Below are positions 1 to 22,194 of a stretch of 22,194 nt of DNA, piece after piece. The notes under the pieces are model-generated. The model worked only from the letters and a program-made list of their open reading frames with translations, ran no database searches and had not been told where the DNA came from. Positions within the stretch are counted from its first letter, which is position 1, and each line of letters begins with the position of its first letter. The DNA lies in IMG/VR virus record IMGVR_UViG_3300027896_000248, positions 1 to 22,194 of that record; one strand, given 5' to 3'. A program made the translations under genes and the position numbers. This DNA is from a virus.

Positions 1-366
1 AAAGAGCTAACAAAAGAAGATGCTCTCCGGCAGATAAAAGAGCTGCAGGAGCATGTTGAATACCTCACTAAGGTAAAGTCACCTGAAGATAAGGTCCGGG
101 AGTCAATAGTAAATGCGGGGTTGTCAGATGTGTTCTATAATAATCAGAAAGTTCTGATAGAAAAGATAAGAGGAGGTGGTAACTACTTCTATATCATGTT
201 ACCTCTACCAACATGTAATATAGAATGGACAATACATGCATATGAGTGGGTGAAAACATATGTGGGGTATTATAGAGAAGATGTAAGGATATATGCATAT
301 CCTACACACAGAACTGAGAATGATAATACAAATTACTTGTATATAAACGTAGAAGTTTTAAAATAA
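1..366 (+). CDS. Unrecognised phage protein, C-terminal part (cut by window edge)
   Basis: The reading frame is open from base 1 and ends at TAA 364-366, so this is the last 121 residues of a gene that starts outside the window. The TTG at 121 is in frame but is not needed as a start. The first 40 or so residues are charged and heptad-like (ALRQIKELQEHVEYLTKV), suggesting a short coiled coil. The rest is a compact mixed segment rich in Tyr with no motif I recognise. A small membrane protein gene follows 5 bases downstream, so the two are probably co-transcribed. Function unknown. Confidence 0.75.
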   Translation, partial: KELTKEDALRQIKELQEHVEYLTKVKSPEDKVRESIVNAGLSDVFYNNQKVLIEKIRGGGNYFYIMLPLPTCNIEWTIHAYEWVKTYVGYYREDVRIYAYPTHRTENDNTNYLYINVEVLK

Positions 367-371
367 CTAAT

Positions 372-569
372 ATGAAAACACAAAGAATAAACGATATCTA
401 TGTATTAATACTGATAATACTTGTTATAGGATTAGATGTATCAGGTTATTATATCTGCCAAAATCCTTTTTTACAGGTAGATAGGGTATTAATGTGGGGC
501 ATTTGTAGCTCACTTACTTTGGTAGTAGTTATTGCCTCTATGTATCACTTTAATGTATTTGGTAAGTAG
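372..569 (+). CDS. Small two-helix membrane protein, hypothetical
   Basis: 65 residues. After a short polar start (MKTQRINDIY) there is one hydrophobic stretch at about residues 11-28 (VLILIILVIGLDVSGYYI) and a second at about 41-58 (MWGICSSLTLVVVIASMY), joined by a short polar loop; the C-terminus is HFNVFGK. This pattern predicts two transmembrane helices. It starts 5 bases after the upstream gene and is the last gene before the tmRNA promoter. A holin-like or superinfection role is conceivable for a small two-helix phage protein, but nothing in the sequence shows it. Function unknown. Confidence 0.6.
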   Translation: MKTQRINDIYVLILIILVIGLDVSGYYICQNPFLQVDRVLMWGICSSLTLVVVIASMYHFNVFGK

Positions 570-612
570 TGACTACCGGTAGTAAAAGTATTTTCTTAAC
601 TTAAAAGGTAGA

Positions 613-646
613 TTGTAAACTAATTAAGTTTATTAGTTTATCTTTG
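613..646 (+). promoter_or_regulatory. Bacteroidota-type promoter for the tmRNA-tRNA cassette, with overlapping inverted repeat
   Basis: TATCTTTG at 639-646 matches the Bacteroidota -7 element TAnnTTTG. The best -33 candidate is TTG at 613-615, 23 bases upstream, a little longer than the usual 19-21. Transcription would start near 653. An 8-bp perfect inverted repeat, AAACTAAT (617-624) and ATTAGTTT (632-639), fills the spacer and touches the -7 box, the placement expected of an operator. The -33 element is weak, so the call rests mainly on the -7 box and its position before the RNA genes. Confidence 0.55.
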
Positions 647-653
647 CACTCTG

Positions 654-678
654 GTTAGGAAATTAATAGTTTCCTAAC
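654..678 (+). other. Hairpin at the predicted 5' end of the tmRNA transcript
   Basis: GTTAGGAAA (654-662) and TTTCCTAAC (670-678) form a perfect 9-bp stem with a 7-base loop. It begins at the predicted transcription start and lies 15 bases before the tmRNA acceptor stem. It could protect the 5' end, guide processing of the tmRNA leader, or act at DNA level as an operator. There is no U-run after it, so it is not a terminator. Confidence 0.5.
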
Positions 679-693
679 TGGGGTGCTTAATAT

Positions 694-1066
694 GGGCCCG
701 TTTTGGAATTGATTTCAGTGTTTGGGTTACTACACAAGTAGAGGTACCATGTATCCTCTTTAATAAAATATGGGAACAATAAATGTAAAAGTAGAACTTT
801 CTACTTGGACAATCGAAGATGCTTTAGCATTTGTAGGTTGTGACGAAGCAATAGCTGCTTAGTCAACCGGGGGTAAGCATATGTACCTTGCAACAGAAAT
901 GCCTTAATAAAAGGTTTAGATTCGACCTTAAGGAATCACTATAGTTGCAGATAACAATAAGGAAATAGGAATCTGATACTTGCTTATAAGGAATTATAAG
1001 ATAAACTTGTGATAAAATGTAGTAATTGCTTCAAGGAAAGACGTGGCTTCGATGCCACCGGGTCCA
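694..1066 (+). ncRNA. ssrA: tmRNA (transfer-messenger RNA), phage-encoded
   Basis: tmRNA rescues stalled ribosomes: it enters like an alanyl-tRNA and then encodes a degradation tag. The ends form a 7-bp acceptor stem, GGGCCCG (694-700) with CGGGTCC (1059-1065), containing the G3-U70 wobble that marks alanine charging; A1066 is the discriminator. After the 5' strand comes the conserved D-loop-like TTTTGGAATTGA. Helix H2 is TTACTACA (727-734) with TGTAGTAA (1018-1025). PK1 is AGAGG (740-744)/CCTCT (755-759) with loop CCAT (747-750) pairing to ATGG (770-773). The tag frame ends in ALAFVGCDEAIAA and stops at TAG 860-862. Downstream hairpins include CTTATAA-GGAA-TTATAAG (983-1000). The T arm is GTGGC/GCCAC (1043-1047/1054-1058). 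At 373 bases the length is normal. Odd points are a 6-base T loop (7 is usual), a long tag and an encoded CTA (1067-1069) in place of CCA. Confidence 0.92.
785..862 (+). other. tmRNA proteolysis-tag reading frame
   Basis: The frame downstream of PK1 is open to TAG 860-862 and ends with residues ALAFVGCDEAIAA, close to the usual ALAA-type degron read by ClpXP. The resume codon is normally about a dozen bases after PK1, which would place it between GTA 785 and GAA 794 and give a tag of about 22-25 residues, longer than the 9-15 typical of many bacteria. The frame is also open back to ATG 770, inside PK1, probably by chance. The exact resume codon cannot be fixed by eye. Confidence 0.6.
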
Positions 1067-1069
1067 CTA

Positions 1070-1143
1070 GCTCTTGTAGCTTAACTGGATAAAGCATCAG
1101 CCTTCTAAGCTGAGGACTATTGGTTCAAATCCAATCAGGGGCA
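1070..1143 (+). tRNA. tRNA-Arg(TCT)
   Basis: The acceptor stem pairs GCTCTTG (1070-1076) with CAGGGGC (1136-1142), using G-U wobbles, and A1143 is the discriminator. The anticodon arm is TCAGC-CTTCTAA-GCTGA with anticodon TCT, reading AGA (and AGG by wobble). The T arm is ATTGG-TTCAAAT-CCAAT. It starts directly after the CTA that follows the tmRNA and is itself followed by CTA, so CCA must be added after transcription. AGA/AGG are the dominant Arg codons in the genes of this window, so this tRNA fits a codon-supply role. Confidence 0.92.
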
Positions 1144-1147
1144 CTAT

Positions 1148-1218
1148 AGTTGTTTGGTGTAATGGTAGCACAACAGGTTTTGGTCCTGTTTGTATAGGTT
1201 CGAGCCCTGTAGCAACTA
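1148..1218 (+). tRNA. tRNA-Gln(TTG)
   Basis: The acceptor stem pairs AGTTGTT (1148-1154) with AGCAACT (1211-1217), and A1218 is the discriminator. The anticodon arm is ACAGG-TTTTGGT-CCTGT with anticodon TTG for CAA/CAG. The D arm contains TAATGGTAGCA and the T arm is ATAGG-TTCGAGC-CCTGT. CCA is not encoded. It lies 4 bases after tRNA-Arg and is the last RNA gene before the terminator. Confidence 0.92.
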
Positions 1219-1253
1219 CTTATAATTTATTACAGCCCATGGTTGTATTCGCT

Positions 1254-1306
1254 ACCAGTAGTAGGGTAGGAAGTGATTCACCTATCTTGCTGCTGGTTTA
1301 TTTTGT
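1254..1306 (+). terminator. Rho-independent terminator after the RNA cassette
   Basis: Bases 1254-1270 pair with 1281-1297 to give a 17-bp stem without a bulge, including several G-U pairs, around a 10-base loop. The U-rich tail TTTATTTTGT follows. It closes the tmRNA-tRNA-tRNA unit before the next protein gene at 1334. Confidence 0.8.
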
Positions 1307-1333
1307 ATCATCTCACAACTAAATATAAAAACA

Positions 1334-1717
1334 ATGAAAAAGTTCATCACAATTGCACTACTACTGGTATCAATTACTAGTCATGCTCAGTTCCAAAGGT
1401 ATAGATGTTATAAGACCAAAATAATCTACCCAGATGCTTCTAAGTCTCAAAAAGAATGGAAGGATGTAGATATGCTCATTACTTTCGACCTGAATAAATC
1501 AAAGATACATATCTATGCAAAACAAGAATTGGATATAGATATGGTAAGTTATACACCTATGTATAAAGATGATAAAGGAGTATCAAATCTTGACTTTGTT
1601 GGAGTGGACCAAACAGGAGTAAATGCTAGGTGTTCATTTATGATCAGTGGTGAGGTATTTACTTTTATAGTAGCATATACAAACTTTATTATAGTTTATT
1701 TAACTCATCCTTCTTAA
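1334..1717 (+). CDS. Small exported protein, hypothetical
   Basis: 127 residues with a clear Sec signal peptide: MKKF, a hydrophobic core (ITIALLLVSI) and a cleavage region SHAQ at about residues 16-19. SHAQ/NAQ endings are typical of Bacteroidota periplasmic proteins and support the host assignment. The mature part is about 108 residues and contains two Cys and a hydrophobic segment near the C-terminus (FTFIVAYTNFIIVYL), which may be buried strands. It follows the RNA-cassette terminator after an A-rich leader. The export signal is unusual among the otherwise cytoplasmic neighbours. A role at the host envelope is possible but unproven, and I recognise no family. Confidence 0.7.
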   Translation: MKKFITIALLLVSITSHAQFQRYRCYKTKIIYPDASKSQKEWKDVDMLITFDLNKSKIHIYAKQELDIDMVSYTPMYKDDKGVSNLDFVGVDQTGVNARCSFMISGEVFTFIVAYTNFIIVYLTHPS

Positions 1718-1726
1718 TAACATCAT

Positions 1727-1987
1727 ATGCTTAAAGACAAAAAGATAAAATGGTCATCTGACTTGCAGCATGATCTTATATTAACTACTGAAAATGCACT
1801 ACCGGTAGTAAGTACTGAAGAGAAGTTAGAGCTAATAGATAAACTTCTGACAGTAAATGCAACATCGTGGGCAGAACATGTATTGGTATATGAATCAATA
1901 AAAGACACAGACCTTGCATCTATCATAACAAGGATAGAGCAAAACATAGCACAATTAAAGAAGATAAAGTATTCATTAACTGATTAA
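1727..1987 (+). CDS. Small helical protein, hypothetical
   Basis: 86 residues starting at ATG 1727, ten bases after the exported-protein gene. The composition suggests mostly alpha-helix, ending in a charged amphipathic segment (IITRIEQNIAQLKKIKYSL). The gene contains the 12-base palindrome ACTACCGGTAGT (1798-1809), also present before the tmRNA promoter (572-583). No motif recognised. Confidence 0.6.
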   Translation: MLKDKKIKWSSDLQHDLILTTENALPVVSTEEKLELIDKLLTVNATSWAEHVLVYESIKDTDLASIITRIEQNIAQLKKIKYSLTD

Positions 1988-1998
1988 ATAATATAACA

Positions 1999-2520
1999 AT
2001 GCAAAACAAAATATGCGGAGTAGTATCTCTACCACAGGGTAAGAAGGGATGGAGTAAGGGGGAATTGATAAAGTTCTATAAACAATATAGGATAGCCGAA
2101 ATGGATAATCCCAATAGGACTGATTGCGAAGCCCAGTACCTGTACATAACAGACAGGGAAGCTGATATAAAAAAGCATGATAATGTAATATCTAAAAACG
2201 GGAAGCACATTTATTATAATGTGCAAGGTGATACTTTAGTTATTGCCCGTAATTTGGAGTTACCTAAAGTAATTTTTACTACAGATCCTAAATGTAAATT
2301 GCCTACCATCCCTGCATGGTTCATTCAAGCCTATGCGGATAGTAATGGTAGCATTAAGGAAGTTGGTGTGGCGAAGACCACTATTGATAGTACAGGACTT
2401 GATGGAGTAAGAAACTTTGTAGAAGTACCCAAAATAACAGACAACAACGAGTGTGTGCTTGAATTGGTGGGAGAGAAAGTAGCTTACAACACCATTAAAC
2501 AGAACAACCATGAAAATTAA
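1999..2520 (+). CDS. Conserved-looking phage protein of unknown function
   Basis: 173 residues. The sequence looks like a single soluble alpha/beta domain: an N-terminal CGVVSLPQGKKGWSKGEL, a central HIYYNVQGDTLVIARN that resembles paired beta-strands, and LPTIPAWFIQAYADSNG near residue 105. No catalytic motif is evident. It is 11 bases downstream of the previous gene and overlaps the next one by 11 bases, which favours co-transcription and translational coupling. Function unknown. Confidence 0.65.
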   Translation: MQNKICGVVSLPQGKKGWSKGELIKFYKQYRIAEMDNPNRTDCEAQYLYITDREADIKKHDNVISKNGKHIYYNVQGDTLVIARNLELPKVIFTTDPKCKLPTIPAWFIQAYADSNGSIKEVGVAKTTIDSTGLDGVRNFVEVPKITDNNECVLELVGEKVAYNTIKQNNHEN

Positions 2521-2698
2521 GATAATATCAACTATTGAAATTGATGAGAACTTTTTTGATGAGAAAGACCCCGAAAGTCTTGCATGGTTTGAAAGTTTGC
2601 TTAATGATAGCGATAATACAATATTGCAGTTATGGTCAAACGACATAGGGGATGAAATCGGTCAGTCTAAGGAATTTAAATATGAAATCATTAAATAA
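2510..2698 (+). CDS. Small acidic protein, hypothetical
   Basis: 62 residues, very acidic (runs such as EIDENFFDEKDPE). The start ATG lies inside the end of the preceding gene, an 11-base overlap typical of coupled phage genes. It has no recognised domain. Small acidic phage proteins often bind and block host proteins, but nothing here identifies a target. Confidence 0.6.
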   Translation: MKIKIISTIEIDENFFDEKDPESLAWFESLLNDSDNTILQLWSNDIGDEIGQSKEFKYEIIK

Positions 2699-2704
2699 AC
2701 AACC

Positions 2705-2938
2705 ATGAGTAAGACAGCAGTAACACAAGGTATTGAGAAACTTTGGGTAGTATATCAGAATACAGATAGCCCAAAAGAAAAAGGTGAACTAAGTGCTATC
2801 ATATCAACATTTGAAGCACTCCTGCAAACCGAGAAGGAGCAGATAATTAATGCATTTGAAGAAGGTGCAAATTGTGTTTTTAGTGGTAATGATGAACCAT
2901 CAGCCGAACAATATTACTCCGACACCTACGAAAAATAA
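2705..2938 (+). CDS. Small acidic helical protein, hypothetical
   Basis: 77 residues beginning at ATG 2705, six bases after the previous stop. It reads as helical (GIEKLWVVYQNT, AIISTFEALLQTEKEQIINAF) with an acidic C-terminal tail containing GNDEPSAEQYY. It is the last gene of the small cluster before a gap of about 160 bases with two hairpins. No family recognised. Confidence 0.6.
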   Translation: MSKTAVTQGIEKLWVVYQNTDSPKEKGELSAIISTFEALLQTEKEQIINAFEEGANCVFSGNDEPSAEQYYSDTYEK

Positions 2939-2985
2939 GCGTTTTTCACAAGGTGTAAGTAAATTTCACTTAATCCTGACATTTC

Positions 2986-3052
2986 GCATTTCGAGAAATG
3001 CAAAAGCTCATTGATAATAAAAATATATTAATATTAGGTACTAATAGTACCT
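2986..3052 (+). other. Two short hairpins in the gap before the Cys-rich gene
   Basis: GCATTTC-GA-GAAATGC (2986-3001) is a perfect 16-base palindrome, and AGGTACT-AAT-AGTACCT (3036-3052) is a 7-bp stem with a 3-base loop followed by TTTAAT. The second could be a weak terminator. Either could be a protein-binding operator. The gap 2939-3100 otherwise shows no convincing gene, and its in-frame ATG at 2998 lies inside the first palindrome. Confidence 0.4.
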
Positions 3053-3100
3053 TTAATAACAATTATATAAACGATCTTATTAATGATAAAAACAATAATA

Positions 3101-3300
3101 TGCCGGATATAACAATGTGTAAGGATGAACACTGTCCTTTAAATAGTAAGTGTTATAGATATACAGCTTCTCCTGGAGCATGGCAATCGTTCTTTATGGA
3201 AAGTCCCAGGGAAAATGATGGATGTGAGTACTTTATGGAAGATTGGAGAACTAAAAAAGATAGCAATGGAAGTAACAAAGAGGTCACAACTGACAGGTAA
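3101..3300 (+). CDS. Cys-rich small phage protein, putative metal-binding
   Basis: I take ATG 3101 as the start, giving MPDITMCKDEHCPLNSKCYR at the N-terminus. The frame is open to an earlier ATG at 2998, but that extra stretch is low-complexity Asn/Ile sequence crossing two palindromes. Four Cys (C-x4-C-x5-C, then a later GCEYF) with CPLNSKCYRYTASPG and WQSFFMESPR are reminiscent of a small Cys-containing protein family recurrent in phages of Bacteroidota, perhaps binding zinc. The C-terminus is polar and probably disordered. It overlaps the next gene by 35 bases. Function unknown. Confidence 0.6.
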
Positions 3301-3478
3301 GTTAACTACACTAGATCTGGATATAACAGATGAGCAGTTAGATAGGGTAGAGTGTAGGAGAGAAACAAGTACTCCTATCCAGAAGATAGTACCTCATTTG
3401 AGTGCCAGTGAAAGGGAGTTCCTTATAAGTGGTATAAGTCCGGAAGAGTGGATAAATGAGTTCGGTATACCGGAATAA
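3266..3478 (+). CDS. Small conserved phage protein, hypothetical
   Basis: 70 residues from ATG 3266, which is preceded by an A-rich stretch. The frame is open further upstream (ATG 3215), but the earlier part lies fully inside the preceding gene, so the shorter form is preferred. The segment DITDEQLDRVECRRE followed by IQKIVPHLSASEREFLISG and ISPEEWINEFG resembles a short helical family common in tailed phages of gut bacteria, with the pattern PxLSxxEREFLxxGIxPEEW. No biochemical role is known to me. It overlaps the upstream gene by 35 bases. Confidence 0.6.
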   Translation: MEVTKRSQLTGKLTTLDLDITDEQLDRVECRRETSTPIQKIVPHLSASEREFLISGISPEEWINEFGIPE

Positions 3479-3486
3479 AACAAATA

Positions 3487-3741
3487 ATGATGGATAACAG
3501 GAAAGGTCTGCAGGTAATAGGATATAGGATGAACAGTGATGAACTGAACTTAGCAAGTATGTTCAAACGTACTATAGAGAAAGCATTTGAAAGTAGTCCA
3601 GGAGCAGGTATGGAAGAAGTTGCAGGTAAGTTGGGCATCACCACAAGATCTCTATACCGGATAACAGACATATGGGATATTGAAAGAGCAAGTGTAAGGA
3701 AAAGAAGACATAAGAGAATGACACAAAAAACTATTATATGA
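3487..3741 (+). CDS. Putative helix-turn-helix protein
   Basis: 84 residues. Residues about 42-62 (MEEVAGKLGITTRSLYRITD) fit a helix-turn-helix: a first helix EEVAGKL, turn GIT, and recognition-like helix TRSLYRITD. The C-terminal tail is strongly basic (RKRRHKRMTQK), consistent with nucleic-acid binding. It sits close to the promoter at about 3900-3931 and the palindromes at 2986-3052, so local regulation is possible but only inferred. Start ATG 3487 follows the previous stop by 8 bases; ATG 3490 is an alternative. It overlaps the next small gene by 4 bases. Confidence 0.55.
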   Translation: MMDNRKGLQVIGYRMNSDELNLASMFKRTIEKAFESSPGAGMEEVAGKLGITTRSLYRITDIWDIERASVRKRRHKRMTQKTII

Positions 3742-3917
3742 AACAGCTAATAGTGAACCTATTATGGGGAAAGCCTAAAGAAGGTATACCGGTATCACAG
3801 ATAAGGCAGAGTACTCACACAACAATGCCCGATGTAGTGATACCTGTAGGTAAAATGCATGAGGTACTATATGATGCATTAGAAAAAGTAAGAAAAAGAC
3901 TTGCAGAAGTTGATTAA
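3738..3917 (+). CDS. Small hypothetical protein (59 residues)
   Basis: ATG 3738 overlaps the upstream stop (ATGA arrangement), and the frame runs to TAA 3915-3917. The protein begins MKQLIVNLLWGKPKEGIPVS, has PDVVIPVGKMHEVLYDAL in the middle and ends with a basic helix (EKVRKRLAEVD). It contains the palindrome TACCGGTA (3787-3794). Codon use (ATA, GTA, AGA) matches its neighbours. Function unknown. Confidence 0.6.
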   Translation: MKQLIVNLLWGKPKEGIPVSQIRQSTHTTMPDVVIPVGKMHEVLYDALEKVRKRLAEVD

Positions 3918-3931
3918 ATAATGTATCTTTG
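3901..3931 (+). promoter_or_regulatory. Bacteroidota-type promoter before the kissing-loop RNA and HNH gene
   Basis: TTG at 3901-3903 and TATCTTTG at 3924-3931 are separated by 20 bases, matching the TTG/TTTG - 19-21 - TAnnTTTG pattern. Transcription would start near 3938, at the beginning of the structured RNA. The -33 element lies inside the end of the 3738-3917 gene. Confidence 0.6.
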
Positions 3932-4030
3932 TATAGACAAATGGGATGGTGCCCCATATCAAGATATTGGCCTATTAGGATGAAAGTGTGCACCATACAC
4001 CTAGTCCTGGTAGGCCATAATAGTTTATAC
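3931..4030 (+). ncRNA. Structured RNA with perfectly complementary hairpin loops (kissing loops), class unknown
   Basis: Hairpin A is ATGGG (3941-3945), loop ATGGTGC (3946-3952), CCCAT (3953-3957). A longer arm pairs GGCCTATTAGGA (3969-3980) with TCCTGGTAGGCC (4005-4016), has an internal loop, then hairpin B: GTGT (3986-3989), loop GCACCAT (3990-3996), ACAC (3997-4000). The two 7-base loops are exact reverse complements. An outer helix GTATAGA (3931-3937) with TTTATAC (4024-4030) could close the element, but its 5' strand overlaps the predicted promoter. The HNH start codon is 2 bases after it, so it may control that gene. The topology recalls purine riboswitches (two 7-base loops that touch), but the junction does not match their consensus. 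Confidence 0.6.
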
Positions 4031-4032
4031 AA

Positions 4033-4731
4033 ATGAAACTAATAGGATTACATGGGAAACATGGACAAGGAAAATTCACTCAAGTAAGCGATGAAGATTA
4101 TGAGTATTTGAATCAATGGAAATGGTTTGTTAAAATTTATTCTAATGGTGAATATGCAAGAAGAACTCAAAGAATTAATGGTAAATCTAAAGAGATTAAA
4201 ATGCATAATTTAGTATTACCATTAGCAGATAAAAAATTAATACCAGATCATATAGATGGTAATGGACTGAATAACCAAAGGTTAAATTTAAGAGCAGCAA
4301 CTAGAAGTCAAAATGGAGCTAATAGAGATGCTAGAAGAATAGAAAAATCTTCTAAATATAAAGGTATATACTGGAAAGGTTCTAGAAATAAATGGATGGC
4401 TGCATGTAAAGCTAATGGTAAATTGTACAGTAGTTCTCATATTACAGAAGTCTCAGCGGCTTTGGGGTATAATAAACTAGCATTAAAACATCAAAAAGAA
4501 TTCGCAAGATTAAATATAATTCCAGAATCAGTAATAAATCAAAATAATATATATTTAGAATCATTACTTGCTACAAAAATATGTGCAAAATGTAAAACAA
4601 GGTTACCAAAAACAGAATTTTATAAAGTTCCTAAAAATGGAAGACTATCTTGTTATTGTAATCTTTGTAAAAAGATATATATGATTGATTATTATAATAA
4701 CAGTAAAGAAATGAAGTACAACGTAAATTAA
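4033..4731 (+). CDS. HNH homing endonuclease with AP2 domain and C-terminal zinc-ribbon
   Basis: 232 residues. Homing endonucleases cut unoccupied alleles and so spread their own gene. The HNH fold spans about residues 56-90: MHNLVLPL, then PDHIDGNGLNNQRLNLR, with H58, D72-H73 and N80/N81 as the metal and catalytic positions. An AP2-like DNA-binding domain follows at about 107-160 (SKYKGIYWKGSRNKWMAAC, LGYNKLALKHQKEFARLN). The C-terminus has C184-x2-C187 and C209-x2-C212, a zinc-binding segment often seen in these enzymes. Codon use differs from the neighbours (more TCT and TTA), a sign of recent arrival. I see no intron core around it, so it looks free-standing. Confidence 0.85.
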   Translation: MKLIGLHGKHGQGKFTQVSDEDYEYLNQWKWFVKIYSNGEYARRTQRINGKSKEIKMHNLVLPLADKKLIPDHIDGNGLNNQRLNLRAATRSQNGANRDARRIEKSSKYKGIYWKGSRNKWMAACKANGKLYSSSHITEVSAALGYNKLALKHQKEFARLNIIPESVINQNNIYLESLLATKICAKCKTRLPKTEFYKVPKNGRLSCYCNLCKKIYMIDYYNNSKEMKYNVN

Positions 4732-4795
4732 GAGAAGGATGACACCAAAGACAAATCAATAACCAATAATTATAAACAATCAAAAATCAACCAAA

Positions 4796-5077
4796 ATGTT
4801 AAAGAAACCAAGTACAACGGAATTAGTAGAAGTAGTAAATGAAGGATTAATAAGCCTGTTAGACCAAGAAGTACTAATAATGTGCTTTAACTATTTCTAT
4901 GCAGGGGTATTAGTAGGAGTAAATGATAGTTATATAAAATTATCAAACTGTCATATAGTGTATGAGACAGGAGCATTTAATGATAAGAAATATAAAGATG
5001 CTCAGAAAATAGCGGATGAATACTACATACAGTTAAGTGCAATAGAGTCATTTGGAAAAGGAATTAAATTGTCATAA
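4796..5077 (+). CDS. Small phage protein, possible Sm-like beta fold
   Basis: 93 residues. After an N-terminal helix (TTELVEVVNEGLISLLDQEV), the segment VLIMCFNYFYAGVLVGVNDS and YIKLSNCHIVYETG alternates hydrophobic and polar residues like a five-strand Sm/Hfq-type barrel, with a GVLVGVND turn. The C-terminal AQKIADEYYIQLSAIESFG would be a final strand. Similar sequences are common in phages as hypothetical proteins, so the RNA-binding idea is an inference from the pattern only. It is preceded by a 64-base A-rich leader after the HNH gene, and the hexamer-repeat ORF starts 2 bases downstream. Confidence 0.6.
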   Translation: MLKKPSTTELVEVVNEGLISLLDQEVLIMCFNYFYAGVLVGVNDSYIKLSNCHIVYETGAFNDKKYKDAQKIADEYYIQLSAIESFGKGIKLS

Positions 5078-5079
5078 AC

Positions 5080-5268
5080 ATGAGAATAGTACAGAGACCT
5101 CAGAGTAGATTAAGAAAATGGTCAGGGTCAAGGTCAAGGTCAGGGTCATGGTCATGGTCAGGGTCAGGGTCAGGGTCAGGGTCAAGGTCAAGGTCATGGT
5201 CAGGGTCAAGGTCAGGGTCATGGTCAGGGTCATGGTCAGGGTCAAGGTCAAGGTCAGGGTTAGTATAA
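5080..5268 (+). CDS. Possible Ser-(Gly/Arg/Trp) repeat protein
   Basis: 62 residues from ATG 5080, two bases after the preceding stop, beginning MRIVQRPQSRLRKW and continuing as Ser alternating with Gly, Arg or Trp to a C-terminal GLV. The repeat comes from hexamers read as TCA-NGG, where N is G, A or T. All three + frames are open through the array, so openness is weak evidence for coding. The main support is the well-placed start and the basic non-repetitive N-terminus. A rival frame, ATG 5118 to TAA 5280-5282, would encode Val alternating with Arg/Lys/Met (54 residues). The array may instead act as DNA. Confidence 0.4.
   Translation: MRIVQRPQSRLRKWSGSRSRSGSWSWSGSGSGSGSRSRSWSGSRSGSWSGSWSGSRSRSGLV
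5121..5258 (+). repeat. Tandem array of 23 hexamers GTCANG
   Basis: Twenty-three perfect head-to-tail copies of GTCANG occupy 138 bases. Only the fifth base varies, being G 11 times, A 7 times, T 5 times and C never; the other five positions are invariant in every copy. The array lies about 490 bases before the DNA polymerase start. It could be an iteron-like protein-binding array at a replication origin, or a low-complexity coding repeat. Confidence 0.95.
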
Positions 5269-5284
5269 ACAATAACCAATAATA

Positions 5285-5393
5285 GCAGGGAGTAGTGGTG
5301 CAAATAGAAAGACATAGCTGAAAGATGCAGTATGGAAATAAAGCTAGACAAATACCATACAATCTCAGGTGCAACTCCTGGGCTACTCCCTGC
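5285..5393 (+). ncRNA. Structured RNA with an 11-bp closing stem, class unknown
   Basis: GCAGGGAGTAG (5285-5295) pairs perfectly with CTACTCCCTGC (5383-5393). Next to the 3' strand is a 6-bp hairpin, CTCAGG (5364-5369), loop TGCAACT, CCTGGG (5377-5382). A second hairpin pairs GTATGG with CCATAC (starting about 5330 and 5355). The arrangement of a long acceptor-like stem with a 7-base-loop arm stacked on it looks tRNA-like. GGTGCAA occurs twice, once near the 5' side and once in the 3' arm. It is not a standard tRNA. It lies between the hexamer array and the 5416 gene and could be a riboswitch-like leader or an origin structure. Confidence 0.5.
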
Positions 5394-5415
5394 AATTATA
5401 TAAAACTTAAAGTGT

Positions 5416-5748
5416 ATGGTACCTTGTAAATGTATAGATGATACTAAAAAACCACCAGAGATACCTCAGGATAAATGGATAGTGAAAGACGAAGAGTATA
5501 GAGTACTAGCTATCTACATACATGTGAACCAGGGAGGTATACAAGGTATAACATTAGTGGAAAAACCATTGGATGAGACATGTAGACCATACCAGACATT
5601 TGCAATAAAGAGGTTTGCATTTAGGTTAGAGGATATACCGGCACTCATACAGTTAGCAAAGGATTGTAGTGATATACAAACATTAAATGATAGTGAATTG
5701 GCAGAATTGCTACAGGAACAAGTATTGGAAACAGTAGAAAATGAATAG
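5416..5748 (+). CDS. Conserved small phage protein upstream of DNA polymerase
   Basis: 110 residues. The N-terminus MVPCKCIDDTKKPPEIPQDKW is Cys-containing. The middle (YRVLAIYIHVNQGGIQGITLVEKPLD) reads as beta strands, and the C-terminus is an acidic helical tail (DSELAELLQEQVLETVENE). It follows the structured RNA by 22 bases and ends 3 bases before the polymerase start, so it is probably translated from the same transcript. Proteins beginning like this occur in phages of Bacteroides as hypotheticals. No activity can be assigned. Confidence 0.65.
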   Translation: MVPCKCIDDTKKPPEIPQDKWIVKDEEYRVLAIYIHVNQGGIQGITLVEKPLDETCRPYQTFAIKRFAFRLEDIPALIQLAKDCSDIQTLNDSELAELLQEQVLETVENE

Positions 5749-5751
5749 TGT

Positions 5752-7716
5752 ATGGTATATGTAGTAGGATTTGAGGATAATGGATTTGAAAGTGTATCTG
5801 TATCTAAAGCATTTTGGGATTTAAAAGAGTATGATGAAATTCAGGTAGATACAGAAACCACGGGTCTTAATTTTAGAGTTCATGAATTAAAATGCTTGCA
5901 GTTAGGTAATGGTATAAATGAGTATGTTATTCATCCATATCATATACATGAATTTAAAAAGTTACTGGAGACTAAATTGTTAGTATTGCATAATGCTAAA
6001 TTTGACCTCAAATTCCTATATAATGTTGGTATATTCCCTAATAAAGTGTTTGATACCTATATAGCTGAATGTGTACTGTACTGTGGAGATTCATTCCATA
6101 GAAAGGCTCTAAATGTAGTAGTAAAGGATAGATTAGGTATAGACCTGGATAAATCAGTTAGAAAGGGTATAGCAGATAAGGATGTAAAAGGTGAAGTAAT
6201 ACAATATGCAGCAGATGATGTAAAGTACCTAAGTAAATTAAAGGAACATCAATTACAAGAAGCTATACAGAAAGATCTGGTAAAGTGTATAAATCTTGAA
6301 AATGACTTTGTACTAGCATTAGCATATCTGGAATTTTGTGGTATAAAGTTAGATAGGAATAAGTGGCTAGTTAAAATGAAAGCAGATGTTCAGGAATTAG
6401 ATAGGTATAGAGGAATACTAAATAAGTTGATATTTACAAAAGACCTGAAGAAGTATATAGACTATCAATTATCATTGTTTGAAGAGGGTATAGGTACAAC
6501 CATCAATTGGGACTCTCCTAAGCAGGTTATAGAGCTATTTACCGGATTAGGTATAGATTGTTGGGAAACTGTAAAAGGTGTCAAGAAACAGTCTGCAAGT
6601 GCCAAGAGTATAGAGAAATATCAGGATGAATATCCATTTATCAAAGATTATCTGCATTATAAGGAGTTACAAAAAGTAGTAGGCACATATGGAAATAGTT
6701 TCATTAAACAGATAGACTCTGTATCAGGTAGAATATATACTCAATTCAGCCAGATAATGGATACTGGTAGAACTTCATGTGGGGGCAAGAATAAGGATAC
6801 AGGTGAGGAGTTCATAAATCTGCAGAACCTACCAAATAATAAAGGAACTAGAAGTTGCTTTGTAAGTGAAGAAGGTAATGTAATAGTAGATGCGGATTAC
6901 TCATCAATGGAGGTAGTAGTACTTACTAATAAATCAATGGAATCAGGACTATTAGAGTTCTTCGATAAAGGGTATACAGACTTTCATAGCTATAATGCTA
7001 AGAAGATATATCCGGAGTTATCTGAAAAGACCTTTGAGGAAGTTAAAGAGCAATATAATCATCTAAGGCAGAATGCAAAAGTTGGTGGATTTACAGTAGC
7101 ATTTGGTGGTGTAGGAAAGACAGTAGCAGATAATCTAAAAATATCTGAAGAAGATGGTAATAGATTCTATGAATTGTATTTCCAGGCATTTCCAAATTTA
7201 AAAGAACATTATAAGAAATGTGAAGACCAAGCCTATAAAGATGGGTATATACTGATAGATGAAAGAAATAAGCGGAAGTGTTTTATCTACAATCATAGTA
7301 GGTATAAAGAGTTGCATAAAGAGTTTAATAGGCAATTCTGGGATAAGTATAAAACATTAAAGCAAACCCCAGATAACTATCAGTTTGTAGCAATGAAGGA
7401 AAAGGTGAAGGAGTATTTCCAGATAAAGGGAAATATAAGCAGAATGGCATACAACTATCCAGTGCAAGGAACTGCTGCCAGTATAGCAAAGATTGCCGGT
7501 ATAAAGTTCTTCAATTGGATAAAAGAACAGAAGTTGATAGATATAGTGAAGATAGTATCATTTGTACATGACCAATATCTAGTAGAATGTCCTAAAGCAA
7601 TACAGGATAAAGTAAAAGAAGCATTAGTAAAAAGTATGGAGGATGCAGGAGCATTATATTTTACAAGAGTACTACTTAGAGCATCAGCAGAAATTGATAC
7701 TGCATGGAGCCATTAA
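5752..7716 (+). CDS. polA: Family A DNA polymerase with 3'-5' exonuclease domain
   Basis: 654 residues; replicates phage DNA. The N-terminal proofreading domain has ExoI D33-T-E35, ExoII HNAKFD with D85, and ExoIII Y152-A-A-D-D156. The polymerase domain has motif A DADYSSMEVVVL with D382, preceded by the template-binding DTGRTSCGG. Motif B is R439-x3-K443-x3-F447 on the O helix; Phe at this site usually means discrimination against dideoxynucleotides. Motif C is VHDQYLVE with D607, where the usual HDE reads HDQ. There is no 5'-3' exonuclease domain, as in most phage members. The start ATG 5752 is 3 bases after the upstream stop. All metal-binding Asp residues are present, so it should be active. 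Confidence 0.95.
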   Translation: MVYVVGFEDNGFESVSVSKAFWDLKEYDEIQVDTETTGLNFRVHELKCLQLGNGINEYVIHPYHIHEFKKLLETKLLVLHNAKFDLKFLYNVGIFPNKVFDTYIAECVLYCGDSFHRKALNVVVKDRLGIDLDKSVRKGIADKDVKGEVIQYAADDVKYLSKLKEHQLQEAIQKDLVKCINLENDFVLALAYLEFCGIKLDRNKWLVKMKADVQELDRYRGILNKLIFTKDLKKYIDYQLSLFEEGIGTTINWDSPKQVIELFTGLGIDCWETVKGVKKQSASAKSIEKYQDEYPFIKDYLHYKELQKVVGTYGNSFIKQIDSVSGRIYTQFSQIMDTGRTSCGGKNKDTGEEFINLQNLPNNKGTRSCFVSEEGNVIVDADYSSMEVVVLTNKSMESGLLEFFDKGYTDFHSYNAKKIYPELSEKTFEEVKEQYNHLRQNAKVGGFTVAFGGVGKTVADNLKISEEDGNRFYELYFQAFPNLKEHYKKCEDQAYKDGYILIDERNKRKCFIYNHSRYKELHKEFNRQFWDKYKTLKQTPDNYQFVAMKEKVKEYFQIKGNISRMAYNYPVQGTAASIAKIAGIKFFNWIKEQKLIDIVKIVSFVHDQYLVECPKAIQDKVKEALVKSMEDAGALYFTRVLLRASAEIDTAWSH

Positions 7717-7774
7717 ACTAACACATATAGGACGTAAACCAAAGTATAGTAGTAATAGTTAAAAAATAAATAAA

Positions 7775-8203
7775 ATGAAGATAGTAGTGAATAAATGTTA
7801 TGGTGGATGGGGAGTATCTGTAGAAGCTCTGAAAGCGTTGTATCTAATGAAAAGTAATGCTGTAAAAAGTACAACAATTAAAGAGTATTATGGAAGAAAT
7901 TCAACTAAGAAATGGGAAAAAGATAAAGCAGAGTATCTACCTATAGGGGATGGTATATGGGCACATAAAATGGATTTCAATATATGGGATGAAAAAACTC
8001 CAAATGTGCTATATGATATAAATAACAGAAGTGATGAAGCGAGAACTAATAACGATTTAATAGAGTTAATAGAAAATGGTAAAATAAATGTAAATGGTAA
8101 TTATGCAGACCTAAGAGTAGTAGAAATACCAGATAACGTAGAATGGGAAATTGATGAATATGACGGTATTGAAAGTATACATGAAAAGCATAGAAGTTGG
8201 TAA
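7775..8203 (+). CDS. Conserved phage protein of unknown function
   Basis: 142 residues starting MKIVVNKCYGGWGVSVEAL, a signature I associate with a widely spread phage family. A second conserved block near the C-terminus, ADLRVVEIPDNVEWEIDEYD followed by G and a His-rich end (IHEKHRSW), fits the same family. The middle contains a variable lysine-rich segment. It is soluble and probably a single domain. It sits between DNA polymerase and the helicase region, which suggests but does not prove a link with replication. The spacer after polymerase is A-rich with no hairpin. Confidence 0.7.
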   Translation: MKIVVNKCYGGWGVSVEALKALYLMKSNAVKSTTIKEYYGRNSTKKWEKDKAEYLPIGDGIWAHKMDFNIWDEKTPNVLYDINNRSDEARTNNDLIELIENGKINVNGNYADLRVVEIPDNVEWEIDEYDGIESIHEKHRSW

Positions 8204-8243
8204 TAAAATAAGTTGAATAAATCCAAAATAAATAGGTAGAAAA

Positions 8244-8276
8244 TTGAAAATAATAGGGTACAATATCGTACCTTGG
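8244..8276 (+). promoter_or_regulatory. Weak promoter-like site with inverted repeat before the helicase operon
   Basis: TACCTTGG at 8269-8276 differs at one base from TAnnTTTG, and TTG at 8244-8246 lies 22 bases upstream. GGTAC (8257-8261) and GTACC (8268-8272) form a 5-bp inverted repeat overlapping the -7-like box. The gap 8204-8299 holds no gene, so a promoter here is plausible but poorly supported. Confidence 0.25.
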
Positions 8277-8299
8277 AACACCCATAAATTGAACTAACT

Positions 8300-8872
8300 A
8301 TGGCAAAACAAATCTTAGAAGAGCAGTATAATGAGGTAGTGAAGTATATACAGAGTATATTAAAAGAAAGAGGTAAAGGATATATAGATAGAGGTACTGT
8401 GATGTTGGATATAATAGACTTACCACAAATATGCACCTACCAAAGCTACCTGGGTAGTATACCAAAGAAGGGTAAGGTGAAGGCTAAAGTGTTACCAGAA
8501 GTAGAAAGTGCATTTGAGAAGTTCTGGGTAGAGTATCCATCAACATCAAAGTTTGAGTATAATGGTAAGAAGTTCATGGGTGAAAGGGTACTTAAGGCCA
8601 ACAAGCAAGTGTGCCTAAAGCTGTACAGTGATATCTTAAATAGCTGGACCAGGAAAATAACAGAATCCTCAGAATCAATACTGAAGGCAATGAAGGTACA
8701 AGTACAGACAATAAAAATAGAAAGCTATAAGACAGGACAGAATAGGATGCAGTATATGTCATCAATAGAGGTATATCTGAGGCAGAAGAAGTATGAAGCC
8801 TGGTTAGGTGAGGAAATGCCGGTAGATGAAACAGTAACTAAGAAAGTGTATCAGAACTCAACAGATATGTAA
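8300..8872 (+). CDS. Possible replication accessory protein (helicase-loader-like position)
   Basis: 190 residues, mostly helical and basic. No Walker motif is present. The segment AFEKFWVEYPSTSKFEYNGK at about residue 71 recalls the FxxFWxxYP motif found in phage replisome-organiser and helicase-loader proteins, though here it is followed by its own pattern (GERVLKANKQVCLKLYSDIL). The stop overlaps the helicase start (TAATG), implying coupled translation and a shared task. A helicase-loading or primase-bridging role is inferred from this motif and the position. The product may instead be an unrelated phage protein. Confidence 0.6.
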   Translation: MAKQILEEQYNEVVKYIQSILKERGKGYIDRGTVMLDIIDLPQICTYQSYLGSIPKKGKVKAKVLPEVESAFEKFWVEYPSTSKFEYNGKKFMGERVLKANKQVCLKLYSDILNSWTRKITESSESILKAMKVQVQTIKIESYKTGQNRMQYMSSIEVYLRQKKYEAWLGEEMPVDETVTKKVYQNSTDM

Positions 8873-9996
8873 TGTTAAGTGATTTCCAACAATTAAAGAA
8901 TGAAGTAGAAGAGGGAATACTAGGTAAGAACCAAGGTATACCAATACACTTGCCAAAAGTAGGTAGATACCTAAGTATACGACAATCAGTATATACCTTG
9001 ATAGGAGGATTTAGTGGTACAGGTAAGACAGGACTAGTAGATAGTCTCTATGTACTAGAACCATATATGTGGTTATTAGAGAATAGGGGAAAGACAGACC
9101 TTAAAATAGAATGGGTATATAGGTCTATGGAACGTAAAAAAATCCATAAGTTAGGAAAATGGGCATGTTACTACATATGGAGAAAGTACGGAGTACTGAT
9201 AGAACCTGCAAAGTTAATGGGGTGGAGACAGGAGAAGTTGAATGAACAGGAGAAGAGGTATTTTGACCTATGTGAGGAGTTTTTTGAGACCATGCAGGAT
9301 AGTAAGATGATAACCATTATAGATGGTCAGGAGAATCCACGGGGAGTATATCTACATGCCAAAGAATACATGTTAGCAAGAGGTACTGAAGAAAAAGTAG
9401 GATTTGAAAGGAAATATACACTTAACGACCCTAATCTAATAGTACAACTGGTAATAGATACAATAGGTAAATGTCGGTTGGAAACTGTAGATGGAGCTAA
9501 AGACCGAAAGAGTACTACAGATAAAATGTCCGAGTATTGTTCAGAGCTAAGGGATATATACCACATGAGTCCTATAGTAATAAGCCAGTTCAATACATCA
9601 ATAGCAAGCCAGTTGTACAATAAAGCACCAGACCCAGAACCTACACCTGAAAGCTATAAGAATACCGGTAATATGTTTGAGGACTGCGATGTAAGTTTGG
9701 CCCTGTTTAATCCCTATAGATACAAGGTGTATGACCACATGGGGCATAAAATACCAGAGTTTGTAGATACATCAGGAGGTATACATCATGGGGCTAATTA
9801 CTTCAGATCATTAAAGCTATTGAAATCTAGTTTTAGCGAGGATGATCTGAGGTTTGGCTTGAGCTTCATGGGACAAATAGGATACTGGAGAGACCTACCC
9901 AAGGCATCTGAGATAGAGGAATTTGAAAGATTGGTAACTGTAAAAGGTCAAGGGTTTTATGATAACATCAAAAATCTAATGTGGTTTAACGATTAA
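8872..9996 (+). CDS. Replicative DNA helicase, DnaB/RecA-like ATPase
   Basis: 374 residues. Walker A is GGFSGTGKT (residues 45-53, with K52). A Walker B-like strand is LIVQLVIDTIGKC, and SPIVISQFN supplies the Gln sensor typical of the DnaB family motif H3. DnaB proteins form hexameric rings that unwind DNA ahead of the polymerase. The N-terminal primase-binding domain of bacterial DnaB is missing; the ATPase core begins within about 40 residues of the start, as in many phage helicases. The segment VEWVYRSMERKK-like after Walker A corresponds to the family motif containing a conserved Glu. It starts inside the stop of the upstream gene (TAATG). Confidence 0.85.
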   Translation: MLSDFQQLKNEVEEGILGKNQGIPIHLPKVGRYLSIRQSVYTLIGGFSGTGKTGLVDSLYVLEPYMWLLENRGKTDLKIEWVYRSMERKKIHKLGKWACYYIWRKYGVLIEPAKLMGWRQEKLNEQEKRYFDLCEEFFETMQDSKMITIIDGQENPRGVYLHAKEYMLARGTEEKVGFERKYTLNDPNLIVQLVIDTIGKCRLETVDGAKDRKSTTDKMSEYCSELRDIYHMSPIVISQFNTSIASQLYNKAPDPEPTPESYKNTGNMFEDCDVSLALFNPYRYKVYDHMGHKIPEFVDTSGGIHHGANYFRSLKLLKSSFSEDDLRFGLSFMGQIGYWRDLPKASEIEEFERLVTVKGQGFYDNIKNLMWFND

Positions 9997-10009
9997 AACA
10001 ACAAACAAA

Positions 10010-10189
10010 ATGAGTCCAGAAGAGATAAAAAAAGAATGTGATAAGTTAAAAGCCTATATGGAAAAAGAAGGGTTAACTTACCCAGATGTAGGGACATGGT
10101 ACTATAAAGGTGCTATGATGGTACTGGAGAGTGAAGAATATAAAGAATTGCAGGAAAAAGCATGGAAGTATGACCAACTAAACAAATAA
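10010..10189 (+). CDS. Small helical protein, hypothetical (59 residues)
   Basis: ATG 10010 follows the helicase stop after a 13-base A-rich gap; the frame ends at TAA 10187-10189. The protein reads MSPEEIKKECDKLKAYMEKE, then GLTYPDVGTWYYKGAMMVLE and SEEYKELQEKAWKYDQLNK. It is highly charged and probably two or three helices. Codon use matches its neighbours, and the next gene starts 4 bases later. Function unknown. Confidence 0.65.
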   Translation: MSPEEIKKECDKLKAYMEKEGLTYPDVGTWYYKGAMMVLESEEYKELQEKAWKYDQLNK

Positions 10190-10193
10190 CCTT

Positions 10194-11036
10194 ATGAAAG
10201 ATAGAGAACAGATAAAAAGTATAATAACAACAATACTAAAAGAAGAGTATATAAAATCTTCACACGAACAAACTGCAGATAAGATATTAGCAGTTATGGA
10301 TAAACAGAAACAGTCTTCTCCGGTAGAAGGTAAAGGATGGGAGATATATGAATATAAAACACCGATAGAGGGTGCAATATATACTCTCTTACCTGGGGGA
10401 AAATATAAAAACCTGAAATTAAGTGATGCAACATGGGAAGCAGAGACCTTTAATCATGGTGAGATCATAAACGCAGTAAGACTAACCTCTACCGGAGAGA
10501 TATACCGCATAGGAGATACAATAGTACATAATAATAATAGAGAGAAAGAGGCATTCACTATAAAGAAGTTCAGAACAGATGATAGTGGATACTATATGTA
10601 TGCAAATGGTGATAATAACTATCAACAAGCAAGACAAGAGTATTGGAAAAAAGTACCACAACCAGTAACAGTACAAATGGATAGCCAGGAGTACAGGATG
10701 TATAGAGAATGGAAAGAGAAACAGGAACCATTGATAATAACAGATGATGGTGTAAAATTCTATAATGAATTGGATGAAGTATGGCTAATAAATGGAGATG
10801 GAAAACCTAATGTAAATCCAAGTCTTGTGAAAAATTGTGGAAAACATGTAAGAGAAAGACAACAGTTAGGTAATGGAAATACATGGCATATATTCAGTAC
10901 AAAAGAAAAAATGGATGAGTATATACTGATGAATAAACCATTGCTGAGTGTAAGAAATATAATAGATAATTGTAAAATAGGACCAATGGAAGATTGGCTG
11001 AAAGTATTAGCAAAAGAACAACTAAACAAACAGTAA
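10194..11036 (+). CDS. Phage protein of unknown function, two-part architecture
   Basis: 280 residues. The N-terminus (about 1-45) is a helical segment, followed by a beta-rich middle with Trp and Tyr clusters and repeated short polar turns. The C-terminal part contains WHIFSTKEKMDEYILMNKP and LLSVRNI, a pattern (FSTxEKxxEYILMNKPxLS) recurring in hypothetical proteins of gut phages. No catalytic motif is visible. It lies between the helicase and the split NTPase, within the replication module, and ends 1 base before the NTPase start. Confidence 0.65.
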   Translation: MKDREQIKSIITTILKEEYIKSSHEQTADKILAVMDKQKQSSPVEGKGWEIYEYKTPIEGAIYTLLPGGKYKNLKLSDATWEAETFNHGEIINAVRLTSTGEIYRIGDTIVHNNNREKEAFTIKKFRTDDSGYYMYANGDNNYQQARQEYWKKVPQPVTVQMDSQEYRMYREWKEKQEPLIITDDGVKFYNELDEVWLINGDGKPNVNPSLVKNCGKHVRERQQLGNGNTWHIFSTKEKMDEYILMNKPLLSVRNIIDNCKIGPMEDWLKVLAKEQLNKQ

Positions 11037-11037
11037 T

Positions 11038-11655
11038 ATGAAGGAAAAACAAGAACAAGAAAAGGAAATGGGTATAGTACTACCTACTCAGAAGTCAGAG
11101 CCATCTAAGATAAACCCAAGTACATTGATACTCTTTGGGTTGCAAAAGTGTGGAAAGACCACTACTCTTAGTCTATTAGAGAACTGCCTGGTCCTGGATA
11201 CAGAAGAAGGTACGGGATTTGTAAGTGTACTAAAGCTGTCTCCACCTAAAGGAGGGCCGGTGAGTAAAATGAAATGGTTGAAAGATGCTGCAAAAAGCAT
11301 TATGGATGCAGGAAGACCTTATGACTATGTAGCTATTGATACCTTTACACAGGTAGATGAATGGGCTGAGTTCAGTGCAACATACAAGTATATGAATAGT
11401 GTTACCGGACAAAAGTTCAATAGGGATAAAGCCGGACAGATGTTAAAACCTGATCATCCTGACTATGAAACTGTACATAATATACCAAATGGATATGGAT
11501 ACAGGTTCAGTAGACAAGAGATGATAGATGTATATGAACTGACCAAAGATCTTGGAAAGATATGCACTATATATGTATGCCATGTAAGCGATAAGTCAGT
11601 AGTGTCTAAAATAAGTAATCAGGAAGTAGTAACGAGAGATATAAGCCTTACCGGT
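11038..11655 (+). CDS. AAA/RecA-type NTPase, exon 1 (Sak4/AAA_24-like recombination ATPase)
   Basis: First 206 residues of a 264-residue protein interrupted by a group I intron. Walker A is GLQKCGKT (34-41, with K40). The Walker B strand is YDYVAID with D101. The exon ends with DISLTG, where members of this family continue into GKVK. Without splicing, ribosomes would add only KMNLN and stop at 11673. The family belongs to phage ATPases with a RecA core linked to single-strand annealing and recombination (Sak4-like). The location next to an SSB-like gene fits this role. Joining to exon 2 restores LTG-KVKDIIGRRVDAIGY in one frame. Confidence 0.85.
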
Positions 11656-12761
11656 AAAATGAATTTAAATTAAGTTTGGTATAGTCAAGAATAGGTATTA
11701 CCTTTACTGGATAAATATCTTAATTTTATGGCAGGTACATCAAAAGGAAATGAAGCAAGTAAGCAAAGAGCTATTATAAGAGTTGAAAACGCATATAACT
11801 ATTGGTTAGGTAATAAAGAGAAAGGAATGAAAAAAGCCGCATCTATGTTCAAAACAGACTATATGAAACTTAGAAATCATATAGAAAAAAATGGACATAA
11901 TTTATTATCATGTAACCCTGAAACATTTTCTTCAATAAATACAGAAGAAAAAGCGTATTGGTTAGGATTTCTGTATGCTGATGGGTCAGTTGGTTTAAAG
12001 AATAATGATGTGGAGTTAGCATTACAAGATTCCGATAATAACCATTTAGAAAAGTTCAAAACTTTTATAGGTAGTAGTAATAATATCAAAATAGATAGCT
12101 ATAGATGTAGATTAGTAGTATGTAATACAATTTTCAAGGAAAATTTAGTAAAATGGGGATGTACTGCACAAAAATCCCTCAAAATAAAATTTCCAGGTAT
12201 AGATAAAGAGCTTGTTAGACATTTCATTCGTGGTTATTTCGATGGAGATGGTTGTATATCAAGAGCTTGTTCTGATTGTTTATGGCATACAGCTTCTATT
12301 GCATGTGGATCTGAAGCATTTATAAACTCATTAAGTGTAATAATAGAAGAGTTTTGCAATGTTAAAACAACTGTATATAGAAAGTCTAAAGGGTCTAATA
12401 CATTTATAATATGTTTTGATGGTAAAAGATTTACAAAATTCATTAATTGGATATACAAAGACTGTAAAATATTCTTGGATAGAAAATATCAAAGATATTT
12501 AGATTCTGTTGCCGTTGTATTAAGCGATTAGTACAATTATAACTGGACAAAAACGGTGAAGGGTGGGATTCCTAATACCGTGCTAAACTGATAAACTAAA
12601 AAATATCAGTCAGTGTAACGCATAGGTACTGAAAACTGGAAACAGAATAAAATGTACCCAAGAGTGTCCGGCATCTCAAGTAGATGAAAATATATGCTGA
12701 GCTTACAATAATAAGAATTGTAAGAACATGAGGATAAAAAGCCACATGGGTAACAAAACTG
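11656..12761 (+). mobile_element. Group I intron with LAGLIDADG gene, inserted in the NTPase gene
   Basis: The intron follows exon base T11655 and ends with G12761, the group I rule of U before and G at the end. The core is complete after the inserted ORF. P3 is CTGGACA (12543-12549) with TGTCCGG (12665-12671). P4 is ACGGT (12553-12557) with ACCGT (12577-12581). P6 is ACTGATA (12587-12593) with TATCAGT (12604-12610). P7 is GCATA (12620-12624) with TATGC (12693-12697). P8 is CATCT (12672-12676) with AGATG (12682-12686), then J8/7 AAAATA. P9 is CTTACAAT (12702-12709) with ATTGTAAG (12717-12724). P1 can form between exon TACCGG and intron TTTGGTA (11675-11681). Precise removal keeps the host frame. 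Confidence 0.9.
11728..12531 (+). CDS. LAGLIDADG homing endonuclease, intron-encoded
   Basis: 267 residues. Two LAGLIDADG helices are visible: WLGFLYADG (78-86) and FIRGYFDGDG (166-175), with their acidic catalytic residues, so it should act as a monomer that cuts the intronless NTPase allele. The N-terminus (about 22-52) contains a helix-turn-helix-like segment, EKGMKKAASMFKTDYMKLRN. It lies inside the group I intron between P1 and P3, in the same direction as the host gene. Codon use (TCT, TTA, AAT) differs from the phage neighbours. The start ATG 11728 is preceded by TTAATTTT and lacks a strong ribosome site. It ends with TAG 12529-12531. Confidence 0.9.
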   Translation: MAGTSKGNEASKQRAIIRVENAYNYWLGNKEKGMKKAASMFKTDYMKLRNHIEKNGHNLLSCNPETFSSINTEEKAYWLGFLYADGSVGLKNNDVELALQDSDNNHLEKFKTFIGSSNNIKIDSYRCRLVVCNTIFKENLVKWGCTAQKSLKIKFPGIDKELVRHFIRGYFDGDGCISRACSDCLWHTASIACGSEAFINSLSVIIEEFCNVKTTVYRKSKGSNTFIICFDGKRFTKFINWIYKDCKIFLDRKYQRYLDSVAVVLSD

Positions 12762-12938
12762 AAAGTAAAGGATATAATAGGAAGGCGTGTAGATGCTATA
12801 GGTTATGTATATAACCAGGAAGGTAGTACAATGATATCCTTCAAAGGAAATGAGGAAAAGATAGGAGGTATAAGGGCCAAACATATTGTAGGCTATGAGG
12901 GACCTCTTGTGTGGGATAAGATATTTATTAAAGAATAA
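12762..12938 (+). CDS. AAA/RecA-type NTPase, exon 2
   Basis: The C-terminal 58 residues of the split NTPase, read as KVKDIIGRRVDAIGYVYNQE and ending VWDKIFIKE before TAA 12936-12938. In intact family members LTGKVK runs directly into a VDAIG strand; here VKDIIGRRVDAIGY continues exactly from LTG in exon 1. This exon has no start codon of its own at the junction, so it is expressed only after splicing. The next gene starts 26 bases downstream after an A-rich spacer. Confidence 0.85.
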   Translation, partial: KVKDIIGRRVDAIGYVYNQEGSTMISFKGNEEKIGGIRAKHIVGYEGPLVWDKIFIKE

Positions 12939-12964
12939 GTTAACATAAAACAAAAAGTAAAAGT

Positions 12965-13840
12965 ATGAAACTAGAAAAAGGAGAAAGTCAACAAAAGAAA
13001 CTCTTCGTAGGACTATTCCTGGGCGAAGTAGAAATGGTAAACCCAACAAAAGAACAATTATCTAAGTATCTTGGGTATGAACTCAAAGAAGATGCAAAGG
13101 ATATTGAGTATGTAGGAGAAGATAAGGATGGTAATACCCGTGTGAACCTGTCCTTCTGGGTAAAGGATAAGATGAGCTCTAACAAGTTTAATGTAAGGTT
13201 CAGTATCACTGATAAGAAGATGAAAAGTGAGAAGTCCGGGAAATCACAGTACGTCAATCAACTGGGAATGAGCTCATGGGCTGATGAGAAAAAGAATCTC
13301 CAGCAGTGGTTCACTATGGGGAAGGATAAGGATAAAAACCCAACTATTGACCTGCAGGTAAGGCAAGCTATGCAAGGTGAAGCTGACCTATATGACTTTA
13401 TGAGATGCTGGATATCTAAAGTGAACTGGTTCTCAGCTACTGCAGATGTACTGGTAGACACTAAAAAGCTGTTCAGGGGCAATGTAGATGAGATAAGGAA
13501 TATCCTCACAGCTACAGGAGATGATAATCTTACAGGCCCTGTAGTGTTAGGTGCTACTGTATATATCAAAGATGGAGATGATGGCAAGAAGATGTACCAG
13601 AATGTCACCACTAAGGCATTCCTGCCCGGTAGTAAGATGAGTGCTGTAAGGTTAGCAGTAACCAATGACTCATGGGACAGCGATAAAGCACTAAAAAGGT
13701 TCAAAGATACCCTTCTTGATCCTGAATATGGTGTGAAAGATGCATTCAAACTAACTCTACTGGAAGAGTTCAATGAGAATGATCATCAACAAGCAACTGA
13801 CAGTGTGTTAAAGCACTCTGATTCAGAAATGGATTACTAA
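12965..13840 (+). CDS. Putative single-stranded DNA-binding protein of phage type
   Basis: 291 residues. The pattern MKLEKGE....FVGLFLGEVEMVNPTKEQL, then EYVGEDKDGN..VNLSFWVKD, FNVRFSITDKK and YVNQLGMSSWADEKKN matches a recurrent phage family generally treated as an ssDNA-binding or replication protein. Segments rich in Lys and aromatic residues alternate with beta-like stretches, and the acidic end SDSEMDY resembles the acidic tails with which SSBs recruit partners. The position after the recombination NTPase and before the primase fits. The assignment rests on remembered family resemblance, not on an OB-fold motif I can prove. Codon use is a little richer in GC than its neighbours, as for an abundantly made protein. 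Confidence 0.6.
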   Translation: MKLEKGESQQKKLFVGLFLGEVEMVNPTKEQLSKYLGYELKEDAKDIEYVGEDKDGNTRVNLSFWVKDKMSSNKFNVRFSITDKKMKSEKSGKSQYVNQLGMSSWADEKKNLQQWFTMGKDKDKNPTIDLQVRQAMQGEADLYDFMRCWISKVNWFSATADVLVDTKKLFRGNVDEIRNILTATGDDNLTGPVVLGATVYIKDGDDGKKMYQNVTTKAFLPGSKMSAVRLAVTNDSWDSDKALKRFKDTLLDPEYGVKDAFKLTLLEEFNENDHQQATDSVLKHSDSEMDY

Positions 13841-13861
13841 CCCACAAGGATGACATAGTAG

Positions 13862-13888
13862 CCAGTGAGTTAGTTGAGTTCTCACTGG
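13862..13888 (+). other. Hairpin after the SSB-like gene
   Basis: CCAGTGAG (13862-13869) and CTCACTGG (13881-13888) form a perfect 8-bp stem with an 11-base loop, 22 bases after the SSB-like stop. It has no U-run, so it is more likely an mRNA-stabilising or processing hairpin than an intrinsic terminator. It separates the well-expressed-looking gene from the small genes after it. Confidence 0.45.
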
Positions 13889-13917
13889 TGAACTGTTGTC
13901 TAATAAAACTAAATGAT

Positions 13918-14133
13918 ATGAAATTGATATACCAGATAAATGATAGTGAAGGATTGCCAATGGGATTGATAAAAACAGATGCACCATATAAAGAAGTAGA
14001 TGCAGTATGGTCAGATTTGTATAATGAAGATGAGCCTGATGACAGTAGCTATATGGAGGAATTGGAAAAAGTATTAGATAAGAGATACCCAGGTACAGAA
14101 AGAATGTATATAGAAAGTGAAATAAATCCATAA
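13918..14133 (+). CDS. Small acidic protein, hypothetical
   Basis: 71 residues from ATG 13918; the in-frame GTG at 13888 is part of the hairpin and is less likely. The protein begins MKLIYQINDSEGLPMGLIKT and carries an acidic stretch (LYNEDEPDDSSYMEELEKVL). It ends 2 bases before the next gene. Sixteen bases around the start, AAAACTAAATGATATG, recur at the start of the 14404 gene. No family recognised. Confidence 0.6.
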   Translation: MKLIYQINDSEGLPMGLIKTDAPYKEVDAVWSDLYNEDEPDDSSYMEELEKVLDKRYPGTERMYIESEINP

Positions 14134-14135
14134 TT

Positions 14136-14402
14136 ATGAATGAAGAACTAGATATATGGAATGACTTTGTGGCTGAACATTTTCCGGGATACTACCAAAG
14201 TGATGAAATAGCACATGAAGGTGATCTGTTTAAATTAGTAGAGAAGGAGTATGACCATGAGGATTGTGCATATAACCTGCTAATGAAAAAATATGATGGA
14301 GATATAAATAACCCACAGATAAAGATAGATTGGATGGAACAGTATATAGAGGTGTTAGAAGGAGCTATTGAGGGATACCTGGAGAGTGTTAAAACTAAAT
14401 GA
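14136..14402 (+). CDS. Small acidic helical protein, hypothetical
   Basis: 88 residues, strongly acidic (MNEELDIWNDFVAEHFPGYY, EKEYDHEDCAYNLLMKKYDGD). A C-terminal helix runs WMEQYIEVLEGAIEGYLESV. It starts 2 bases after the upstream stop, in a chain of six small genes leading to the primase. No catalytic motif is visible. Acidic phage proteins of this size may mimic nucleic acid, but nothing specific shows it. Confidence 0.6.
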   Translation: MNEELDIWNDFVAEHFPGYYQSDEIAHEGDLFKLVEKEYDHEDCAYNLLMKKYDGDINNPQIKIDWMEQYIEVLEGAIEGYLESVKTK

Positions 14403-14403
14403 T

Positions 14404-14598
14404 ATGGAATATAAAGAAGGTGATATAGAGATAAAAGTGTGTCCAAAAACCGGTAAAGAGGTACTAATGCAATATGAACCAGGTATAAATGATGTAGTAC
14501 AGGATTGGTTGTGCCTACATGAAGATACATTGGAAAAAGATGCAATAGCTGTGAAGAAGTATAGAGAACTACATAAACTGGAAAACAATGGAATATAA
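14404..14598 (+). CDS. Small protein, hypothetical (64 residues)
   Basis: Start ATG 14404 sits one base after the previous stop; the longer in-frame TTG at 14368 lies wholly inside the upstream gene and is rejected. The protein reads MEYKEGDIEIKVCPKTGKEV, then PGINDVVQDWLCLHEDTLEK and a basic helix. The CPKTGKE turn looks like half a zinc knuckle, but only one other Cys (in WLCLHED) is present. It overlaps the following gene by 11 bases. Confidence 0.6.
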   Translation: MEYKEGDIEIKVCPKTGKEVLMQYEPGINDVVQDWLCLHEDTLEKDAIAVKKYRELHKLENNGI

Positions 14599-14791
14599 AC
14601 TAAAGATGTTCTGGGGAAGTGAGATGACAGATAGTGTAGCAGAGAAAAGTCATGAAGAGAAAAAGGAAATACCGGAAGATGAGTATGAGGTAATAGAGTA
14701 TACATTCAATAGTCTGGATGAAATGAATGCATTCCTATCAGGTGTAGAAGCTATGAATGGTTGGCAAGACTATGACTATATAGAGCTATAA
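14588..14791 (+). CDS. Small phage protein, hypothetical (67 residues)
   Basis: Begins MEYKLKMFWGSEMTDSV inside the end of the upstream gene. The second half, EVIEYTFNSLDEMNAFLSGV followed by EAMNGWQDYDYIEL, is a pattern (YxFxSxxExxAFLxGxxAMxGWxDY) common in small phage proteins, probably a beta-alpha-beta unit. No known function. The middle is a charged linker (EKSHEEKKEIPEDE). Confidence 0.65.
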   Translation: MEYKLKMFWGSEMTDSVAEKSHEEKKEIPEDEYEVIEYTFNSLDEMNAFLSGVEAMNGWQDYDYIEL

Positions 14792-14805
14792 CAAGATAAA
14801 TAAAG

Positions 14806-15105
14806 ATGAATAATATGACAATAGAGATAGATATGGAGAGTCTGGCAGGGCAACTTGCCAGAGAGAAGTTTGAACAAATGACAGCAGGTATACCTAATAA
14901 AGTCCTGCATAAGACAGAGTTGATAGAGAAGTTAGATAGGTTACTGGTGATAGAAGATCTACATGATACATATGCACACTTATTCTGGCATATATATGAT
15001 GACTATACACGAATGATAAAGGAACATAGTAAAAAATGGAGTCCACATGAATCTGGTAAAGGAGGAGAAGATAGACCACAAGTTCATACTCTTCAGGATA
15101 AGTGA
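14806..15105 (+). CDS. Small helical protein overlapping primase, hypothetical
   Basis: 99 residues from ATG 14806 (ATG 14815 is also in frame). The segment ESLAGQLAREKFEQMTAGIP is followed by helices rich in Leu and aromatic residues (LFWHIYDDYTRMIKEHSKKW) and a disordered Gly/Pro tail. Its last 59 bases overlap the primase in another frame, so the tail may be less constrained. No family recognised. Confidence 0.6.
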   Translation: MNNMTIEIDMESLAGQLAREKFEQMTAGIPNKVLHKTELIEKLDRLLVIEDLHDTYAHLFWHIYDDYTRMIKEHSKKWSPHESGKGGEDRPQVHTLQDK

Positions 15106-16027
15106 ATATGATATTTACCGATGGGAGTTAGGAGAGTTCACTGTAGGTAAGCCATTCTGTAATCCTCTCCGGAAGGACAAAACACCTAGCTTCACTGTAT
15201 TCTTAGGACAGGATGGTAAATTACACCATAAGGACTTTGCTGATGAGAGGTATAAAGGAGACTGCTTTGATATAGTCCAACAGAAGTATGGCATAACCTT
15301 AGTACAAGCCTTTAACAAGATAGCCAAGGACTTTATGCTGGTAGGGGGTGCACCTGATGCATACAAAGCAATAACTGACCAGTATATAAAGCCGGTAATA
15401 AGCACAAAGAAACACTCTCTTATCCAGGTAACCACTAAGGCATTCACCAAAGCAGACCTCAGCTACTGGAATGACTACCTAATAGATAAGGAAGATCTAA
15501 AGAAAGAACAGATATACTCAGTCAAAAGTCTCTTCCTGAACAGGCAGAAGTATCCTATAGACAAAGATGAATTAGTATTTGCATACTACTATGATGATGG
15601 GTTCAAGATATACATGCCTCATAGAGAAAAGGGAGAGAAATGGCTCTCTAACATAAGCACATCCAAAGTAGAGAATATAGAAGCTCTCCGGGATAATGAT
15701 AGGATAATAATCACTAAGGCTAAGAAGGACAAAATTTGTCTGAGTAAAATAATATCTGGTGTGGTCAATGTGCAGAATGAGAGTAGGTCATGCTTTACAT
15801 CTGAGTTCATAGAACAACTAAAAGGAAAGAAGGTATATGTACAGTATGACTCTGATGTAGCCGGTAAGAAGAACTCTATGGTACTAACAAAGGAGCTAGG
15901 TTACTTGCACCTTAATGTTCCAGACCATCTCCTGGAGGAGGACATAAAGGACTTCTCGGACTGGATAAAAGCAAGAGGTAATACAAAAGAAGTAGAAGCA
16001 TTCCTAAAACAAAAAAATATCATATAA
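15047..16027 (+). CDS. DnaG-type primase with derived TOPRIM domain
   Basis: 326 residues. Primases make RNA primers for the replication fork. The N-terminal region (about 25-80) resembles the CHC2 domain in order (FCNPLRKDKTPSF, then HHKDFADERYKGDCFDIVQQ) but has lost most zinc ligands. The TOPRIM core is at about 215-295: DRIIITKAKKDKICL (219-231) stands where the catalytic Glu usually is, and YDSDVAG (267-273) carries the paired Asp D268 and D270. DFSDW is a further acidic site. Replacement of the Glu motif by a KxxKD form is seen in other phage primases as I recall, so it may still work. It overlaps the previous gene by 59 bases. Confidence 0.8.
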   Translation: MNLVKEEKIDHKFILFRISEYDIYRWELGEFTVGKPFCNPLRKDKTPSFTVFLGQDGKLHHKDFADERYKGDCFDIVQQKYGITLVQAFNKIAKDFMLVGGAPDAYKAITDQYIKPVISTKKHSLIQVTTKAFTKADLSYWNDYLIDKEDLKKEQIYSVKSLFLNRQKYPIDKDELVFAYYYDDGFKIYMPHREKGEKWLSNISTSKVENIEALRDNDRIIITKAKKDKICLSKIISGVVNVQNESRSCFTSEFIEQLKGKKVYVQYDSDVAGKKNSMVLTKELGYLHLNVPDHLLEEDIKDFSDWIKARGNTKEVEAFLKQKNII

Positions 16028-16028
16028 A

Positions 16029-16211
16029 ATGGAACAAATAAAAAGTTACATACTGGGCTATAATAGGTATGAGGGTAAAGTAGTAAGTTACTCAACGGTA
16101 GAACATGCAAAACTATCAGGTACATGGTGGAGGGTAATGGAAGCCTCTGACATTAAGACTGCTAAAGAAGACTTCCTGGAGATGTATAATGAAGTACATG
16201 AAATAGAATAA
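16029..16211 (+). CDS. Small protein, hypothetical (60 residues), paired with 16386-16571
   Basis: Starts one base after the primase stop. It reads MEQIKSYILGYNRYEGKVVS, then YSTVEHAKLSGTWWRVMEAS and a helical end. It resembles the 61-residue protein at 16386 in layout: a strand, a VSVHDAQ/YSTVEHAKL segment, a TGW or GTWWRV strand, then a helix with A(R)AK. The two may be diverged duplicates. No function known. Confidence 0.6.
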   Translation: MEQIKSYILGYNRYEGKVVSYSTVEHAKLSGTWWRVMEASDIKTAKEDFLEMYNEVHEIE

Positions 16212-16212
16212 T

Positions 16213-16386
16213 ATGAGATATCTAATAGAAGTAGAAGTGAATGAAGATAAACTTAGAAGATATAAGGATATTGATACTGATGATGAGTGTGAGTATGAAC
16301 AAAGTATAGAGTCCCTTATTGAACAAGAGATAGGATGGGTAGAAGAATCGGGAATTTACTTTAGAGCATTAAAAAAGATAGAATAA
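16213..16386 (+). CDS. Small acidic protein, hypothetical (57 residues)
   Basis: ATG 16213 to TAA 16384-16386; it starts one base after the previous stop and overlaps the next start (TAATG). It reads MRYLIEVEVNEDKLRRYKDI, an acidic middle (DTDDECEYEQSIESLIEQEI), and GWVEESGIYFRALKKIE. The strand-helix-strand look and the final IYFRALKKIE suggest a small alpha/beta fold. No family recognised. Confidence 0.6.
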   Translation: MRYLIEVEVNEDKLRRYKDIDTDDECEYEQSIESLIEQEIGWVEESGIYFRALKKIE

Positions 16387-16571
16387 TGAAAATGGAAAAA
16401 TGGATAGTAGGTACCAAGAAAGGTAGTAGTAAGGTAGAGATATATGTAAGTGTACATGATGCACAGATAGAGGCCACAACAGGCTGGAGTGAGGTAATAG
16501 CGGTAAACAAGGAAAGTGCAAGAGCTAAGTATAGAGACTTGGTAAAGAAGTTAAAATCTAAGGAGGTGTAA
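16386..16571 (+). CDS. Small protein, hypothetical (61 residues), possible duplicate of 16029-16211
   Basis: Start ATG 16386 overlaps the upstream stop. It reads MKMEKWIVGTKKGSSKVEIY, then VSVHDAQIEATTGWSEVIAV and a basic helix (NKESARAKYRDLVKKLKSK). The layout strand - small polar helix - TGW/WSEV strand - AxAKxR helix matches the 16029 gene product. No activity can be given. Confidence 0.6.
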   Translation: MKMEKWIVGTKKGSSKVEIYVSVHDAQIEATTGWSEVIAVNKESARAKYRDLVKKLKSKEV

Positions 16572-16572
16572 G

Positions 16573-16683
16573 ATGATAGAAGAAATAGAAGAGTTCAGCA
16601 AAGAAATGCAAATATCTATAACAGTCTGTAGAAATGCAAAATACAGAGAGAAATTAATCCAAAAAAGATATAAAATTAAATAA
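16573..16683 (+). CDS. Very short ORF, possible peptide (36 residues)
   Basis: ATG 16573 comes one base after the previous stop and is preceded by AAGGAGGTGTAAG, the clearest Shine-Dalgarno-like sequence in the window, though such sites matter little in Bacteroidota. The product has an acidic start (MIEEIEEFSKEM) and basic end (YREKLIQKRYKIK). It stops one base before the DUF932 gene. Its tight fit between genes supports it; its size makes it uncertain. Confidence 0.45.
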   Translation: MIEEIEEFSKEMQISITVCRNAKYREKLIQKRYKIK

Positions 16684-16684
16684 G

Positions 16685-17566
16685 ATGACAATAGAACAGA
16701 AAATATTCGATGTATTGTATGATAGTAAACTCGCATGGTCTGCTGTAAAAGAGCCACTATTCAGTAAAGATCAAGAACCTACAAGTGCATATGGAATATT
16801 CCGAAGTGATAGTAGAGAAAATATAGGAGTAGTAGGTAGTAAATATCAGCCACTGCAAAATCAACAGCTAGTACAGGAGTTCATAGAAAGTACCAAGGAA
16901 TTTGGACTAACAGAACTGGAAGGTAGTAGTGTAAATGGTGGTAAGAAGGTAGTGATAAAGGCCAAGGTAGGTAGTATACAGATAGGTAAGGACCTGGTGC
17001 ATAGGTATATAACAGTAAGTAACACTCATGATGGTAGTAGTCAGGTAAAGTTAGGGATATTCAATAGGGTATTAGTGTGCAGCAATGGAATGATGAGAGA
17101 GGTAACCAGCCATGAATTGGCAAAGGTAAAACATACAACCAATGCAGGTGAGAAAATGAACTGGTATATAAGGAATATACCGGTAGTGCTGAAGATGGAA
17201 GAGGAAATGATGAGGAACTACCAGATGCTATCAGAAGTAAAAGTAAACAGTAAGCATATACAGACACTGATAGATAACATATATGGTGTAGATAGTACAT
17301 TGCCGGTAGATGAAATAAGTACCCGGAAGCAGAATCAGGTAAAGGAATTTGACAAAGTACTAACAACCAATGGGTTAAATGTACATGGAGATACCTTATG
17401 GGGAGCATTACAGGCAATGACATATATCCAGAGTCATACACCTACAGGAATAGTATCAGAGAAGTACATGACAGGGGCATCATATGAAAAATCCAACATG
17501 ACATATGAACTATTAATGTCAATGATAGGCAATCCAATATATGATGAAGTAGAAGTAATAGCATAA
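16685..17566 (+). CDS. DUF932 (phage/plasmid-like) protein
   Basis: 293 residues. The order of blocks fits DUF932: GVVGSKYQPLQNQQLVQEF near residue 48, a central beta domain, VSNTHDGSSQVKLGIFNRVL, VCSNGMMREVTSHELAKVKH (the CxNG..... block typical of the family), and a C-terminal helical part with THGDTLWGALQAMTYI-like sequence. The family is widespread in phages and plasmids and has no settled biochemical role, though it often lies with replication and recombination genes, as here. The start follows the short ORF by 1 base. Length is near the family norm. Confidence 0.8.
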   Translation: MTIEQKIFDVLYDSKLAWSAVKEPLFSKDQEPTSAYGIFRSDSRENIGVVGSKYQPLQNQQLVQEFIESTKEFGLTELEGSSVNGGKKVVIKAKVGSIQIGKDLVHRYITVSNTHDGSSQVKLGIFNRVLVCSNGMMREVTSHELAKVKHTTNAGEKMNWYIRNIPVVLKMEEEMMRNYQMLSEVKVNSKHIQTLIDNIYGVDSTLPVDEISTRKQNQVKEFDKVLTTNGLNVHGDTLWGALQAMTYIQSHTPTGIVSEKYMTGASYEKSNMTYELLMSMIGNPIYDEVEVIA

Positions 17567-17594
17567 ATTAACCAAAGCACCCAAAATAACCAAA

Positions 17595-17629
17595 ATAGAG
17601 GAGATAGCTCAATGGGTTGTTTCCTCTAT
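17595..17629 (+). other. Hairpin with tRNA-like words in the gap after DUF932
   Basis: ATAGAGGA (17595-17602) pairs perfectly with TCCTCTAT (17622-17629). The loop contains GATAGCTCAATGGGTT, which looks like the D arm of a tRNA, but no anticodon or T arm follows. It might be a tRNA relic or a transcript hairpin. The gap 17567-17662 holds nothing else clear. Confidence 0.35.
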
Positions 17630-17662
17630 AAGGTTAGGGTGTGTATATAAAAGATAGATGAT

Positions 17663-17989
17663 ATGGAAAAAGAAAAAAGGTTAAAAGGTAATGAAATAAT
17701 AGCCAGATATGCAGGTAAGAGTTTCCCATCAAGTCATATAAGCGATTATAGGAATGAATTACCAGAGAATATGAATAGAAGGTACTTAAAATATCATAGG
17801 TTATGGGATGAATTAGTACCAGTAGTGAAAAAACTAAAATTGGATCTATGGTTAGCGAATACAAATCCAACAGAAAAAGCAAATAGAAGACTACTGAAAG
17901 CATGGAATGAAATGGAAATAGTATCAATATGGGAAGAAGTAGTAAAAGGAATACAAGTATTGCAACTAACCAATAAAACAGAGGAGTAG
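17663..17989 (+). CDS. Helical phage protein, hypothetical (108 residues)
   Basis: Starts at ATG 17663 after the hairpin gap. The N-terminus KGNEIIARYAGKSFPSSHIS is followed by a region rich in Trp and Lys (YHRLWDELVPVVKKLKLDLW, NRRLLKAWNEMEIVSIWEEV). It looks like a compact four-helix protein. It ends 6 bases before the UDG-family gene, so they are probably co-transcribed. No motif recognised. Confidence 0.6.
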   Translation: MEKEKRLKGNEIIARYAGKSFPSSHISDYRNELPENMNRRYLKYHRLWDELVPVVKKLKLDLWLANTNPTEKANRRLLKAWNEMEIVSIWEEVVKGIQVLQLTNKTEE

Positions 17990-17995
17990 AAGTAT

Positions 17996-18736
17996 ATGGA
18001 ATATGAAAAAGTTCGTGGGAAATTTGGTCTATGGGATAAATACTTTAAGGAGTTCATAGAATCTGATAAGTTCGATGAGATATTCAGGACACTAAAGACA
18101 AGGAATAAACCAACTGCTCCATTATCTAAAGATGTATTCAGGGCATTTGAAATAACAGATCCTGATAAGTTATGTTGTATCATAGTAGGTATCAGTCCTT
18201 ATCATACATTCATAGATAAAGCTCCTGTAGCAGATGGGTTAGCTCTGTCCTGTAGCCACACATGGAAGAAGAAGGGACTCCAGCCAAGTCTGGAAATGGT
18301 ATATGACGAACTACAAAGGACATACCAGGAAGATGATATGACAAGAGATGGTGACCTTAGCTATCTGGCAGAACAAGGAGTGTTATTGTATAATGTAGGG
18401 TTGACAGTCCAGGAGGGTAAAGCATGTTCAGATAATGAACTATGGAGTGAGTTCAATAAGTACTTCTGGACAGAGGTGATGAACAAGTACTTTAGAGGCA
18501 TACCTATCATATTCATGGGTACTCAGGCACATAAGTCCATTAACTATCTCACACCAATGTTGCACTATCCTATACAAATATCTCATCCTGCATCTGCAGC
18601 ATATAAGGGAGATAAATGGCACTCAGATGGTGCATTCTTAAAGATAGATAATGTACTAAGGCAGAACTACAAAACAAAAATAAACTGGTACAAGCTCCCG
18701 GAGAAGGCAGATAGTAAACCACCTTGGGAAGAATAA
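17996..18736 (+). CDS. Uracil-DNA-glycosylase family protein with altered catalytic motif
   Basis: 246 residues. UDG removes uracil from DNA. The family 1 order is clear: G65-I66-S67-P68-Y69-H70 at the water-activating loop (canonical GQDPYH), APVADGLALS (uracil pocket), GVLLYNVGLTVQEG (the LLN...LTV strand) and SHPASAAY at H197-P198 (the HPS leucine loop). The catalytic Asp of GQDPYH is Ser here, so normal activity is doubtful, yet all other blocks are conserved. This may be a phage subfamily using another residue, an enzyme for a modified base, or a UDG-fold DNA-binding protein. It lies downstream of the replication genes. Confidence 0.8.
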   Translation: MEYEKVRGKFGLWDKYFKEFIESDKFDEIFRTLKTRNKPTAPLSKDVFRAFEITDPDKLCCIIVGISPYHTFIDKAPVADGLALSCSHTWKKKGLQPSLEMVYDELQRTYQEDDMTRDGDLSYLAEQGVLLYNVGLTVQEGKACSDNELWSEFNKYFWTEVMNKYFRGIPIIFMGTQAHKSINYLTPMLHYPIQISHPASAAYKGDKWHSDGAFLKIDNVLRQNYKTKINWYKLPEKADSKPPWEE

Positions 18737-18747
18737 AAACTAACAGT

Positions 18748-18963
18748 ATGACACAGATAAAGATAGAGAAAAAGCCATACTCAACAACAGAGTATACAGC
18801 AGGTGAGTATACAGATAAAAATGGTATACCTCACTCATTCATCATTGTAGTATCAACTAATGATAATACAATGGACAGGTTCCACATACAATGGGATGGA
18901 GATGCTCCACATAAATGGGAGAATGTTGAAGAAAAGATAAAAAAGCAATTCTATGATAAATAA
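18748..18963 (+). CDS. Small protein, hypothetical (71 residues)
   Basis: Start ATG 18748 follows the UDG-family stop by 11 bases; the TTG at 18724 in the same frame lies inside that gene and is rejected. It reads MTQIKIEKKPYSTTEYTAGE, then NGIPHSFIIVVSTNDNTMDR, FHIQWDGDAPHKWENVEEKI. This is probably a small beta-sheet plus terminal helix. It overlaps the next very short ORF by 11 bases. Function unknown. Confidence 0.6.
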   Translation: MTQIKIEKKPYSTTEYTAGEYTDKNGIPHSFIIVVSTNDNTMDRFHIQWDGDAPHKWENVEEKIKKQFYDK

Positions 18964-19087
18964 CCATCTTCCGGAAGCAGAAATAGATAAGCTGATATTA
19001 GAAGAACCTTATATAATAATAAGGGAATATATAGCACTAATAAATGAGATAGAAGCAATTAAAACAACAAACAATGAGCCAGAATAA
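18953..19087 (+). CDS. Very short ORF (44 residues), hypothetical
   Basis: ATG 18953 to TAA 19085-19087, overlapping the genes on both sides (11 and 14 bases). It begins MINNHLPEAEIDKLILEEPY and continues with IIIREYIALINEIEAIK, an amphipathic helix pair. Small overlapping frames like this are common in phages. Its coupling to both neighbours supports it, but it could also be non-coding spacer. Confidence 0.45.
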   Translation: MINNHLPEAEIDKLILEEPYIIIREYIALINEIEAIKTTNNEPE

Positions 19088-19436
19088 TAACAAAATAGCA
19101 GTTCAGGGATGGACAATAATGACAGAGTGCCTGGGAGGTGATGAACTATCCTGGAGTGTAGAAGATGGTGATAATGTAATGCCGGAGATATATGATGATG
19201 AAGTACAGGCATGGCAAGCAATAGCACAACATCAGATAGATATAATGCGGCAGTTTATAGATGATGTAGAACAAGGTAATGATGCAGATCCAGAAATGGT
19301 AGATTGGGCACCTACAGTATATCCTGCAAAGATAGTACTATATGAAGATGGTGAATTAATAGTATATCATGGAGAAGATGATGCTCCACAGCCGGTAATA
19401 GAGACCACATTAAGTGAATGGAGAGAAAATCGCTAG
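19074..19436 (+). CDS. Acidic phage protein, hypothetical (120 residues)
   Basis: 120 residues with many Asp and Glu. GWTIMTECLGGDELSWSVED is followed by DDEVQAWQAIAQHQIDIMRQ, a helix, then a strand pair PAKIVLYEDGELIVYHGEDD and a tail ETTLSEWRENR. The Trp-anchored middle resembles small phage proteins with an alpha/beta fold. It follows the very short ORF with a 14-base overlap. No known role. Confidence 0.65.
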   Translation: MSQNNNKIAVQGWTIMTECLGGDELSWSVEDGDNVMPEIYDDEVQAWQAIAQHQIDIMRQFIDDVEQGNDADPEMVDWAPTVYPAKIVLYEDGELIVYHGEDDAPQPVIETTLSEWRENR

Positions 19437-19438
19437 AT

Positions 19439-19642
19439 ATGACAAACTTAGAGAAAGAGATACTAGAGATAATAAACTACGAGGATATAAGCAACTACCT
19501 GAAAGCTAAGAGTATAAAGTCATTGATAAAGCAGGTAATGGGTGAGATGGTAGATGAAATTGAAGGTCAGGAATTTAGTGAGGGTAATTGGACAGAGGAT
19601 ATGCACGAATGGGTAGATAACTATATAAAAGAATTGAAATGA
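19439..19642 (+). CDS. Small acidic helical protein, hypothetical
   Basis: 67 residues from ATG 19439, two bases after the previous stop. A longer frame from ATG 19418 lies inside the upstream gene and is less likely. It reads MTNLEKEILEIINYEDISNY, LKAKSIKSLIKQVMGEMVDE, and an acidic, Trp-containing end (GNWTEDMHEWVDNYIKELK). It overlaps the next start (ATGA). No family recognised. Confidence 0.6.
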   Translation: MTNLEKEILEIINYEDISNYLKAKSIKSLIKQVMGEMVDEIEGQEFSEGNWTEDMHEWVDNYIKELK

Positions 19643-20313
19643 GTGATAGATATATAGCAGATACGATAGAGTATAAAGGACATATAATAGAGATAGTATC
19701 AGATAGTGACTATGAAAATCCAAGAGAATGGAGTGATAGTCCATGTGTGATGGTGTGTTGGCATAGGAGGTATACACTGGGAGATGAACAACCTAAGTGT
19801 AGTCCGGATGAGTGGTTAGAGGAAATGGCAAATATAGATACTGATGTAGATGACTATGAATTTGATGCAGATACCTGTATAAAGATGATAGAGGAGCAAG
19901 GAACACTGATAAGTCCACTGTATCTATATGACCATAGTGGGATAACAATAAGTATGGGAGGGTTCAGTTGTCCATGGGATAGTGGACAAATTGGATGGAT
20001 ATATACCACCAAAGAGTCAATAGAGAAGGAAGGGTGGACTAGAGAACAGGCAGAGAAGTATATGAAAGCTGAAGTAGAAACCTATGATGACTACCTGACA
20101 GGAAATGTATGGGGGTATAGAGTAGTAGAAACTGGTGACAGTACTTGGGGGTATTTTGGAGATTATGAAAAATGTGGAGCAATAGAAGATGCAAAATCAG
20201 CAATAGATTGGCACATAAAGGATACCATAAAGAAGCATATAGAAAAAGTTAAGGTGTGGATTAAAAATCGTGTACCATTACAATATAGACATCAAATGGA
20301 ATTAGTATGCTAG
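19639..20313 (+). CDS. Widespread phage protein of unknown function (224 residues)
   Basis: The central block PLYLYDHSGITISMGGFSCP, WDSGQIGWIYTT, then KAEVETYDDYLTGNVWGYRV and DSTWGYFGDYE marks a protein family I have seen in many tailed phages of Firmicutes and Bacteroidota, always hypothetical. Several aromatic residues and the paired Gly-rich turns suggest a compact beta-rich domain (about 75-190) between a variable N-terminus and a helical, basic C-terminus. It overlaps its neighbours at both ends (4 and 7 bases). No activity has been assigned that I know of. Confidence 0.75.
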   Translation: MSDRYIADTIEYKGHIIEIVSDSDYENPREWSDSPCVMVCWHRRYTLGDEQPKCSPDEWLEEMANIDTDVDDYEFDADTCIKMIEEQGTLISPLYLYDHSGITISMGGFSCPWDSGQIGWIYTTKESIEKEGWTREQAEKYMKAEVETYDDYLTGNVWGYRVVETGDSTWGYFGDYEKCGAIEDAKSAIDWHIKDTIKKHIEKVKVWIKNRVPLQYRHQMELVC

Positions 20314-20729
20314 GAGATAGAAGTATAAATGAACTATCAGTAACAGGGCTGAAAGAGGAGTTGCATCAGTGGCTATTAGAAGCTGAGAGAACTATAGATA
20401 TACCAAAAGATTGGTTAGTGACCTTCGGAAAATGGGCAGAGTTTAGAACATTTATGGAAGGAGTGTTATGGGAATATGAGCAATTAGAAGAACAGCTAAA
20501 TGAGGCTCGTGAAATGGAAGGTAGATATGTAGAACTACAGGAAGCAATACAAGAGGTGGCTACAGAATTAATGGAGATAGATGAGATAGAGATAGACTAT
20601 GACCGGAAAGTAGATAATAGTGTAATGGTAGACCAGGAACTAGGTAAAATAATCAAGAAACTGGAAGACCTTGCAAATGAGAATTGGAAGAAACCAAATA
20701 AGGTAACTAAGAAAAAGTATGGGAAATGA
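20307..20729 (+). CDS. Coiled-coil protein, hypothetical (140 residues)
   Basis: Residues about 50-95 (VLWEYEQLEEQLNEAREMEG, RYVELQEAIQEVATELMEID) form a long heptad-like coiled coil, with an acidic segment after it and a basic end (NWKKPNKVTKKKYGK). The N-terminal part carries two Trp-containing helices (LHQWLLEAE, KDWLVTFGKWAEF). It is probably an oligomeric adaptor or scaffold-like protein, but this is inferred only from the coil. It overlaps the next gene by 11 bases. Confidence 0.65.
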   Translation: MLGDRSINELSVTGLKEELHQWLLEAERTIDIPKDWLVTFGKWAEFRTFMEGVLWEYEQLEEQLNEAREMEGRYVELQEAIQEVATELMEIDEIEIDYDRKVDNSVMVDQELGKIIKKLEDLANENWKKPNKVTKKKYGK

Positions 20730-21000
20730 CAAAACAACAATTGAGAAGTTGTCTCAAAATCTTAAAATCTCCCGGAGCTATTATGATAGTTCTGGGAGAT
20801 ACTGTGAGGTGTATAATGTAGAAGTACAAGGACAAATACCAATGGGAGATGAGTATTATGCAGATTTAGCAAATGAGATAGGTAAACACTTGCAGGGGAT
20901 GTATGAGGAACAATTGAGAGAGTTAGGTAAGGGTAAGGTGAAGTGGGTACAAGTAGATATTGAGAACGCAATAAAATTGGCAAAAGATGGAAAATATTGA
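20719..21000 (+). CDS. Small protein, hypothetical (93 residues)
   Basis: Begins MGNDKTTIEKLSQNLKISRS, then SYYDSSGRYCEVYNVEVQGQ (strands) and helices (GDEYYADLANEIGKHLQGMY, EEQLRELGKGKVKWVQVDIE). This is plausibly an alpha/beta domain. The start lies in the tail of the upstream gene. Its last 14 bases overlap the next short ORF. No motif recognised. Confidence 0.6.
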   Translation: MGNDKTTIEKLSQNLKISRSYYDSSGRYCEVYNVEVQGQIPMGDEYYADLANEIGKHLQGMYEEQLRELGKGKVKWVQVDIENAIKLAKDGKY

Positions 21001-21139
21001 ACTACTGAAAAGGTTGAAGAAAAGTGTAAATAAAAAGATAATACCATATCAGATAATGACATCATGGAGTAGGCAAAATGGAGAAGGTTATAATAGCGCA
21101 CTAATGGTGGTACCCATAGGGCTAAACCTGTGCATCTGA
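20987..21139 (+). CDS. Very short ORF (50 residues), hypothetical
   Basis: ATG 20987 to TGA 21137-21139. It begins with a basic helix (MENIELLKRLKKSVNKKI), then IPYQIMTSWSRQNGEGYNSA and a hydrophobic end (LMVVPIGLNLCI). Overlap with the previous gene and matching codon use support it. The remaining 42-base gap to the next gene has no feature seen. Confidence 0.5.
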   Translation: MENIELLKRLKKSVNKKIIPYQIMTSWSRQNGEGYNSALMVVPIGLNLCI

Positions 21140-21181
21140 AATTTGCCAAGAAGTTTCAGAAATTTATAAAACCAAAAGACA

Positions 21182-21397
21182 ATGAAACTTAAAGATATCA
21201 AAGAAGGTCAGAAATTTATAATACCTAACCAAGAAGGTATATGGCACATAGAAACTCATGAAATACGGAAAGAAAGTGTCTGGTATATGAAAGCCGGAGA
21301 TACACATAAAGATGTATATAATGAAGAAGGAATGCCAATAATAGGATTAACATGGGATACAAAAGTAAAACCAATAGAAAATGGAACAACAAAATAA
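21182..21397 (+). CDS. Small protein, hypothetical (71 residues)
   Basis: Reads MKLKDIKEGQKFIIPNQEGI, WHIETHEIRKESVWYMKAGD, and a tail NEEGMPIIGLTWDTKVKPIE. KLKDIKEGQKF at the start resembles small beta-barrel proteins (for example SH3-like domains: xLKDIKxGxxF), but the match is short. It overlaps the next gene by 17 bases. Function unknown. Confidence 0.6.
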   Translation: MKLKDIKEGQKFIIPNQEGIWHIETHEIRKESVWYMKAGDTHKDVYNEEGMPIIGLTWDTKVKPIENGTTK

Positions 21398-21836
21398 ATA
21401 TTATACTCCTGATGCAGGAGATTTTTGTATAGGTTATTGCAATTATGAAATATTCTCAGAAGGAGAATGGACAAAGCAACCGCCACTAGAAAACAGCTAC
21501 GATTTTAATGAAGTTTATGATTTGTTTAATGAAGGTAAAACTGTAACAAATCTTCGTACAAAATCTCTTGATCAAAGTGATATAGAATCATTAGGGTGGA
21601 TATATAAAGAAGATTCTTTTCATAGAAAATTAACTGAAGAAAAAGGTAAAGTATATGTACCTACTCATTATTGGTTTACTAAACCAGATACAAAAATGAC
21701 ACTAACATGGTACCCTGGCATTAAAGTACATATAGAAGAATGTGATATAACTTTTATGTTACCATCTATAAAGTACTCAGGAGAATGTAAATCTATCAAT
21801 GAGTTACGCCTTATTCAAAAGTTTATTGGCATATAG
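21381..21836 (+). CDS. Phage protein of unknown function (151 residues)
   Basis: The N-terminus MEQQNKYYTPDAGDFCIGYC is of a type common in phages of Bacteroidota (YYTPxxxDFxxGYxxE). The body has short beta-like stretches (FHRKLTEEKGKVYVPTHYWF, KMTLTWYPGIKVHI) and ends with a helix (SINELRLIQKFIGI). Its codon use is richer in TCT and CGT than that of the neighbours, a mild sign of separate origin. It begins inside the previous gene. No function known. Confidence 0.65.
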   Translation: MEQQNKYYTPDAGDFCIGYCNYEIFSEGEWTKQPPLENSYDFNEVYDLFNEGKTVTNLRTKSLDQSDIESLGWIYKEDSFHRKLTEEKGKVYVPTHYWFTKPDTKMTLTWYPGIKVHIEECDITFMLPSIKYSGECKSINELRLIQKFIGI

Positions 21837-21855
21837 AAATAAAGTAGTATTTTTG
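21826..21855 (+). promoter_or_regulatory. Strong Bacteroidota-type promoter
   Basis: TTG at 21826-21828 and TATTTTTG at 21848-21855 are 19 bases apart, exactly the TTG - N19 - TAnnTTTG pattern. Transcription would start near 21862. It lies just after the 21381-21836 gene and would drive the genes at the right edge of the window. Confidence 0.65.
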
Positions 21856-21946
21856 CACTGCAACAGTACCTGATAAACTCCAACAACTAACCAACCAATA
21901 TAAAAACACCAGACACAGGAAGTCCTCTCTCATCAGAGTACTGTCA

Positions 21947-22084
21947 ATGTATGATGAGTATGTAATTAAATATCCTAATACTCATCCTGCAGGACATGAA
22001 GTAATGATTGATGTATTCAACCAGGGGGCAGATAGATTCCTTAGATTGTTAACAGCAGAAAAAACAGAAGATGGCAAAAGCTAA
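21947..22084 (+). CDS. Small phage protein; first ATG appears too far downstream
   Basis: From ATG 21947 the frame gives 45 residues (MYDEYVIKYPNTHPAGHEVM... ending AEKTEDGKS) to TAA 22082-22084. The same frame is open upstream to TAG 21845-21847 and encodes a convincing basic stretch (KLQQLTNQYKNTRHRKSS, then LIRVLS) with no ATG, GTG or TTG start. The promoter at 21826-21855 would start transcription near 21862, inside this open stretch. Either an unusual start codon is used or the ATG at 21947 is the real start. It overlaps the following gene by 14 bases. No function assigned. Confidence 0.5.
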   Translation: MYDEYVIKYPNTHPAGHEVMIDVFNQGADRFLRLLTAEKTEDGKS

Positions 22085-22194
22085 AAAGGAACAACAGTAC
22101 TATAATGGCATATTGGTAGATAGCCAAGAGGAGATAATGACCATTATGTATATAGAGGAGCTAATAGAGGCTGGGTATGCAGAAAAACTTGAAA
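22071..22194 (+). CDS. N-terminus of a phage protein, possible nuclease (cut by window edge)
   Basis: The frame starts at ATG 22071 inside the previous gene's end and runs off the right edge (41 residues seen). It begins MAKAKKEQQYYNGILVDSQE, then EIMTIMYIEELIEAGYAEKL. The YNGIxxDSxEEIxxxxYxEELxxAGY pattern is seen at the N-terminus of phage proteins related to VRR-NUC or DUF1064-type endonucleases, where D and E here start the metal site. The rest of the catalytic core lies beyond the window, so the nuclease call is tentative. Confidence 0.55.
   Translation, partial: MAKAKKEQQYYNGILVDSQEEIMTIMYIEELIEAGYAEKLE

What the first reader, a model, noticed from the sequence alone, without database searches (positions are those of the whole stretch)
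613..1306. Phage-encoded tmRNA in a self-contained cassette with two tRNAs, own promoter and terminator
The sequence shows a complete tmRNA (acceptor stem with G3-U70, H2, PK1, tag frame, T arm) followed within 5 bases by tRNA-Arg(TCT) and tRNA-Gln(TTG), a promoter box and a 17-bp terminator. tmRNA is a bacterial ribosome-rescue RNA and is only occasionally found in phages. Packaging it with tRNAs suggests the phage carries its own rescue and codon-supply unit for late, mRNA-degraded stages of infection.
Basis: partly seen in the sequence, partly recalled or inferred. Interest (0 to 1): 0.8.

Follow-up and report, generated by a model that had tools for sequence, protein, structure and literature searches.

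The report
Divergent tmRNA cassette in crAss-like phage
This phage, related to the abundant gut crAss-like phages, carries its own ribosome-rescue RNA (tmRNA) with two tRNAs; the RNA is real and shows signs of selection, but it has an unusual T arm and a 25-residue tag, and default annotation tools miss it.

Summary
A full-length one-piece tmRNA lies at 694-1066 (RF00023 54.7 bits, cut-off 47, E 8e-23), followed by tRNA-Arg(TCT), tRNA-Gln(TTG) and a conserved 3' hairpin/terminator. Default ARAGORN and a default whole-window Rfam scan both miss it. The window is a 22-kb viral contig of a crAss-like phage, not host chromosome. Two homologous phages (G001, G003) show selection: T-stem covariation, a compensatory base-pair insertion in PK1, and synonymous changes in the tag's -A(I/T)AA* end. 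The cassette keeps its content in different flanks. The proposed promoter box is at chance frequency and not conserved. The tmRNA differs from 107 Bacteroidota ssrA genes: 25-aa tag ending AIAA instead of GENNYALAA, and a 6-nt T loop instead of 7. In a census, 6 of 19 phage tmRNAs have irregular T loops against 0 of 107 host genes, and one near-identical pair differs mainly by a block-swapped T arm. Phage tmRNAs are known (2.3% of phage genomes), and one is annotated in Crassvirales genome cr106_1, so this is a new variant of a known kind. Most likely function: ribosome rescue with host SmpB. Function is inferred, not shown.

The parts
646..686 (+). 19-bp hairpin just upstream of the tmRNA; possible leader/processing hairpin or terminator of the upstream gene
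   Evidence: -26.5 kcal/mol, z -8.2; a shorter hairpin lies at the same place in G001 and G003
694..1066 (+). tmRNA gene (ssrA), one-piece, 373 nt to the discriminator base; CCA not encoded (CTA follows)
   Evidence: RF00023 54.7 bits, E 8e-23; ARAGORN relaxed threshold; homologues G001 and G003
694..700 (+). acceptor stem 5' strand GGGCCCG, pairs with 1059-1065, G3.U70
740..773 (+). pseudoknot PK1: S1 AGAGG/CCUCU, S2 CCAUGU/AUAUGG; S2 is one C-G pair longer than in G001 and G003 (compensatory insertion)
785..862 (+). tag reading frame, resume codon GTA, VKVELSTWTIEDALAFVGCDEAIAA*
   Evidence: ARAGORN relaxed; 25 codons in all three phages; 5 synonymous codon changes, including three alanine codons of the ending and the stop
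871..902 (+). PK2-like pseudoknot GGGUA/UACCU plus GCAU/AUGC, invariant in three phages (no covariation)
1043..1058 (+). T arm GUGGC-UUCGAU-GCCAC: 5-bp stem, 6-nt loop (canonical 7)
   Evidence: host control 107/107 with 7-nt loop
1070..1144 (+). tRNA-Arg(TCT)
   Evidence: ARAGORN; Rfam 69.1 bits
1148..1219 (+). tRNA-Gln(TTG)
   Evidence: ARAGORN; Rfam 59.6 bits; also in G001 and G003
1225..1307 (+). conserved two-hairpin 3' element ending the cassette; includes the terminator-like hairpin 1254-1297 with invariant loop motif AGUGAUUCAC
   Evidence: model R1: single copy in window, G001, G003 and G048, each downstream of the tmRNA/tRNA unit; pair counts; fold

Best explanation
The locus is a working, phage-encoded one-piece tmRNA of a crAss-like phage, encoded in one unit with two tRNAs. 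In an infected cell the transcript would be processed to the mature tmRNA, given CCA and alanine by host enzymes (G3.U70), bound by host SmpB and EF-Tu, and loaded onto ribosomes stalled on broken mRNAs. Translation would then resume at GTA and add a 25-residue tag ending -AIAA that marks the product for host proteases, freeing ribosomes for phage genes. The two tRNAs would support the phage's AGA and CAA codons. Shown by sequence: identity, structure, selection on RNA structure and on the tag's end, cassette conservation. Inferred: expression, charging, SmpB binding, rescue, proteolysis.
For: RF00023 E 8e-23 over the full model. 7/7 acceptor with G3.U70, H2, PK1 and T stem in window, G001 and G003. 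T stems fully paired although three different sequences (GTGGC/GCCAC, GAGGG/CCCTC, GGGAG/CTCCC); one extra C-G pair in PK1 S2 of the window. In the tag, window versus G001 or G003 shows 5 synonymous codon changes, including GCA/GCT, GCT/GCA twice and TAG/TAA at the A-x-A-A-stop end. 25-codon frame kept without indels. Cassette conserved in G001 and G003 with different flanks. CCA not encoded, as in most Bacteroidota ssrA genes (CCA in 8 of 104). Other tmRNAs in crAss-like phages.
Against: The 6-nt T loop departs from the canonical 7-nt loop, and T-loop/D-loop contacts are needed for SmpB binding (PMC3968760). No SmpB gene in G001, so host SmpB must accept it. PK3 and PK4 are not resolved. No expression data. 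The promoter is unsupported.
Confidence: 0.72

Rival explanations
1. The phage tmRNA is mainly a competitor of the host tmRNA: it binds host SmpB and replaces the host tag GENNYALAA by another tag, so that rescued proteins are handled differently or host tagging is reduced.
For: Host tags are near-uniform in the pattern-selected control while phage tags are often longer and diverse. A tag-less phage tmRNA-like RNA of DS6A type inhibits tmRNA (PMC4131195). The T arm, which is part of the SmpB-binding elbow, is the remodelled part.
Against: The tag frame and its -AIAA end are under coding selection, and most resolved phage tags end in AA, which fits ordinary degradation tagging. The host control was chosen by its tag, so host tag uniformity is by construction.
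Confidence: 0.15
2. A captured host ssrA or attachment-site remnant that is decaying.
For: tmRNA genes are common integration sites, and fragments occur in prophages (discussed in PMC9004378). The match is weak for a tmRNA and the T loop is irregular.
Against: Full length, 7/7 acceptor, compensatory changes and synonymous tag changes across three phages; the record is viral and the unit recurs in relatives.
Confidence: 0.05
3. An add-on to either role, about the T arm only: the irregular T arms of these phage tmRNAs are target-site escape alleles. A DNA endonuclease (free-standing homing enzyme of a rival phage) or an RNase cuts at the conserved T-arm sequence, and phages survive by swapping the T arm while keeping its pairing. 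The window's tmRNA would carry one such resistant allele and still work in rescue.
For: G035 and G038 tmRNAs are 98% identical, yet 5 of 18 T-arm columns differ against 3 of 391 elsewhere (p 4.8e-6). G035, but not G034, has an inserted stretch of about 630 bp with an HNH/endonuclease VII-like ORF just behind the tmRNA. G045 has an HNH_3 ORF about 70 nt behind its irregular tmRNA.
Against: HNH neighbours at 2 of 6 irregular versus 1 of 13 canonical tmRNAs, p 0.22. None next to the tmRNA of the window, G001 or G003. No cleavage data.
Confidence: 0.2

Closest known systems
Bacterial one-piece tmRNA (SsrA, RF00023), Bacteroidota type
   Same: Acceptor with G3.U70, H2, PK1, internal tag frame, T stem, no encoded CCA in most
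   Different: T loop 6 nt, not 7 (host 107/107); tag 25 aa ending AIAA, not GENNYALAA; low Rfam score; missed by default tools
tmRNA of crAss-like phage cr106_1 (Mahstovirus faecalis, MT774378, 29657-29960)
   Same: tmRNA in a Crassvirales genome next to tRNAs, annotated in GenBank
   Different: Canonical 7-nt T loop, tag DNTYRVAA, about 24% identity to the window's tmRNA over the alignment
Phage tmRNAs of mycobacteriophages (Bxz1, Catera, Wildcat), Bacillus phage G and OM43 phage Melnitz (PMC4131195, PMC9004378)
   Same: Phage-encoded ssrA
   Different: Melnitz has a two-piece (permuted) form; other phage groups and hosts; their T arms were not examined here
Mycobacteriophage DS6A tRNA-like-domain-only RNA
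   Same: Phage RNA with the tmRNA tRNA-like domain
   Different: DS6A lacks the tag domain, and a similar RNA inhibits tmRNA (PMC4131195); here the tag frame is complete

Membership tests
tmRNA (RF00023) | Covariance-model score over the curated cut-off, full length | tested here: met
   54.7 bits against 47, model 1-374
tmRNA (RF00023) | Alanine-type acceptor stem with G3.U70 | tested here: met
   7/7 pairs, G3.U70
tmRNA (RF00023) | H2 and PK1 around an internal tag frame | tested here: met
   H2, PK1 and a PK2-like knot present in three phages
tmRNA (RF00023) | Further pseudoknots PK3 and PK4 (number varies among tmRNAs) | tested here: inconclusive
   not resolved; this region diverges between the three phages
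tmRNA (RF00023) | Tag frame with resume codon and stop, degron-like end | tested here: met
   25 codons, -AIAA*, kept in three phages with synonymous changes
tmRNA (RF00023) | Canonical T loop of 7 nt TTCRANN (typical, not defining) | tested here: not met
   TTCGAT, 6 nt; host control 107/107 have 7 nt
tmRNA (RF00023) | Alanine charging, SmpB binding, ribosome rescue | not testable with these tools
   needs biochemistry
crAss-like phages (Crassvirales) | Hallmark replication genes | tested here: met
   PolA hits include crAss-like phages (36.8% to cr108_1; top hit is Leptolyngbya phage Lbo-JY46), primase hits are mostly crAss-like and Flavobacterium phages
crAss-like phages (Crassvirales) | Crass-type major capsid protein | tested here: inconclusive
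   outside the window; weak match in the relative G001 (24%, E 8.8e-7)

The most novel reading that the evidence does not exclude
Phage tmRNAs repeatedly rebuild their T arm (6- or 8-nt loops, stems swapped with full compensation) to escape an enzyme that recognises the conserved T-arm sequence, possibly free-standing homing endonucleases that insert behind the tmRNA gene; the window's tmRNA carries one such escape allele.
Probability: 0.2. Interest if true: 0.75.

Novelty: new variant of a known kind. Interest (0 to 1): 0.5.

Why it matters
tmRNA in crAss-like phages is under-annotated: default ARAGORN found 6 of the 19 phage tmRNAs collected here. A ribosome-rescue RNA with its own diverse tags in so abundant a phage group would bear on how these phages keep host translation usable. 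The irregular T loops are at odds with the standard picture of the tmRNA elbow bound by SmpB, and the block-swapped T arm in near-identical phages gives a direct handle on what selects for it.

Tried and rejected
Default whole-window Rfam and default ARAGORN miss the tmRNA. I did not conclude that the T loop causes ARAGORN's failure, because G038 and G034 have canonical loops and are missed too. Weak RF00023 hits in Lbo-JY46, cr111_1, crAss001, G011, G013, G025 and others are short stretches or tRNA-like matches, and were not counted. A general link between HNH genes and irregular loops is not significant (p 0.22). The first host G3.U70 count (6 of 104) used a wrong index and is superseded (107 of 107). 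The Terminase_3 model found nothing in six tmRNA phages. The primase alignment was too divergent for a collection scan.

Full report
What is there. The tmRNA at 694-1066 is real: RF00023 matches the whole model at 54.7 bits (cut-off 47), E 8e-23. It escapes default tools: the default Rfam scan of the window gives only the two tRNAs and so does ARAGORN. With a relaxed threshold ARAGORN-1067 with tag VKVELSTWTIEDALAFVGCDEAIAA*, the same frame read by eye. tRNA-Arg(TCT) 1070-1144 and tRNA-Gln(TTG) 1148-1219 follow at 3-base gaps.

Whose it is. The record is a linear 22-kb IMG/VR viral contig. Its PolA matches a Leptolyngbya phage (45.6%) and crAss-like phages (37% to cr108_1), and its primase matches crAss-like and Flavobacterium phages. 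This excludes the refuter 'host chromosome'.

Homologues. G001 (125 kb) and G003 (40 kb) carry the same tmRNA (73% identity to the window over the alignment, 94% to each other). All three have 7/7 acceptor pairs with G3.U70, H2, PK1, a PK2-like pseudoknot and a fully paired T stem. The T stem is different in each and always paired. The window's PK1 S2 has one more C and one more G that pair with each other (the gap placement is arbitrary within the CC and GG runs). The tag frame is 25 codons in all three. Window versus G001 or G003 has 5 synonymous and 5 nonsynonymous codon changes, and the changes cluster at third positions (2, 3, 7). In the end of the tag, A-x-A-A-stop, the three alanine codons and the stop all change synonymously. 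That is the pattern of a selected degron-like end. Because G001 and G003 are close relatives, these comparisons amount to about one independent contrast.

Cassette. A strong hairpin (646-686, z -8.2) precedes the tmRNA; relatives have a shorter one at the same place. Behind the tRNAs lies a two-hairpin element (1225-1307), a single copy in the window, G001, G003 and G048, and without a match in the 22 other records searched. 92% of its pair cells are paired and 5 pairs have a change on both sides. The covariation score is reached by 4 of 500 shuffles, but the count of doubly changed pairs stands out less (40 of 500 as high), and there are only four sequences. It ends in a U-rich tail, so it is at least a terminator. 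In G001 and G003 the unit follows a 94-aa ORF and a GGTCAG hexamer array; in the window the homologous ORF (4796-5077) and array (5120-5260) lie 3.7 kb downstream. The unit therefore keeps its content in different surroundings. G001 lacks a detectable tRNA-Arg at this place. The promoter box is at chance level.

Comparison with hosts. I collected 120 Bacteroidota loci by the coding pattern of the tag GENNYALAA. This selection makes the tag uniform by construction. It does not select on the T arm. An ARAGORN-free search that allowed loops of 5-9 nt resolved 107 of them: all 107 have a 7-nt TTCRANN loop and G3.U70, and the 13 unresolved are near locus ends. Most do not encode CCA (8 of 104 do), and nor does the window.

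Census of phage tmRNAs. Of 60 contigs selected by PolA (30, some only distantly related to the window's PolA) or by crAss-like capsid protein (30) without looking at tmRNA, 10 carry one over the cut-off (3 of 30; 7 of 30). Many are fragments, so the rate is a lower bound. Together with the window, G001, G003, MT835492 (below cut-off, 24.8 bits) and five contigs found by a tmRNA DNA pattern, 19 tmRNAs were compared. Those five were chosen by the tmRNA itself and their crAss-like nature was not tested. All 19 keep 7/7 acceptor pairs, G3.U70 and 5/5 T-stem pairs. Six have irregular T loops: window TTCGAT (6 nt), G001 AATCGAAG, G003 AGTCGGTG, G035 AGTCGAAG and G045 TCTCGGAT (8 nt), and MT835492 GGCAGTA (7 nt, not TTCRA). 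The triplet UCG, which would be positions 55-57, is kept in five of the six. G001 and G003 are close relatives, so independent events number fewer than six. Default ARAGORN finds 6 of the 19. Tags are diverse, and most resolved ones end in AA.

The T-arm swap. The tmRNAs of G035 and G038 are 98% identical, yet the arm GAGAG-TTCGAAA-CTCTC of G038 is GAGGG-AGTCGAAG-CCCTC in G035: 5 of 18 columns differ against 3 of 391 elsewhere, p 4.8e-6. Relative to G034, G035 has about 630 extra bases starting about 5 bases behind the tmRNA, and these encode an HNH/endonuclease VII-like protein. G045 has an HNH_3 ORF about 70 nt behind its irregular tmRNA, but G028 has one behind a canonical tmRNA, and overall the association is not significant (p 0.22). 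The window, G001 and G003 have none there. I treat target escape as a hypothesis. In phages with 95-98% identical capsid proteins (G045 and G048 against G001) the tmRNAs are only 34-38% identical in a partly shared neighbourhood, which points to allele exchange.

Function. T-loop/D-loop contacts are needed for SmpB binding (PMC3968760), so the irregular loop is the main doubt about activity. No SmpB gene was found in G001, so host SmpB would be used. Given the selection on stem pairing and tag end I think rescue is the likeliest role. Competition with the host tmRNA is the main alternative, with the DS6A-type inhibitor as precedent (PMC4131195).

Novelty. Phage tmRNAs are known: 402 of 18,146 phage genomes in one survey (PMC9004378). 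A tmRNA is annotated in the Crassvirales genome cr106_1. I found no paper in the held library whose title or abstract treats tmRNA of crAss-like phages, but I did not read all hits and the library lacks most subscription journals. New here, as far as I can tell: this divergent type, its irregular T loop with compensated stems, the tag selection, and the T-arm swap.

Noticed in passing
window 1225-1307; L224 4672-4759; L225 8425-8515; L363 3346-3440 (-): Two-hairpin element with invariant AGTGATTCAC loop motif at the 3' end of the tmRNA/tRNA unit in four phages; single copy per record; no Rfam family matched in the window. Possibly a new small structured RNA, at least a conserved terminator.
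   Followed up: partly
window 646-686: Very stable 19-bp hairpin just upstream of the tmRNA, with a shorter hairpin at the same place in relatives; leader/processing signal or upstream terminator.
   Followed up: partly
L324 4261-4971 (G035) versus L327 and L323 (G038, G034): Endonuclease ORF inserted just behind the tmRNA together with a block-swapped T arm.
   Followed up: partly
G001, G045, G048 (L224, L361, L363): Phages with 95-98% identical capsid proteins carry only 34-38% identical tmRNAs in a partly shared neighbourhood.
   Followed up: partly
window 4796-5260: 94-aa ORF followed by a GGTCAG hexamer array (23.5 copies); the same pair sits directly upstream of the tmRNA in G001 and G003.
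   Followed up: partly
window 11038-12531: LAGLIDADG endonuclease ORF (11728-12531) just behind a short Sak4-like gene (11038-11673); possible intron or free-standing homing gene.
   Followed up: no
L003 1275-3300; L129 932-3895: PolA frame broken near residue 447 in G001, and PolA split with a LAGLIDADG ORF in between in Leptolyngbya phage Lbo-JY46; the window's PolA is uninterrupted.
   Followed up: no
L254 12871-14289 (crAss001); L360 32221-33642 (cr106_1): TROVE (Ro60-like) protein gene; in crAss001 a weak tRNA-like RF00023 hit lies about 500 nt from it, in cr106_1 the annotated tmRNA lies about 2.3 kb before it.
   Followed up: no

Follow-up and report, generated by a model that had tools for sequence, protein, structure and literature searches.

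Two hairpins whose 7-nt loops are exact reverse complements of each other (3941-4016) lie directly 5′ of an HNH homing endonuclease gene in the window, i.e. the whole 22,194-nt stretch (a 22-kb virus record) analysed here. Judging from sequence and predicted folding, we favour, with modest confidence, the reading of this element as a 5′ leader RNA that acts in cis, belongs to the mobile homing endonuclease gene and would limit or time expression of that gene. A preliminary description had likewise suggested an RNA that controls the mobile gene, and the suggestion gained support. The complementary loops on perfect stems, the 12-bp arm and the possible outer helix that it reported were all recovered, the first by direct reading of P2 and P3 and the others as P3 and P1. 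Its boundaries of 3931-4030 denote the same element, which is better bounded at 3928-4033. It had also placed the RNA between a promoter and the start codon. A compact RNA does lie between a promoter-like box and the ATG, but the 5′ strand of P1 overlaps that box. The features are listed in Table 1.

Table 1. Features of the leader and of the adjoining nuclease gene in the window.
Feature	Position	Strand	Description
Promoter-like −7 box TATCTTTG	3924-3931	+	TAnnTTTG, Bacteroidota type
P1 outer helix	3928-3938 with 4023-4033	+	11 bp
P1 5′ strand	3928-3938	+	overlaps promoter box
P2 hairpin	3941-3957	+	5 bp, ATGGG 3941-3945 with CCCAT 3953-3957
Kissing loop 1 (P2)	3946-3952	+	ATGGTGC, direct reading
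Single-stranded linker ATCAAGATATT	3958-3968	+	contains AAGAWATT motif
P3 hairpin	3969-4016	+	12 bp, 3969-3980 with 4005-4016; 5/4 internal loop; 4-bp tip
P3 tip	3986-3989 with 3997-4000	+	4 bp
Kissing loop 2 (P3)	3990-3996	+	GCACCAT, direct reading
P1 3′ strand	4023-4033	+	ends on A of the HNH ATG at 4033
HNH homing endonuclease gene	4033-4731	+	232 aa, HNH_3, Pfam PF13392, 28.2 bits (cut-off 24.8)

The claim that this order exceeds chance was borne out. The 118 nt 5′ of the HNH gene received a score of −47.5, a simple energy sum to which no penalty for kissing or pseudoknots was applied. Of 6000 dinucleotide shuffles made from this leader, none reached −47 or −40 and 2 reached −34. A strict test for 7+7-nt loops was passed by 49 of 100,000 shuffles. 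RNAfold gave −46 kcal/mol (z −2.9) for positions 3900-4060. The leader is present in one copy in the window, and a Pfam search of the nuclease returned HNH_3 as its sole match.

Four homologues, each 5′ of an HNH gene, were identified in other phage contigs. The first is in the related record G001, upstream of that record's own HNH gene, and the second (L136, in G004) came from a pattern scan. With a covariance model made from two sequences, L150 (E = 9e-10) and L151 (E = 3e-5) were then identified among 88 sources. Loop pairs of the five sequences are ATGGTGC/GCACCAT (window), ATGGTAC/GTACCAT, CTCGTAC/GTACGAG, CTGGTAC/GTACCAG and CTAGTCC/GGACTAG. All 35 cells of the loop-loop helix are paired and three of its seven pairs changed on both sides, so that uncompensated loop changes, which the preliminary description had named as evidence against the structure, did not occur. 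In the stems 94.3% of cells are paired and 17 of 32 pairs show changes on both sides, in an alignment of only five sequences that was fitted to the model and is hence biased towards structure. As a control, sliding the partner strand by 1-3 columns left 33-45% pairing, and none of 500 shuffles matched the stem alignment on either pairing or both-side changes. P1 is paired in 98.1% of cells with both-side changes in 2 of 11 pairs; the five pairs of P2 are intact in all five sequences, four of them with both-side changes; and P3 shows such changes in 11 of its 16 stem pairs. The L136 RNA departs from that of the window in 16 of 108 columns while the HNH proteins are 40% identical, which places the RNA under a constraint of its own. 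Searching by sequence only performed poorly: a strict loop-pattern search gave zero matches, and among the listed matches of two pattern searches (74 and 64 matches) the only true homologues were L136 and L014, the latter from the same contig as L008/L153. Model R2 revealed no further sequence homologue among 93 sources.

Conserved stems of these homologues contain G-U pairs, which points to an element that acts as RNA and not as DNA. The inverted repeats could otherwise serve as an operator or a cruciform, and passages of PMC2988022 relate that intron endonucleases of T4 can bind to operators close to their promoters. We nevertheless give a DNA-level function hardly any credence, considering the G-U pairs and loop sequences that vary freely yet remain complementary.

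The RNA and the HNH gene form a unit that comes after a small ORF and before gene 4796 in the window, follows a homologue of gene 19074 in G001, and lies between homologues of genes 8872 and 11038 in G004. Because the RNA adjoins the HNH gene at three different places, it travels with the nuclease gene. The HNH profile detected one gene per record. In a search of 12 records, model R2 placed the RNA beside the HNH gene in all five clade records and gave zero copies away from nuclease genes. Elsewhere, the window contains a tandem array of GGTCAG hexamers (5120-5260; 23.5 copies, 88% matches) and two adjacent tRNA genes (1070-1218).

In Flavobacterium the TAnnTTTG box occupies −12 to −5, according to passages of PMC9723704, and the window transcript is therefore predicted to start at about position 3936. 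The same spacing rule puts the predicted start on a G in all five clade members; in L136 the promoter box lacks a clean TA. Since 8 of the 11 bases in the 5′ strand of P1 precede the predicted start, the full helix would form only on read-through RNA. Pairing of the promoter region with the start region has a p-value of 0.015 in the window and of at most 0.015 in each of the five clade members. In all five, the start region is predicted to be unpaired at 0.20-0.45 on read-through RNA versus 0.40-0.59 on the gene's own transcripts, a modest effect. For the AUG itself, accessibility is no lower on read-through in two of them, the window (0.44 versus 0.46) and L151 (0.42 versus 0.53).

For the clade of the window, the leader is thus best described as a putative promoter-gated lock, the most likely arrangement here. 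The 5′ strand of P1 would be the promoter itself, and the 3′ strand would end at the start codon. Read-through transcripts from upstream genes would close P1 over the start region, and the kissing three-way junction would clamp the closed helix. Transcripts from the gene's own promoter would lack the 5′ strand of P1 and leave the start region freer. Over all leaders, pairing between promoter and start regions reached p<0.05 in only 10 of 43 (median p 0.31), and a lock between promoter and start codon was therefore rejected as a general feature. It is perhaps specific to the clade or partly a by-product of a TTTG box facing an A-rich start.

We collected 241 HNH upstream regions, nearly all from IMG/VR; 61 were dropped as short, N-containing or similar to another, leaving 180 non-redundant ones. 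Two kissing hairpins, spaced constantly relative to the start codon, precede 24 of these 180 genes, compared to 0.55 expected from 7200 shuffles, and 19 of the 24 fall outside the sequence family of the window. Loops are compensated between the related leaders L343 and L348 (CTTGCGG/CCGCAAG versus CTTGCAG/CTGCAAG) and between the related leaders L157 and L240 (GTGGTAG/CTACCAC versus GTGCAAG/CTTGCAC). The AAGAWATT motif, picked post hoc, is found in the linker of 11 of the 24 (0.81 expected). A first, loose energy descriptor had too high a background; we therefore filtered by position and cut off at −34, both choices being made after seeing the data.

Many HNH leaders display a looser design: their 5′ segment is not itself in a hairpin but is paired to the final hairpin's loop. 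With kissing pairs included and a cut-off of −30, likewise chosen post hoc, this design was found at 38 of the 76 HNH genes whose leader measures 60 nt or more (2.1 expected). It was also detected at 14 of 88 HNH genes without a leader gap (5.8 expected) and, among 200 leaders from other genes, at 17 (5.0 expected), a control from which genes with an HNH-like signature had been removed beforehand. As these two sets exceed expectation as well, part of the excess reflects the background structure of real genomes. A leader is absent from most HNH genes that directly adjoin the gene upstream. Among named phages, 21 regions were retrieved, in most of which the HNH start abuts the upstream gene, and none of the seven scored HNH upstream regions reached the threshold. 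A genome-wide scan covering 392 kb found 8 distinct strong kissing places, compared to none in one shuffled copy; five precede homing nucleases, one is the L427 unit described below, and two (L414, L416) are not before a nuclease.

Two further leader types were observed along the way. L166, L186, L200, L222 and L257 share a recurrent layout of a closing stem, an inner hairpin and then a further hairpin, whose loop (CCGAACG or CCAGAAC, for example) is complementary to a sequence further downstream (CGTTCGG or GTTCTGG). In L232, L233, L237, L159, L271 and L195, a 5′ segment pairs over about 10-12 nt inside the last hairpin, and some of them nest a further hairpin, which recalls an HDV-like fold by topology alone.

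In 37 of the 38 leaders the paired loop segment ends 16-65 nt 5′ of the ATG, and 15 of the 38 have a TAnnTTTG box 5-45 nt upstream of the 5′ segment (0.96 expected). At least five T in the six nucleotides after the last hairpin were counted in 19 of the 38 (6.6 expected), and L152, L157, L158, L228, L240, L250, L268 and L287 have a strong terminator look. These features, together with the placement of the loop segment, are consistent with an attenuator, in which the 3′ hairpin would act as intrinsic terminator and its kissing or pseudoknot pairing with the transcript's 5′ end would tune read-in to the nuclease. As an account of the element as a whole this is possible but rather doubtful: the leaders of the window, of L136 and of the LAGLIDADG and NUMOD4 genes show no convincing run of U behind the last hairpin, and a terminator scan of the + strand from 3500 to 5100 found none. 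The last hairpin is often terminator-like in other leaders, where attenuation may therefore serve the same role as the lock proposed for the window; for those leaders, by their sequence features, it is at least as likely as a lock.

The design is not confined to HNH genes. Three of the seven strongest leaders (≤−35) in the control set of 200 turned out by Pfam to precede homing endonucleases, namely GIY-YIG, NUMOD4-HNH and LAGLIDADG. G004 contains a second copy before a GIY-YIG gene, with the 8-nt loops TGCGGTAA/TTACCGCA, which model R2 found independently. The G006 GIY-YIG leader has GCGGCAAC/GTTGCCGC, again compensated. In the LAGLIDADG and NUMOD4-HNH leaders the 5′ segment pairs with the loop over a long stretch; the G001 NUMOD4 pair, read by eye, is GCTTATCAGTTA/TAACTGATAAGC. 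When homing nuclease genes were collected by similarity from four phage records (window, G001, G004 and G006), 9 of 14 had a leader and 5 did not; it precedes 4 of 4 HNH, 2 of 4 GIY-YIG, 2 of 3 NUMOD4-HNH and 1 of 3 LAGLIDADG genes. The LAGLIDADG homing endonuclease of the window itself (PF14528, 11728-12531) has no kissing leader.

With the leader common to unrelated proteins, an RNA-protein machine specific to HNH is unlikely; related folds placed before several unrelated kinds of nuclease are therefore probably a built-in control switch. We see about even chances that the sequence-independent architecture, in which the last hairpin's loop is paired to the 5′ end of the leader, serves as a general control module for free-standing phage homing endonucleases from at least three unrelated catalytic families, working as lock or attenuator.

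The promoter-like box and terminator-like end of many leaders would also suit a stand-alone or trans-acting small RNA, either in a layout like that of type III toxin-antitoxin systems (promoter, RNA, terminator, ORF) or with antisense-like pairing of loops between molecules. One unit in G006, L427, has this form: on the − strand (about 17682-17760 of the reverse complement), a promoter-like box is followed by a 13-nt 5′ segment, AAACCGTGGAAAG, and a terminator-like hairpin with a loop complementary to that segment, and no nuclease gene comes right after. L427 is possibly a stand-alone RNA or a relic. For the leaders in general we regard such a small RNA as improbable, as a specific RNA-protein partnership is disfavoured by proteins as unrelated as HNH, GIY-YIG and LAGLIDADG, and the 12 records held no R2 copy away from nuclease genes.

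The preliminary description had further noted a topology like that of a purine riboswitch with a dissimilar junction, which holds, and had raised an undescribed riboswitch or a ribozyme-like element, neither of which found support. We compared the window leader to all 4227 Rfam families; none matched at the gathering threshold, and two matches at E≤10 were at chance level. Of 40 further loci, only tRNAs were reported at the gathering threshold, and the LAGLIDADG leader gave only chance miRNA-like matches. The same search detected a group I intron (RF00028) in the G001 polA gene, serving as a positive control. That DNA polymerase A gene (L419:1275-4304) is split by an insert with a GIY-YIG ORF (2671-3447) and the RF00028 match (3396-3670); polA of the window is unbroken. 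A ligand-binding riboswitch would account for the three-way junction with kissing P2 and P3 loops and for the partly conserved linker motif AAGAWATT. We nonetheless consider it very unlikely, given zero Rfam matches, junctions that vary across the wider set with no conserved ligand-like core, and regulated genes that are nucleases with no common metabolite. No conserved catalytic core was seen that would suggest a ribozyme.

Homing endonucleases are selfish genes, widespread in phages, and mistimed cutting is undesirable. To our knowledge, control of free-standing homing endonucleases outside T4 has been little studied, and we found no description of such leaders in the open-licence literature. 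A tertiary-structured leader common to unrelated nuclease families would, if true, imply selection on the control module itself. The design also offers a structural search key for elements of this kind that lack sequence similarity, and the element yields small kissing-loop RNAs open to direct testing.

Among known systems, the purine riboswitch (Rfam RF00167) shares the three-way junction and loop-loop kissing of P2 and P3; unlike it, the kissing helix here consists of seven perfect Watson-Crick pairs of variable sequence, the gene context differs, and the junction core has no Rfam match. Type III toxin-antitoxin loci combine a promoter, a compact, repeated antitoxin RNA with tertiary pairing, a terminator and the gene of an endoribonuclease toxin, whereas the window RNA is a single copy without repeats and the genes are DNA endonucleases of several unrelated folds (HNH_3 in the window). 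The HEARO or OMEGA RNA of IscB-IsrB is a structured RNA adjoining an HNH-domain gene; the present leader differs in being about 100 nt long with no match among the Rfam families, in preceding a 232-aa protein with HNH_3 only in Pfam, and in a design that also occurs before non-HNH nucleases. Group I introns carry the same kinds of endonuclease genes, but the leaders have no RF00028 match. A precedent is found in T4-type phages, where RNA structures control the homing endonucleases I-TevI/II/III, segB and Aeh1 mobE and, in passages of PMC2988022, a structure masks the translation start on read-through RNA and has the gene's own promoter within its 5′ arm. Similarly, the leader described here is structured and placed just 5′ of a phage homing endonuclease, and by sequence its promoter box (3924-3931) runs into the 5′ arm formed by P1 (3928-3938). 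The same passages describe the T4 leaders as RNA structures over the Shine-Dalgarno site, with no kissing pair, whereas the present leader has a kissing hairpin pair and a closing helix that extends as far as the start codon, in a design found again across nuclease families without sequence similarity.
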